Assembly: GCA_032433765.1 (NCBI GenBank)
Contig: JAVIAB010000124.1
Coordinates: 72,713,746-72,777,745, forward strand
Direction: 5' to 3'
DNA: 64,000 nucleotides
Source of the DNA: Megaustenia siamemsis
Taxonomy: Eukaryota; Mollusca; Gastropoda; Stylommatophora; Ariophantidae
Of this stretch, positions 1 to 64,000 are shown piece after piece (position 1 is the stretch's first letter; each line of letters starts with the position of its first letter). The translations under genes and the position numbers were made by a program. The notes beneath the pieces were generated by a model, which had not been told where the DNA came from, ran no database searches, and saw only the letters and a list, made by a program, of their open reading frames with translations.

Positions 1-1420
1 TATCATAATTGGTTCTCTCATGCTTATTGGTTCTCTTATGCTTACCTGTAATCCAGCAAATATTGTAGATCTGTAGTAGTTTTGCTTTAGCTACAGTTCC
101 CAAGTTCTTAATCATTTCATTGGACACTCCATCACTGCCTGGTGACTTTTTCATTTTTAATTTGGATACTGCCAGCTCTAGCTCTGTTTGTGGATATTTC
201 CATGACTTCATGTCTGGCCCTTCTTGTCTTGCATTTTGTTACTTTAAGCGGGTCTCTTGTTGTTTCTAGGATAATTTCAACATTATGGTCTTTTGCAAAG
301 GAGTCTACAAAGTGATTTGCTGGCTGCTCACCTGTTAGGATGTTTCCATCTTTCTTCAGTGTATTTTTGGTGTTCCTTTCAGTATCCTCATCATTAAGCT
401 GGTTAACAAGCTTCCACACTTTTCTTTTTGTTCAGGATTCAAGGACTCTGTTTTCTCTTTCCAGCTTCTCCATCTGGCTTGTAGTTTAACCCTTTGAAAT
501 TTCGACTTAGCATGCTGATAGTTATTGTGGTGTTTCTGGCCAGGGTTAGTTTCTGCTTGCTTTCGAGATATTTCCATGTCATTGTGCAGTTGCTCTATAT
601 CACTACTCCAGTCTGGTTTTTCAGAGTTACCATGCCCCTCTAGATATTGTTTCCCTGGCAGATTGTAGTTTTGGTCTACTGTTTTGTCATCAAAGCATCT
701 TTTTTTTTTCATCAACTGTTTTGTTGATGTCTCTGTCTTTAGATCTTTAGTTAGTACACTGGTGTATTGTTGATACAGTTTCCAGTCTGCCTTTTTGTAA
801 TTCAATCTAGAAAGAGTACTGCTCTCCCTAACAGCTTCATTTTTCACCACTATAAAGACTGGTTGGTGGTCACTGCCTCCAGGTTGCTTCCCAACAATAC
901 ATGTAATATTCCATTCCAGGTCTGGTGAATGGAAAGCAAGTCTGGTATAGATGTGGTATGCCATGATCTGGAATAGAATATTGATGGATTTGTTGTCTGG
1001 TTTAGCAGTATAAGCCCATTGTCATCCTGCCAATTTTCAAGTTCTTCACCTCTCTTGTCCATATGTTCATAGCCCCAGCTCTGTGAATGGCTTATGAAGT
1101 CACCACATACAATCAGTCTTTCTTTTAATGAAACTGTGTCTAGTGCCATTTGGCAGTCGCTCGGACTGTAATCGTTGAGTAAATGAATGTCCGTATTTTC
1201 TGTCCTGATGTGCAGTATCTGATATTCAGCCTCATCCATATACACTTCAAGCTGACATGCATTGATGTTCTTTACAAGTATTAATATTTCGCCCATTTGT
1301 CTGTCTTTTCTTTCAGATTGGTATCCAATAATCTTCATGGCTATGTCTGTGTTTAAGCTGGGTTTCCTGCAAGCAGCACACACTTACTTGCTCTTCTTGT
1401 GGGATATTTTCCAACTCAAT
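1..1420 (-). mobile_element. Jockey/I-like LINE (family J): endonuclease to start of reverse transcriptase
   Basis: Read on the minus strand, 1383 to 850 encodes an APE-type endonuclease: a VCGDF core followed by HSQSWGY and LENWQDDNG, as in Jockey/I-clade elements. The next frame (964 to 356) carries GSDHQPV, the usual catalytic SDH box, and then a basic linker that continues in a third frame (419 to 132). Below 132 a further frame reads SPGSDGV and NICWITG, the start of the RT domain, and runs off the left edge. The consensus GDFNSH reads GDFISH, so the Asn is lost. At least three frame changes make this a dead copy. An 18-bp imperfect duplication (11-28 and 29-46) disrupts the RT at the edge. 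The same family recurs at 12401-12905. Confidence 0.75.
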
Positions 1421-1423
1421 ATA

Positions 1424-1928
1424 TCATTTTACTGTTATCATCATCATCAGGTACCTTGCCTGCTGGCGTAGGTAATCATGTCTCTCCACAACTTTCGATC
1501 TCAACAGCTATTTATTATTTCTGTTGTTGACATTTTGCCAAGCCATTCTCTTAAGCTGTCTGGTAATATTTCTCTTTGCTTCCCTCTATCTCTTCTTCCC
1601 TCGATTTTTCCAGTTGTTACAATATATTCCAGCAGTTCTCTTCTCATTACATGGCCAAAAAAAGATGATCATTTCTTCCTAATATTGGAAATTAACTCTC
1701 TTTTTGCTTTGGCCTCTTTCAGAATGTTTTCATTACTCTTCTTAGCTGTCCATGGTATGCTCAACATTCTTCTGTAAAACCACGTTTCTACAGCCTCCAG
1801 TGATTTTCTTGTCTGTTGTCCTATTGTCCATAATTCACATCCATATGTTAAGACTGGCTCTACATAACATTTAAGAACTCTTTTTCTTGTTTCTATTGTC
1901 AAAAATGGATTGCTTAGTATCTTTCTAA
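1424..1928 (-). mobile_element. Family C RTE-like LINE, 3' end
   Basis: The minus strand encodes the post-RT C-terminal region (1902 to 1669: CYVEPVLTYGCELWTIG, then WFYRRMLSIPWTAKK), then in another frame the FGHVMRRE segment, and ends in a short CAT/GAT repeat tail at 1437-1449. It lacks the RT palm. The block at 3503-4480, same strand and family, holds the upstream RT half, so the two look like one copy separated by the RTE insertion at 1929-3502. About 350 bp between the two halves is missing compared with the copy at 22466-23512. Confidence 0.75.
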
Positions 1929-3502
1929 TTTTTAAATTTTAAAGAATATGACCAATAACAAGGCTGCTGGAGAGGATAAGTTAACAGCTGAGATCCTCAA
2001 GGCAATTGATAGCCATAATTTAATACATCTCCAGAAAATGTTAAACATCATTTGGAAAGCAGAGAAGACGACTCATAAATGGAAAAAAGGAATCATTGTT
2101 AAGATTTAAAAAAAGGGCAATCTTAGAGATTGTTACAACTGGAGAGGCGTGACACTTTTGTCAGTTGCCTCAAAGTTATTCTGCAAAATCATCCTAAATA
2201 GAATAAAGGATTCAATAGATACAGTAATGCGTGAAGAACAGGCAGGGTTTAGAAAAGGGAGAAGCTGCCTTGACCACATTTTCACTCTACGACTTATATT
2301 GGAGGAACACATTGAAAAGCAAAAACCTTTTGTACTTAACTTCATTGACTTCAAAAAGGCATTTGACAGTATTCATAGAGATTCTTTGTGGAAAATTCTG
2401 AAGCAATATGGCTTATCATCAAAAATCATAAATATTATCAAAGACATGTATGATGGTTACACATGTGCAGTTCGAACAGAGGAAGGACTGAGCGAATATT
2501 TCCCAATAGAAACTGGGTTAAACAAGGATGAATTTTATCGCCTTTGTTATTTGGAATTGTTATTAACTTCATAATGAAGAAATGCTGCACTGGTAATAAA
2601 GGCATCGAATGGATACAAGGAGACCATTTGGAGGACCTCGACTTTGCTGATGACATAGTTCTCATCAGCAGTCAGATAAAAACGATGCAGGAAAACACAA
2701 ATGAACTATCATCAATAGCCAGCAAAATTGGGCTTGAGATCAATCATGAAAAGACTAAAGTCATAAAAAGTTTAATTCCAACAGACGACAAAATATACAT
2801 GGAAAACAAACCAGTAGAAGAGATCGATTACTTTACCTATCTTGGAAGTCACATTGATCGAGAAGGGGATACAAGCAAAGAAATTAGAATCAGAATAGCT
2901 AAAGCAGCAATGTCTTTCAGAAGCCTTGAAAAGTTGTGGAAATCAAAACTCATCAGCACAAACACAAAATGTAGACTATTCAAATCAAATGTACTATCAA
3001 CCCTTACGTATGCGTGTGAAAGCTGGAAAACAACAAGAGATATAGAAACAAAGTTGAACGCATTAGAAAATAAATGTCTAAGGAAAATACTTGGAACGAA
3101 TTCAAAACAAATGAGGAAATTAGAGAAATCGCCAATCAACCACTAATATCTTCAGTAATAAAGAATAGACGATGGTCATATGTTGGACATGTGATGAGAA
3201 GAGATAATAACCGAATAGCAAAGCAAGCCCTCATATGGGCAACAACAGGTAGGAAGAAAAGAGGAAGACCCAGAGAGACACTGAGAAGAACATTGATGAG
3301 AGAGGCAAGAGCAGCAGAATTCGGCTCCCTCAATGAGATAGAGCTGCTTGCACAGAACAGAGACAAATGGTGAGATTTTATAAAATATCTTTAAAAGAAT
3401 TGAAAACTGCTAGAACAAAAATTCAGATAAGAGAAGGAGTATTTTGGTCTATGCCCTATGGGCCGGCTACGGCTCGGAAGGTCAATAGATAGATAGATAG
3501 AT
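1929..3502 (+). mobile_element. Family R (SR2-like RTE) LINE, 5'-truncated, reaches its tail
   Basis: The RT starts around 1960 (KAAGEDKLTAEI). A stop lies near 2107, then 2149-2571 carries RT boxes including REEQAGFRKGRSCLDH and DFKKAFDS. The palm box is damaged near 2520-2545. A new frame, 2544-3146, carries the catalytic LDFADD and the YLGSHIDREGD region, and 3092-3373 carries the C-terminal GHVMRRD and KKRGRPRETLRRTL. Compared with the copy at 13026-13732 there is a 10-bp deletion near 3095, between two TTGG/ATGG repeats, which breaks the frame. The 3' end is the terminal block GGGCCGGCTACGGCTCGG followed by a (GATA)n tail ending at 3502. Confidence 0.85.
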
Positions 3503-4480
3503 TGTTATTCCAGGCATGTCCGTAATGGATCTTAAAATAATCTCACTATAAATATTAAACAAATCTGGTGACAGCACACAACCTTGTCTAACACTCTGTT
3601 TTATTGTTGAAACATTCCCAATTGGTTTCCAGTTCTTATGGCCGCTGTTTGTTGCCAGTACATGTTCTTTATTATTCTTAGATCTTTGCTGTCTACGTTT
3701 ATGCTTTCTAAAATTTGAATTATTTCTTGGTGCTTTACTTTGTCAAATGCCTTGGTGTAATCTATGAAACATATGTATAGATCTGTTTTTACCTCTATGG
3801 CTCTTTCTACTAAAGATCTTATGATATAAATGGCATTGCTTGTTCCTTTATCTCTAACAACCCTGTTCATTGCTAATTTCTGGACTGATTTTGTTCCGCA
3901 CTCTTCGCATGATGATTCTTACTAATATCTTAGTCATATGACTCATAAGGCTTATTGTGCGATGATCATCGCATTCAATCACACCCGATTTCTTTGGTAG
4001 GGCTATGAATATTGATTTGAGCATGTCGTCTGGTATATATCCGCTGTTGTAGATATCATTCAATATTTTTGTTATTATTTCTATTCCAAAATCACCCACA
4101 GCTTCAATCTCTTCTTTAGTTATATTATCTGGTCCAGGAGCTTTGCCTGCTTTCATATTGCGCAAGGCGTCTTCCACTTCTTCTCTGAGTATTTCTGGTC
4201 CTTCTCCATTATCCTCAATATTTGCTTCCATTTGTTCATCATTATAAAGATCTTTAATGTATTCTGTCCATCATTCCCTTATGTTTTCTTCGTCAATCAA
4301 CAGTAATTCTTCCTTTGATCTTAGACATCCAGTTTTTGATTGCGCTTTTCTTCCTGTTAATTCCTCATTTTGTTTGCATATAGCTTTAGCATCTCCTTTT
4401 TGTTGCATTTCAATCTCTTTGCAATCTCTTCTAGCTGATACCTGTAAGAAAAGCCAGGTCCAGCAACCAAGAAGGGTCAC
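3503..4480 (-). mobile_element. Family C RTE-like LINE, RT 5' half
   Basis: Minus-strand frames 4492-4271 (linker), 4231-3854 (APGPDNITKEEIE, LPKKSGVIECDDHRTISL) and 3870-3601 (YTKAFDKVKHQEI, NMYWQQTAAIRTGNQL) are the RT fingers and first palm box. The region from 3600 to 3503 continues with the VRQGCVLSPDLFN-type segment and stops at the GITI residues, exactly where the GATA tail of the preceding RTE begins. RT frames 4231 and 3870 overlap in different phases, so a frameshift is present. Compare 22466-23512 for the continuous version. Confidence 0.75.
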
Positions 4481-4484
4481 TAAG

Positions 4485-5377
4485 TTTATCAATATTCTTG
4501 GCCAAATTTGGGTTTTTGAGTTAAAATTCTAGAAATCTTTAATTTGTTTCAATTAATGTCAAAAACCTGGCTAGAACTCGACCTCTACTGAGCCAACGCA
4601 CCCCTAAATGTAAAATCAGATTAGTCGCTTTGTCCTTGGCATCTTCCAATAGGAAATTTAAAAGTCAAATTTGCAGCGGTGCAGCACAAATTAAGTTAAC
4701 AATTGTTGTAACAATGTAATAGGCTCGTTTCTTCATCCTTAATAGATAGATATTTGATTCATTGGATAGATCTTTGAATGACGAATCGAAGCTTTGAATG
4801 CTTGACGAACACTCTATTTTGTGCTCTGACACTTAAACGATCGCGTCAACATGGAACATGTCACATCTCTCGTCGACACTAACGTATTCAAGCTGTAACA
4901 CGTTGTGCCGTCTGTATGCATGCTACCGTGTTTGGAGTGCTGGCTGTGGTGGTCGCTCACGCCTGGACGCGACCCCTCACCTGGCTTGTGTTGACAGGAA
5001 GGCCTAGGTCAGGTCTAATACCTTCCCACCTTCCCCCGCTAATTTCTTCACACGCTCCAAGCTGTCAGTGCACAATCTGTGACCTGACCTAATTTCAGAT
5101 TCAGGCCAACTAATTTCAGTTCTGGGAACTGCTGCCATCTTAAAGTGATTAGTACTTCTTTGTGTATCTCATCCGCTGACAATCCGGTTCGTTCTTCACA
5201 GAACTATGAAACATCATTAAAGCACAATCAACAACTCACTGCTGTGTAAAACAAACATGAACTTTATTGTAATAGAGATCATCACTCGATCACTGCCGTG
5301 ACCGATTTCATATCAATCTTTTCTAGCTTGTTAGTATATCACATTAACTCTCTTGTGCACACTTACTCACATCACTT
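4485..5377. other. Unassigned; possible LTR/UTR of an LTR element
   Basis: No coding frame recognised. It holds GC-richer sequence around 4900-5110 with two nearby GACCTGACCTAATTTCAG-like segments, and TGAACTTTATTGT at about 5257, which reads as a polyadenylation-signal-like motif on the minus strand. It leads directly into the 78-bp array. The layout (polyadenylation motif, then tandem repeats, then pyrimidine-rich DNA) resembles the better-supported minus-strand LTR at 60338-62130, so an LTR relic is possible but unproven. Confidence 0.25.
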
Positions 5378-5947
5378 GACACAAAGACACTCCCTGGGTG
5401 TCTCCTTAGCAGACGGACATCTGCTCATATGACAATACATTAAATAGTTCTCTGCATACCACATCTCACATTTCTTGACAAAAGACCTTCCTTGGTGCTT
5501 CTTTTAGCAGACTGACATCTGCCAATTTGATAAGAACATTGACTTGTTCACTGCATTGACAAAGACACTCCCTGGTGCCTCTCAGCCGACTGACATCTGC
5601 CAATTTGATAAGAACATTGACTGGTTCACTTCATTGACAAAGACACTCCCTGGTGCCTCTTAGCAGACTGATATCTGCCAATTTGATAAGAACATTGACT
5701 GGTTCACGGCATTGACAAAGACACTCCCTGGTGCCTCTTAGCAGACTGATATCTGCCAATTTGATAAGAACATTGACTGGTTCACTGCATTGCCAAAGAC
5801 ACTCCCTGGTACCTCTTAGCAGACTGACATCTGCCAATTTGATAAGAATATTGACTGGTTCACTATATTGACAAACGGTTTCCCTGACATGACAAAGTTC
5901 TCGTGACTGTTTCACGTCAACAATCAATTAAATGTTGGGCTCTCTAT
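5378..5947. repeat. 78-bp tandem array
   Basis: The unit starts at GACAAAGACACTCCCTGG. Starts at 5558, 5636, 5714, 5792 and 5870 are exactly 78 bp apart; two more divergent, longer units start at 5378 and 5477. Each unit contains CATCTGCCAATTTGATAAG. Because 78 is divisible by 3, the minus strand stays open through about four units (5927-5631) and reads as a 26-residue repeat (EPVNVLIKLADISLLRGTRE core). I read that frame as a by-product of the period, not a gene. Confidence 0.9.
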
Positions 5948-6724
5948 TCACCAGTTAAGAATACACACTTCTTGCCCCATTCTCAGAATCACACCGAAAA
6001 ACATAGGGCATTAGTCCCAACGTATTCTCCCTCAATTAGAGAATCACTACTTAACTACTTCTATGGTCTATCACTGACCAACTTCACTGGTCCTGGACAC
6101 ATCATCCCTAATATTCCCTAACTCATCACCTAACTACTTCTCCTTGACGAGCACATCCCGCTGTCTAGGGTTCTGACGGCCAACTAACTAACACTTCTTG
6201 ACTCAATACTATTTACAACTCATAACGAAAGACTATGTACAACAGCTTTTACGGCTGTCAACCGTTCTCCGGCTAACACCCGACGGAATATGACCTGCCT
6301 GGTCCACTGCTAGTTCGAGACTGAATTAACTAACAATCACTCACTACCTAACTATTTACACCTATTTTTAAGGGCTGTTAACCTTCGCAGGCTAACACCC
6401 TACGGACCCGACCTCTCTGGTCCCCCGCTAGTTTTCCACCGATTTATTTTCACACTTCACTCTACACCTATCTCCTTTCTCATTTGTCCCACACAATTCT
6501 CGTGCGGCACGCATCTCTCTGAGTGATTCTTACTTTCATGCTTTCCACACTTTCTGACATTTCTTCTCTCACCCGGCCTACTAATTTAATTCTTCCCCTC
6601 TCCTTTAACTCTTTATATGACCTTCACTCTTTATTTATCTCTACAGCTCCATCTCTCTCTCTCTATCCTTTCTCTCTCTTTCTCTCTCTCTCTATCTCAA
6701 CAACACTCATGGTGTGTCCGAAGG
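5948..6724. other. Pyrimidine-rich flank with a 70-bp direct repeat
   Basis: No gene recognised. Two imperfect copies of a ~70-bp segment (GGCTGT(C/T)AACC, then GGCTAACACCC, then CGCTAGTT) lie at about 6251-6322 and 6371-6436. The stretch then becomes strongly CT-rich (6480-6690, including a (CT)n run). The bias resembles 62100-62900 beside the Ty3/gypsy element; it may be the decayed end of a related LTR element. Confidence 0.3.
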
Positions 6725-7145
6725 GAAGAACCATCGCTCAAAGTTCAACTTGATGAAGGACAGAGTGGTAGGACATGATATTGAGAAACAACTAATCTTT
6801 CTTACACAATGCAATAAATCCATTTGTGTTGTATATCTTTGAGGTGCACCATCCGTAGTAATAGCAGAAATTTGTCACGGGGTATGTTAGTTTCTGTCAC
6901 ATACGATTTGAAGGTATTAAATACATCTTCACATCTTGTTCTTGTTTTCATGGCCAAAATTGCCAACAGCTATTCTTTCACAATGTCACTAAACACCATT
7001 CTTGCCATAACAGCCAACTACGAAATATCTGTTACATCTTCAGACTGATCATATTGAAGGGAGAAGAACTCACAGATTGTTAGGTAATTCTTCAACTGAG
7101 TTTGCATGCCACCAGCAATTGTTTCTATTTTTCTCATAATGGTAT
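6725..7145 (-). pseudogene. hAT-type transposase relic (ZMYM/GTF2IRD2-like), middle part
   Basis: Reading the minus strand from 7145 gives MRKIETIAGGMQTQLKNYL, then CEFFSLQYDQSEDVTDIS with a stop, then TRCEDVFNTFKSYVTE and, after a frameshift, TTDGAP, NGFIALCKKD and MSYHSVLHQVEL. These match in order the domesticated/hAT transposase family in which an xLALDESTDVTD segment precedes a TTDGAP segment and a FLSYHCIIHQ segment (family knowledge). At least three stops and two frameshifts: a dead relic. It probably belonged to the same element as 8546-8895, split by the retrotransposon block at 7165-8545. Confidence 0.65.
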
Positions 7146-7164
7146 AAATTGATAATTCTTCTTC

Positions 7165-7960
7165 TTCTAACTTTCAGCTCCCTGTGGAGCAAAGATCTTC
7201 AACATACACTTTCCAAGTTGTTCTGTTTCTTGTCATTCTTTTAAGATCATTCCATGTCTTCCCCATCATCTTCATCTCTGCTTCTGTCTGTCTTCTCCAA
7301 GAATTTCTTGGTCTTTCTCTTTGTCTTTTTCCCTGGGGATTTCAAAAAAGGGGCTGTTGTGTAATACTGTCAGTTGGCTTCCGCAGTGTGTGTCCTGTCC
7401 AGCGCCATCGTCTTCGCTGTATCTCTTTATCCACTGGTATTTGACGGTACATTTCCATAATTCTATGTTAGTGATTTTGTCCTGCCATTTCCATCCTTTT
7501 ATTCTGCATAAGCATCCATTAATGAAAGTCTGTATCTTCTTGAAAGCTCCTCTTGCTTTTGATATCCTTATTTTGGTATCATTTTCTGTACCTCCCTCTT
7601 TATCTATATTACTGCCCAGATATATGTAAGATTGTACGTCTAGTAGAGGTATTTCTCCTAATTTTATTTGGTTATTGTTAACAGCATTAATTCTCATAAT
7701 TTTGGTCTTATCTCTATTAATTTTCAGTCCTACTTGTTGTGATCTCTCATCAAGTATGCTCATTTTATCCTGCATCTGCTGTAACTATTATACGTAGAGT
7801 AGTAGTTATTTGATCAGCACATGATCTGTTCTTCCTAAAACCTGTTTGTTCATCTTTCAAAAGTTTCTCTATGGCCTCTTTTAGTCTCTCCAGAATGATT
7901 CTCTACTGAATTTTTTTCCTGGCACTGATAGTAGCCCATACGCTTCCGGGGCCTGAAAGA
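7165..7960 (-). mobile_element. RTE (SR2-like) LINE, RT start joined to 3' end
   Basis: Minus-strand coding: around 7930-7780 an RT segment (SVPGKKFSRESF, then a damaged DEQTGFRKNRS-like box), then 7775-7272 the post-palm region (LKINRDKTKIMRINA, YIYLGSNIDKEGG, KARGAFKKIQT) and, in another frame, TRPRNSWRRQTEAEMK. The palm with the YADD box is missing, so RT is internally deleted. The 3' end lies at about 7165 with a short GAA-type tail (CTT repeats on +). The same 3' end is found at 20766-20950. Confidence 0.7.
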
Positions 7961-7984
7961 GAAGTAAAGAATAGTGGCGCTGTA

Positions 7985-8545
7985 CCCTACCAGGCATGTT
8001 CGTAAGAGGCGAGAAAGGAGGGTTGGGCATGGGACTGGTTATCCCATACTGTAAAAAAATAAGCCAGAAAAACTTCACAAACATTGGAAAGTCAAAGAAA
8101 AGAATAAAAGTAAATCCGCCATCCAGGAAAGATAAAGGCTCTCTGTCTAAGAGAAGTATGACTCAAGCCGGAGAAAGCCGTAAGGAGTCCAGGTTGCCGA
8201 TTCACCTTTTGTCTACCAGGAAATCTTCCAGAATTGGCACCTAGAATGTACATACCCTAAATGAACAAGGAAAAGCTGCACAGGTAGCAGCAGAAATGAG
8301 AAATTACAAAATAGATATTCTGGGAATGTGCAAAACAAGATGGCTGGGAACGGAAAGAATAAAACTAAATACAGGAGAAATGATTTTATCATCAGGACAC
8401 CAGGAACCTGGAGCACAACATAGTGAAGGGGTAGCTATAATGTTATCAAGGAATGCACAGAAGACATTGATAGAATGGGAAGCAGTAGGGCCAAGACTAA
8501 TGAGAGCTACATTTAAAACAACAAAAAACAACAATTTGATGATTG
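7985..8545 (+). mobile_element. RTE LINE 5' end: leader and N-terminal endonuclease
   Basis: An 82-residue open leader (7996-8241, ending RLPIHLLSTRKSSRIGT) leads into the endonuclease start: TAG replaces the Trp codon of the expected GTWNV, followed by HTLNEQGKAAQVAAEM (8235-8296). Frame 8296-8580 continues with DILGMCKTRWLGT and SEGVAIMLS, the first half of an APE-type endonuclease. It ends at about 8545 where hAT sequence resumes. The active-site Glu normally found in the CETRW motif is Lys here (CKTRW), which would inactivate the enzyme. Confidence 0.7.
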
Positions 8546-8895
8546 CAGATCGTTTATTGGTGACATTTATTTCTAATTAGAAAATCCATCAAACAAACTT
8601 TGCACCAGCATGAAAAGCTTCTTTCAACATTTCACCATCTCGAAGTGATTTTTTTTCTTATTCCATTTCTTAGACACAGCAACATGGTTGCCATAGATCG
8701 AACATACATTTTTCTTTTATCTCAAAGAAAAAAAGCCCTCTTTCCTCTCACCATTGAAATTAGGCCTATATGTTTGCTGGAGAATGTCGGACAATAAATC
8801 ATCCATTTGCTGGAATGTGGCTGGAACTTCCCAGGCACCAAAAAAACATGTGATGGACACAGTGGGGCTCATGGGCACCACATTTAGAACCACTG
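8546..8895 (-). pseudogene. hAT element 5' terminus with BED-like zinc finger relic
   Basis: On the minus strand the block opens with CAGTGGTTCTAAATGTGG (8894 downward), a typical hAT-type terminus. Further in, in broken frames, it reads KKNVCSIYGNHVAVSKKWN and an HFEMVK segment, resembling the C-x2-C and H of a BED/TTF-like finger before hAT transposases, then GEMLKEAFHAGAKFV. Frameshifts and stops are frequent. Together with 6725-7145 it is best read as one minus-strand hAT element interrupted by retrotransposons. No matching second terminus was found. Confidence 0.5.
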
Positions 8896-8950
8896 TTCTA
8901 CACCATGATGCTTTTGTTCTTTCTCTTGTACCCTTACCAATTTGAGTTTA

Positions 8951-8958
8951 GCTCTCTC

Positions 8959-9005
<47 letters not shown>
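8951..9005. repeat. (CT)n microsatellite, tail of family N LINE
   Basis: A nearly pure CT run. On the minus strand it is the (GA)n 3' tail of the LINE at 9007-11300. The second N copy at 17771 has the same tail, so the repeat belongs to the element. Confidence 0.9.
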
Positions 9006-9006
<1 letters not shown>

Positions 9007-9007
<1 letters not shown>

Positions 9008-11300
9008 GATCAAGACTCAATCAGAGTAGGATTCCAGACTCTCTCATGAAGTCAGCTGTCTGTTTAAGCAAATCGATTGCCCCATATAGTTTTTCTTCCA
9101 GGGAGGTGGGCGTGGACCACATTGCTCTTCTCAGGTCTGTGTACTGGGGGCAATCCTGTGGAACATGTTTTGTAGTCATATTGTCCAGTGTACAGTGGCA
9201 TAGGCTGGTTGTACCTATTTTGAATTTGGTGAACATGTGATTTCTCATTCTATTGTGGCCAGTGCATAGGCGAAGTAAGATGACTTGATCCCTCCTTGAT
9301 AGTTGGTGGTATCCGTCACACTCGTTATGCTTTGGGTGTTCTCATTTCCATTTTTCATGAAATTGACCCTTGAGGATCGATTTGGCTTCATCATAACTGA
9401 GCGGATGGTTCTCTTGTGGTATCCCTCCCTATTTAGCTGATTTGTTTGCGCATTCGTTCTCGTGTGTATTACAGTGTGACGGTATCCACTGAATGACTAC
9501 TCTCTGGAAGTTATTGCATAGTTAGTCCAGGGTTCTTCTCAAGTCATCTAGTTCATTGTTCTTGGGCCTTTTAGAGCTGATAATACTGACAGTGCATCAG
9601 TCAGAATCACCAATTTATTGTGCATGTTATTTTTGTGTTGAGTAGCCAGTGTTGCAGCATCTCTGATGGCCTCAGGTTCTGCTTTAAAGTTGTTTGAGAA
9701 TTTTCCAGTAGCTATTGACTTGGTGATTTCATCCTGATTATTCAGCATCAAGAACACACCTCCCCCTCGATTTCTGGTGGCATTTGTAGCAGAGCCATCT
9801 GTGTATATGTGGCACCAAGAGTCCTGTGGATGGGTATCGTGTATGTGTTTTTCTGCTACGTGTTTTCTTTCAGTGTCTGATTGGGTGCCTTTTTTCATGA
9901 TTCCTGTTATATTTTCCTTATGTTCTGGTATTTTATGCTTTCCATGAGGAGACATATCAGATGGGCCCAAGAGTTTCGATATTGTTTGGGAAAGTACTGG
10001 GTCTCCAGTAGTTAGTTCATTGGCAATTGCAGCGAAGTTGCTCCTCTTTAGTCGTACAATTCCGGAACCAGTTATTCTTTGGTGCATGGGGTGGCTAAGG
10101 AGCCTTCTATATTTCTCCGCTTGTTGCAATACTTTAGTGACCCATCTGTCATCTAAGGGTTATAAACCTGTTACTGTTTCTAGAGTCTTGATAGGTGTAG
10201 ATTTCATAACACCAGTGATGATACGGGCAGCTTGGTTCTGTGTTCTGTTAATTTTGCTAAAGTGTGATTTGGAAGCCATAGCCCAGGCTGTGACTCCATA
10301 CTCTAGAACTGGTCTGACTCTTCCTACGTATAGTCTTTTCAAAATATTGCTGTCTGCCCCCCAGTCCATTCCTGCTAATTTCTTCATAATATTTGTTCGT
10401 TTTCTGGCTTTTTTCCTTGCTCTGTCTATCTGATTTTTCCAAGTCATTCTGCGGGTCATGGTAATGCCAAGATATGTTGGGTTGTGGTCAATAGGGAGTG
10501 TATGGTCTTTTATCTTCAAGTTTGCAGAGAGTGTGTTTCTTGTTAGGCTGAAAATTGTATATGTAGTTTTTTTTTTCGTTGATTGGTAAGAACCAGGTGT
10601 TCGTCCATTTTTCAAGTTCACCTAGGGCATCTTGCATCCTTGGTCCAGCAACCGACATACTTTCCTCGCGAGCCCATAATGTCAGATCATCTGCGTATAT
10701 TGCTGAGTGTATTCTGGGTCCATTATGATGTCATTTATGAAAATTAAAAAGAGTGTTGGGGGCAAGACTCTGCCTTGTGGGACACCTTGTTCAATAGAGA
10801 CCTTCTTACTTAGTTGACCTTGTACTTGTACTCTGGCCGTTCTATCCTAAAGGTATTGAAAGACCCAATTAAATAAATGACTCTGAATGCCAAGTCTAAA
10901 AAGCTTGTTCTTTAAACCCTCTCGCCAAACCCTATCAAAAGCCTTCTCCATGTTGACCCACACTGCCAGTGTCTGTTTCTTTTCTAGTAGAGCATCCTCT
11001 ATTTCCTGTGCAATGTAGGTGTCCAGGTCTTCAGTTGATCTGTGCTGATGGAAGCCACTTTGTTGTGGTACGATTTGTTGTTTTGTCTCCAAATGCCACA
11101 TAAGTCTTCTGTTAACCAGCCTTTCCATGAGTTTACTCAGGCAGCTCAGTAGGCTAATTGGTCTATAGCTACTTGGGTCTAGTGGGTCTTTTCCATGCTT
11201 GAGGATGGACACCTTAATCGCTTCTTTCCAGATTGCTGGCACATGACCTCTCTTCCAGCTAGCATTTAACATAGAGTTCAGCAAAGTGCTATTCATATAA
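9007..11300 (-). mobile_element. Family N LINE (I/Nimb-like): RT, RNase H and C-terminal CCHC
   Basis: Minus-strand order: 11296-10847 RT fingers and palm (SYRPISLLSCLSKLMERLV, PQQSGFHQHRSTEDL, MEKAFDRVWREGL); a frameshifted palm around 10850-10650 (QGVPQGRVLPPTLF, then YTQMI where YADDL is expected); 10621-10160 thumb/connection (YLGITMTRRMTWKNQI, RPVLEYGVTAWA); 10129-9548 RNase H (YTDGSATNATRNRGGG, KAEPEAI, LTDALSVLSAL, the D-E-D residues visible); 9248-9021 a CHC-x-H-x4-C C-terminal motif ending at DFMRESGILL. Order RT-RNase H-CCHC is that of the I group, including the molluscan Nimb elements; the clade call is inference. It is 5'-truncated and inactive. Confidence 0.8.
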
Positions 11301-11334
11301 TATCAGTCTCAGAACACAGTCTATCCAGTGCCAT

Positions 11335-11725
11335 CTTATGGTTATGCAAGGGCTGGTATCACTGCAAACAAATTAAAATCCATAATTGCTCAACCGCCCA
11401 TCCAAATTAATATCTCATCTCCCAAACAAAGGTAGGTAGCTGCAGTCCCCATCATAGCAGTCTTAGCACATACCAATAAACATAAGGCAAAACCGTACAG
11501 ATAGTGAACACCGCCTTCTGTTCCCCATCTTACAATAGCATCATTCATCGTTAGCCATTGGAAATCAAAACAATAAAAACGGATGAAATGCACAGCTCAA
11601 GGTGTGCACGGAACACTTAAGTCAGTAGCACTAGCAGCAAGCCAGACCTGGAATATGAGGAAACTGCAACAAAGAACACTTTTTAGATACGGCCTTTAAC
11701 AGTTCCTGCCGCCTGTCAGCCATAT
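11335..11725 (-). repeat. ~400-bp SINE-like dispersed repeat, copy 1
   Basis: Shares order and sequence with 36865-37268 (opposite orientation) and 57901-58313. Anchors: CTGGTATCACTGCAAAC, AATCCATAATTGCTCAACCG, CCAAACAAAGG, GCACAGCTCAAGGTGTGCAC, GAATATGAGGAAACTGCAAC, CATATTGACC. Copy 57901 has an AATAAC-type tail on the minus strand, so I orient the element minus. No RNA polymerase III boxes identified, no coding capacity. Confidence 0.65.
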
Positions 11726-12260
11726 TGACCAGAAGTTCATGTCCTCCTGAAAATGTTGATCGTCATACTTTTTAAAATGTATAGCGTTTGGTGATGTTAG
11801 GACATTGTTTTTGTCTCCAAATCCGAACATATGAAACACAGTTATTCGTCGGATTATCCTCATTGTACATCGAACAACAGTCTGTAAGCGCTCAGATCTC
11901 CACTGCAATGTGAATTTGTGAAATGATAAACATAGTTCACAAGTTTACTTTTGATCTCACAGTAGCTCTCTTGAATCTAGACAACATACCTCCTGACCAA
12001 CATGAAACTCCGGGAGTCAGACCGGACTTCAAAGTCATTAACAAAACTGTCGTTTCACCCTTCATTGTAAACATATGGCTGGTTTAGGGATATACAATCA
12101 GCCATCATGATGATGTACCACACACAACAATGGATGCATCCACAAATGACTGATTAATCTAGTGAATGCGGCCAACAATGCTCAAAATACCGTAACGATG
12201 GTGCACAATCCCTAAAGTGAAACCTTTGGTTGACTTGAGCAGCCCATATTAATGAGTTGT
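11726..12260. other. No recognisable feature
   Basis: AT-rich sequence without a convincing coding frame or repeat match inside the window. It is the left flank of the 140-bp duplication. Confidence 0.4.
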
Positions 12261-12400
12261 AACTTGTAAATAATTGGCATCAAACAATTCCATCGATGGC
12301 CATTAAACAGCACTCAATGTGTTGATGTAAACCGCGTATCAACTCCAAGACAGGGGAAGGTTGCATTCACAATACTTGACCTGCCAAAGAGGAATATTGC
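12261..12400. repeat. 140-bp direct repeat, left copy
   Basis: Begins AACTTGTAAATAATTGGC and ends GAGGAATATTGC. It matches 13733-13872 with only two differences by eye (cattAaac/cattGaac; cgcGtatc/cgcTtatc). The pair encloses 12401-13732, whose right end is the GATA tail of an RTE copy, as expected of an unusually long target-site duplication. Confidence 0.9.
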
Positions 12401-12905
12401 TTATAGTACCAGTTTCTTTTCTTGGTATCTTTTCTTGGTTTACTTTTAAGACCTTCCAGTTACACTCTGGCTCTCCTGTTATGCAGGTATGCTTTCACCC
12501 ATTTGTACATTCCGCTATTTACTCCGTAATTTCTCAGTTTCTTCAAAAGCACTTCTTTCATACCTAATCAAATGCTTTTTTAAGGTCTATCCATGCTGCT
12601 AGTACCAGTTTCGTTTCTTGGAACACATCCTCGATTTCCTGGCAAAGATAGGTTACCTGATCTTCTGTAGAGTAACACTGTCTAAAGCCTGCTTGCTGTG
12701 GCACAAGAATGTTTTCACTTTCCAGGTACCACTGCAGTCTGAAATTGATTATATATTCCATTGTTTTACACAAACAGCTTGTGAGGCTAAATGGTCTATA
12801 GCTGGATGTCACGAACAATCTTTTCCTGTCTTTAGTAATGGTATCGTAATTGCTTCTCTCCATGCCTGTGGCACTCTACCTGTGATCCAGCAGATATTGT
12901 ATGTA
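12401..12905 (-). mobile_element. Family J (Jockey/I-like) LINE, RT fragment
   Basis: Minus strand 12905 to 12401: NICWITGRVPQAWREA (broken frame), then 12863-12564 with SSYRPFSLTSCLCKTMEYI, PQQAGFRQCYSTEDQ and AAWIDLKKAFD, then degraded sequence toward 12401. It overlaps the part of RT that the copy at 1-1420 loses off the left edge (shared ICWITG). It lies on the opposite strand to the RTE piece with which it shares the 140-bp flanks. Confidence 0.75.
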
Positions 12906-12919
12906 TGTATAATATATTT

Positions 12920-13025
12920 TTCCGGTTGTTTCCAAAATGGAGGAATTATTTTTCTCCGGCTTGGTATTGAACCGTTGATCAGAGGTTTAACAAGCCGCTA
13001 TCGTAAAAACGATGTTGTTAATGAA
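12920..13025 (+). repeat. ~105-bp module attached to RTE family R, direct orientation
   Basis: Starts CCGGTTGTTTCCAAAATGG and ends AACGATGTTGTTAATGA. The inner part can pair as TTAACAA ... ATCG-TAAAAA-CGAT ... TTGTTAA. The same ~105 bp occurs at 15766-15870 in reverse orientation, also fused to the 3' part of family R but at a different LINE position. It is probably family R 5' sequence joined by internal deletion here and by 5' inversion there. Confidence 0.7.
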
Positions 13026-13732
13026 ATGGAAAACAAACCAGTAGAAGAGATCGATCACTTTATCTATCTTGGAAGTCACATTGATCGAGAAGGGGATACG
13101 AGCAAAGAAATTAGAATCAGACTGGCTAAAGCAGCAATGTCTTTCAGAAGCCTTGAAAAGTTGTGGAAATCAAAACTCATTAGCACAAACACAAAACTTA
13201 GGCTATTCAAATCAAATGTACTATCAACCCTTACGTATGCGTGTGAAAGCTGGAAAACAACAAGAGATATAGAAACAAAGTTGAACGCATTCGAAAATAA
13301 ATGTCTAAGGAAAATACTTGGTATAGAATGGAACGAATTCAAAACAAACGAGGAAATTAGAGAAATCGCCAATCAACCACTAATATCTTCAGTAATAAAG
13401 AAAAGACGATGGTCATACGTTGGACATGTGATGAGAAGAGATAATAATCGAATAGCAAAGCAAGCCCTCATATGGGAAACAACAGGTAAAAGAAAAAGAG
13501 GAAGACCCAGGGAGACACTGAGAAGAACATTGATGAGAGAGGCAAGAGCAGCAGGAATCGGCTCCCTCAATGAGATAGAACTGCTTGCACAGAACAGAGA
13601 CAGATGGCGAGATTTGATAAAATATCTTTAAAAGAAAACTGCTAGAACAAAAATTCATATAGGAGAAGGTGTATCTTGGTCTACGCCCTATGGGCCGGTT
13701 ACGGCTCGAAAGGTCAATAGATAGATAGATAG
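13026..13732 (+). mobile_element. Family R RTE LINE, 3' half with GATA tail
   Basis: An open frame (within 12618-13631) covers the region after the YADD box: KPVEEIDHFIYLGSHIDREG, KLRLFKSNVLSTLTYACES, then GIEWNEFKTNEEI, GHVMRRDNNRIAKQ, GRPRETLRRTLM and the end RWRDLIKYL. It is the cleanest family R 3' end in the window and shows that the copy at 1929-3502 lost 10 bp. 3' terminal block TGGGCCGGTTACGGCTCG, then AAAGGTCAAT and a GATA-repeat tail that abuts the right 140-bp repeat. RT catalytic residues are absent. Confidence 0.85.
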
Positions 13733-13872
13733 AACTTGTAAATAATTGGCATCAAACAATTCCATCGATGGCCATTGAACAGCACTCAATGTGTTGATGT
13801 AAACCGCTTATCAACTCCAAGACAGGGGAAGGTTGCATTCACAATACTTGACCTGCCAAAGAGGAATATTGC
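13733..13872. repeat. 140-bp direct repeat, right copy
   Basis: Partner of 12261-12400; it starts immediately after the GATA tail of the RTE copy and ends at GAATATTGC. The sequence from 13873 would have been contiguous with it before the insertion. Confidence 0.9.
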
Positions 13873-14185
13873 CATGTGCAAGACTCAGCAGGACCGACCC
13901 AAATCCGTTAAATGGAACATCAGGTTGACTTTAACACAGAATTCTGCATTGGACAGCTGAAAGTGCCATCTTCTCTTTGTCTAATGTTAGGCCAAAAGTA
14001 CCCATTATTCACATGGTTTGAAAGGCCTATAGTTTTGGGATGATGGCTTTACTAAGTTTCTGCTATTCTGATTTCAAATAGAATACTGATTTGATCTGGA
14101 ACAGTGTGTACAACCATCTGTTACCCAAGAACCAAACAGAACATAGTGCAAGGGATTATGTGCCATCGCCTATATAGTTATATAT
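13873..14185. other. No recognisable feature
   Basis: A 61-codon frame runs from the 140-bp repeat into this region but resembles no family I know. No other signal seen. Confidence 0.4.
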
Positions 14186-14202
14186 TTGTGAGTGTGTGTT
14201 TA

Positions 14203-14276
<74 letters not shown>
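14186..14276. repeat. (TG)n(TA)n microsatellite
   Basis: About 35 bp of TG repeats pass into about 52 bp of TA repeats directly before a SINE head. It may include the SINE's target site. Confidence 0.95.
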
Positions 14277-14277
<1 letters not shown>

Positions 14278-14531
14278 CTGCGATAGCTCAGTCGTTGGTG
14301 AACTGGACTACGAAGGACTAGAGATTGGGTCCAATCATGATCGATGGTTTCCTGGTTCACCCAGCCTTAAATGGGTAGCTGATTTTTTTCTGGGAAAGTA
14401 ATGTGGCATGAGCTTAATACCTTCTACATTACCTCAAAAATCATTTGCCGAAGGTCTGTATAAATTATAGTCACTAACCCCATATTCCCTATACATCACT
14501 TGGTGTGATGGGGCTCTTTACTCTACTTTAC
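14277..14531 (+). mobile_element. tRNA-derived SINE (type 1)
   Basis: Head GCTGCGATAGCTCAGTCG is the tRNA A-box region; the B box is mutated (TTGGGTCCAATC instead of GGTTCGATCCC). Body landmarks CACCCAGCCTTAAATGGG, TCTGGGAAAGTAA, ACCTCAAAAATCATTTGCCG and CATCACTTGGTGTGATGGGG, ending in TTTAC. Same family as 17181, 33061, 35441, 41671, 42483 and 54182. Fairly diverged copy. Confidence 0.85.
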
Positions 14532-14745
14532 AATGACTGCTGGCATAGGTGATCATGTCTCTCCACAACTTTCGATCTCGACAGATATTTATCATTTCTG
14601 TTGTTGACCTTCTGTCAAGCCATTCTCTTAAGCTGTCTGGTATCTTTTCTCTTTACTTCCCTCTATCTCTTTGTCCCTCAAATTTCCCGGTTGTCACAAT
14701 ATATTCCAGCTGTTCCCTTTTCATTGCATGGCCAAAAAATTATAT
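14532..14745 (-). mobile_element. Family C LINE, 3' end fragment
   Basis: Homologous to 1424-1640 and 16405-16630: on the minus strand it encodes the FGHAMKRE..LEYI region and C-terminal RSTTEMINICRDRKLWRD, ending near the tail. Only about 210 bp remains. Confidence 0.7.
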
Positions 14746-15040
14746 ATATTTATTAACTTACGTGGCTGATCAGAAGAGACCAACTCAGAAATGAGATTAT
14801 AAGAAAAAAGAGTTGAAGTGAAATTAACTTTGAATTACATGCAGACAATAAATAAAATGGTTTGCCCAGCTAGATAGAATGCCTAGTGATGCCGAACCAT
14901 ATTAGGCATATAGAGGTAGAAAAGAACAGTGTGATCTGACAGCAATGATCCCAAGCTGAAAGTAGTGTCACAAACAAGAGCAATGAAAGCATTTGCTAAA
15001 ACAGCTGAGTAAGTGGACTATTTGTAGCAAGGTGAACAGT
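14746..15040. other. No recognisable feature
   Basis: Short AT-rich stretch between two LINE fragments; no frame or repeat identified. Confidence 0.4.
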
Positions 15041-15410
15041 AATGGTCATCTTCTTGACTTCCTCTGATACCTATTTGGGCGTTGAGGAAGATAAACGTTC
15101 AACCATTGCTAATTGATGTTGTTGGTCCCTCTATTTCTGGACCTGCCTCTTGCTCTTCTGCTTTCTCCTCTTTTTATAAGTGGTTCTTTTGGTAAGGAAT
15201 CATATGGCATTCTTTCTAGATGGGCCAACCATTTTATTTTGTGTTACTGTAAATAGTTTGTATATAGATTGGTTCAATGCCTTCTCTTTCTCTCATGACA
15301 TCATTACTGATTCTGTCCCTCTTGGTCACTTCAGGTGCTTTTCTCAGACATCTCATCTTTGGGTGACAAGCTTCCTTTTATGTTTAGTTGACCATGTTTG
15401 GTACTGATAG
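15041..15410 (-). mobile_element. Degenerate LINE C-terminal fragment
   Basis: The minus strand reads KIKWLAHLERMPYDSLPKEP followed by ESRRARGRSRNR, matching the conserved WLGHVxRM...GRRxxGRPRxRW end of RTE-like ORFs. Frames are otherwise broken. Family not assigned. Confidence 0.55.
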
Positions 15411-15758
15411 TACAATTTTGGAATAAATATACTCTATATAAGATCTTTCTTCGTGCTGATAAGTATCATTACTTTGGGTGGAGGGTGGGGGTGGGTTTGC
15501 TTTAGGGGCTTACTGACAAATGAAGGAGCAAAAACTTGTGGTGTGAAGCACATATAAACTTAATTCTAGTGCTATCTGAGGAGGTGGAAGTAACTTGAGT
15601 ATTGTTAAACTTGATTAAATAGATAAGTTTATCATATATGGCCAACATTTGCAGGATGTTCATCAGATTAAATGCTCATCTTAGCTCTCTAATGTAGATC
15701 AATGTGCTAAAGTCAACTGGAAGTTCCACTTTTTTTTTATTCTGCACCAGTGCTACAG
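15411..15758. other. No gene; left part of an older repeat near the right end
   Basis: No coding signal. The last ~20 bp (TTCTGCACCAGTGCTACAGG) also occurs at about 19570, so this is the 5' side of a dispersed repeat that continues at 16127. Confidence 0.4.
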
Positions 15759-16126
15759 GTCTACGTTTCATTAACAACATCGTTTTTACGATAGCGGCTT
15801 GTTAAACCTCTGATCAACGGTTCTATACCAAGCCGGAGAAAAATAATTCCTCCATTTTGGAAACAACCGGAAACGGAAAAAAGAGGAAGACCCAGGGAGA
15901 CACTGAGAAGAACATTGATGAGAGAGGCAAGAGCAGCAGGAATCGGCTCCCTCAATGAGATAGAACTGCTTGCACAGAACAGAGACAGATGGCGAGATTT
16001 GATAAAATATCTTTAAAAGAAAACTGCTAGAACAAAAATTCATATAGGAGAAGGTGTATCTTGGTCTACGCCCTATGGGCCGGTTACGGCTCGAAAGGTC
16101 AATAGATAGATAGATAGATAGATAGT
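15759..16126 (+). mobile_element. Short family R RTE insertion with inverted 5' module
   Basis: Consists of the ~105-bp module in reverse orientation (15766-15870) fused to the last ~250 bp of family R (AAAAAAGAGGAAGACCCAG onward, encoding GRPRETLRRTLMREA to the C-terminus), the CTATGGGCCGGTTACGGC terminal block and a GATA-repeat tail. A short TSD, AGTGCTACAG, lies just left (about 15749-15758) and overlaps the end of the tail on the right (about 16125-16134), showing that inverted module and 3' end arrived in one event. Confidence 0.8.
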
Positions 16127-16404
16127 GCTACAGAGTTCATGCTTTTTTCAGTGAATCAGGCATTGTGAAAATATCCTTTGTTGTCAGGTCATTGTGCCTA
16201 CTGCATCATGGCTTTGGTATTTTATCCTCCAAGATGGTATGTGTATTGTCTTGTGTTGAAAGCCCCACAGCTGGAACAAAAGTCACATACTGGCAGGTAA
16301 TCGTCAGTGGTCATGAAAGATGTCCATTTCTTTAAGGCTCATGGTATCAACGGAGGGTTTGGGTAATAGAAAAGAACCAATGATGGGGTTTAGTATCATT
16401 GAAA
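16127..16404. repeat. Dispersed repeat related to 19551-19700
   Basis: TTTTTTCAGTGAATCAGG ... TTGTGAAAATATCC ... CTGCATCATGGC aligns with ATTTCAGTGAATCAAATC ... TTGTGGATACAACC ... TTACATCATGGT near 19610-19680. Noncoding, unclassified. The RTE insertion at 15759-16126 interrupts it. Confidence 0.5.
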
Positions 16405-17524
16405 GGGGATCATCATCATCAAGTACCATGCCTGCTGGCGTAGGTGATCATGTCTCTCCACAACTTTCGATCTCAACAGTTATTTATCATTTCTGTTGTT
16501 GACCTTCTTCCAAGCCATTCTTTTAAGATACCTGGTATCTTTTCTCTTTGTTTCCATCTCTTTGTCCCTCAATTTTCCCAGTTGTTACAATATTTTCCAG
16601 CTGTTCCCTTCTCATCATATGGCCAAAAAAATGATGATTATTTCTTCCTAATATTGGATATTAGGTCTCTTTTTTCTTTGACCTCTTTCAGAATGTTTTC
16701 ATTACTCTTCTTAGCAGTCGTGGTACTCTCAACATTGTTCTGTAAAACCATATTTCTACAGCCTCCAGTGATTTTCTTGTCTGTTGTCTATATGATTCAC
16801 ATCAATATGTTTAAGATTGGCTCTAGATAACATTTAAGAACTCTCTTTCTTGTTTCTATTGTAAAAATGGATTGCACAGTATCTTCCTAATTTTTTGGAA
16901 AGCTGCTTTTGCACATTGTGCATCTCACCCTCTGTTGTACATCTACCATCTGAGGTTAACAATGTTCCTAGATATTTAAATTCATTTACCTGTTTTAATA
17001 TTGTTCCACTTGACTTTATTGTGGTGATATCATTTTCATTGTTGCTACCATTACTTCTTTCTTTCTACTATTAAGGCTGAATCCTTTATTTTTGCCTTCC
17101 TTCACTATAATTTCTAACATTTCTTGTAACTCATTTTCACTCTCAGTGATTGAAGATTGTATAATCAGCGTAATAAAGAAGTAAAGAGCCCCGACACGCC
17201 AAGTGGCATATAAGGATTATGGTGTTAGTGACCATAATTTTTATAGACCTTCGGCACATGATTTTTGGGGTAATATGGTTGGTATTGCGTCCATGCCCCT
17301 TTACTTTCCCAGAAAAAAATCAGGTACCCATTTAAGGCTGGGTAAACCCAGAAGCCATTGATCAGGGTTGAAAGTTTCTTTGCAGTCCAGTTCACTAACC
17401 GCTGAGCTATCGCAGCTCCCTGTATCATTAGCATACCTTAGATTATTTATATTACGACCTCTGATTGTTATTCCAGGCATGCTTCTTATGGATCTTAAAA
17501 TAATCTCACTATACATATTAAAAT
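16405..17524 (-). mobile_element. Family C RTE-like LINE, RT palm to tail, SINE-interrupted
   Basis: Minus strand from 17524: MYSEIILRSIRSMPGITI and NNLRYANDT (palm; normally YADDT), interrupted by a SINE at 17181-17420, then 17158 down to 16405 with the KTEVMVA-type, DGRCTTE, CYLEPILTY, WFYRNMV and FGHMMRRE regions, ending at TGCCTGCTGGCGTAGG and a CATCATCAT tail on +. Numerous stops. 5'-truncated within RT. Confidence 0.8.
17181..17420 (-). mobile_element. tRNA-derived SINE (type 1) inserted in the YADD box of a family C LINE
   Basis: Full-length: head on the minus strand GGGAGCTGCGATAGCTCAG, then body landmarks in the usual order (TTAAATGGGTACC-type, TCTGGGAAAGTAAAG, CAAAAATCATGTGCC-type) to GCGTGTCGGGGCTCTTTAC. 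TSDs TGTATAATCAGCGTA (17159-17173) and TGTATCATTAGCATA (17421-17435) are the LINE codons around the palm motif, slightly diverged since insertion. Confidence 0.92.
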
Positions 17525-17770
17525 TAAAACAAGACAAATGCGATTTTTGGGCCATGTTAAAAGACACAGCCTACTAAAAGTAATCTTGGAGGGGAAAATA
17601 CAAGGTAAAAGAGGCAGAGGCAGACCAAGACTAACATGAACGAGTAACATCAAAAGATGGACAAATCTGTCTATGACAACCTGCACCATCAAAGCAAGAG
17701 ACAGAGCAGAATGGTGCTCCATGGTAGCCAACCTTCAATGCGGAGATGGCACTTGATGATGATGATACAT
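17525..17770 (+). mobile_element. Family B RTE-like LINE, 3' end
   Basis: Encodes in broken frame QTRQMRFLGHVKRHSLLK, GKIQGKRGRGRPRLT and the C-terminal MVANLQCGDGT, ending in a (GAT)n tail at about 17755-17766. It starts exactly where the family C fragment ends. Confidence 0.8.
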
Positions 17771-17771
17771 A

Positions 17772-17809
<38 letters not shown>

Positions 17810-18140
17810 GATCAGGACTCAATCAGAGTAGGATTCCAGACTCTCACATGAAGTCAGCTGTCAGGTTAAGTGTGTTGATCGCCCCCACAGACAGAACGTC
17901 ACAATTAGAGTCTGCCAGATCCACTCTGATTGAACACGCGTTACAACGTTGCACTGTGTTCTGCGCCAGTGGCCCAGTGCATCCGATTTCAGCCAGCACT
18001 TTATTCAGGTTTGCTTTCCTTAGCCTTTGATTGTCCCCAATCTTCCTGCAAGGCAGCAGATTGTCTTTTCTGTAGGAGGATTCTGCCCTTAGATGGTCGG
18101 CTCTCCCAGGTTTACGAGCACCATCTGCCCGAGTCACTAG
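17771..18140 (-). mobile_element. Family N LINE, 3' end
   Basis: Same CT-repeat junction and TCAATCAGAGTAGGATTCC as at 9007. Minus frame 18137-17844 ends NTLNLTADFM, matching LLKQTADFM of the other copy, and upstream residues (GADHLRAESSYR, CNACSIRVD) are the C-terminal tail. 5'-truncated short copy; it runs into a minisatellite. Confidence 0.7.
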
Positions 18141-18930
18141 AGGTGACTAACACAGACATGCACACACAAAGATATGAGATGTGACTAACACAGACATGCA
18201 CACAGTGATACGAGGCATGACTAACACTGACACACATCAAGATATGAGATATGATACATGACTAACATAGACAAACACACAAAGATATGAGATATGACTT
18301 ACATAGACATGCACACACAATGATATGAGATGTGACTAACATAGCCATGCACACACAAGGATATGAGATGTGACAAACACAGACATGCACACACAAAGAT
18401 ATGAGATATGACTAACATAAACATGCTCACAAAGATATGAGATATCACTAACCCAGACATGCACACACAAAGATATGACACATGACTAACACAGATACAC
18501 ACTAAGATATGAGATATGACTAAACACAGACACACATAAAGATATGAGACATGATTAACACGTACACACCAAGATATGGGATATGACTAACATGACACAC
18601 ACCAAAATATGAGCCATGGCTAGCACACACACACACAAGCTAAGATATGAGCCATGGCTAGCACAGAAACACATTAAGACATGAGCCATGGCTAGCATGG
18701 AAATATACTAAGATATGAACCATGGCCAGCACAGACACACACTAAGATATGAACCCTGGCCAGCACAGACACACTAAGATATGACTCATGGCCAACCCAG
18801 ACACACACTAAGATATGAGCCATGGCCAGCACATACACCCACCAAGATATCAGCCATGGCTATCGCAGACACCCACTAAGATATGAGCTACGACTAGCAC
18901 GGACATACACTGAGAATTGAGCCATGGCTC
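18141..18930. repeat. ~38-bp minisatellite with two subfamilies
   Basis: About 20 imperfect units. The left half has ACTAACACAGACATGCACAC ... GATATGAGATGTG; from about 18600 the units change to CATGGCTAGCACAGACACAC ... AAGATATGAGC. Unit length varies from about 34 to 42 bp. Minus-strand frames here (such as 18535-18299) are repeat by-products. Confidence 0.9.
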
Positions 18931-19457
18931 AATTCAAGAGAAGCAGAAGAGGAGATAGAAGAGCAGCGATCGCGAAAGGTATCCATATGCTTGGGTTTGT
19001 TGTATTCGGCAGACTCTTCTTAATGTGGGAATCATCGACATACAAGATGCAGGCCCCGGTTAACTGTTCACAGGTTCCGTTCAAACAGTTGTCTGGAGAT
19101 TTGAAAGTGCAGTCTGACCCATAGAACATTACCTTGCACGTACAGTTCCCGGTTGACTGTTCACAGGTGTCGTTGAAACAGTTGTCCGGACATTTGAGAG
19201 TGTAGTCTTACCCGTAGTACGTTTCCTTGCACATACAGTCTGCACTTTCCGGGTCACATATGATGTCACAGCCATCAGAACACGTCTGTCGCACTGTAGC
19301 CCAAAATTACCATCGGGACAAGTGTCATTACAGGTATAGCCAGAATGTTTACATTGTAGACATTTTCCTGATTTTTTCTCACAAAAAGGACAGACACTGA
19401 GACAAGACCTGGAGCAGTCGTTTCCATAGATCCCATGTGAACAGTTGCCGTGACACA
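18929..19457 (-). pseudogene. EGF-repeat transmembrane protein fragment (MEGF/scavenger-receptor-like)
   Basis: The minus strand encodes EGF-like units: CHGNCSHGIYGNDC, CLSVCPFCEKKSGKC, CNDTCPDGNFGLQCDRR (19455-19290); after a frameshift CSDGCDIICDPESADCMCKE with a stop right after YYG; then CPDNCFNDTCEQSTGNCTC and DNCLNGTCEQLTGAC; and finally a hydrophobic segment IWIPFAIAALLSPLLLLLN then stop (18929), a likely membrane anchor. Cysteine spacing is of the MEGF10/11 and scavenger-receptor F type. It is uninterrupted by introns, carries a frameshift and a stop, and is cut at 19457 by LINE sequence. Probably a retrocopy or exon relic. Confidence 0.7.
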
Positions 19458-19550
19458 AATAAATCTGGTGACAGCATACAACCTTGCATAACATCCTGTT
19501 TTATTTGTTGAAACATTCCCAATTGATTTCCAGTTCTTATGGTCACTGAA
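19458..19550 (-). mobile_element. Family C LINE fragment
   Basis: AATCTGGTGACAGCATACAA through TTTCCAGTTCTTATGG matches 3563-3643: the RT segment between the NQLG region and the VRQGCVLSPDLF box. About 90 bp only. Confidence 0.65.
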
Positions 19551-20765
19551 CCTACTAACTTTAATTAAGGATTCTGCACTGGTGCTACATGTTTGTTCAC
19601 CTGGCCACGGTCATTTCAGTGAATCAAATCATTGTGGATACAACCATTTTTGTCACAGTTTATGCGTATTACATCATGGTGTTTGTTAATGTGGTCATGT
19701 GATGGGTAGATCATATATTCCTAACGCAGACTAACATAACATAACTGACATAAAAGTTCATCACAGAGTGAGTGGATTATTAAGCACATCACTTCTTCAT
19801 CGAGTATTTAAGCTAGATCTTGAGGACTTTTATTCTTTCTTTTTTTATTCTATACTTTTACAGTGTGCCATCACAGAGAGGAGGAATGTGTAATTTTCTA
19901 GCCTTCATTAGTTGTGTAGATTGTGCTGTTGTTATGTAGTAACTACATACTGTGTCTTTGATTCCAACTCACTCTCTCTTTTTCTTGGCTCTCTTTTGCT
20001 CTATTGCCGGTCTTCATATAATAAGTTGCAGGCTTATTGGGTTTCATCCTGGTCAGACATCCAAACTATTTGATTCTTTGTTGTTCAGTGTAGTAATAGC
20101 TTTTACAGCCACTTTTTCTCTCAAGGCCTCATTTCTAAGCTTATCTCTTCTAGTTTTGTTTACAGCTTTTCATATATATTTAATTTCCTTTGTCATTATT
20201 TTATACTTGTCTCTGCAAGAATTGTCAATGTCTGCTACTGGAAACACAATGTGGGCAATAGTAATGTTTCTTTCTATTTTTTTTTCTCATATTTGCATAA
20301 TCATGTTAGGATGTTTCAAAATTGGTACTTTATTGCAGCTTACATTATTTGCTTTCTAGATTCTAGGAATATTCTAGTCTACCACGATACTCTGGAATAT
20401 TTTAGTCATCAGGCGAACACAACCAACCAACCATATAATGAAAAAAAAATTATTTTTGCCAATTGTAAAGAAATTGGTTGATTTTCTCCTTTCTTTTTTT
20501 CCCCCCTTTTTGCTGTGACCAGGTAAATTTCCTTGAAATTTTGCTAACATTAAACAATCCTTTGTAACTTGGAAAATGCGACGAATGACAGCATAAGGTA
20601 GCCAAACATACTGACGAACTTACTGCATCCGACCTCTGTGGTCAAATCCTAGACATAAATCAACCTGAGACAGGAAATCCAAGACTCCATGTCTCTTCTA
20701 GTGTAAACACACAGCTGTGTGTCAAAAAGTTAAAAGAAAACACAATTTTTTAGAGCTTCTTTGTT
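19551..20765. other. Mostly unassigned; dispersed repeat at the left
   Basis: 19551-19700 aligns with 16127-16280 (see there). The rest is AT-rich with a long + frame (19952-20359) that is hydrophobic but shows low-complexity composition; the minus strand is lysine-rich and may be a decayed LINE ORF. No family identified. Confidence 0.35.
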
Positions 20766-20950
20766 ACAATTATTCTTCTTCTTATACCTTTTCAGTTCCC
20801 TGTGGAGCATAGGTCTTCAACAAACACTTTCCAAGCTGTTCTGTTTTTTGCCATTCTTTTAAGATCATTCCATGTCTTCCCCATCATCTTCATCTCTGAT
20901 TCCGTCTTCTCCAAGAATATCTGGGTCTTTGTCTTTTTTTCAGGGGGGGG
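20766..20950 (-). mobile_element. RTE (SR2-like) LINE 3' end
   Basis: TCTTCTTCTTATACC, CAGTTCCCTGTGGAGCATAG and TCATTCCATGTCTTCCCC match 7155-7280. The minus strand encodes the last ~50 residues (EAEMKMMGKTWNDLKRM type). It ends in a G-run at 20943-20950. Confidence 0.75.
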
Positions 20951-21129
20951 TACGCTTCATTTTTCCTTCTTTTCATAGCTTTTTCTGGCCTTCTCGACAT
21001 CAAATTTTAAGATTCTATAACTTGTCATATGGTTATGGGAAAGGTTAACGTAAAATTAATAAAATCAGCAAATGTGCCTCAATTAATATCAAGTTAAATT
21101 TAGATTTACTCAAATCAGATAAGAGGTTA

Positions 21130-22465
21130 CAAGACAAATAAAAATCACAATTCAGAACCAGTACAATACAATAAAGAAAATACAAAGCATTGATGAACAG
21201 TGGGAAATGCTAAAAGAACCGATGCAACAAACATCAAAAGAGTTCATACCACCAGTGAGGACAAATTCAAGAAAGAAATGGATGATAGATGACATTTTGC
21301 AGCTAATAGATACAAATAGCGGGACAAAAAAAGCAATATTCTGCATGAGAACATTAATCGAAAAGTACACAGAAGTAAACAATCCAATATATGCCTGCTT
21401 CATAGACTCCACCAAAGCTTTTGATGGAGTACACCACAAACAACTTATAGAATGCCTAAAAGAGATACATATAGATGAGATGGACATACGACTAATATGT
21501 AATCTATACTGGGAGCAAACAGCAATAATAAAATATAACAAAAGACAACTCTACACCCATTGATATAAAAAGAGGAGTAAGACAGGGATACATCCTATCA
21601 CCAAGCTTGTTCAATCTATACATTGAGCAAATCTTTAAAAATATCATAGAGATGCCAGGCCTATAAACTTATGGAAAGATAATTAATAACCTAAGATATA
21701 CTGACGATACTGTACTACTAGCAGAAAATCCTAAAGATCTACAACAATTACTTAATGAAATAAACATGACAAGCAAAAAATATAGACTAGATATGAATAT
21801 CAAAAAGACTAAAACTATGATCATAAACAAAGAAAATACTCAAAACCCACAAGTGGATATCAAAATTGAAGGAATAGACCTGGAGACAGTTCAGAACTAC
21901 AACTACCTTGGACACACTATAACCAGTGATGGAAAATGTACAACTGAAATAAACAAAAGAATAGGTATGGCAAAAAGTAATTTTAATGTCATGAAGAACA
22001 TACTAACATCAAAACAAATAACACCAGGACTAAAACTAAGAATAGCAAAATGTTACATCTTCTCAATATTCCTATATGGTGCAGAAACATTTACATTAGA
22101 CAAGAAAACAGAACAGAGAATTGAAGCCTTTGAAATGTGGATTTATAGAAGAATAGGTAGAATTGGATGGATGGAAAAGAAAACAAACGATGAAGTCTTA
22201 AAACAACTAAAAATGAAAAGAAAACTACTAAGCACAGTTCAAACAAGACAAATGCGATTTTTGGGCCATGTTAAAAGACACAACAGCCCACTAAAAGTAA
22301 TCCTGGAGGGGAAAATACAAGGTAAAAGAGGCAGACCAAGACTAACATCTAACATAGATGAGTAACATCAAAAGATGGACCATCAAAGCAAGAGACAGAG
22401 CAGAATAGCGCTCCATGGTAGCCAACCTTCGTTGTGGAGATGGCGCTAAATGATGATGATGATTT
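21130..22465 (+). mobile_element. Family B RTE-like LINE, internally deleted
   Basis: Linker sequence (21152-21300) is fused directly to RT: SGTKKAIFCMRTLIEKYTE and IDSTKAFDGVHHKQL (21207-21563); a frameshift near 21540; IDIKRGVRQGYILSPSLFN; the palm reads NNLRYTDDT (YADD to YTDD); then a 199-residue frame 21766-22365 covering MIINKENTQNPQV, YNYLGHTITSDGKCTTE, ILYGAETFTLDKKTE-like and FLGHVKRHNSP. The RT fingers and PGPDNI-type box are deleted. GAT-repeat tail at about 22453-22465. Confidence 0.85.
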
Positions 22466-23512
22466 GACAAAGTAAAACACCAAAAATAATCAAAATTTTA
22501 GAAGACATAAATGTAGACAGCAAAGATCTAAGAATAATAAAGAACATGTACTGGCAACAAACAGCGGCCATAAGAACTGAAAATCAATTGGAAATGTTTT
22601 AACAAATAAAACAGGGTGTTAGGCAAGGTTGTGTACTGTCACCAGATTTATTTAATATGTATAGTGAGATTATTTTAAGACCCATAAAGGGCATGCCTGG
22701 AATAACAATCGGAGGTCATAATATAAATAATCTAAGGTATGCTGATTATACAGTCTTATTCACTAAGAGTGAAAATGAGTTACAAGAAATGTTAGACATT
22801 ACAATGAAGGAAGGCAAAGGAGAAGGAAGGACTCAGCCTTAATAGTACAAAAGACAGAAGTAATGGTAGCTACAAAGAAAAAGACATCACCACAATGTAC
22901 AATAAAGACAAGTGGAACAATATTAAAATAGGTAAATGGATTTAAATATCTTGGAACATTGTTAACCCCAGATGGCAGATGTACAACAGAGGTGAGATGC
23001 ACAATGGCTCAGGCAAAAGCAGCTTTCCAAAAAATTAGGAAGGTATTGTGCAATCCAATTTTTACAATAAAAAGAGTTCTTAAATATTATCTAGAGCCAG
23101 TCTTAACATATGGATGTGAATCATGGACAATGGGACAACAGACAAGAAAATCACTGGAGTCTGTAGAAATATGGTTTTACAGAAGAATGTTGAGTGTACC
23201 ACTGACAGCTAAGAAGAAATAATTAAAATGTTCTGAAAGAGGCCAAAAGAAAAAGAGACCTAATATCCAATATTAGGAAGAAACAATCATCATTTTTTGG
23301 CCATGTAATGAGAAGGAACAGCTGGAATATATTGTAACAACTGGGAAAATTGAGGGTCAAAGAGATAGAGGGAAGCAAAGAGAAAAGATACCAAACAGCT
23401 TAAGAGAATGGCTTGGCAGAAGGTCAACAACAGAAATGATAAATAGCTGTCGAGATCAAAAGTTGTGGAGAGACATGATCTCCTACACCAGCAGGCATGG
23501 TACTTGATGATG
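22466..23512 (+). mobile_element. Family C RTE-like LINE, RT to tail
   Basis: Directly abuts the family B tail. RT box KILEDINVDSKDLRIIKNM (broken), QGVRQGCVLSPDLFNMYSE, NNLRYADYT (second catalytic Asp replaced by Tyr), then 22959-23222 TPDGRCTTEVRCTMAQAKA, YYLEPVLTYGCESWTMG and FYRRMLSVPLTAKK; a frameshift, then FFGHVMRR and STTEMINSCRDQKLWRD, ending GGCATGGTACTTGATGATG. Best continuous reference for family C in the window. Confidence 0.85.
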
Positions 23513-23516
23513 AATA

Positions 23517-23995
23517 CTACGAGCAAGGTCTGGAGGAAATTTTGAGTGAGCATAGAGTGACTAAACCCACTGTTCTTATCTCAAACATTAAGCTTATGAC
23601 CCCACAACACTTGGTCCATGTTGCTTTACTTTCTTTACTTTTAGATGTACATGAATGTCTCCGCATGGATTTGTAGTGGCAGCTTGTAGGCAGCGTGACT
23701 GTCTTGTCTTCTTTCAAAAGTGTAGCAATGAATCTAGATGATTCAACAGCCATGACCATGGGACCCATCACTCCTTATTTTTGCCAGGAGCAAGTTGATG
23801 AGAAATGTTTTCTCAGTACCAACAGAAGCATTCATGATAAAGATCTGACTAGCCCCTGTCTCAGTGTTGCAAAGGACCTGCCAATAGTCATTGAGCTGTT
23901 TATTCATCAGTGAGGCCTCACTGTACGAAATGACTTGTGCTGAAGCTTTTATATTATAACTTGTCTTTCTCTCATACTCCCTGTTCCACAAGCCT
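23517..23995 (-). pseudogene. Helitron/PIF1-like helicase relic
   Basis: Minus frame 23991-23743 reads NIKASAQVISYSEASLMNKQ, LNDYWQVLCNTETGASQIF, then MNASVGTEKTFLINLLLAKI: the Walker A loop of PIF1-type helicases, with GGTGKT changed to VGTEKT. After a stop, the SSRFIATLLKEDKT segment and, in another frame, AAYKLPLQIHAETF match the next conserved helicase block. Catalytic Gly lost, frames broken. PIF1-like helicases of this type in repeats are normally Helitron-encoded; neither the Rep domain nor the ends were found. Confidence 0.65.
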
Positions 23996-24331
23996 TTGTT
24001 TACTGAGACAGACCATTGCGTGGCAATACCTGGTTAGTATTTTTTTAAATATATTTTGTTTGTTTTTAGCCCATTAATGGTAATAAATTTATACTGAGGT
24101 TGAAGGAATCAAAAGTTTTTGTTCTTATTTTTTATTATAAATTAATACTGGAAGATACTGTATGCAGTGGTGACTATGTTGAAAAACAATTCTTTCATGT
24201 ACCAACTTTTGTTTAATAAATTAGGGAAAAAAATACTTTCAGGTTTTTATTTTGCTTACCCTGGTATATATATATATATATAAAAATGGATAGATTTTTT
24301 TATTTTCCAGCATTTATTCTGTTCTTTTAAA
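23996..24331. other. AT-rich, no feature recognised
   Basis: Contains a short (TA)n run at about 24267-24282. No coding frame of interest. Confidence 0.4.
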
Positions 24332-24333
24332 TA

Positions 24334-25671
24334 CGTAGGGAGGTCAAAAAGTAATGCACACCAATTTTTTTCTCGGCTAATAATAAAGATAGGAATATGA
24401 AATTTTGCACACTTGGAATATGACATGTTCCAATTATGTGCACCAAATTGCACAGCATTCTGAAAAATATTACGCAATCTATTAACCGTTAAAATGGAGC
24501 TTGTCAACAATGTCCGTTACAAACAGCGAATTGTCATAGAATTTCTGGTTGCGGAAAAAGAAACTGTGGCAAACATTCATAAACGACTGTGTGCAGTGTA
24601 CAAATGTTCTGCAGTCGATAGGAGCACAGTTAGTCGCTGGGTTCAGAGAATTAAAGCTGCAGAAAGTGTACGAGTGGAGCTGCATGATTTACCGCGTTCT
24701 GGACGTGTTGCCTCGGCTACCAGCACAGACATGTTAAACCGGGCTGATGCCATTATTCGTAAGGATAGGCGTATCACTAGTCAGCAATTGGCATTGCAGC
24801 TTACAGTCAGCAAGGGAAGTGCAATCGCAATTTTTAAAACTCTCGGATATTCAAAGATTTGCGCTCGATGGGTTCCTCGGTGCCTAACAAATGATCACAG
24901 AGTTCAAAGGAAAACATTCTGTTCTGAATTGTTGGAGCGTTTCGGTGTTGAAGGAGAAATGTTTTTGTCAAAAATTGTTACCGGTGACGAAACGTGGGCA
25001 CATTATTATGAGCCTGAAACAAAAATGCAGTCAATGGAATGGCATCATCCGCAGTCACCAAAAAGAAAAAATTCAAAACATCTCCATCAGCCGGAAAGGT
25101 GATGATCACTGTCTTCTGGGACATTGATGGTGTGATTCTTGTTGATGTAATGACAAGAGGTGAGACAATCAACTCGACAGCTTACATCAATACACTGACA
25201 AAACTCAAAAATCGGTTCCACAGAGTTCGGCCTAATAAGCCATCTGCAGATTTGTTGCTTCAACATGACAATGCACGCCCTCACACAAGTCTGGTAACAC
25301 GGGAAGCAATCAACAAATTTGGTTGGACTGTACTGCCCCATCCTCCTTACAGCCCTGATCTGGCTCCCTCAGATTTCCATCTGTTTGGACCACTCAAAAA
25401 ATTCCTGCGTGGGACACACTTTGACAATGATGAGGATGTGATCCGTGCAGTTAAAAAATGGCTACGCGAGCAGGACAAAACTTGGTACAAACGAGGCATT
25501 CATGACCTAGTTTCGCGTTGGCGTAAGGCAATACGCTTGGACGGAGATTATGTTGAAAAATAGGTAGTGTAAAGGGGATGTTCAGCTACAATCTGTGAAA
25601 ATTTCACACATTATGCTCGAATAGTTTCCGAGAAAAAAATTGGTGTGCATTACTTTTTGACCTCCCTTCAG
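24334..25671 (+). mobile_element. Mariner transposon, nearly complete
   Basis: Long terminal inverted repeats: left GGGAGGTCAAAAAGTAATGC then ACACCAATTTTTTTCTCGG (from 24338), right the reverse complement (25629-25666), matching over about 39 bp. TA dinucleotides at 24332-24333 and 25672-25673 would be the target duplication, which gives an element of about 1.34 kb, the normal mariner length. It lies about 80 bp upstream of a host exon acceptor, in the sense orientation. Confidence 0.93.
24494..25563 (+). pseudogene. Mariner transposase, one frameshift
   Basis: First frame 24494-25102: N-terminal paired-type helix-turn-helix DNA-binding region (MELVNNVRYKQRIVIEFL; STVSRWVQRIK; RSGRVASA), second helix bundle, and the first catalytic Asp in VTGDETWAHYYEPETK. 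Second frame 25039-25563: GKVMITVFWDIDGVILVD, the second Asp in QHDNARPHTS and the third in YSPDLAPSDFHLFGPLKK, i.e. the D,D34D mariner set. The two frames overlap; the switch is needed in the A-rich run at about 25058-25072, consistent with loss of a single A. Otherwise about 355 residues without stops, the expected full length. Recently active by appearance; a sequencing error in the homopolymer is also possible. Confidence 0.9.
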
Positions 25672-25751
25672 TACATTATATCATTTTGATTTACAATGTT
25701 TTTGAATATTGAAAAAACATTTAAGACCATTTAAAACCATTTCTTTTTCAG

Positions 25752-25827
25752 TCGAGTGAGCAGGATGTTTTAAACTGTGTTATCAAATGGGGAGAGCACC
25801 AGTTGACTAAAAGAATTGAGGAAAGAG
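25752..25827 (+). CDS. BTBD7: BTBD7-like gene, internal exon (76 nt)
   Basis: Acceptor TTCTTTTTCAG precedes 25752; donor GTAAAT starts at 25828. The exon reads SSEQDVLNCVIKWGEHQLTK then RIEER plus one base (phase 1). It resembles the BACK-domain region of BTBD7, a cytoplasmic BTB/POZ-BACK protein implicated in epithelial branching and cell-adhesion control (family knowledge). Joined to 51615 the split codon becomes Glu, giving the EREPNLL stretch expected there. No upstream exon was found, so the preceding intron covers at least the recognisable sequence to its left. Too short for an ORF search; identified by homology and splice phase. Confidence 0.85.
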
Positions 25828-25894
25828 GTAAATGTAATTATATATTGAGCCTGTATTTGAGTACATACAATTTTATGTTTTGTATTAATGTTTT

Positions 25895-26057
25895 ATGTGC
25901 CATTTTGGCACGCAAGGTTTCTGTTTTTGAGATTGTTGTTCTGCCCTATGTGCCGTCTTCGGCTCGAAAGGACAATATGGATGGATGGATGGATGGGATG
26001 GGATGGGATGGGATGGGATGGGATGGGATTGGATTGGATTGGATTGGATTGGATAAA
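25895..26057 (+). repeat. Family F LINE 3' end with a shifting microsatellite tail
   Basis: GCAAGGTTTCTGTTTTTGAG, GTTCTGCCCTATGTGCCG, TCTTCGGCTCGAAAGGACAAT then (ATGG)n, (GGGAT)n and (GGATT)n to 26057. The unique part matches the minus strand of 53935-54050. Only ~75 bp of 3' UTR is present; coding part absent. Confidence 0.75.
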
Positions 26058-26189
26058 TAGATAGATTAATGTTTTGTATTGTATTACAATGTTAGTGATG
26101 ACTCAACTGTATATTCAATGGAAGCCAAATATACTGATAAGCTGGTTAAAAATGTAATGTTTAAAATTCAATAGATATGCACATTCCTT

Positions 26190-28665
26190 TGCGGGATTTT
26201 GTTATCACATGGTCGACGTGGTCCCGAATACACAGGCTGCGATCAAACTTAACTCCGAGCTATGTCGTCAACTGGTCCTGGTCACCTCATCAGCTCCCAT
26301 GCGTGCCACCGATGTTTCCATGTTAACAATATGATTGTTAAGCAAGAGCCATGCAATTGATGCTTTATTAGGATTAACAAATGCACCTGATACTCCACAC
26401 CAAGAAGTGATGCGATCAAATTCATTTTGCATGGTGGGGGGCGATTTCCCTTCTGTCTCTTCCCTGTCGATGTACCAGAATATCATCAGCAAAAGTCATA
26501 GTTCTTTCCCTCCCATCCAGCTGTTGTTCCATAATCATTATTGTGTACACATTAAATAGAACTGGTGACAATCGTGAGCCTTGTGGCAGCCCTGGACAAA
26601 TGGATGATGGCTCGGAAGACCAACTTCCACATCTGAGTATCACCTTCCTCTGAAACAGTGCAGCAGCAATCCATCTAATAAGGAAGGGTGCACCGCCAGT
26701 TTGACGAGCATGTACATGATGTATTCAAATGGTACTCTGTTGTATGTATCCTCCAGATCTATAGCAGCAGTACATGTCTCCTCTCGACTGTGGAAGCCTT
26801 TGAAGACATCAGATGTGAAGACTGCCACATTGAGCCAAGTCTCTTTGTTATATCTATAACCTCCGAGTGTGGGTGGGATTCCGCATAATTCAAGGTGGCT
26901 GGTGACTACATGAGCAACTATTTTCTCCAGTAGCTTGCCCGCAGTATACTGCATTGTGATGATTCTGTAAGCACTGATCTGAGAATGTTCTTTGTTTGCT
27001 CTAGTAGTGGTAGTAAGTAGCTGTGTGGCCACTCCTCCTTAATCTGGTCACTCTGAATGCAGGCATTAAACTTTTTGGCCAGTTTTTTCAAGTTGTCGTT
27101 GGCTAAATTGCCTATGTTGTCGTACCGAACAACATCTGGATCAGGAGCAATTGTTCTGTGACCTTCTAAGAGTTGTGCGAATGGCATCGGTTGTGATTGT
27201 GAGATCTTTTCCCAGTACTACATCCTCTCACAATTCTGAGAGTGGCCCTCTAATGCTCACTCTTACAGCCTCATTTCTTTGATCAGTCTGCTCAATGTCG
27301 TGGACAAGCAGAACCTTTCTTTTGCTCTTATCAGATTTGTGCCATATCTGGCCTGTGCTCTGGAAGTCTAGTATGCCTCTGTATCATATTGTGCCATTCA
27401 TGCTCTGATGAAGGCACCAGAATGTGGCTATCGATTTTTCTGAACACTTTTTTGCAGAAATCATTTCACTTGGCGCCCTTCGCCTTCTTTCAGACTCTTC
27501 AGGTGCTCAGTTTGTGTTCTTCCATTCTTTCTGGCTTTCTGTCATGCCTTGGCCGTTTGTCTCTTGTTCCACCAATCTTCCTTACTTCTATGTTCCACCA
27601 GGGCAGTTGCATCCATCTCTCCTGCCTCCTACAAGGGGCTCCCTGTTTCCTATGTATGATTTTGCTAATGATGTCCTGGTCCTTGTTCTCATAGTGGAAG
27701 GTGGTGTACTAGCTTTTCTGATTTCTATTTCTGCCTTTCTCAATTAGGATGAAACATGAATAGTGATCACTTCCATGTTATCCAAGTACACTCCACCTGC
27801 AAACCGGTGCGAAATGTGGAAGACACCATTGCCAGGTCTATGACACATCAGAGTCCCCTGTTTGAGTGGCCATTCTAGTAGTCCTTCCATCATTCAAGCA
27901 CACTAAATCGGCCAACACCAGAATATTTTCTAGGTCTTCTCCCTGCTTGTTAGTTATGACGTTACCCCTCTGGATTCCTCTAGCATTAAAGTCTCCTCAG
28001 AAAATGACGTTCTCTTTTTCGAACGCGACGAGATTCAGCGATTGTTGTGTGTCCATCTTCCCATTACAGCTGCGATTTTTCACTGTTCCACGTAGACATA
28101 TCAACCGTAGCTGCCACCATGTTTTTTCGCACAAGGATGGCCTGTTCAAGGTGTCATCTGTTGTAGAAACAGTGAAATTCCGGGGCACTAACAGTCCTAT
28201 CACCAGGAAGTGTTTCTTGCAAAATCATTATATCGGCACAACACAGTAGCTTATCAAAAATAGACCATCGTTGATTTATTGAGGTACAGTTCCAGTATGT
28301 AATAATCACATACATTAGGCCTAGCCTCTTGCATTTCAAACATTTCGTTCACATTCCTGAATTCTAGCCTTTTCTTGTTTTCCTTCTTCGGTGTTGTCAT
28401 TTTGGCTTCATCTGAATGCTTCTTGTCAGCATTGTTGATTTTGTTGCTGAAAGTCAATGCTGTGGATGGTCTAGACTCATGTGCACTCACTTATTCGCAC
28501 GGTCCAGAACCCGTTTCCATGTTCTAGACTGGCCAACCCCAGTCAATCAGCTCTTTAGCATGTGGTTACACTGTGAGCTTTTTATTTTCTTCATTCAGAA
28601 GCGCACATCAATGAAATTACACTTCCTTGTCCAAGAACCAGCAAATAGACACCACCATTTGTAAA
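26190..28665 (-). mobile_element. Family D LINE (RNase H group): endonuclease through RT
   Basis: Minus order: leader/ORF start (28664-28340, HAKELIDWGWPV, TPKKENKKRLEFRNV); endonuclease start ITYWNCTSINQRWSIFD and ADIMILQETLPGD (28310-28200; catalytic QET box present), DMSTWN region, VLADLVCLNDG; linker with KQGAPCRRQERW; RT from 27032: RANKEHSQISAYRIITMQYT, KLLEKIVAHVV, GYRYNKETWLNVAVF, AAIDLEDTYNRVPFEYIM; 26643-26422 GLPQGSRLSPVLFNVYT and MTFADDILVHRQG (intact FADD); 26492-26268 thumb. It ends before RNase H. Several frameshifts and stops. Confidence 0.8.
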
Positions 28666-29229
28666 AAGAGTACAGTTTGAAGACAGTTTACACGAATAAA
28701 CTTGAATGTGACCACTGCGGCTAAACATACACAACCGAAATCGGCATGGTGTACGGTGCATTGAAATGTGCTGAAAGAATTAATATTATTGATTCTACTT
28801 TAATGTTCAACTTTGCTTAATATGTAAGCATTTACACTTATACAGATAAGAATTTCTCGTTTCAAGATTGTGTAGTCATGTTTGGTTTAACGAGACTGTA
28901 AAACTTATCAGCAATAAAGATGGTTAATTCCATCTTTCTAATGCAGATAAGCTTCTACATTATAAGTTCCCCAGTTACGGTCTTTGCCAGTGCAACAGTG
29001 AATGTTTAGAACTGAAATCCTCTACAGTGTGTGCAAAAGTGTGTTCTGTGTTATATTCAATACAAGTCATTGTCATATTTGCAGAAATTGTGTGCTTCTC
29101 CCAGAAGATAAAAATCAGGCTTAAACGAGGCAGAAGGAAATGACTATGTAAATGTGGCAGAGCACATAGAAAACGTATGAAGTATGTACATTTGGGCCTC
29201 ACAAATCTACATATTTTATTTTAGAATTG
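28666..29229. other. AT-rich, no feature recognised
   Basis: Between two oppositely oriented family D copies (5' ends facing). No convincing frame; the 5' UTRs of either copy may lie here. Confidence 0.4.
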
Positions 29230-32200
29230 TGCAAGTGTGTAATGTGGGTCCTTCTGTGAAAGCCTGGTGTACTCAGCTAATATAATCACTCTAGAAGAGA
29301 CATGTTTGAGAGAAGGCTTTCTCTGTGTGTTTGGTTTTACTACTTTCTACAACAGGTGACATGGTACTTTGGTTTGTTGTAGCATCAGAAGTGGATATGT
29401 CCAGATCAGACAGTAGTATTCTGCAACTGCGGGCCGTTAGAATTCAGTCTGAGAATCAATTTGTGCTGATCATTGTTTATGCCTGCAATGCTAAAGTGGA
29501 CTTTTGAAAATGGCACTGTCTTGATGAGATCATAAGTCTGTGGCAACTTCAATGCCAATAGCATATCATGGTGAAATATTTTCCCAACAAAAAAGATGAA
29601 CTGTTGGGGCTGTTCTTGATACTACCGATTTAGTTTGCTTCAACAGTGGCTGTGTCACCATAACTGGGAATCAATCAGGTGTCAAGAACAGCTAACGATA
29701 TGGTACTTGTAAACCCCACTCTCTAGTGTACAATGGCAGGAACCACTGCTCATACTTGTACAGAAAGTCAGAACAAGAATACATAAGCCAAAAATAAAGA
29801 CCTTTTATAACAGAACAGGTCATTGTGATTAGTAAGATCAGGTGTGTCAAGCACAGTACTCATCCATGTGGGAGTAAATAATGTGAATAGCCGCCCTGGT
29901 GAAATAATGAGGTGGAAAGTTCTTGGGTGAACAGAAGGAAAGCTATCAGGGTATGGCAAAGGTAAAAAAAGAGTGACCCTGCCCTGCCTGAGCACACACT
30001 GCTACTCAAAAAAAAAAAATAAGTGAAAGAGGAGAAAGGGAGGGCTCTTATTGAACAATACCAGGCACAACATGATCAGAAGGACTCGGTTGTCCATACC
30101 ATAGCCGGAACAGCCAATTCAAAACTTTGGGGATTGAGACATGGATTATGACCTGTGTGTGAGTGTTGATGATATCAAGGCGCATTATATGACATTAAAG
30201 ATAGTGCACCAGGTCTAGATCTTATCAGATATGATAATATCAAATACTTGTCTGAGCTGAAGGAACTGACAAACGTCTATAATAGTTTTGAGAGTTAAAA
30301 GATTAAGGAAGATTGGCTGCACAACTGTTTGTTACCCTAGTCAAAACCTGGGAAGGACCTTTGAAAATTCACAACATGGTAGGCAAGCTGCTGGAGAAGA
30401 TAATTACCAGGATGATTGCCTGTGACCTTCTAAATTGATTTCTTCTATCCACGTTCATTGGCTACTATCTCATTGGAGAGACTTAGGGTAGTGCTGCTGT
30501 TTTTGCCCATGACATATATGAGGGCATTCACTCAGATGTTGTCACATGTGCTATTGCAGTCGATCTAGAGGATGTTACAACAGGGTACTCTTTGATTTAT
30601 TAACCTTAGATTACGACACCTATCAGCGAGCCACGTTTTGATGACACTTTTGTAAAAATTACAAACACTAAATGTTACTTTTGGAGTTCGGCAAATAGTA
30701 TTTTCTTTCAACTTTTGCAACACTTTGTGTTTACAGAAGGGGAGACATGGGAATCAGGTGTGGTAATCATCTTCCAGCTTAGGTTTGATTTATGGCCTGA
30801 AATTCAACCACATGATGCTGTGGCTACCGGAGGTGTTGCGTTGTATATTCACATGTAAGAAGTCATTCCAGCCGTATGTTTGGCTTCCTAATATAACAGT
30901 CAGGTTCTTATGACACCTTTGTAAATTTTACAAAGCGCATGTGGTGTTTGAAAAAAAAAAAAATCCAATACTCAGGGGTTGTCAGAATCAATAATTAGGA
31001 AGGCATATGGAAGGAGGGAAATGTTTGCCCATGGCAAACTGTTGAATTCAAAGAATTTGTATTTTGAGTTTGTAAATTTTACCAAGGTATCATAATCTAA
31101 GGTTATGGCTCAGCTGTATGTGTTCTGTATCAGTCCAGTCTTCCTTAACAGGATAGCAACAACCTTTTTCAAGTGTTGTCGAAAGTTGTTTTCAAGTGTG
31201 ATACGTGGACTTGTAAATCTACAACTATGCATCCCATCAGCTGACCACAGGAATCACCTCTGTCTCCAGTGCTTTTCAACACCTAAATTGTAAAAATAAT
31301 AGATCTGTTGGACTATGTATCTAGGGAGGACACTGTCTTATGCTGATGGTGTTTTGGTCTACCGCCATGGTAAAGATAGGAAGCAGGTTGCTCATGAACT
31401 TCAGGTTGAACTTACCTGGTTGAGCAGCTAGTGCTGTGAGGCAGTAGCATTGGTACAGGTGGCTGTAACTTGCTTCTCTCTGAACAATTATATTGTTGAT
31501 ACACCTGCACCATTAGTGAGCTTGGATTCAGAGGTTGTTGTGAAGTCCCTCACAATACGTTTTTTGGTAGTAAAGTTGAACGATGTCTTGCTTTCACCCA
31601 GCGTATAGATCAAGTGTTAATGAAGACCAGAAAGGACCTCTCAGCACTGAGAGTAATGGCGGCAACAGACTGTGCAAATCATATTCTTGTTATCAAGAGC
31701 TTGTGGTTTCGGTTATTGAGTATGATCTAACTCTCAGCCGAACACAAATTGAAAGACTGGAACGAATTCAAAATGAGGTCATACATATATTTGGATGCAT
31801 GAAAGCCACACTATACGGAATGATGCAGTATCTCTTAAATTTTCACACCATTGCTGACAGAATGATGATGTCCCATGCACGTGTCTACTTCCAGATCAGT
31901 GCTGCTGAACGACATCCACTGCACAGTGAGATTGGGATGAAAAAAAGGACAGCAGGTTCAAAAGAGAAAAATCAAGGTTGGCACAGCTAAGGATATTGTT
32001 CAACAGATTTATCCACAAGGAAACACTGAGCGTGGAGAAGTGTGGATATTGGTGCCAGTAGAGTGCTCAATGTCCTTTTGCATCACATTGGACAGAGAAT
32101 GCAAACAAAGAAAAATTCTGTGGTTGTGGAGACAAATGTGCAGGCCTTAATCTATGAGAATTCATCTCGGGGTTCAGCAGTCATCTACACTAATGGGTCA

Positions 32201-32250
32201 TCTCGTCTACTGTTACTATTTTAGACTTCACATTGAGTTCAAAGAAAGTT
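29230..32250 (+). mobile_element. Family D LINE, old copy with MITE insertion
   Basis: The most decayed D copy. Endonuclease remnants at 29310-29700 (VWFYYFLQQVTWYFG; QFVLIIVYACNAKVDF; LGLFLDTTDLVCFNS-type in broken frames); RT start at about 30190 (KDSAPGLDLIRYDNIKY), IKEDWLHNCLLP, AVDLED-like around 30560; palm near 31290-31345 (LCLQCFSTPK, GLCI..); then 31583-31990 thumb/connection (VIEYDLTLSRTQIERLERIQ, YLLNFHTIADRMMM, SAAERHPLHSEI) and the RNase H start VIYTNGSS (YTDGS to YTNGS) at about 32187. A MITE splits RT at 30602-31104. Confidence 0.7.
30602..31104. mobile_element. MITE-like DNA transposon inside the family D LINE
   Basis: Termini AACCTTAGATTACGACACCT (30602) and, inverted, AACCTTAGATTATGATACCT (to 31104). 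No coding capacity, about 500 bp. Just inside each end and once internally are related near-palindromes: TTTTGTAAAAATTACAAA (about 30649), CTTTGTAAATTTTACAAAG (about 30918) and TTTGTAAATTTTACCAAGG (about 31070). The target-site duplication could not be resolved. The LINE reading resumes at ATGGCTCAGC. Confidence 0.8.
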
Positions 32251-32407
32251 TTTGTCAGCTTAAGGCTGGTGACATCTTCATGCAGCTTGTCCTGATATGT
32301 TATCAGTGATGGCCACAAGAGCCTTCTTAGTGCTGTTGATGTTTGGTCAAAAGTTCTTGTGCTTTCTCTATGCTTTGACTCTACAGCATAGTGGAATGTA
32401 ACCACCA

Positions 32408-32675
32408 GTAGAATTGGGTGGAAACTTTCGAGGCAAGTGGCCCTGCGTTCTCGCTGCCAGGCAGGACTCCACAATATGGATACCATATTGCTTCTTCTAG
32501 ACTGTGATGTCTTCATGGTGAGAATTTATAATTTGAACATGTTTGTGTCTCCTTTTTTCTGGTCCCAGCCTTTTGGCTTGTCCAACTTATGTGATCCCTT
32601 GATAACATTGCTACTATTGGAACATCTCTTGGAGATATGGGAACACAGCTTCTCTACCACTTTGTGGTCAGAGGA
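32408..32675 (+). repeat. Inverted-pair repeat, copy 1
   Basis: GGAAACTTTCGAGGCAAGTGG to GAACACAGCTTCTCTACC matches the reverse complement of 34783-35050 at roughly 85-90 percent by eye. Sequence class unknown; the minus frame 32516-32190 is open for 108 codons but resembles nothing I recognise. The segment 32222-32400 just upstream shows weaker similarity to 52096-52260. Confidence 0.65.
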
Positions 32676-32695
32676 GCATTTGTACAGATGCTACT

Positions 32696-33060
32696 AGTAG
32701 TGGTTTAATATATAAAACTTAATTTTATAGTAGAACATTTATTTAGTTATAATGTTGTTTAGTGTCAGATCTGATTGGTTATGACTGAGGTCGTCAGAGC
32801 TGGCTCAAGACAACTGATAGGTCTGTTGTTCGGCACAGTCAGAGCTCATGAACCTTCATCACACAGGATAAAAGAAGAGAGCGGCAGTTGAATGGTAATT
32901 ACAAGTAGTTTGACCATGAAGATCATGGCAGTAACTAAAGCGATGGCCTGAATAAAAACACAACCTTTTATTCATGTATGCTTTCTGAATGACTTGATGA
33001 TCATGCTCACAAAAATCAAAGAGATTTGGGAAAGTGGTTGGTGTCACTAAAGAATGCAGT
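32696..33060. other. No recognisable feature
   Basis: AT-rich sequence before a SINE poly(A)-like tail; nothing identified. Confidence 0.35.
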
Positions 33061-33322
33061 AAAAAAAAAAAAAGTAAAGTACCCCCGTCACACCAAGTGG
33101 CGTATAAGGAATATGGTGTTAGTGACCATAAATTTTACAGACCTTCAGCACATGATTTTTGGGGTAATGTGGTCGGTATTACTCCCGTGCCGCTTTACTT
33201 TCCCAGAAAAAAATCCGGTACCCATTAAAGGCTGGGTGAGCCGGAAGCCGTCGGTTGGGATCGAACCCTACCTCTTGTCCTTTGTAGTCCAGTTCATTAA
33301 CTACTGAGCTATCGCAGGTCCC
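33061..33322 (-). mobile_element. tRNA-derived SINE (type 1)
   Basis: Complete: minus-strand head GGGACCTGCGATAGCTCAG, B box GGGTTCGATCCC, body TTTAATGGGTACCGG, TTCTGGGAAAGTAAAG, CAAAAATCATGTGCTG, 3' CACTTGGTGTGACGGGGGTA then TTTAC and a T-run (33061-33073 as A on +). Flanks AATGCAGTA and AATTCAGTA may be the TSD. Confidence 0.9.
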
Positions 33323-33339
33323 AAATAATTCAGTACTGA

Positions 33340-34050
33340 CTGAGATTTGTTTTATTTTCGTCCGTGGACTACAAGAAAGAGATCGACCACTTTATCTATC
33401 TTGGAAGTTACATTGATCGGGAAGGGGATACAAGTAAAGAAATTAGAATCAGAATAGATAAAGCAGTAATGTCTTTCAGAAGCCTTGAAAAGTTGTGGAA
33501 ATCAAAACTCATCAGCACAAACACAAAACTTAAACTATTCAAATCAAACGTACTATCAACCCTTACGTATGCATGTGAGAGCTGGGAAATAACAAGAGAC
33601 ATAGAAACAAAGTTGAATGCATTTAAAAATAAATGTCTAAGGAAAATACTTGGTATGGTGTGGAACGAATTCAAAACAAACGGGGAAATTAAAGAAATCG
33701 GCAATCAACCACTAATATCTTCAGTAATCAAGAAAGATTATGGTCATATGTTGGACATGTGATGAGGAGAGATAATAACCGAGTAGCAAAGCAAGCCCTC
33801 ATGTGGGAAGCAAGAGGTAGGAGGAAAAGAGGCTGACCCAGAGTGACACTGAGAAGAACATTGATCAGAGAGGCAAGAGCAACAAGAATCGGCTCCCTCA
33901 ATGAGATAGGGTTGCTTGCACAGAACAGAGACAAATGGCGAGATTTGATAAAAGATCTTTACAAGGATTGAAAACTGCTAGAATAAAAATTTAGATAATA
34001 GAAAGAACACCTGTGTCTATGCACACGGCTCGACAGATCAATAGAATAGG
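33340..34050 (+). mobile_element. Family R RTE LINE, 3' half
   Basis: Frame 33364-33762: EIDHFIYLGSYIDREGDTSK, KLKLFKSNVLSTLTYACES, LRKILGMVWNEFKTNGEI; a frameshift at about 33737 then GHVMRRDNNRVAKQ, a stop in the RGRPR motif (GRRKRG then TGA) and RTLIREARATRIGSL. 3' block decayed (CACACGGCTCGACAGATCAATAG). Older than the copy at 13026. Confidence 0.8.
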
Positions 34051-34489
34051 AAATTCTTTATACAGAGCTTCACAGCAGGAGGTAATCTGACCACGAGAAA
34101 ACTTGTCGAGCAAGTGTATAGGCCCTTTAGCATCTTGACGCATCTTGGGAGATGGGCCCGCCTGGATCATGACTCTCAAGCATCGACCTCCTGCTGCATA
34201 TTGGACTCTAAAGCTCACAATATATATTCGGCACAAAATAACTAGTCTACACAACACTTTTGGTAGAATTTACAGTCTATATCTGGTTGTATACTAACAT
34301 AGTCTTAGCTTTAATGACAGAATATTGGTCCATTGACGCCTGTGCTTTCAAGCTTCTGAGACAAGTTCAGCCATTTATGGTGGTGGTCTATGAGTTTTGC
34401 TAACGACCTGTCTAACTTCTCCTAGATAACTGTTCACAAATTATTGTACATGATAGCATAGTAATAATTAAAAAAAACTCTTAACGACT
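34051..34489. other. No recognisable feature
   Basis: No frame, repeat or structural signal recognised. Confidence 0.35.
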
Positions 34490-34705
34490 TTTTTATGACA
34501 TTATCTCATTACCGGGACAACATATAGGACCAGAGAATACATGCTGCTTGCCCTGAGCAGCCGCCACGAAGTGTTTGGGTCTGAGTTTTTATTCCACCAC
34601 TGCTAAAAAAAACTTTTGACTACCAGGATTCGATCCTACCTTCTCCTGGTTTGGGGAACAATAAGTTATCAATTCCGCCACCCGCTGACCTGGTGATAAT
34701 CCCTT
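34490..34705 (-). mobile_element. Candidate tRNA-derived SINE (type 4)
   Basis: The minus strand reads GGTCAGCGGGTGGCGGAATTG (A-box-like), then GGTAGGATCGAATCCTGGTAG, whose GGATCGAATCC fits the B-box consensus, followed by about 130 bp of body. No tail or TSD resolved. A decayed tRNA pseudogene is the alternative. Confidence 0.45.
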
Positions 34706-34724
34706 GAATTCGTGAATCATACAT

Positions 34725-34770
34725 CTTTCTATCTATCTATTGTCCTTTTATTCTGATGACGGCACATATC
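34725..34770 (-). repeat. Family F LINE 3' end remnant
   Basis: Reverse complement reads ATATGTGCCGTCATCAG then AAAAGGACAATAGATAGATAG, the family F terminal block with a GATA tail. Confidence 0.5.
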
Positions 34771-34782
34771 TGACTCATCTCC

Positions 34783-35050
34783 ACCACAAAGAGGTAGAGA
34801 AGCTGTGTTCCATATCTCCAAGAGTTGTTCCAATAGTAGCAATGTTACCAAGGGATCACATAAGTTGGACAGGTCAAGAGGCTGGGACTAGAAAAAGTGA
34901 GACACAAACGTGTTAAAATTATAAATTCTCACCATGAAGACATCATGGTCCAGAAGAAAGCAATATGGTATCCATACTGTGGAGTCCTGCCGGGCGGCGA
35001 GAACACAGGGCCACCTGCCTTGAAAGTTTCTGCCCATTTCTACTGGTGGT
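34783..35050 (-). repeat. Inverted-pair repeat, copy 2
   Basis: Reverse-complement partner of 32408-32675; it directly follows a family F tail on the left. See that entry. Confidence 0.65.
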
Positions 35051-35441
35051 AGGGGTAGAAATTCTAGACTCTTGTGTCTGACAATCGTTGAACTGTCAGA
35101 CTTTGCACAAGACCTATATTGTGTCTCGGCACATGGCTGTGTTCTGGTTGAGTTGCTTTATCTTGGCGAGGGAACTGAGATGCCTGCTGTTGTTGCCTCT
35201 TGTTTTAATGTTATTTTTAGTGTTTCTATAGGTCAGCCTTTTTTTCTTTTACCCTCTGGTTCCCATTTTAAGGCCTGCTTTGAGATTCTTTTGTAGTCTC
35301 TTGTCATCACATGGCCAACATATGACATTCTTCACTTGATTATAAATATTTTTTGATGTTTGTCATTTCTATTATTTCTGCACTAGTCTTGAACTCATTC
35401 CATGATATACAAAGTATTTTCCTCAGGTATCTTTTAATGCG

Positions 35442-35518
35442 GGTGTCCGGTTAGCGCAATCGATAGGCAGTTGGCTTACCACGGCAACAGCCGGGGTTCG
35501 TACCCTGGCGAGGACACC
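35442..35518 (+). repeat. tRNA-like unit 1 of the composite SINE
   Basis: GGTGTCC at the 5' end pairs perfectly with GGACACC at the 3' end (7-bp acceptor-like stem). A-box-like TAGCGCAATCGATAGG and B-box-like GGGTTCGTACCC, the latter in a 6-bp stem with a 7-base loop. The anticodon arm does not fold properly, so this is tRNA-derived and probably not a working tRNA. Confidence 0.7.
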
Positions 35519-35548
35519 TGGGTTTTACTAATTCCCTAAAAATTAGTG

Positions 35549-35626
35549 GGAGCCGCGATAGCTCAGTGGTTAGTGAACTGGACTACTACGGACAAGGGGT
35601 AGGGTTCGATCCCAACCGACGGCTCC
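35549..35626 (+). repeat. tRNA-like unit 2 (type 1 SINE head)
   Basis: GGAGCCG pairs perfectly with CGGCTCC at the other end. A box TAGCTCAGTGGTTAGTG and B box GGTTCGATCCC are intact, so RNA polymerase III transcription is plausible. Best-preserved type 1 head in the window. Confidence 0.85.
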
Positions 35627-36189
35627 GGGTTCACCCAGCCTTAAATGGGTACCGGATTTTTTCTGGGAAAGTAAAGCAGCACGGGCGTAATACCGACCAC
35701 ATTACCCCAAAAATCATGTGCTGAAGGTCTGTAAAATATAGGGTCACTAACACCATATTTCCCTATACGCCACTTGGCGTGACGGGGGGGTACTTTACTT
35801 TTTTTTTTTACTATCTTTTAATGCTTCCAGTTTATTTTCTATTCTTTAGTTGTTTTCCCAGCTTTCCCATGCATAAGTAAGGGTGGATGATATATTTGAT
35901 TTGAAAATCCTAAGCTTTGTTTTGTGCTTAGTAATTTTCATTTCCATATTTTATCAAGGTTTCTGACAATTGCTGCCGTTGCTATTCTGATTCTATTTTC
36001 TTTCTTTGTGTCTCCTTCTTGATCTAAGCAGCTTCCAAGATATACAAAGTGATCTATTACTTCCACTGCCTTTCCTTTAAGGTATATTTTTTCTTGTGGA
36101 CGAATTTGATTTTTCATTACTTTTATCAATCCTTGATTGATCTCAATCCTAGCTTTGAATTATACTTAAAACTATAAACAAAATAAAAA

Positions 36190-37620
36190 TACCATCGATA
36201 CTTATTCAGATGACAGGATATGTATATACTGATGGTGCAGCCACAAGGGTAACTATCAAAACTGGATATAGGATTTTGATATATTATCCAGATGGAACAG
36301 CTGAAGAACTATGTGGCCCATGTGAAAGTCTGCAACTATTATGAAGCAGAAATAAGAGCTTTAGAAACAGCAGTGTACCATCTAAATGCTGTTTTTGATG
36401 TCATACCGTCAAAGAAAAGACGTATAGACATATTTACTGATTACAAAATAAGCCCTGCAGGAGTTTTACTGATTACAAAATAAGCCCTGCAGGCGCTAGG
36501 AAGTAACAAAGTAGCCAGAACTCACACTGGTCATACATGGACATAGGTAACCTCTTTAGCAGACATGACTTAAGGCTGGTAATGCAATGGATTCCAAGAC
36601 ACTCCAACACACCAAGAAATTATAAGGCATATACATTAGCTAAGAGAGGATCCAGTTAGACACAATTTAACACCACCATCTCATTAAACACAGCCAAACA
36701 AATCATAAACTCTAACAGTAGAGAAGTTTGACTGAGTGGATGGGCCATAGGAAAAACAGGGAGAAATCTTTTTAAATACATGTACAAGGCCAAACTCCCA
36801 TGACAACATTAACAACCTAAAAAGAAAAGACCACACTACCAATTTTCAGACAGAGAACTGGTCATGTACCACTGAACAATCACTTCCGGTCAATATGGCA
36901 GATAGGTGGCAGGTACTGTTGAGGCTCTGTCTGAAAAGTGTTCCTTTTTGCAGTTTCCTCATATTCCTTGCTGCCGGATCTACAGAGTTTAGTGCACTGT
37001 GCACACCATGAGCTGTGTTTTCATCCGGATCGTGTTTTGATATATAATATCGTATGACAAAGGACAGTTCGGTTGCGTTCACTTTCGGTGCGGCTACGCC
37101 TTATGTCTTTAGGTGTGTGCTGTGACTGCTATGATGGGTACTGCAACTGCCTTTCTTTGTTTGGATCCTTCAATGAGATGAGATGTTAATTCGGATGATT
37201 ACACTGGCGCACACGGTTGAGCAATTATGGATTTTAATTCATTTGCAGTGATACTGGGGCCTTCGACTAACTAAAATTATAATCACATCAATAGAATACA
37301 ACAAAATCAAACTCTAGCATGTCCTCTCTCTGAACACCCACATGAAACAATAGAACATCACTTTTTATACTGTCCAAAGCTCATCGACATCAGAGCAACC
37401 CTACTTCCTTAAAGACCTGATAATGGAACACCTTGTATGGAACTACAAGGTAACTCAGAAATACCTCAAGATATCACTACAAGACATAGGATGAAGGGCG
37501 TCAGCTCACAGGCATCTTGATCCATAACAACAACACCATAAATAAAATCTGTAGATCTGGTTATAACATACCAGAAATCAAACGTGCCAAGTTCATGAAA
37601 TTTGAATAGATAGATTCTGA
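36190..37620 (+). mobile_element. Family E LINE: RNase H and C-terminal CCHC, SINE-interrupted
   Basis: YVYTDGAATRVTIKTGYRIL (RNase H start, about 36220), the EAEIRALETAVYHL segment (36343), IDIFTD(Y)K and, after a tandem duplication, ALGSNKVARTHTG; then RHSNTPRNYKAYTLAKRGS (RNase H end). After the repeat at 36865-37268 it continues with ACPLSEHPHETIEHHFLYCP (CCHC-like; first Cys pair partly lost). A 29-bp segment is duplicated at about 36434-36495. RT is missing. Order RNase H then CCHC is I-group; distinct from N and D in sequence. Confidence 0.65.
36865..37268 (+). repeat. ~400-bp SINE-like dispersed repeat, copy 2 (opposite to copy 1)
   Basis: ACTTCCGGTCAATATGGCAG at the start, TTTGCAGTTTCCTCATATTC, GTGCACACCATGAGCTGTG, TTGAGCAATTATGGATTTTA and CAGTGATACTGGGGCCTTCG at the end, i.e. 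reverse complement of 11335-11725. It interrupts the family E ORF between the RNase H and CCHC regions. Confidence 0.75.
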
Positions 37621-38089
37621 AAAATTGTTTTCAAAAAACTTCATTAGTCTGACAAAAACAAAAAATGGGAAAAGATAAAAATGCACTTATGGAATAAAAA
37701 TGTACACAGATTTGGTTACAGATTTGAAATACACACAGATGTAACAAGAAATAATTTTCACATTAATATACTTTCTTTCATTCCTTTGTCATTTGTCTTT
37801 CAGCTGCGAGGGAAGATTTAGTTTGCAATCTTTTTATGCTCTCTGTTAGCTTCTCCTGCTGTTTCCTAATGTTCCTAATATTCTATTAATTTGTATTTTT
37901 TCGTGGACAGGTATTCTACTGTTGTCGAGCATTTGTTGATAGCTTGTTGTGTCACATTTTGCTGGTCTTTATTTCTCATTTATGTTTTCAATGGTTGACA
38001 TATTCCTAGCTTTTTTTATTAATTCTTCACTTCTGATCTTATCTCTCAGGCTTTTTCCTGTCATATGTCTAATGCATGTCATTTCAGTG
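37621..38089. other. No recognisable feature
   Basis: AT-rich; the minus strand has a lysine-rich partly open frame at 37800-38060 but no identifiable domain. Confidence 0.35.
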
Positions 38090-40985
38090 TGGCTATTTTT
38101 CTATTTGCTCATAGTGACCTGGCACTGGTGTCTTCCACCTTCGCACAGGTTTGCAGGTGGAGTGTACTGGGATTCCATGGAAGTGATCACTATCCATTTG
38201 TCCTTTTAATTGAGAAAGGCAGAAATGGAAGTCAGAAAAGAAAGTTTCACACATTCCACTATGAGAAAACAGACCAGGACGTCATTAGCAAAATCAGACA
38301 CAGGAAACAAGGAGCCCCTCGCAGGAGACAGGAGAGATGGACGCAGCCAACCTGGTGGAACGTAGAGGTCAAGGAAGCTTGGTGGAAAGAGACAAATGGC
38401 CAAGACATGGCAGAAAGCCCAAAAGAATGGAAGAACACGACCTGAGCTCTTGAAGTTCTGAAAGAAGAGGTCGGCCAAAAAATGATGCACTTTAAACTAT
38501 GTGCTAAGCAGGCTACAGATGCCAAGTAGGATGATTTCTGTAGAAAAGTGTGCTCAGAAAAATTGATAGCCACATTCTGATGCCTTCATCAGAGCATGAA
38601 TGGCACAACACAACACAGACTTCCAGAGCACAGGACACAATTGGCATAAATCTGATGAAAGCAAAGGGAAGGCCCTGCTTGCTCACTACATTGAACAAAT
38701 TGACCAAAGAAATGAGGCTGTAAGAATGAGAATTCAAGGGTCGCTCTCAGAATTATGTGAGGATGTAGTGCTGGGAGAAGATCTCACAATCTAACCGATA
38801 CCATTCGCACAACACTAAAAATGGTCACACAACACTGCTACTGGAGCAAGATGGTGTTCAGTACGCTGACATAGGTGATTTAGCTGACAACGACTTGAAA
38901 AAACTGGCCACATTGTTTAATGCCAGCATTCAGAGTGGCCAGATTAAGGAGTGGCTACACTGCTGCTCACTACCACTACTGAAGCCAAATTAGAACCATT
39001 CTCAGATCAGTGCCTACAGAATCATAACAAAGCAGAACACTGAGGGCAAGCTACTAGAGAAAATAGTTGCCCATGTACTCACATGTCACCCTGAACAGAT
39101 ACGCGCATTCCCACCCACACTCAGAGGTTATAGATATAACAAAGAGACATGTTTCAATGCTGCAGTCTTCAGCTAAGATGTCTTTGAAGGCTTCCACAAA
39201 TGAGAGGAGACATGTACTGCTGTTATAGATCTGGAGGATGCATACAACAGAGTACCATTTGAATACCTCATGCGTATGCTCCTCAGACTGGCAGTGCACC
39301 TCTTCCTCATTAGATGGATAGCTGCTGCACTGTTCAGAGGAAGGTGATACTCAAATGTGGAAGTTGTCATCCGAGCCAACATCCATTTGTTCAGGGCTGC
39401 CACAAGGCTCACCATTGTCACTAGTTCTATTTAACTTGTACACATTAATTATCATGGAACATAGTTGGATGGGAGGGGAAGAACAGACTTTTGCTAATGA
39501 TATTCTAGTTATTTCGAAGGGAAATTTCCTCCACCATGCAAAATGAATTCAATCGCGTCTCTTCCTGGTGTGTAGTATCAGGAGCATTTGTTAATCCTAA
39601 TAAAGCAGTTGCATGGTTCTCCCTTATCAATCATATCGTTAACACCGAAACCCCTATGGTACAAATGTGGGCTGATGATGTGAGAAGTGACAGGTTGATG
39701 ACATACCTCGGAGTTAAGTTTCATCACAACCTGTGTTTTCGAGACCACATCAACCATGTGATAACACAATCCCGCAAAGGATTAGCCGCCTTGAAGGTCA
39801 TGGCAGCTGCCAACATTTAGCAGAGGCTACTTACCCTTGTGTTCCAGGGACTAGTCCTCGCACCAATCGAGTAAGCCCTGGCAATTCTTACTGTCAGTAC
39901 AGTCCCCTTATCTTGGGGTGTACGAGGAACACTCCCTGTGTAGCAATGAGGTATCTTCTTGACTTTCCAACCATGGATGACAGAATCAAGATCTGGAGGG
40001 CACAAGCATACCTGAAGATTAGTGCAGATAAAGAGCATCCATTTCATCACGATCGCAAAGCAGAGAAAGGTGTCAGGCTAAAAAGAGGCATATCATGGGT
40101 GGGCCGAACAGATGTCATCAAACAGGTATGTGGGTTACCAATATCAATGCTGGTGAGGAGTGGATACCGGTGCCTACGTCATTCAGAGGGACATTCTCGT
40201 GTATTGTCTAACTCAACAGGAAATTAAGGGAACAGAACTCAGTCGTGGTCAATGTGGAGGTAAACGGTCTCATCTGGGATAACACTGATGAGAAAGATGC
40301 AGTCATCTATACAGAGAGATCTTCTAATACGACACCAAAGGAGAGCATGGGTATTTACGGCATGCTCCGCAGGCAGAATAGTCAAGGAAAACAGTGGTGC
40401 ATAGCTTATGACCACGAGTAGCATGATGATGGAGGTGATGGCAGTGACCAGGGCATTCATCTGGTTAGAGTCACAAAACTACAACCACGCCTGCATACTG
40501 ATTGATTCGATGAGTATGATAAAAAAAAGTGTAGTTGAGCTCTGTACGCATGCAATGGTTAGAGTCATTGCTGAAGTCAAAAATACGAAAGGTCACCTTT
40601 GTCTACATTCTAGGACATGTGAGAGTACGGGGAAATGAAAGAGTGGACAGGTTGGCTAGCTGCGCTATTATTGAGGATGATCAACCAATGGATCAGGCAG
40701 ACATCATCAATGCCCTTCGAGATGTGGGAAGAGCACAAGACTTTGACAACCATCAGCCCAAGTCACTCCTTTGGATGAAAGAGATGGGAGTTAAGATGGG
40801 CACAGCCAGAAATGAGAAACTTAGTGGGCGTATAAGAAGACTTATCAACCAACACAGATCTGGAGTCATCAGTCGCTGGACACTGCGGGACATACTGAGG
40901 AGGGGATCTGAACACCTATGGACATGTTCGGGGTGCAATGATTATGCAAATAACTCAATTCAATTGTGCAATTCGTTGTGTTAGT
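38090..40985 (+). mobile_element. Family D LINE: endonuclease end, RT, RNase H and start of zinc motif
   Basis: Endonuclease end VLGFHGSDHYPFVLLIEKG (SDH box, about 38170), KQGAPRRRQERW linker, then RT in many frames: AVIDLEDAYNRVPFEYL-type (39210-39270), LSSEPTSICSGLPQGSPLSL and QTFANDILV (FADD to FAND, 39490), YLGVKFHHNLCFRDHINHV; connection MRYLLDFPTMDDRIKIW; RNase H start DAVIYTERSS (YTDGS lost, about 40300), middle IDSMSMIKKS, and end FVYILGHVRVRGNERVDRLA (40595); then SRWTLRDILRRGSEHLWTCS and GC (40870-40940) of the terminal zinc motif. The most complete D copy 3' half; not functional. Confidence 0.82.
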
Positions 40986-41670
40986 TTACCCCAATAACCT
41001 TCATACTAAATGCGTCAAAACGGCCTCAAGGCTGAAGGTGGTGTTAGTTTATTTCTGGAACATTTATACCTAGTGAGGTCAAAACGATATCATTACTTTA
41101 TGGATTTCAAAACAGCCTTTCACATCCACTCCAACCAACAATCGCTTTATAATCAGGAAGAAAAGGTGGTTATATTTTGGTTATATGATGAAAAACAGTA
41201 ACTACAGAATCACAGAGCAAAACCTCAAATGGGAAAAAACAATGGAAAAAGATAAAAGATGAAGGTAGACATGATGACAATGAAGGTAGAGATAGTAAGT
41301 AACTTCCTTACTCTTACTGAGATTGTAAAGCTCACCCTGAGTAGTGATCTATTGCGTGTAACACCATAATTCTTATGTGATTGTGTCACAAAACTGGAAA
41401 GACTCTTATTTTTCCAAGTGTTCACCTGTAAAGCAGGCATGGATGTGATGTATTATTAGTTTGTAGCAATACTGCAACATCTGTGACTTTAGGTCAGTCA
41501 CATTCGCCTTTGACATGGCTAGATTTGCTATACAACTTTTGCCCAGGCTGTGGCAATTTTTTGGCCTCCTTTTTTCGACTTAACTGCCTAGGCACAGATT
41601 TGTTTCTCAATGATATTTAGTTGATTTGCTCATTTGTGTCTTTCCATGAAGATAAAATACACATTTTAAA
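40986..41670. other. No recognisable feature
   Basis: AT-rich; no coding or repeat signal identified. It may contain the 3' UTR of the preceding D copy. Confidence 0.35.
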
Positions 41671-41921
41671 AAAGTAAAGAGCCCCGTCACGCCAAGTGGC
41701 GTATAGGGAATATGGTGTTAGTGACTATAAATTTTAAAGACCTTCAGCACAGGATTTTTGGGGTAATGTGATCGGTATTACGCCCATGCCACTTTACTTT
41801 CCCAGAAAAGATCCTGTTTCCATTTAAGGCTGGGTGAACCCGGAAGCCGTCAGTTGGGATCGAACCCTACCTCTTGTCCTTTGTGGTCCAGTTCACTAAC
41901 CACTGAGCTATCACAGCTCCC
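41671..41921 (-). mobile_element. tRNA-derived SINE (type 1)
   Basis: Complete copy: minus-strand head GGGAGCTGTGATAGCTCAG, B box GGGTTCGATCCC, body and 3' end CACTTGGCGTGACGGGGCTC then TTTAC. Short A run at 41667-41673 on + is the T-rich tail. Confidence 0.92.
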
Positions 41922-42029
41922 ACAAATTGAAACTACTCCCATAAAATATCAATTTTAAGAATGACAGAAATGTTTCAGGGTCAGAACATCTGGATGTTGC
42001 AAAACTTACAAAATTATTACTAAAATGTT

Positions 42030-42275
42030 CCTTTCAGATGAAAACAAACAGCTGTGAAGGGTTCTTTAATGTGCACACAGGACCTCCTGTTTTTAACCAT
42101 TTGCTAAAAGAGTTGGACATAAAATCTCACTATCTAGAGACCAAGATAGTGTAAAGCCACAAGGAAACCATGGATTTGAAGGGGGAAAATTCCCACCCCC
42201 AGTTGCGAGATTCAAACTTGTGAACCTGTCCAGAGGCCACTCTTACCCTAAAGCATCTGGTCATCTCAGAACGGA
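42030..42275 (-). mobile_element. Candidate tRNA-derived SINE (type 3)
   Basis: The minus strand reads CCAGATGCTTTAGGGTAAGAG (A-box-like), GACAGGTTCACAAGTTTGAA then TCTCGCAACTGGGGG (B box GTTTGAATCTC), body with GTGCACATTAAAGAACCC near the end. No TSD resolved. Confidence 0.5.
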
Positions 42276-42482
42276 TGTATTATGTAATAATTATAATTTT
42301 AAAAAGTTTCAATAAATTCGGCTTCTTATTTTCAAAGGAGAATACTGTAATATTAAATTGGATTCATCAAACCATAATTTTTACCTGATTGTTAACAGTT
42401 TGATTGATCTTCAGAGGCGTGGATAATGCATCAAATATAGGAAAAGCCTAACATACTTAAACTCTTGACTAAACCCCATAGT

Positions 42483-42700
42483 AAAAGTAATGTACCCCCC
42501 CGTCACGCCAAGAGGCGTATAGGGAAATATGGTGTTAGTGACCCTATATTTTACAGACCTTCAGCACATGATTTTTGGGGTAATGTGGTCGGTATTACGC
42601 CCGTGCTGCTTTACTTTCCCAGAAAAAAATCCGGTACCCATTTAAGGCTGGGTGAACCCGGAAGCCGTCGGTTGGGATCAAACCCTACCCCTTGTCCTTT
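42483..42700 (-). mobile_element. tRNA-derived SINE (type 1), 5'-truncated
   Basis: Body from AAAGGACAAGGGGTAGGG (minus strand) to GCGTGACGGGGGGGTA; the A-box half of the head is missing. A 16-bp TSD, GACTAAACCCCATAGT (42467-42482) and GACTATACCCCATAGT (42701-42716), proves the truncated form is what was inserted. Confidence 0.92.
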
Positions 42701-43546
42701 GACTATACCCCATAGTTTCCATTAAAGCATATGAGTTGAAAGTATCTTAACCTTTTCAATAGGAATTGTTTATTTTATTCAACTGTTAAATCAAACAGCC
42801 ATACAAAGATATAGTTCAGGGAACCATATAAAGAGCTGGTCCAATTAACTATGCAGGGCAACCTTTCATGAGTTACAATTTATGCATTTGCTGCTTAGAA
42901 ACTTTTACCAGTAGATTTGAAGTACAACAAAGACCTGAACTGCCGTCACATTATCATCATCGAGTGCCGTCTCCGCAGCGAAGGTTGGCTACCATGGAGC
43001 GCCATTCTGCTCTGTCTCTTGCTTTGATGGTGCAGGTTGTCATAGGCTGATTTGTCCATCTTTTGATGTTACTCATCCATGTTAGTCTGCCATCTGCCTT
43101 TTTTACCTTGTATTTTCCCCTCCAGGATTACTTTTAGTAGGCTGTTGTGTCTTTTAACATGGCCCAAAAATCGCATTTGTCTTGTTTGAATTGTTTTTAG
43201 TAGTTCTCTTTTCATTTTAAGACTTCATCGTTTGTTTTCTTTTCCTTCCATCCAATTCTACCTATTCTTCTATATATCCACATTTCAAAAGTCTTTCTTA
43301 GTTTCAACCCTGGTGTTATTTGTTTTGATGTTAGTATGGCATTAAAATTACTTTTTGCCATTCCTATTCTTTTGTTTATTTCAGTTGTACATTTTCCATC
43401 ACTGGTTATAATATGTCCAAGATAGTTGTAGTTCTGAACTGTCTCCAGGTCTATTCCTTCAATTTTGATATCTATTAGTGGGTTTTGAGTATTTCCTTTG
43501 TTTATGATCATAGTTTTAGTCTTTTTTTATATTCATATCTAGTCCA

Positions 43547-45262
43547 GATGTACTAAAGGACAACCTAAGCGTACTACTTCCACACCTATACAAACTGCTA
43601 ATTAAATGCTGGAGAAACGGAAAAATACCTCATGATATGAGAAATGCCAAGATTATAACGCTGTACAAGAATAAAGGAGACAGGGGCGACTGCAACAATT
43701 ACAGAGGCATTTCTCTCCTTAGCACAACAGGCAAAGCTTTTGCTAGAGTCATACTTAATCGCCTGCATAGACTTGCAGAACGGGTGCTTCCCGAGTCCCA
43801 ATGCGGTTTCAGACCCGGGAGATCAACCATAGATATGATCTTCACTCTTAGACAACTGCAGGAAAAATGTCGGGAACAAAATATGCCGCTCTATATTGCC
43901 TTTGTGGATCTCACAAAGGCATTCGACACAGTAAACAGAGATGGTCACTACAAGGTGTTAGAAGGCATAGGCTGCCCTCCTAAATTACTTAGGCTGATAA
44001 TTTCCTTCCATGAAGACATGAATGGCAAAGTCCATTTTGATGGGAGTCCATCAGAGAATTTCAAAGTCAACAAAGGAGTGAAACAGGGATGTGTCCTCGC
44101 CCCCACCCTTTTTGGTATATTTTTTGCTGCCCTCCTAAATTACGCCTTCGAAAACAGCTCAGGAGATATTTACATTCGCACTAGACCAGATGGCTCACTG
44201 TTCAACCTAGCACGACTAAGAGCAAAAACCAAAACAAATGTTGCCCTACTTAAAGAATTTTTATTTGCTGACGATGCAGCCCTAGTCGCTCATAGTGAGG
44301 CCACCCTACAGTCGCTGATCAACAACCTGGATAAGGCATGCGACCTTTTTTCACTGTCAATTAATGTTCAGAAGACAGTAATACTAAATCAAGGTGACTT
44401 CAAACCTCTATCTATTACTCTAAAAGACTGCCCACTAGAATCAGTACAGAAATTTACATATCTTGGATCCACAGTTACGCAAACCATCTCTCTTGATGAA
44501 GAAATAAACTGTCGAATTGGTAAGGCAGCTACGACCTTCAGCAAACTCACAAAAAGGGCATGGAACAACACGAAACTAACTCGAAAGACTAAACTCCTAA
44601 TATATCAAACATGTGTGCTTAGCACACTACTATATGGATCTGAAACCTGGACAACATACTCAAACCAGGAAAAAAGACTAAATGTCTTCCACATGCGATG
44701 TCTCCGCAAAATAATGCACATCAAATGGCAAGACAAAATAACCAACTTAACTGTCCTGCAACGTGCTAAGACCCTAACAATCATGTCGATGCTCAGAAGT
44801 CGAAGGCTAAGATGGCTGGGGCATGTCCAACGGATGGAAGAAAAACGCATTCCTAAGCAAATACTATATGGTGAGCTAAAACACGGAAAAAGACAAATCG
44901 GCAGACCTAAACTACGATATAGAGATATCTGCAAATCATCTCTGAAAGACTTCTCCATCTGTGAAAACGACTGGCAACATCTGGCAAGTGATCGCACATC
45001 ATGGAGAGCATGTATAAGGAATGGTATAACAACATTTGAGACTGTGCTAAGACAGGACTTAGAAGAGAAGAGACTCATGAAAAAGGATGGTAAACCCTGT
45101 GGACCAGCGAGCCTGACCTGTTCATTATGTGACCGCGTGTGTTTGTCAAACATTGGTAGAATTAGCCACGAGAGAAGCTGTTCGGCAGAAACAATACCTC
45201 AAAAAAATACGCAATAGCCTCCACTAGACCGTCTGACAAGACGAAAAGGGCCATATATATAT
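43547..45262 (+). mobile_element. Family X RTE-like LINE insertion, youngest in the window
   Basis: Inserted in the minus-strand family B copy with the 12-bp TSD ATATCTAGTCCA (43535-43546 and 45263-45274, identical). 5'-truncated: begins within RT, ends in GACCGTCTGACAAGACGAAA then AGGGCC and an (AT)n tail. The end contains the hairpin CGTCT-GACA-AGACG. It carries the open frame 43637-45217. Confidence 0.92.
43637..45217 (+). CDS. Reverse transcriptase ORF of LINE family X, 526 codons without a stop
   Basis: The open frame enters from the truncated 5' end of the element (first Met MRNAKIITLYKNKGDR is internal). RT boxes in order: NNYRGISLLSTTGKAFARVI (res. 20-40), PESQCGFRPGRSTIDMIFTL (55-75), VDLTKAFDTVNRDGHY (90-105), VKQGCVLAPTLFGIFF (148-163), EFLFADDAALVAHSE (208-222, catalytic DD intact), FTYLGSTVTQTISLDEEI; then CVLSTLLYGSETWTTY, HMRCLRKIMHIKWQDKIT, RLRWLGHVQRMEEKRIPK, GRPKLRYRDICK and a C-terminal CSLCDRVCLSNIGRISHERSC (C-x2-C...H-x3-C). 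The endonuclease is absent, so the copy cannot move by itself. Purines of the coding strand and lack of stops contrast with every other LINE here. Confidence 0.92.
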   Translation: MRNAKIITLYKNKGDRGDCNNYRGISLLSTTGKAFARVILNRLHRLAERVLPESQCGFRPGRSTIDMIFTLRQLQEKCREQNMPLYIAFVDLTKAFDTVNRDGHYKVLEGIGCPPKLLRLIISFHEDMNGKVHFDGSPSENFKVNKGVKQGCVLAPTLFGIFFAALLNYAFENSSGDIYIRTRPDGSLFNLARLRAKTKTNVALLKEFLFADDAALVAHSEATLQSLINNLDKACDLFSLSINVQKTVILNQGDFKPLSITLKDCPLESVQKFTYLGSTVTQTISLDEEINCRIGKAATTFSKLTKRAWNNTKLTRKTKLLIYQTCVLSTLLYGSETWTTYSNQEKRLNVFHMRCLRKIMHIKWQDKITNLTVLQRAKTLTIMSMLRSRRLRWLGHVQRMEEKRIPKQILYGELKHGKRQIGRPKLRYRDICKSSLKDFSICENDWQHLASDRTSWRACIRNGITTFETVLRQDLEEKRLMKKDGKPCGPASLTCSLCDRVCLSNIGRISHERSCSAETIPQKNTQ

Positions 45263-45618
45263 ATATCTAGTCCATATTTTTTGCTTATCATGTTAATTTC
45301 ATTAAGTAATTGTTGTAGATCTTTAGGATTTTCTGCTAGTAGTGCAGTATCATCAGCATATCTTAGGTTATTGATTATTTTTCCATTAATGTTTAGGCCT
45401 GGCATCTCTATGATGTTTTTAAAGATTTGCTCAGTGTATAGATTGAACAAGCTTGGTGATAGGATGCATCCCTGTCTTACTCCTCTTTTTATATCAATGG
45501 GTGTAGAGTTCTCTTTGTTATATTTTATTATTCCTGTTTGCTCCCAGTATAGATTACATATTAGTCGTATGCCCATGTCATCTAGATTTATCTCTTTTAG
45601 ACATTCTATAAGTTGTTT

Positions 45619-46758
45619 TCAGCATGAGAACATTGATTGAAAAGTACACAGAAGTAAACAAACCAATATATACCTGCTTTATAGACTACACCAAAGCTTT
45701 CGATAGAATACACCATAACCAACTTATAGACTGCCTAAATATATAAATCTAGACGACGCAGACATACGACTAATATGTAATTTGTACTGGGAGCAAACAG
45801 CAATAATAAGATATAACAAGGAGAACTCTACATCCATGGACATAAAAAGAGGAGTAAGACAAGGATGCATCCTATCACCAAGCTTGTTCAATCTATACAC
45901 TGAGCAAATCTTTAAAAACATCTCAGAGATACCAGGCCTAAACATTAGTGGAAAGATAATCAATAACCTGATATATGCTGATGATACTGTTCTACTAGCA
46001 GAAAATCCTAAAGACCTACAACAATTGCTTAATGTGATAAACACAACAAGCAAAAATATGGACTAGAAATGAATATCAAAAAGACTAAAAACTATGATCA
46101 TAAACAAAGAAAATTTTCAAGACCTACAATTAAATATCACAGTTGAGGGAATACATCTGGAGACAGTCCAGAGTTAAAACTACCTGGGACATACTATAAC
46201 CAATGATGGAAAATGCAAAACTGAAAAAAACAAAAGAATAGGTATGGCAAAAAGTAATTTTAATGCCATGAAAAATATACTAACAACAAAACAAATATCA
46301 GCAGGGCTGAAACTAAGAATGGCAAAATGTTACATCTTCTCAATATTCCTGTATGGTGCAGAAACATGGACATTAGACAAGAAAACAGAACAGAAAATTG
46401 AAGCCTTTGAAATGTGGATTTATAGAAGAATAGGTAGAATTGGATGGAAACAAAAGACAACAAACGATGACGTTTTAAAACAACTGAAAATAAAAAGAGA
46501 ACTGCTGAACACAATTAAGACAAGACAAATGAAATTTTTGGGGCATGTTAAAAGACACAACAGTCTACTAAAAGTAATATTGGAAGGAAAAATACAAGGT
46601 AAAAGAGGCAGAGGCAGACCAAGACTAACATGGACGAGTAACATCAAAAGATGGACAAGTCAATCTATGTCAGCCTGCACCATCAAAGCAAGAAACAGAG
46701 TAGAATGGCGATCCATGGTAGCCAACCTTCGTTGCGGAGAGGGCACACGATGATGATG
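45619..46758 (+). mobile_element. Family B RTE-like LINE, 5'-truncated, inserted in another B copy
   Basis: TSD ATAAGTTGTTT at 45608-45618 and 46759-46769 (its first two bases shared with the GAT tail). RT from SMRTLIEKYTEVNKPIYTCF and DYTKAFDRIHHNQL (broken), MYWEQTAAIIRYNKE-like, RGVRQGCILSPSLFNLYTEQ, YADDTVLLAENPKDL (45975, DD intact), a frameshift at about 46060, then 46244-46753 a 169-residue frame: AKSNFNAMKNILTTKQISAG, IFLYGAETWTLDKKTEQKIE, FLGHVKRHNSLLKVILEGKI, GRGRPRLTWTSNIKRW, VANLRCGEGTR. GAT tail. Confidence 0.9.
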
Positions 46759-48360
46759 ATAAGTTGTTTGTGGTGTACTCTATCAAAAGCTTTGGTGTAG
46801 TCTATGAAGCAAGCATATATTGGTTTGTTTACTTCTGTGTATTTTTCGATTAATGTTCTCATGCAGAATATGGCTTCTTTTGTCCCGCTATTTTTCCTAA
46901 ATCCAAATTTGCTGCTCATCTAATTCAGTATTGATTTTAATCTGAATCCTTCCTTGTATAACTTTTAGAAAGATTTTTGTAACATGGCTCATTAGGCTTA
47001 TTGTTCTAAAGTCACTGCATTCAACTGCACCATTCTTTTTAGGCAATGCAATGAAAGTTGATGTTTTTAGTTCATTTGGTATGTATCCTGTATGGTATAT
47101 GTTGTTGCATATGTCTGTGATCACTTCAATGCCAAAATCTTCTAGTGCCTGTATCATCTCTATCTGTATGCTGTCAGGTCCTGCTGCTTTTCCCTTTTTC
47201 ATTGTTTTTATAGCTTTTTCCACCTCAGATTTTGTGATTTTATAGCCTGATGTACATTTTATAATTGGTTTCTTGTCCCTTTGATCATGAAATAGTTCTG
47301 TTATATATTCCTTGCCATCTATCTATAATATCTTTATTGTCTGTTAGCAATTTTCCTTTTTTGTCTGCAATGCATCCACCTTCTGTGTAAAATTTTATTT
47401 TTATTAGTCATTCTCTTTATTTCTGTGTGCATTCCTCTTAAGTCTTGTTTGCTTTCCATAGTTTCTATTTCTATACATTTTTGGCTGAGCCAGTCTTCTT
47501 TTGACTTTTTGCACATTTTGCGTATTTCATTATCTATTTATTGTATTGGGCAGTGTTCTTCGCTTGTCTCCTTTCTTCCATTTTTTCTAAGATGGTGTTA
47601 GTTATCCATTTTTGTTTTTTGTTCTTTTCTCTTTTGGGTAAGGTGTCGCAGGTTTCATGTATGCCTTTCTTTATGCATTGCCATTTGGTTGCTACTTTTT
47701 CATCAGGATTTTCTCTTCTGTGTTGCTCAATTCCTTATTCTAGCAGCTTCTAGTATGTGTTCTTTACTTGTATTGTATAGGTATCTTTAATATCTTTTTA
47801 ATTTAAAGCTGTTATATCTAGTAGATTTGTTGATGAATTAGACTTTTGCGTGTTTCTCTTTAGTTTGTTTTTTCTTTTCAATTTAATCATTACAGGATTG
47901 TGATCTGAATTAATATCTGCTCTAAAGGTTTTGGCTTTCTTTACGCTGTTACGGAACCTTTCTTTTATCATTACGTAATCTATTTGATTCCTCTTGTTAT
48001 CTCCAGGGCTTTTCCACGTGTATAGTTTCCTTTTCTCTTGCTCAAAGTAGGTGTTACATATTATCAGCCTGTTTTCTTCACAGAATTGTATTAATCTTTC
48101 TTCTCTGTCATTTCTTTTTCTTAATTAAACCATGATTTCCTATAATGGTCTTATATCTACCTATTTCTACTTTAGCGTTCATGTCACCCATTACAATCAA
48201 GATGTCTGAAGATTTCACTTGCTTCATAACTTTATTTAGGTCTTCAGAATATGCCTCTATTTGTTCACTGTGTCATCACATACATAAACAATATTAGCTA
48301 ACATAAATTAAGATAATAACCTCAAAGATGTCTAGGATTTATAGTAATAACAGAAATGGT

Positions 48361-49743
48361 ACTCATTATCATCATCATGTGCCATACTGGTTGGTGTAGG
48401 CAATCATGTCCTTCCACAATCTACAGTGCATCGTAGCAGTTCTGTTGTTGACTGTTTTCCATGCCATGACACCAAGCTATCCAGTATTTTCTCTCTTTGT
48501 CGTCAGTGATCTCTCTTTCCTTTTATTTTACCCGTTGTAACCAAGTATTCCAACTTTCCTCTTCTCATGTTCCTGAAAAATGTTGATTGTTTCTTTCTGA
48601 TGTTTTTTAGGAGTTTCCTTTTAGTATTGGCCTCATTGAGAATTTCCTCTTTTGATGTTTGTTGAATTGATTGTTTGAGCATTTCTCACTGTTCCTCGAT
48701 GTCCTGTATTTTATCAATAGCTTTATATCTATTTTGTACTATCGTATTGTAGTTATCACTCATCTGTTTATCTACTCTAAGCATATCTAGTTCTAATTTT
48801 ATATTTCTTGGGGATTTCTGTGTCTTCTGCAGTTTTATTCTTATCTTTCCAACTACTGGTACATGGTCACTATTGCAATCTGCTCCTGGCCTTGTTTTAA
48901 CACATGTTAGCCCATTCATGAATCTTATCTGTACCAGTATAAAATCAATTTGATTGTGTACTTTTTTGTTTGGACTTTGCCATGTCCATAGTCCCCTAGG
49001 GTGTTGTTTGAACCAGGTGTTACCTATAATTATTTCATGTTTCTTTGCCCAATCTATCAGTCTATCCCCTCTGTCATTGATCTCTCCAATGCCATGTCCC
49101 CCAGTCACATTTTGCACTTTAGCTGTTTCTTCCTACCTTTGCATTGAAATCCCCTAATATAATAGTTATTTCTTGGGATTTACACTGTTCCATGGTCATC
49201 TCTAGCTTGTTGTAAAACATGTAAATGTCTTCTTCTTCACTATTACTTGTTGGTGCATACACTTGAATTATGTTGATATCCATTGGTCTACCTCTCAATT
49301 TTACTAGCAGAATTCTATCTGATACTGACCAAAATCCTTTCACTGTTTTTCTTCTTTCTCTATCTGATGCCTGCTCCTCTTTCGTGTGTGGTTCTCCCAC
49401 AGTAAATTACATTTCCACTGTTGCGTTGTAATAATCCTGCTCCTTTCCATCTCATTTCACATAGTCCCAATATGTTCAATTCCATTCTCTTCATTTCTTG
49501 GCTGATGTTTTCTAGTTTGCCAACTTGGAATGCTGATCTAATGTTCCAAGTTCCTATTGCTAGTATCTCTTTATTCTTGATCTTGCATTCAGTAGCTTGA
49601 TGACGATCGGGTGTTACCCATAGCACATGACGCTCCCTGCCGGATGAGGTGGCTGTGGAATCCCCATTAACGTCGTTAGCTGTAGATATTAAGTTGTGTT
49701 TTGACATGATTATTCTAGGCAATATAAGAAGGTAGTTTACCAT
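48361..49743 (-). mobile_element. Family C-type LINE: endonuclease fused to 3' end
   Basis: Minus strand: 49743-49360 LAIGTWNIRSAFQVGKLENI, LGLCEMRWKGAG (catalytic Glu present), 49400-49119 INIIQVYAPTSNSEEEDIY and IILGDFNAKVG, 49117-48686 GEINDRGDRLIDWAKKHEI, LWTWQSPNKKVHNQIDFILV, DCNSDHVPVVGKI: a complete set of APE endonuclease motifs with only small frame breaks (near 49130 and 49380). At about 48675 it jumps directly to the C-terminal region (TSKEEILNEANTKRKLLKNI, FFRNMRRGKLEYLVTTGKIK) and the CAT/GAT tail (48376). The whole RT, about 1.8 kb, is missing. Confidence 0.8.
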
Positions 49744-50045
49744 TTCCTTTCCTTCTTGGCAGTGACTGTACTAGTCAGAGATCGCAGCCATTGTCTCTAT
49801 ACATGAGAACCTCTGCCTGCCATCGCAAAGTGAGGATCATAACCAGCACTACTTGTCGTCTGCTCCCACAACACCATCCACCACCTGCTCCAATGGTTTC
49901 ACATAACCCTGATGGGGGGGGGGGGGGGGGCTATACAGGAGCTCCACCTTGCCCAATGGTGTCCCGAAGACTAGCGGAGGAAAGGAGGCGTCTTACTCCT
50001 CGTTTGGTAGGGCAGAATTCTACCCCTCTAGCCCCATTAAAACAT
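49744..50045 (-). other. 5' UTR of the family C LINE, with a G run
   Basis: Continues upstream of the first endonuclease codons without another element in between. The + strand holds a run of about 16 G at 49913-49929 and short CCA-rich text. Ends at about 50045 where an RTE on the opposite strand begins. Confidence 0.5.
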
Positions 50046-51125
50046 CAGTAGATATAACAATTACGAGAAGAGCAGGCAGGATTCAGGCAAGGTCGATTCT
50101 GTACAGACCATATTGCCACTTTGAGAATCATATTAGAACAATCTATAGAACTCACTTTTTCTGATAACATTTATTGACAATGAGAAAGCTTTTGGCCGTT
50201 TAAATAAGAAGAGGATATGAAGACTTGTTGGTGCATTATGGAATTCCATCCAAAATCCTCAACCTCGTAAAAACTTTGCATGAAGAAACAACATGAAGGG
50301 TAATAAATTGTGGGACACTAACAGAATGTTTCAAGGATGCTTATTGTCACTATTCTTATTTCTTTTAGCAATAGATTGGATTATGAAGACCATCATGTAG
50401 GGCAAAAGAAGTAGAATTTAGTGAACACTCTGGAACCAGCTGGAGCACTTGGATTTTGCCAATGATGTTGCACTTCTTGCACACATCCATAACAAAATGA
50501 AAGGCAAGCTGCTAAAAATAAACTCTGCCAAAGTTGTATTGCAGATTAATATTGATAAAATAAAGAAATTTAAATGTAACAACACATACCTAACCCAGTA
50601 AAAATTAAAGGATCTTCATTTGAGGAAGTGAAGCTCTTTACATACTTGGGCAGCATTATCAACAAAAGAGGAGGAGCAGAGAGAAGCATTAAGCAGAAAA
50701 TAGATAAAGCAAGAACAACATTCATCCAAATTGGATCAGAGATTTGTATGTTGAATAATAGGAATAAACAAAAGTTACAAACATTTTTAAACAATTGTTG
50801 AAGGAAATTCTGAACATTATATCAGAAATGAGGATGTCTGGGAGAGAACAAAACAAGGGTCAATCAAGCAACAGATTATGAATAGAAAATGAAGATGGAT
50901 TAGACACACTAAGAAAACCTGATCATGGCATAGCAAGACAGGCACTGTCATGGAACCCACAGGGAAAGATAAAGCAGGGAAGGTTCAAGAATATATGAAG
51001 AGAAGTCATAAAAATCCTCAAGAACATAGCCTAGATTGGAGAGAAGTAGAGAAAATGTCCAGGAATTGGGGTGAATGAAGAGACTTTGACCAAGACCTAT
51101 GCTCAAAAAGGGGTCTAAAATGCCT
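50046..51125 (+). mobile_element. Old RTE (SR2-like) LINE, degenerate
   Basis: TITREEQAGFRQGRFCTDHI (50060-50115), TLRIILEQSIEL, LDFANDVALLA (ADD to AND, about 50450), then KLFTYLGSIINKRGGAERSI in broken frame (50630-50690), KQKIDKARTTFIQIGSEICM, and C-terminal [17 protein letters not shown] (50930). Many frameshifts. Ends near 51125 without a clear repeat tail. Confidence 0.65.
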
Positions 51126-51614
51126 TGATTGATTTGATTGTAAACAAAGATTATTGACACAAGGAAAGTCTTGCATTCACTTCGCATTGTTGCTCTGATC
51201 AGTTATAATATAACATTACAATGTCAAAGGTGTAATAATAACAATAGAGAGCATGATATTTATAGCAGATAGTTTAAAATGATGCAAACCTTGGTAGGAA
51301 AGATTTGTTAGGATTGTTGGTAATGTTGCTGATCAAGATCTCTTTGGCCACAAACAACTGCTCTCTGCCAGGAAGATTAGTGAAATTTGTAAGATAGGGA
51401 ACAGTCTCAGATGAAATGAATGATGAGAGTGGATGCTTTGGGTCACAAAATTCTAAATAGCGCAACACACAACCTGAAAAGTAAAAAATGCCTCTAACTG
51501 CTTTAAACTACTTTGTTGCATTTTGGTCTATTACTCACTTAAACAAAATGAAATTAAAGTGCATTACAATGTCTTGCTGTCCTTTTAATGCTTTAATTAT
51601 GTTTTTTTTTTCAG
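51126..51614. other. Intron sequence before the BTBD7-like exon
   Basis: AT-rich, no repeat recognised; includes the polypyrimidine tract 51600-51612 of the acceptor. Confidence 0.5.
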
Positions 51615-51922
51615 AGCCAAATCTTCTTTCTCACACTGTCCATAGTGTAGCAAAAAAGGGTGTGAAGAAAAGAGATCTTAGTGATGCCGAACTTCGTGAT
51701 ATGTTATCAGAAATCCTACCACTGGTGCGCACAGAACATATACTCCTTCCAACAAGTGACTCTTTAAGTAGTGCAATCAAAAGAGGTCTTGTGGAGTCAC
51801 CTACATTATACCCTCATCCTGATGACATGGCATTGCACTCAATTGGAGCCTGGACTGGAGTGACCAAAAGTGGAGTTTTTCGAAAGCCAAGGCTCTTTCT
51901 TCCTTATTATGAGGAATCTAAG
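51615..51922 (+). CDS. BTBD7: BTBD7-like gene, internal exon (308 nt)
   Basis: Acceptor TTTTTTTTTCAG, donor AAG|GTTTGA at 51922/51923. Reads (E)PNLLSHTVHSVAKKGVKKR, DLSDAELRDMLSEILPLVR, TEHILLPTSDSLSSAIKRGL and ends RKPRLFLPYYEESK. These match BTBD7 in order: the EPNLL segment, the KKGVKRRDL basic motif, the LLPFVRIEHILP segment and RPRLFSPYVEEAK (family knowledge). The segment VESPTLYPHPDDMALHSIGA is less conserved. The start joins in phase with 25827; the 3' end is in phase 0 after Lys. The downstream exon is outside recognisable sequence. Confidence 0.9.
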
Positions 51923-52689
51923 GTTTGACAATATTTTATTTCCAGCTCAAAAATAATTAAACATTAAAATAGCTAATTGCTGAAAATTATGAGCCTACCA
52001 ATTACCAACCTTCCTTTTGCAGATGACATAGATGGTCATGCAAGACATTTACTTCATCTTCTGCGTACACTTCTAGATATAAATATTAATACGTTCGAAG
52101 AGAGCATTTGTCAGCTCTAGGCTTCTGACATCTTACAACTTGTCTCAGTATGGTATCAGTGAGATGACTGACCACAAGAACCTTTTCTGTTCATCAAATG
52201 TTGGGCATGATTGTCACAGATGTTCAGGAATCATTTTGCTTTGTGCCACAGTACATTCATCAGAGGTTCCTTAGGTGTAAGATGGTACTTCAATCGTTTG
52301 TGGCTTATTTGGAGTCTAAAAATTGTTAAATATTCTTTTTTGTTGAGTAATAGGCTTCATTTTTTTTTGGAACCGTTGTGTTCTATATTCCATTTGTTCA
52401 TATATTTGTTCCTGACAAACCACTTTGATTCCTCAGAAGTTGTACTTATATCTGGTATTTTATTCTATTGTATCTATGGAACACGATTCATTCCTCCTCC
52501 ACTTGTCATAACATTTCCCAAAATGCATTCGTAAATTCTCTTGACAATGTCTGTTCATCTGACTTGATGCATAGGTGACGATTCCAAATCTCCTTAGTTG
52601 CTTCTTATATTATAACATGCATGGCAGGTAACAGTGGTTCTACTATACTTTTCTTCCCACGCGGGGGAGGGGGGGGGGCACCTGTTAAC
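51923..52689 (+). other. Intron/flank after the BTBD7-like exon
   Basis: Nothing firm. 52096-52260 (TTTGTCAGCT...TGACATCTT...ACCACAAGAACC) is weakly similar to 32235-32400. G-run at 52662-52678. Confidence 0.35.
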
Positions 52690-53290
52690 CTAGAAATACT
52701 GCATTGAATGCTGAATCACAATTTTTTTCCATCTTTGGCAAAGCGTGTGATGTATTAGAACTAGAAAACCTATTTACGCATCTAGATAAAAGAACATATG
52801 GAATAGAGATCAGTGTTGGCAAAAGCAAACTGATGACAAACAAGACCTGAGGCATTGAAGGAATAATCACAATAAACATAGCGGCACTTGAAACAATCAA
52901 CCACTTTAAATACTCCTTTGTTACTGATGGAGGTTTAAAGTCAGAAGTATTGGCTAGAAGTGCACAGACACTGACATGACTAAATGATATATAAAAAAGC
53001 GAAACCATTTGCTTAAGAACAAAGATCAGGTCATCATGAACCACATTGGTATCTGTCTTTCTATAAGCCTGTGAAAGATGAACGCTCACTGCTGATCATG
53101 AAAGAAGAATGAAGCTCTGAAGATGAGATGATATAGAAAGATAATGTATTATATTGTCAAAATTATAGTTGAAACCGAGGCTAATTGTTCTAGTATACCA
53201 ACAGTAGCTACAATCTTTGATAATTGAGCTATATTGTGGACAGTGTTCATCATTCTGGGCCATTCTCACCAAAATATTCAAGATAAAGCA
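52690..53290 (+). mobile_element. RTE-like LINE relic (KSKLMTN family)
   Basis: LENLFTHLDKRTYGIEISVG, KSKLMTNKT, LETINHFKYSFVTDGGLKSE, VLARSAQTLT and, after frameshifts, ACER*TLTADHERRMK: the well-known order SAEKTKLMTNN ... FKYLGAIVSDEGSKPEVLARI ... YACETWTLTADIERRI. Family distinct from R, B and C. RT catalytic part absent. Confidence 0.65.
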
Positions 53291-53394
53291 GGCTAACCTT
53301 ACAAGTACTGATCTAACATCAAACTGATGTAACTTTTTTCATAAAGAAGACAAAGGTCCTGATGAGTAATCTAAGAAATCTTGCATCATTGTCG

Positions 53395-53520
53395 AGTACC
53401 ATGCTTGCTGACTAGGTGGCATGTCTCTCCACAATTACCTATCTAACAAATCTCCACAAATGTTTATCAGTTTTGGTGTTGACTTCCAAATAAACCATTT
53501 TCTTAAACTTTCTTGTTTTG
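53395..53520 (-). mobile_element. Family C LINE, 3' end remnant
   Basis: TGTCGAGTACCATGCTTGCT, GGCATGTCTCTCCACAATTA match the 3' end seen at 16420-16500 and 23470-23510. About 125 bp. Confidence 0.6.
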
Positions 53521-53635
53521 TATCTTCTCTCTATCTCTGTCCTTCTTTCTCTCTCCCTCCCTCTTCTTTTTCTCTCTCCCTCTTCCCTCCCTCTCTCTCT
53601 CTCTCTCTTTCCCCTCCCTCCCTCTCCACTCACAC
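53521..53635. repeat. Pyrimidine-rich (CT/CCCT)n tract
   Basis: Strong CT asymmetry with CTCTCTCCCTCC-type units. Open frames on both strands here are compositional. Confidence 0.9.
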
Positions 53636-53934
53636 ACAAATGTGTGTATACATATTTTCTATATAATCATTTATTTTAAATATTATCTTCAGTCTATATC
53701 AATAGTGAGAAAACCTTTTTATATAAATATTCAATTGAATAATACTGAACCATGTAACTTTTATCAATAAATAAAGTTTACTAAATTTAAGAAAGAAAAT
53801 GCTGCAATTTTTACCTAAAGTGACTAATGATATTAAACGTTGCAAGAAAGGGTATTACGAAAAAATTATTCCATAATTTTAAACAGCACCTCAAATCCAG
53901 TGCATTTGGAATTACTTCTCTTTAATCTATCGAG
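53636..53934. other. AT-rich, no feature recognised
   Basis: No frame or repeat match. Confidence 0.35.
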
Positions 53935-54050
53935 TATTCTATCTATCTATTGTCCTTTCGAGCCGAAGACATCACATATGGCAGAACCACAATCTCAAAA
54001 ACAGAAACCTTGCATGCCAAAATGGCACATATTGCGGAGATCACTGCCTA
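53935..54050 (-). repeat. Family F LINE 3' end
   Basis: Reverse complement reads GCCATTTTGGCATGCAAGG, TTTCTGTTTTTGAGATTGTG, TTCTGCCATATGTGATGTCT, TCGGCTCGAAAGGACAATAG and a GATA tail: the same 3' UTR as 25895-25975 but with a different tail repeat. Confidence 0.75.
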
Positions 54051-54181
54051 TAAAAACTATGGCTCTGTTTCCATAACAACACTTTTTACAATGACAGCTT
54101 GTCAAGCCATCGATCAAGTATTGTGAAGTATATCGAGTATTGATTCAGGAAAAAAAGTATATTCCTAATTTACAAATCTCA

Positions 54182-54422
54182 CAGTGAACTGGACTACAAA
54201 GGACAAGGGGTAGGGTTCGATCCCAACTGACAGCTTCCAGGTTCACCCAGCCTTAAAATGAGTACCATATTTTTTTCTGGGAAAGTAAAGCAGCAAGGGC
54301 GTAATACCGACCACATTACCCCAAAAATCATGTGCCGAAGGTCTGTAAAATTTATGGTCACTAACACCATATTTCCCTATACGCCACTTGGCGTGACGGG
54401 AGTGCTTTACTTTTTTTTTTTA
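54182..54422 (+). mobile_element. tRNA-derived SINE (type 1), 5'-truncated
   Basis: Begins within the A-box region at AGTGAACTGGACTACAAAGG; B box GGGTTCGATCCC intact; body with CACCCAGCCTTAAAATGAG, TCTGGGAAAGTAAAGC, ACCCCAAAAATCATGTGCC; 3' end CGCCACTTGGCGTGACGGG, then TTTAC and a T-run. Confidence 0.9.
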
Positions 54423-54639
54423 CCTGTAGCATTTAATTTAAATTTGTTAAAGCAACCATTTTTTAAAAAATGAAGAATATGTTAAACATATTAAGAAGAA
54501 TTGATTCCACAATTACAAGCAACAATCAATTCCAGCCTCCCTCCAACCTATTGAGTATCAATTCAGGGAAAAAAAAAAGCAAATTTCCAATTATTCAAAT
54601 TTACTTTTGTGTGTGTGCGTGCAAGTGTGTGTCCTCTTC

Positions 54640-55035
54640 AAGTACTGCCTCTGCTGGAAGTGATCATGTCGCTTTACAACTTACTATCTCTGCAGCTGTT
54701 TACCAGTAGTTGGATTTTCTACTATTTTATTCTTTTAAACTGTCTTGAATCTTTTCTCTCTGTTTTTCTCTATATCTTCTTTCCTCATTTTTCCTTTTGT
54801 CACTTTATACTCTAGTTGTTCCTTTCTCATATTATGGCCAAAAAGTGATAATCTTTCTTATATACCTTTCTGATATTGGAAATAAGCTTTCTTTTAGCTT
54901 TGTCTTCTTTTAGAACATCCACATAACTCTTTTTTAGCTACCTGTGATATTCACAACATTCTCTAATAAAACCACATTTCTGTGACCTCCAAAGATTTTC
55001 TTGTCTTTTATCCTATTTGTCAGGATATAACATCC
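54640..55035 (-). mobile_element. Family C LINE, 3' end
   Basis: Homologous to 1440-1850: TGATCATGTCGCTTTACAAC at the 3' end, GGCCAAAAAGTGATAATC, and CCTCCAAAGATTTTCTTGTC near the 5' end. On the minus strand it encodes a decayed WFYRRML ... GHNMRKEQLE segment. Old copy; the 5' boundary is unclear. Confidence 0.6.
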
Positions 55036-55209
55036 ATATTCCTGGCTCCACATAACATTGAAGAACTCATTTTCAAACCAAAATATTATATTTTGTGTAC
55101 CCTTCTCCACATAATGTTACTAAATGAGCTCTTTGAATGGCAGAAAGTGTTGCTTTTTTCCCATTTTCTTGCGAACTTAAAATCCAGAGATAATGTAACA
55201 ACCAAACAG

Positions 55210-55760
55210 TACTAACACTGAAATAAACAAAATAATAGAAGTGGCAAAAAGTAATTTTAATGTCATGAAAAATATACTGACATCAAAACAAATAACACCA
55301 GGGCTAAAACTAAGAATAGCAAAATGTTATATCTTCTCAACATTCCTATATGGTGCAGAAACATGGACATTAGACAAGAAAACAACAGAAAATTGAAGTC
55401 TTTGAAATATGGATATATAGAAGAATAGGTAGAATTGGATGGAAAGAAGAGAAAACAAACAATAAAGTCTTAAAACAACTAAAAATGAAAAGAGAATTAC
55501 CAAATACAATTCAAACAAGACAAATGCGATTTTTGGGCCATGTTAAAAGACACAACAGCCTACTAAAAATAATCTTGGAGGGGAAAATACAAGGTAAAAG
55601 AGGCAGAGGCAGACCAAGACTAACATGGATGAGTAACATCAAAAGATGGACAAGTAAGCCTATGACAACCTGCACCATCAAAGCAAGAAACCGAGCAGAA
55701 TGGCGCTCCATGGTAGCCAACCTTCATTGCGGAGATGGCACTCGATAATGATAATGATCA
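55210..55760 (+). mobile_element. Family B LINE, 3' end
   Basis: TEINKIIEVAKSNFNVMKNI, KQITPGLKLRIAKCYIFSTF, LYGAETWTLDKKTTEN (frameshift at about 55385), WIYRRIGRIGWKEEKTNNKV, then 55485-55748 MRFLGHVKRHNSLLKIILEG, GRGRPRLTWMSNIKRW, VANLHCGDGTR; degenerate GAT/AAT tail to 55760. Confidence 0.85.
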
Positions 55761-57900
55761 ATGAAACAGTGCTGAAAACAGCAACAGCCTTTTTTTTCAC
55801 AATTGATAATGTAAGGATGATGCATTAGGCTGCAATGATTACATTTTTTATGCCCTAAAAGAGCAGATGATGCAATATTCCATATTGAGTTATTTGTGGA
55901 TTATCACATCATTGCACTCCAAACATGTCCATAGGTGCTCAGATCCCCACCTCAGCATGTCCCACAGAGTCCAGTTACTGACAACTCCGTATCTGTCTAT
56001 TGATAAGTCGTCTTATGCGTCCACTAAGCCTTACGTTTCTGGATATATCTGTCTTTACTCCCATCTCCTTGATTTGAAGGGTTCATGGTTGTCAGAGTCC
56101 TGTGCCCTTCCCACATCTCAGAGGGCATTAATGACGTCTGCCTGATACCTTGGTTGACAGCCTTCAGTGTCAGCACAGCTAGCCAACCCGTCCGCTCTTT
56201 CAGTGCCCTGTAGTCCCGCTTGTGCAGGGACGCAGTCAAAGAGGACTCTCGTATAGTTGACTTCTGTAATGGCTCTGCCCATTACCTGTGCACACAACCT
56301 CCATCTTTCTTATCATGCTCAATCACTTACTATACAGGCGTGGGTGTAGTTTTAGACTCCAACCAGATGAATGCTTTGGTCATTGCTATCACCTTCATCA
56401 TCATGCTAATCATGGCCATAACATACACACCACTGTCTTCTTTGACTATTCTTTGAGCATGCGGTAAATGCCCAAGCACTCCTTTGGTGTCATATTATGA
56501 ATCCATCTGTATAGATAGATGACTGCATCTTCCTCGTCATTGTTGACCTCCGCATCAACTATGGCTAGATTCTGCTTCCTGCACTTCCTGTTGGATGTGG
56601 TAATACACAAGAATTTGCCCCTGAATGATGTAGGCACCGTAATCCACTCCTCGCCAATGTTGATATTGGTAAGCCCATAGTTTGATGACATCTTCTGAGC
56701 AATTCACCCATGATTTGCCTCTTTTTTGCTTGTCACCTTTCTCTGTGTTGAACTCTTGGTGCAATGGATGTTCTTTATCTGCACTTATCTTAAGGTATCC
56801 TCGTGTCCTCCAGATCTTGATCCTGCCATTCATAGTTGGAAAATCAAGAAGGTACCTTATTGCTACCCCCGGGAGTGTCTCGCATACACCACATGATAAT
56901 GTGCATTGCTTCATTTTGTACTTCTCTAGCTTGTCAATCTGAATTGTATTGACAGTGAAGATTGCAAGGACATACTCAATGGTGCGAGAACCAGTCCCTG
57001 GATCAGAAATATAAGTAGTATCTGCTCAGTATTGGCAGCTGCCACGACCTTCATGCCAGCTAATTCTTTGCATGCGTTTGTTATCATATGGTTGACATGG
57101 TCCCTGAAAACACTGCGATCAAACTTAACTTCTAGATATGTCATTAACCTGTCCCTGGACACATCGTCAGTCACCTTTCACACTACCGGTGTTTCTGTGT
57201 TAACAATATGAAGCTTATGGAAGAACCATGCCACTGATCTTTTATTAGGATTAACCAAGGGACCTGATACTTCACACCAGGAAGAGATGCAGTTTAGGCC
57301 TAGCCTCTCGCACTTTGACGTACAATCCTGAAAAACATATACATTATGTTGGCGTTTACAAGTTGTATTTTTGGGCAAAATAGACAGAAAATTAGGAAGC
57401 TTGATTACGAGACATTGCTGAAGTCTGTATGATTGTTATAGCAAACTAGGAAAGTTAACTGAGATAATAACATAATATAAAGTACAGTCTGCAAGCTCAA
57501 TACAAAGGGAAATAATGAAGGTTAAATCCAAATTTTGAGTTATGAACCGGCATGAGATTTTCACAACTTTAAAGTATCTAAGAGTTTGAATTAAGTTTAC
57601 TTGCTAAGCAAGGAGTTAATTTTGCAGTGCAGAGACTGTCTCTTCCCTGTTGATATACAAGTATGTCATCATCAAAAGTCATAGTTCTTCCCCTTCCATC
57701 CAGCTGTTCTGTGATTGTTATAGTGTACACTTCCAATAGGACTGGTGACAATGGTGAACCTTGCAACAACCCTGGACAAGTTGATGGAGACTTGGGCGGC
57801 CAACATCCATATCTGAGTATACCATCCTCTGAAACAGTGCTGCAGTGATCCATCTGATGAGGAAGAGAAGCACCGCCAGTTTGAGAAACATGTGCATGGT

Positions 57901-58313
57901 TATTGTTATTCGAAGGCCCCGGTATCACTATAAATGAATGGAAATCCATAATTGCTCAACCGTCCATGCCAGTGGAATCATCCGAATCAACATCTCATCA
58001 AATATCCAAACAAAGGAAGGTAGTTGCAGTCCCCATCATAGTAAACACAGTACACATCAAAAGACATAAAGTGTATTAGCACAGACAGTGAATGCATCTG
58101 AACTGTCCTTCATCTTACAATATCATCATTCATCATAAGCAATCTGAATATAGAAACACCATCTAGATGAAACACACAGCTCACGGTGTGCACAGAGTAG
58201 CTCCGGCAGCAACCCAGACTTAGAATATGAGGAAACTGCAACAAGAAACACTTTTCAGACTGTGCCTCAATGGCTCCCTGTTGCCTATCTGTCATATTGA
58301 CCAGAAGTCCTAT
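57901..58313 (-). repeat. ~400-bp SINE-like dispersed repeat, copy 3, inside a D LINE
   Basis: GGTATCACTATAAATGAATG, AATCCATAATTGCTCAACCG, CCAAACAAAGGAAGGTAG, GCTCACGGTGTGCACAG, GAATATGAGGAAACTGCAAC, CATATTGACCAGAAG. It separates PFEYLM from MFLKLAV of the LINE ORF; the LINE sequence TGCATG is present on both sides (short TSD). On the minus strand the element ends with AATAACAATAAC, suggesting a retroposon tail. Confidence 0.78.
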
Positions 58314-58864
58314 GCATGAGATACTCAAATGGTACTTTGCTGTATGCAACTTCCATATCTATCACAGCTACGTCTCCTGTGATAGAATCCTTTGACGACA
58401 TCATTGTCAAAGACTGCCACATTAAGCCATGTCTCTTTGACATCTATAACCCCTGAGAGTAGGTAGGAATGCTCGTATCCATTCCATGTCATATGTTAGT
58501 ATACGAGCAACCATTTTCTCCAGTAGTTTTCCCATAGTGTTCTGCGTCATGATTATTCTGTAGACATGATCTGAGAGTGGTCTTTGTCTGGCTTCAGCAG
58601 AAATAAAGCAGGTAAAAGTAACTGTAGCCACTCCTCCTTAATCTGTCCACCCTAAATGCTGGCATTAAACTCTTTGGCCAGTTCCTCCTAGTCATCAGCG
58701 AAATCGCGTGTTGTCATATTGAACACCATTTGAACCATGAGCAGTATTGCATTACCTTTTAAGTATTGTATGAATGGCATCGGTTGTGATTGCAAGTTCA
58801 CCCAGTATTACCTCCTCACACAATTCTGAGAGTGACCCGTTAATCCTTATTCTTACAGTCTAAT

Positions 58865-59190
58865 AAGGTAAAGGTAAAGTACGAGACTTGAATATGCATC
58901 TTAGCAGGCAGGTTTTCACCCATATGTATCAGCCGCCTATCCAGAAGTGTTCAGAGACTTCTGGATAGTGTCGACCAAAGCATCGAAACTCACGATGTGA
59001 GGTGACATTCCTCACCTTCCCAGAGTACTAACCTGGTACCCATTTCTGCCAGAAGCTGGGTAGACCACGGGGGTATTTTTTTTTCAACCACGAGTACAAC
59101 TTACACTGCTTCCAGTGGGAATCAAACACAGGTTGTCCAAACGTCAGTAGCCTATTCAGGTGGTTTTCCCAACTAGGCTATCGAGGCCCC
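58865..59190 (-). mobile_element. tRNA-derived SINE (type 2)
   Basis: Head on the minus strand: GGGGGCCTCGATAGCCTAG (A box TAGCCTAGTTGG), B-box-like TGTTTGATTCCC, then a poly(A)-like stretch, CTACCCAGCTTCTGGCAG, AAATGGGTACC, and a body with the hairpin CAGAAGTCTCTGAACACTTC followed by TGG; 3' end GTCTCGTACTTTACCTTTAC. TSD CAGTCTAAT (58856-58864) and CAGCCTAAT (59191-59199). It shares CCCAGC..AAATGGGTACC with type 1. Confidence 0.85.
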
Positions 59191-59510
59191 CAGCCTAATT
59201 TCTTTGGTCAGTCTGCTCAATGTAACGAGCAGGCAGAACCTTCCTTTTGCTCACATCAGATTTGTGCTCTGGAAGTCTGGAATGCTTCTGAGATGCCTCG
59301 ATGTACCATTCATACTCTGATGAAGACGCCAGAATGTGGTGAGGGACTTTTCTGAGTACACTTTCTTCAAGAAGTTATCCCACTTAGCCTCCTTAACCTG
59401 CTTAGCACAGTTGTCTGATTTTATCAATGACAGCCTGGTCTGTACTCTCATAATGGAATGTGTTGAGTTAATTTTTCTGGCTTCTAATTATGCCCTTCTC
59501 TATTAGAATG

Positions 59511-60069
59511 ACACACGGAAAGTAATTTTTTTTTTCGTGCATTCACCAGCTTTCACCTCTGGTGAAGTCCTTATGATCAGGACATGCCTCAAGGGGGAAC
59601 GTTTGGCATCACCATGAGTTTCTTTACATAAGACCTCACTGCCATTATATATTCCTTGCTGATGTAAAAGATAAATGGTACTTGAAATATTGTTTTCAGT
59701 GCCTTTATGTGGGTGTTCATGGAATGTAGCATATTTTGCAGTTGTATACCAAAGCCAAGATAATTGCATCCAACTTGGTTTCAAAGTACTCAGATCCAGC
59801 ATGGATATAATGCTAAAAAGAGAGAAAAAAACAATATGTCAAACTCATGATTGTGATCAACATAATTGGAACAAACACTTTACAGTGATGAAAGGAACTA
59901 ATTATAAGATCCTTAAAGGTTTTCAAATTTCAAAGGTACAGTAAATATTGTTGAACATTACACATTTTGCAACACATATATCACACACCTTAGTTTTATA
60001 ATCTAAATCAGAAAATTCCACAGTAGTTCAAGTGCATACTGATTTGACCTACTTTTGTTAATGCTATCT
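59511..60069. other. Unassigned
   Basis: A 99-codon frame on minus (59802-59503) and an 89-codon frame on + (59675-59944, followed by AAG|GTACAG) look non-repetitive but resemble nothing I know; neither is called a gene. Confidence 0.3.
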
Positions 60070-60337
60070 AGCAACTGTGATCATAAACAAAATAGATACT
60101 CAAAACCCACAAGTGGATATCAAAATTGAAAGAATAGACCTGGTGACAGTTCAGAACTACAACTACCTTGGACATACAATAACCAGTGATGGAAAATGTG
60201 CAACTGAAACAAACAAAAGAATAGGAATGTCAAAAAGTAATTTTAACACCAAATCAAAACAAATAACACCAGGGCTAAAACTAAGAATAGCAAAATGTTA
60301 CATCTTCTCAATATTCCTATATGGTGCAGAAACATGT
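60070..60337 (+). mobile_element. Family B LINE fragment cut by an LTR element
   Basis: MIINKIDTQNPQVDIKIERI, NYNYLGHTITSDGKCATE, KQITPGLKLRIAKCYIFSI, FLYGAET, then the LTR begins at the codon after ACATG where other copies read WTLDKKTE. Small in-frame deletion at about 60247 (MKNILT lost). Confidence 0.85.
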
Positions 60338-62130
60338 GTAGCAGTTGTTAACCTATATTGTAGCAGGTTTGTTAACACAATAATGAGTGATCACACGATT
60401 TGGAAAGACTTCTCCCGGAAGCCTGCCCTGTACTTTATGCACTAGTGCGACATGGTGTACACCACACCAATGCCCACTATTGTACCACTACACGTGGTGG
60501 ACGTAGGCCTTTCCCTCGCCTGTGACGCTCCTTCACTGCCGATATGGACCGTAGAAAGTGTCGTAGGCAAGTTCCCCTTGCCCGCATTGACTTGACTGGT
60601 TCTCTGCTTCTCTATTGGAAGACTTGCCAAGCCTTGCCTCATATACACCTTACACGGAAGATGCACACAGACAGCTCACGACAATTTGAGCCATCTCCCT
60701 GCTTGACCTTTAGAACACGTCACACCGCTAATGGCGGTCTGACTCTCCCTCGACTTTCCTCTGTAGATATCTCGACAGAAGCTCGTGGAGATCTGAGTCC
60801 CTTATGACTCCTACCAGCTCCTTGGACACCAGCCGGTTGCGCTGGCCAAGACAACTTGACTACCTGTTGATCGTTAGAAGTACTTCGCGCTGTTCAATCT
60901 ATGGGTCAGGACAACCCTAATCCGTTCGTCGTCAGGACAAGACAATAAGAACACAGCTAGCATTGCCAAGCATGTTTCAACACCATGGAAGTCAACAATT
61001 CAACGTTTATTAAACACAACAATCCATCCCCAGAAATTTACAAAAATGTCCACTGTCACTCTCATGGTGGCCTCTCATTCCTTCTTGATTCTCGCACTGA
61101 CAACACATTCAATGCACAATACTATTCGCCTCCTCAACATGAGTGAGACCTTCACAATAATACAACAGTCTCTGCACTTGTTTAGTGCTAGCACTCACCA
61201 TTAATTAAAACGTCTCTGTCTTGTGCTAATGAGACTACTCACAATTAATTCAACCGTCTCTGCTCTATGCTAGTGAAAACACTCACAGTTAATTCAACCG
61301 TCTCTGTTCTATGCTAATTAGAACACTCACAATAATTCAAAGTCTCTGTTCTATGTGAAAATGAATACTCACACTGAGTCTAAAGTCTCTGCGCTGTTAG
61401 AGGCTGTCAGCTCCGTAGTCACTTCTCTCCATGACTATTTCTATTCTAATTCATTGAAAATTCGGTGAGAACACTCACAATTAATATACATGTCTCTGCT
61501 CTATGCTAATTAGAACACTCACAATAATTCAAACATCTTTCCTCTGTGAATAGAGTACTCACAATGATTCAAAAGTCTCTGCGCTGTTAGAAGCTACCAG
61601 CTTCGTAGTCAATTCTCTGCATGACTATATCTATTCTAATTCGATGAGAATTCGGTGAGAACACTCACAATTAATATACATGTCTCTGCTCTATGCTAAT
61701 TAGAACACTCACAATAATTCACACATCTGTCCTCTGTGGCTAGAGTACTCACAATGATTCAAAAGTCTCTGCGCTGTTAGAAGCTACCAGCTTCGTAGTC
61801 AATTCTCTGCATGACTATATCTATTCTACACGTCTCCAGGAATTCACAATTACATAGCTAACTACCACTTCCTAACACTGACCTGTTCTGGACAAAAACT
61901 CTGAATTCCCTCAACCCCCCCGTTCATGGTAATCCGCTGTCTATACACAAGCTGCCCGCACTGAACCCACTTCTGAATCGAATGACCAACCTACTCTAAC
62001 TACTCTGTCTTGCGCACACCTGATCCCTCAACACTAACCTCTCAACTTAATCCTTTGTTCACTCACCTATGGCTTTTTTCCTGCCCCCCGTGATTCTTGC
62101 TTACTCACTACCTTCTCGAGCCCTTGAACA
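60338..62130 (-). mobile_element. Long terminal repeat (3' LTR) of a Ty3/gypsy element
   Basis: Begins TGTAGCAGTT exactly where a family B LINE is cut and probably ends CCTTGAACA at about 62130 (TG...CA; TGT...ACA), just before a pyrimidine-rich stretch that would be the polypurine tract on the minus strand (GGAAGGAGGGCTGATAGG). An alternative end is TCACTCA at about 62066, before TTTTTTCCTGCCCCCC. AACGTTTATTAAACAC at about 61001 reads as a polyadenylation-type AATAAA on the minus strand. It contains a tandem array. The 5' LTR is outside the window, so ends are not confirmed by comparison. Confidence 0.6.
61190..61850. repeat. Nested tandem repeat (190-bp unit) within the LTR
   Basis: ACACTCACAATTAATATACA occurs at 61471 and 61661, 190 bp apart, and a third more diverged unit precedes it (about 61280). 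Each unit is built of four ~45-50-bp subunits of the form ACACTCACAATTAATTCAA then GTCTCTGCTCTATGCTAAT. ATGACTATATCTATTCTA closes each unit. Confidence 0.88.
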
Positions 62131-62476
62131 CCTATCAGCCCTCCTTCCTAATTATCCCCCCTTTGTTTACCTTCTGCCCTTCACTCACTAATTTCCTATT
62201 GCTGCTATCTCCTGTTTCAACTTACTATTGCTATAGCCTGTTTCCACCATACCCCCTCTATACTCTGTTTCACTGCCTTATACCTTCTCCGAGTTATTTA
62301 ACCACCTCTAATAACTCTTTAACTCTCATTCCCTTCTTATCTACACTCCCTCCTCTTCAACTGCTATCCTGGCTCTCCTCTACCCTCATCGGAGCCTCCT
62401 CCACAATTTCTGATAGGGCCCCTACAGAACTTCTGGAGGTTGCTCCTCTCTACTATATCTTCCTTTTCTATGTCCT
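62131..62476 (-). other. Noncoding stretch between gypsy ORF and LTR
   Basis: Strongly pyrimidine-rich on + (purine-rich on the element's strand). Long + frames here (62097-62528) are compositional. It would contain the polypurine primer site. Confidence 0.45.
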
Positions 62477-63340
62477 CTACTCTACCTCCCCTATCATTTC
62501 TTGGCTTCTCTCTTCTGTTGTTTGGTAACTCTCTTCACTCTCCCACTGTTCACTCTCCTGTTCTCTATTTTTTTTTTCTTCTGGTGATTCTCCTGACGAC
62601 CACCTCCCCTGTCTCTTCCTAACGACGCTCCTATTCTCCTGCGTCTCCTTCTCCGTCCTTCCTCCCACTTGTTTTTCTCTAGTTTCCTCTTGTCTTTCCC
62701 CTTCTTGTTGTCTTTGGTTTAATCTTAGTCGTCTTTCTGGTATTGGCATGTCTTCCTCTTCTGACGACGTTTGCCTCTCTCTTTGTACCCTTCGTTCTTG
62801 TCTTCTTCTACACTGACTCCTCGTGTTCCTATACGGTGGATCCTCTTCCGTACTGTTTCCCTCCTCTTCACTACTTTCCCCTTGTTCTTCTTCACTTTCA
62901 TTACTGCTTCCATGTTTTTTCTCTCTTTGCCCCTTTTCCTGTTCTCTCGTATTCGTATTAACCTCCTGTTCACCTTCACTTCCGGTATACTCTGTCGACT
63001 CTTTCCCTCCATACATTGTACATTTCTTCCTTGGCCTCTCCCTCTGCTCTTGTTCTTTTTCTGACCACAACGCGTCATCTTTCCTTATGTTTCTTCTATG
63101 TGTTCGTATCCCCCTTTTGCCATACATGTGCTTTATAATATAATTTGCCTCTCCCGTTTTCTTTATTATTACATATCCTTCCTTCCATTTTGGACTAATT
63201 TTTGACGTGGCTGTCTGATTCTTATAATATACTTTGTCCCCTACTCTGTATTCTATCCCTTCTTTATCTTTACTCTTTTGTTGGTTCTTCTTTTCTGCTC
63301 GTTTAAAATTTTTCCACACCATTCTTTGTGTGTCGTGCAT
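62477..63340 (-). CDS. Ty3/gypsy pol C-terminus: integrase GPY/F-like domain plus long charged tail
   Basis: About 287 codons after a first Met that is only the first internal one; the reading continues the integrase in another phase (KKVYGGEIHEIILQQ before it). Residues 1-90 hold the integrase C-terminal domain (YRVGDKVYYKNQ, KISPKWKEGYVIIKKTGEA, where EGY replaces GPY). Residues ~95-287 are an extremely charged, low-complexity tail: acidic EEEQGESSEEEGNSTEED, arginine-rich RRRQERRVQRERQ, E/Q/R repeats. No known fold. Likely disordered; nucleic-acid or chromatin binding is possible but is inference. Confidence 0.75.
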   Translation of the reverse strand: MHDTQRMVWKNFKRAEKKNQQKSKDKEGIEYRVGDKVYYKNQTATSKISPKWKEGYVIIKKTGEANYIIKHMYGKRGIRTHRRNIRKDDALWSEKEQEQRERPRKKCTMYGGKESTEYTGSEGEQEVNTNTREQEKGQREKKHGSSNESEEEQGESSEEEGNSTEEDPPYRNTRSQCRRRQERRVQRERQTSSEEEDMPIPERRLRLNQRQQEGERQEETREKQVGGRTEKETQENRSVVRKRQGRWSSGESPEEKKNREQESEQWESEESYQTTEERSQEMIGEVE

Positions 63341-63351
63341 TTGTTGGAGGA

Positions 63352-63993
63352 TTATTTCGTGTATCTCTCCCCCATATACCTTCTTCTTGGTTGCAACACA
63401 TTATCAAGTGGTAACATTGGATGTCTACCATACAACAAGAAAATTGGTGAACATTGTGTACTCTCGTTCTTATTCATCCTAATTGCCGCCAACGCATGGT
63501 TCAATTTTACATCCCATTCCATTTCTCTCCCTCTTGTCAATTTGGATATTATGTCATTTAGCGTTCTGTGCTGCCTTTCGTTGATCCCGTTCGCTTGCGG
63601 ATTATATACTGACGTTCTTATATGTTGGATGTTTAATTTCTTTAATGTTTGTCGAAACTTGGTACTCGTAAACTCCCCTCCATTGTCTGTTAATATGCAC
63701 TGTGGGCAGCTATATCTCGGAATAATTTCATTCAGTAGTATATCTATTATAGTGTCCGTGTTTTTGTTCGGTATTGGCACACTCTCTGGCCATCTACTAT
63801 AAGAATCTGTTACATGGAGTATATATTTATTCCCCGATATTGTCGTTGGATATGGCCCCGTTATATCCATGCTCATTTTTTGCATCGCAAAATACTGCTT
63901 CTCCATTGTCATCATCGGTCCCCCTTTCTGTAGTAAGTTTCTTGTCTTACATACTCTGCATCTCTTAGCGTGCTCGTCTACTGATCTATACAA
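63352..63993 (-). CDS. Ty3/gypsy integrase (catalytic core), continues beyond the right edge
   Basis: The window edge cuts the zinc-binding HHCC region (HAKRCRVCKTRN, the H..C..C part visible). The core follows: first catalytic Asp in MSMDITGPYP, then VTDSYSRWPESVPIPNK, second Asp in CILTDNGGEF, NIQHIRTSVYNPQANGI and catalytic Glu in NERQHRTLNDI (D,D35E). Then MNKNESTQCSPIFLLYGRHP. No stop until 63352; a one-base frame change near 63385-63400 separates it from the C-terminal part. It catalyses cDNA insertion. Protease, RT and RNase H should lie to the right of the window. Confidence 0.92.
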   Translation of the reverse strand: MYRSVDEHAKRCRVCKTRNLLQKGGPMMTMEKQYFAMQKMSMDITGPYPTTISGNKYILHVTDSYSRWPESVPIPNKNTDTIIDILLNEIIPRYSCPQCILTDNGGEFTSTKFRQTLKKLNIQHIRTSVYNPQANGINERQHRTLNDIISKLTRGREMEWDVKLNHALAAIRMNKNESTQCSPIFLLYGRHPMLPLDNVLQPRRRYMGERYTK

Positions 63994-64000
63994 GCCCGGC

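Follow-up and report, generated by a model that had tools for sequence, protein, structure and literature searches.

A 371-bp element at positions 35441-35811 of the window, the stretch of 64,000 nucleotides analysed here, carries two tRNA-like heads in tandem, and it raises the question of whether these move together as one SINE and how they came to be joined. The first-pass annotation had offered two answers, a dimeric SINE subfamily or the retroposition of a SINE co-transcribed with an upstream tRNA-like gene. Its reading of the anatomy is borne out, as a single pair of identical target-site duplications (TSDs) encloses the composite, both units have perfect 7-bp end stems, and the small linker hairpin is present (Table 1). 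The second unit and the body belong to a family, SINE-1, with six further copies in the window, none of which has head 1, as had also been noted; two of the six (42697 and 54183) are 5′-truncated and could not show it.

Table 1. Features of the two-headed element, in window coordinates
Feature	Position	Strand	Evidence or remark
5′ TSD TATCTTTTAATGC	35428-35440	+	13/13 identical to 35812-35824
SINE-X module, SINE-X nt 1-107 (tRNA-like head 1 and start of SINE-X body)	35441-35547	+	13/20 fetched head-1 matches continue into SINE-X body past position 107
tRNA-like head 1, 7-bp end stem	35442-35518	+	boxes; fold z-score -4.00
Head 1 end stem GGTGTCC/GGACACC	35442-35448/35512-35518	+	
Head 1 A box; B box	35452-35463; 35495-35505	+	consensus match
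"Linker", part of SINE-X body	35519-35547	+	shared with SINE-X copies
TTTT in linker	35523-35526	+	
Linker hairpin ACTAATT/AATTAGT	35527-35533/35541-35547	+	3′ foot exactly at junction
Fusion junction SINE-X/SINE-1	35547-35548	+	19-nt junction word, 3,871 exact genome copies
Complete SINE-1, start (G)GGAGCCG	35548-35811	+	monomers elsewhere start here, several with own TSD directly 5′
tRNA-like head 2	35549-35626	+	boxes; fold z-score -1.44
Head 2 end stem GGAGCCG/CGGCTCC	35549-35555/35620-35626	+	
Head 2 A box; B box	35559-35570; 35603-35613	+	consensus match
SINE-1 body, TTTAC/T-rich tail	35627-35811	+	alignment with monomers
T6 within SINE-1 body, just 3′ of head 2	35657-35662	+	
3′ TSD TATCTTTTAATGC	35812-35824	+	13/13 identical to 35428-35440

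The genome searched was the element's own (G000; 2,591,239,911 bases, or 2.59 Gb, in 155 contigs), and the proposed search for other two-headed copies gave a clear answer. Of 1,031 candidates for the whole element 40 were scored, and all 40 cover its full length or almost all of it at 99-100% identity; the exact 19-nt word spanning the head-1/head-2 junction occurs 3,871 times (1,919 + 1,952), with no match for the reversed-pattern control. A sample of 200 kb, made up of 10-kb stretches taken at 20 round-number positions on 19 contigs, contains matches to the SINE-1 body at 19 places, one of them a dimer (L038); these places correspond to 20 rows, two of which are halves of one interrupted copy, and a few are short or weak. 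TSDs of 7-14 nt, with one mismatch allowed from 12 nt up, flank both heads as a unit in 26 of 28 fetched dimers, and in a second scan (L068 left out) 33 of 35 dimers had an exact TSD, 9-16 nt long. The base immediately 5′ of the TSD is C in 20 of these 33 (background 0.19, P about 2e-7) and the first TSD base is A or T in 31 of 33, a count that may be inflated by T-rich tails extending the TSD; the dinucleotide AC before the TSD is not enriched (4/33, P = 0.13).

The element has the properties of a SINE, being short, dispersed and present in many copies, with TSDs of variable length and defined ends. A dimeric SINE subfamily does exist, and the dimer is a young chimeric family in which the fused unit retroposes as one. 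Over 345 nt, five of the 28 dimers match the consensus without a substitution, one of the five having a 1-nt insertion; because the 28 were chosen for their similarity to the window copy, an age estimate from them is biased young. Three sequence markers are shared widely among 36 fetched dimers, GGCTCC and CATATTTCC in all 36 and CTACTACGGAC in 34; the junction word is exact in 30, and the other six have a changed base at the seam. Because these 36 dimers share markers and the same seam, give or take a base, they are likely to derive from one fusion event followed by the formation of sublineages.

The source of head 1 became apparent from a search with head 1 and the linker (108 nt), for which 40 of 92 candidates were scored, all at 99-100% identity. 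Four of the 40 were dimers already known, and we fetched 20 of the other 36; seven of these are dimers, and 13 share the first 107 nt before passing into a different body (ACCTCTGAAGTCGGAG...) that ends in (GAAC)n. This second family, SINE-X, is about 255 nt long and has TSDs in 11 of the 13 copies, one with a mismatch. A pattern joining its positions 22-35 with 101-114 matches at least 3,051 places in the genome (1,565 + 1,486; control 0). The 200-kb sample contains no close SINE-X copy and has relatives at about 70% identity, and a 21-nt head-1 word has no exact match in viral contigs, a set from which records of its own or a very near genome were possibly excluded. By alignment, head 1 and the linker are the first 107 nt of SINE-X, with the hairpin belonging to the SINE-X body.

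Both heads contain boxes that match the consensus for a predicted internal pol III promoter, as expected of a SINE; head 1 has one mismatch in each box, and head 2 has one in the A box and none in the B box. A transcript beginning at the first base would have the spacing that is usual between start and A box. At least one A/B-box pair occurs in 2.2% of shuffled sequences, and the dimer contains two. The tRNA likeness of the heads lies in these boxes and in the end stems; as tRNAs both heads are weak. ARAGORN at default settings reports no tRNA in either, and the Rfam tRNA model matches neither at E values up to 10. With a relaxed threshold ARAGORN calls a Lys-like tRNA in head 1 (35443-35518, score 69.5) and one in head 2 (35552-35626, score 78.7), and the same run also calls two reverse-strand places with similar scores (77.2 and 67.8). 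Minimum-energy folds of the heads give no clear cloverleaf; that of head 1 is better than 200 of 200 shuffles, that of head 2 is not clearly better, and the first 124 nt of the body (z -0.16) do not fold better than shuffles.

These observations bear directly on the idea that head 1 is a tRNA-like gene with a 30-nt trailer, co-transcribed with a SINE. Head 1 does carry both boxes, has a 7-bp end stem and is followed by TTTT, but the same 107 nt, linker included, open another SINE family that has a body, a tail and TSDs of its own, and the default ARAGORN and Rfam results are negative. We consider this origin scarcely credible and reject it, as the linker proved to be SINE-X body. Co-transcription with an upstream unit is itself part of the likely origin, although that unit would be the 5′ 107 nt of SINE-X including the linker, and not a tRNA-like gene with a spacer.

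SINE-1 monomers begin at (G)GGAGCCG, and 9 of 17 have their own TSD adjoining this start, with none found for the other eight, under lenient rules that allow up to two mismatches and the trimming of a few bases. Among the aligned monomers the one nearest to the second unit of the dimer is L041, which has CTACAACGGAC, T6, AGGG and CATATTTCC; the last of these is also present in the window copies 42697 and 54183. Taken together, the alignments indicate that the dimer is composed of SINE-X positions 1-107 followed by a complete SINE-1, and both parental families are present in the same genome. The suggestion that selection on RNA structure has kept the stems is not supported. In the 28 best copies the heads are changed no less often than the body; these copies are all young, which makes this a weak test. 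The perfect second stem goes with GGCTCC (all 36 dimers), whereas GGCTTCC or a variant of it is usual in the monomers that extend to this site.

We recognised no LINE with a SINE-1 tail in the window, the 200-kb sample or the other examined loci. An RTE-like LINE in L029 seemed to match the SINE-1 body at its 3′ end, but we rejected it as a partner: most of the related LINE copies stop at about query position 1590, short of the matching piece, which looks like a truncated SINE. Protein searches gave reverse transcriptases from many eukaryotes or no match. We also note a different SINE at L047:5640-5860, which combines a different tRNA-like head with much of the SINE-1 body (from about AAATGGGTACCGGA to TACGCC), and there is therefore more than one family with this body.

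How SINE-X and SINE-1 became joined is best considered at a locus where they are joined in another way. Exact-match patterns for SINE-X resuming behind a SINE-1 tail gave one forward match (L069) and one reverse match (L070) in the genome, with none for the control, and L070 is an older SINE-X relative. In L069 a SINE-1 with a 14-nt TSD (TAATTCCCTAAAAA) splits a SINE-X copy at position 102, and SINE-X resumes behind it; the SINE-X copy is itself flanked by a TSD (ACAGGACAACACC), an additional A preceding the element. The insertion is 5 nt from the position of the dimer junction, and its nick, AC^TAATTCCC, fits the target preference of the dimers. With a wider pattern there were five matches, at four places, and L069 was again the sole nested SINE-1 (the three unfetched places were judged from the letters of the match alone). 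Outside the dimer, nesting at this spot is thus seen once, and nesting in the opposite direction occurs at L044.

Because L069 shows a SINE-1 nested in SINE-X so close to the dimer junction, nested insertion followed by co-transcription is the likeliest origin of the dimer, and we infer a nested founder in preference to a template jump. The chimeric family was probably born as follows. LINE machinery would have inserted a SINE-1 monomer into a SINE-X copy just after position 107, and pol III, starting at the SINE-X promoter with the A and B boxes of head 1, would have read SINE-X(1-107) and the nested SINE-1 through to the SINE-1 tail. The chimeric RNA would retain the SINE-1 3′ end and could be copied to new sites by a LINE presumed to serve SINE-1, and the two-headed unit would then have become its own lineage with thousands of copies. 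A founder nick at CCC^TAAAAATTAGT, giving an 11-nt TSD, would also fit the dimer target preference; the fit is weak, because chance alone could readily place a C^A/T site 9-16 nt upstream of the junction.

In its present form L069 is not the founder: TTAGT is missing from its 5′ junction, and its SINE-1 does not carry the dimer markers. It might be an eroded founder, a special case of nesting in which the first TSD copy later lost TTAGT and the dimers later gained their markers. The patterns used revealed no other SINE-1 nested in SINE-X near this site, and at 95.1% over 366 columns L069 is further from the dimer consensus than the fetched dimers are. This reading, however, needs a TSD of 19 nt, longer than all 33 measured (9-16 nt), where L069 now has an ordinary one, and a deletion without flanking repeats; moreover, the L069 SINE-1 has CATATTCCC where all 36 dimers and the three monomers noted above have CATATTTCC. 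We regard it as quite improbable.

An alternative to any nested founder is that reverse transcriptase, on reaching the 5′ end of a SINE-1 RNA, jumped to position 107 of a SINE-X RNA, and that the chimeric cDNA became the master copy. The junction does coincide with the 5′ start of SINE-1, together with an extra G that some monomers share, and lies exactly at the 3′ foot of the SINE-X hairpin; furthermore, exact-match patterns found no locus in the genome with the exact founder structure. There are, though, no shared bases at the junction (SINE-X continues ACCTC and SINE-1 begins GGGAG), and L069 shows that nesting beside the same site occurs, so a template jump seems unlikely, if less so than an eroded founder. 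If instead the founder was nested, as we favour, there would have been at least two SINE-1 insertions 5 nt apart, one of which founded a family of thousands.

Runs of T within the dimer count against the proposed transcription. In a simple word search, 32 of 36 dimers carry T6 directly behind head 2; of the remaining four, two had no match, one returned 2 and one went unscored. Among 22 monomer rows the run is T6-T8 in 12 and T3-T5 in four, and six had no match. In HeLa cells, according to PMC8466645, T5 stops pol III well and TTTT does so at about 65%. By mammalian rules the T6 of the body should be a pol III terminator, and the TTTT of the linker a partial one. Full-length RNA must nonetheless be made, because near-identical full-length copies abound. 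A tentative and rather doubtful joint reading is that SINE-X positions ~97-107 are a recurrent landing site for SINE-1 at which two-headed SINEs are made repeatedly at a preferred seam, the spread of a dimer bearing T4 and T6 implying either that the pol III of this animal reads through T6 or that the RNA is shielded where these runs lie.

The origin of a composite SINE usually has to be inferred when the event is long past. In the present case one genome contains the child family, its two parents and a nested insertion beside the same seam, with many near-identical copies, so that nesting and template jump can be tested against each other. The Twin SINE of Culex pipiens, attributed to Feschotte et al. 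2001, reportedly has two tRNA-related regions in one SINE. The title of the Twin SINE paper proposes a dimeric tRNA precursor (reference entry in PMC3272025), whereas the heads of the element described here come from two different SINE families. Dimeric SINEs are called "quite widespread" in PMC9191728, which also describes Sbg9 of the cockroach Blattella germanica, a dimeric SINE fused from Sbg1 and Sbg8 and judged by its authors to be the youngest of their set. Sbg9 is similar in that both of its parts come from other SINE families of its own genome, but as described there it has few copies; here there are thousands, the upstream family contributes only its first 107 nt, and there is a nested near-replicate locus. 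The Ceph-SINEs and the tRNA-Core and tRNA-Deu SINEs of octopuses, tRNA-derived SINEs of cephalopods described in PMC7708342 and PMC8967140, would be comparable if the present genome is that of a cephalopod. Dimeric and two-family SINEs are already known, and what is unusual is the completeness of the cast of child and parents. A description of a SINE-X/SINE-1 fusion was not found in the literature on dimeric, chimeric, twin and cephalopod SINEs, a scope that mostly leaves aside subscription journals.

Several other arrangements of these elements were observed. One is a reverse nesting at L044:1588-2091, where a SINE-X relative with a different head splits a SINE-1 and is flanked by a 16-nt TSD with two mismatches (by eye). 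A second is a cluster of seven SINE-X matches in about 12 kb at G000:C8:3142585-3154277, all on the + strand, that looks like a tandem segmental repeat. Within the window, the 5′-truncated SINE-1 at 42483-42697 (-) has an 18-nt TSD, ACTATGGGGTATAGTCAA, with one mismatch (by eye) and a body 98% like that of the dimer, and may be either a truncated dimer or a late monomer. Finally, there is an isolated B-box-like sequence, GGATCGAATCC, at 34636 (-), in a possible further tRNA-like unit.
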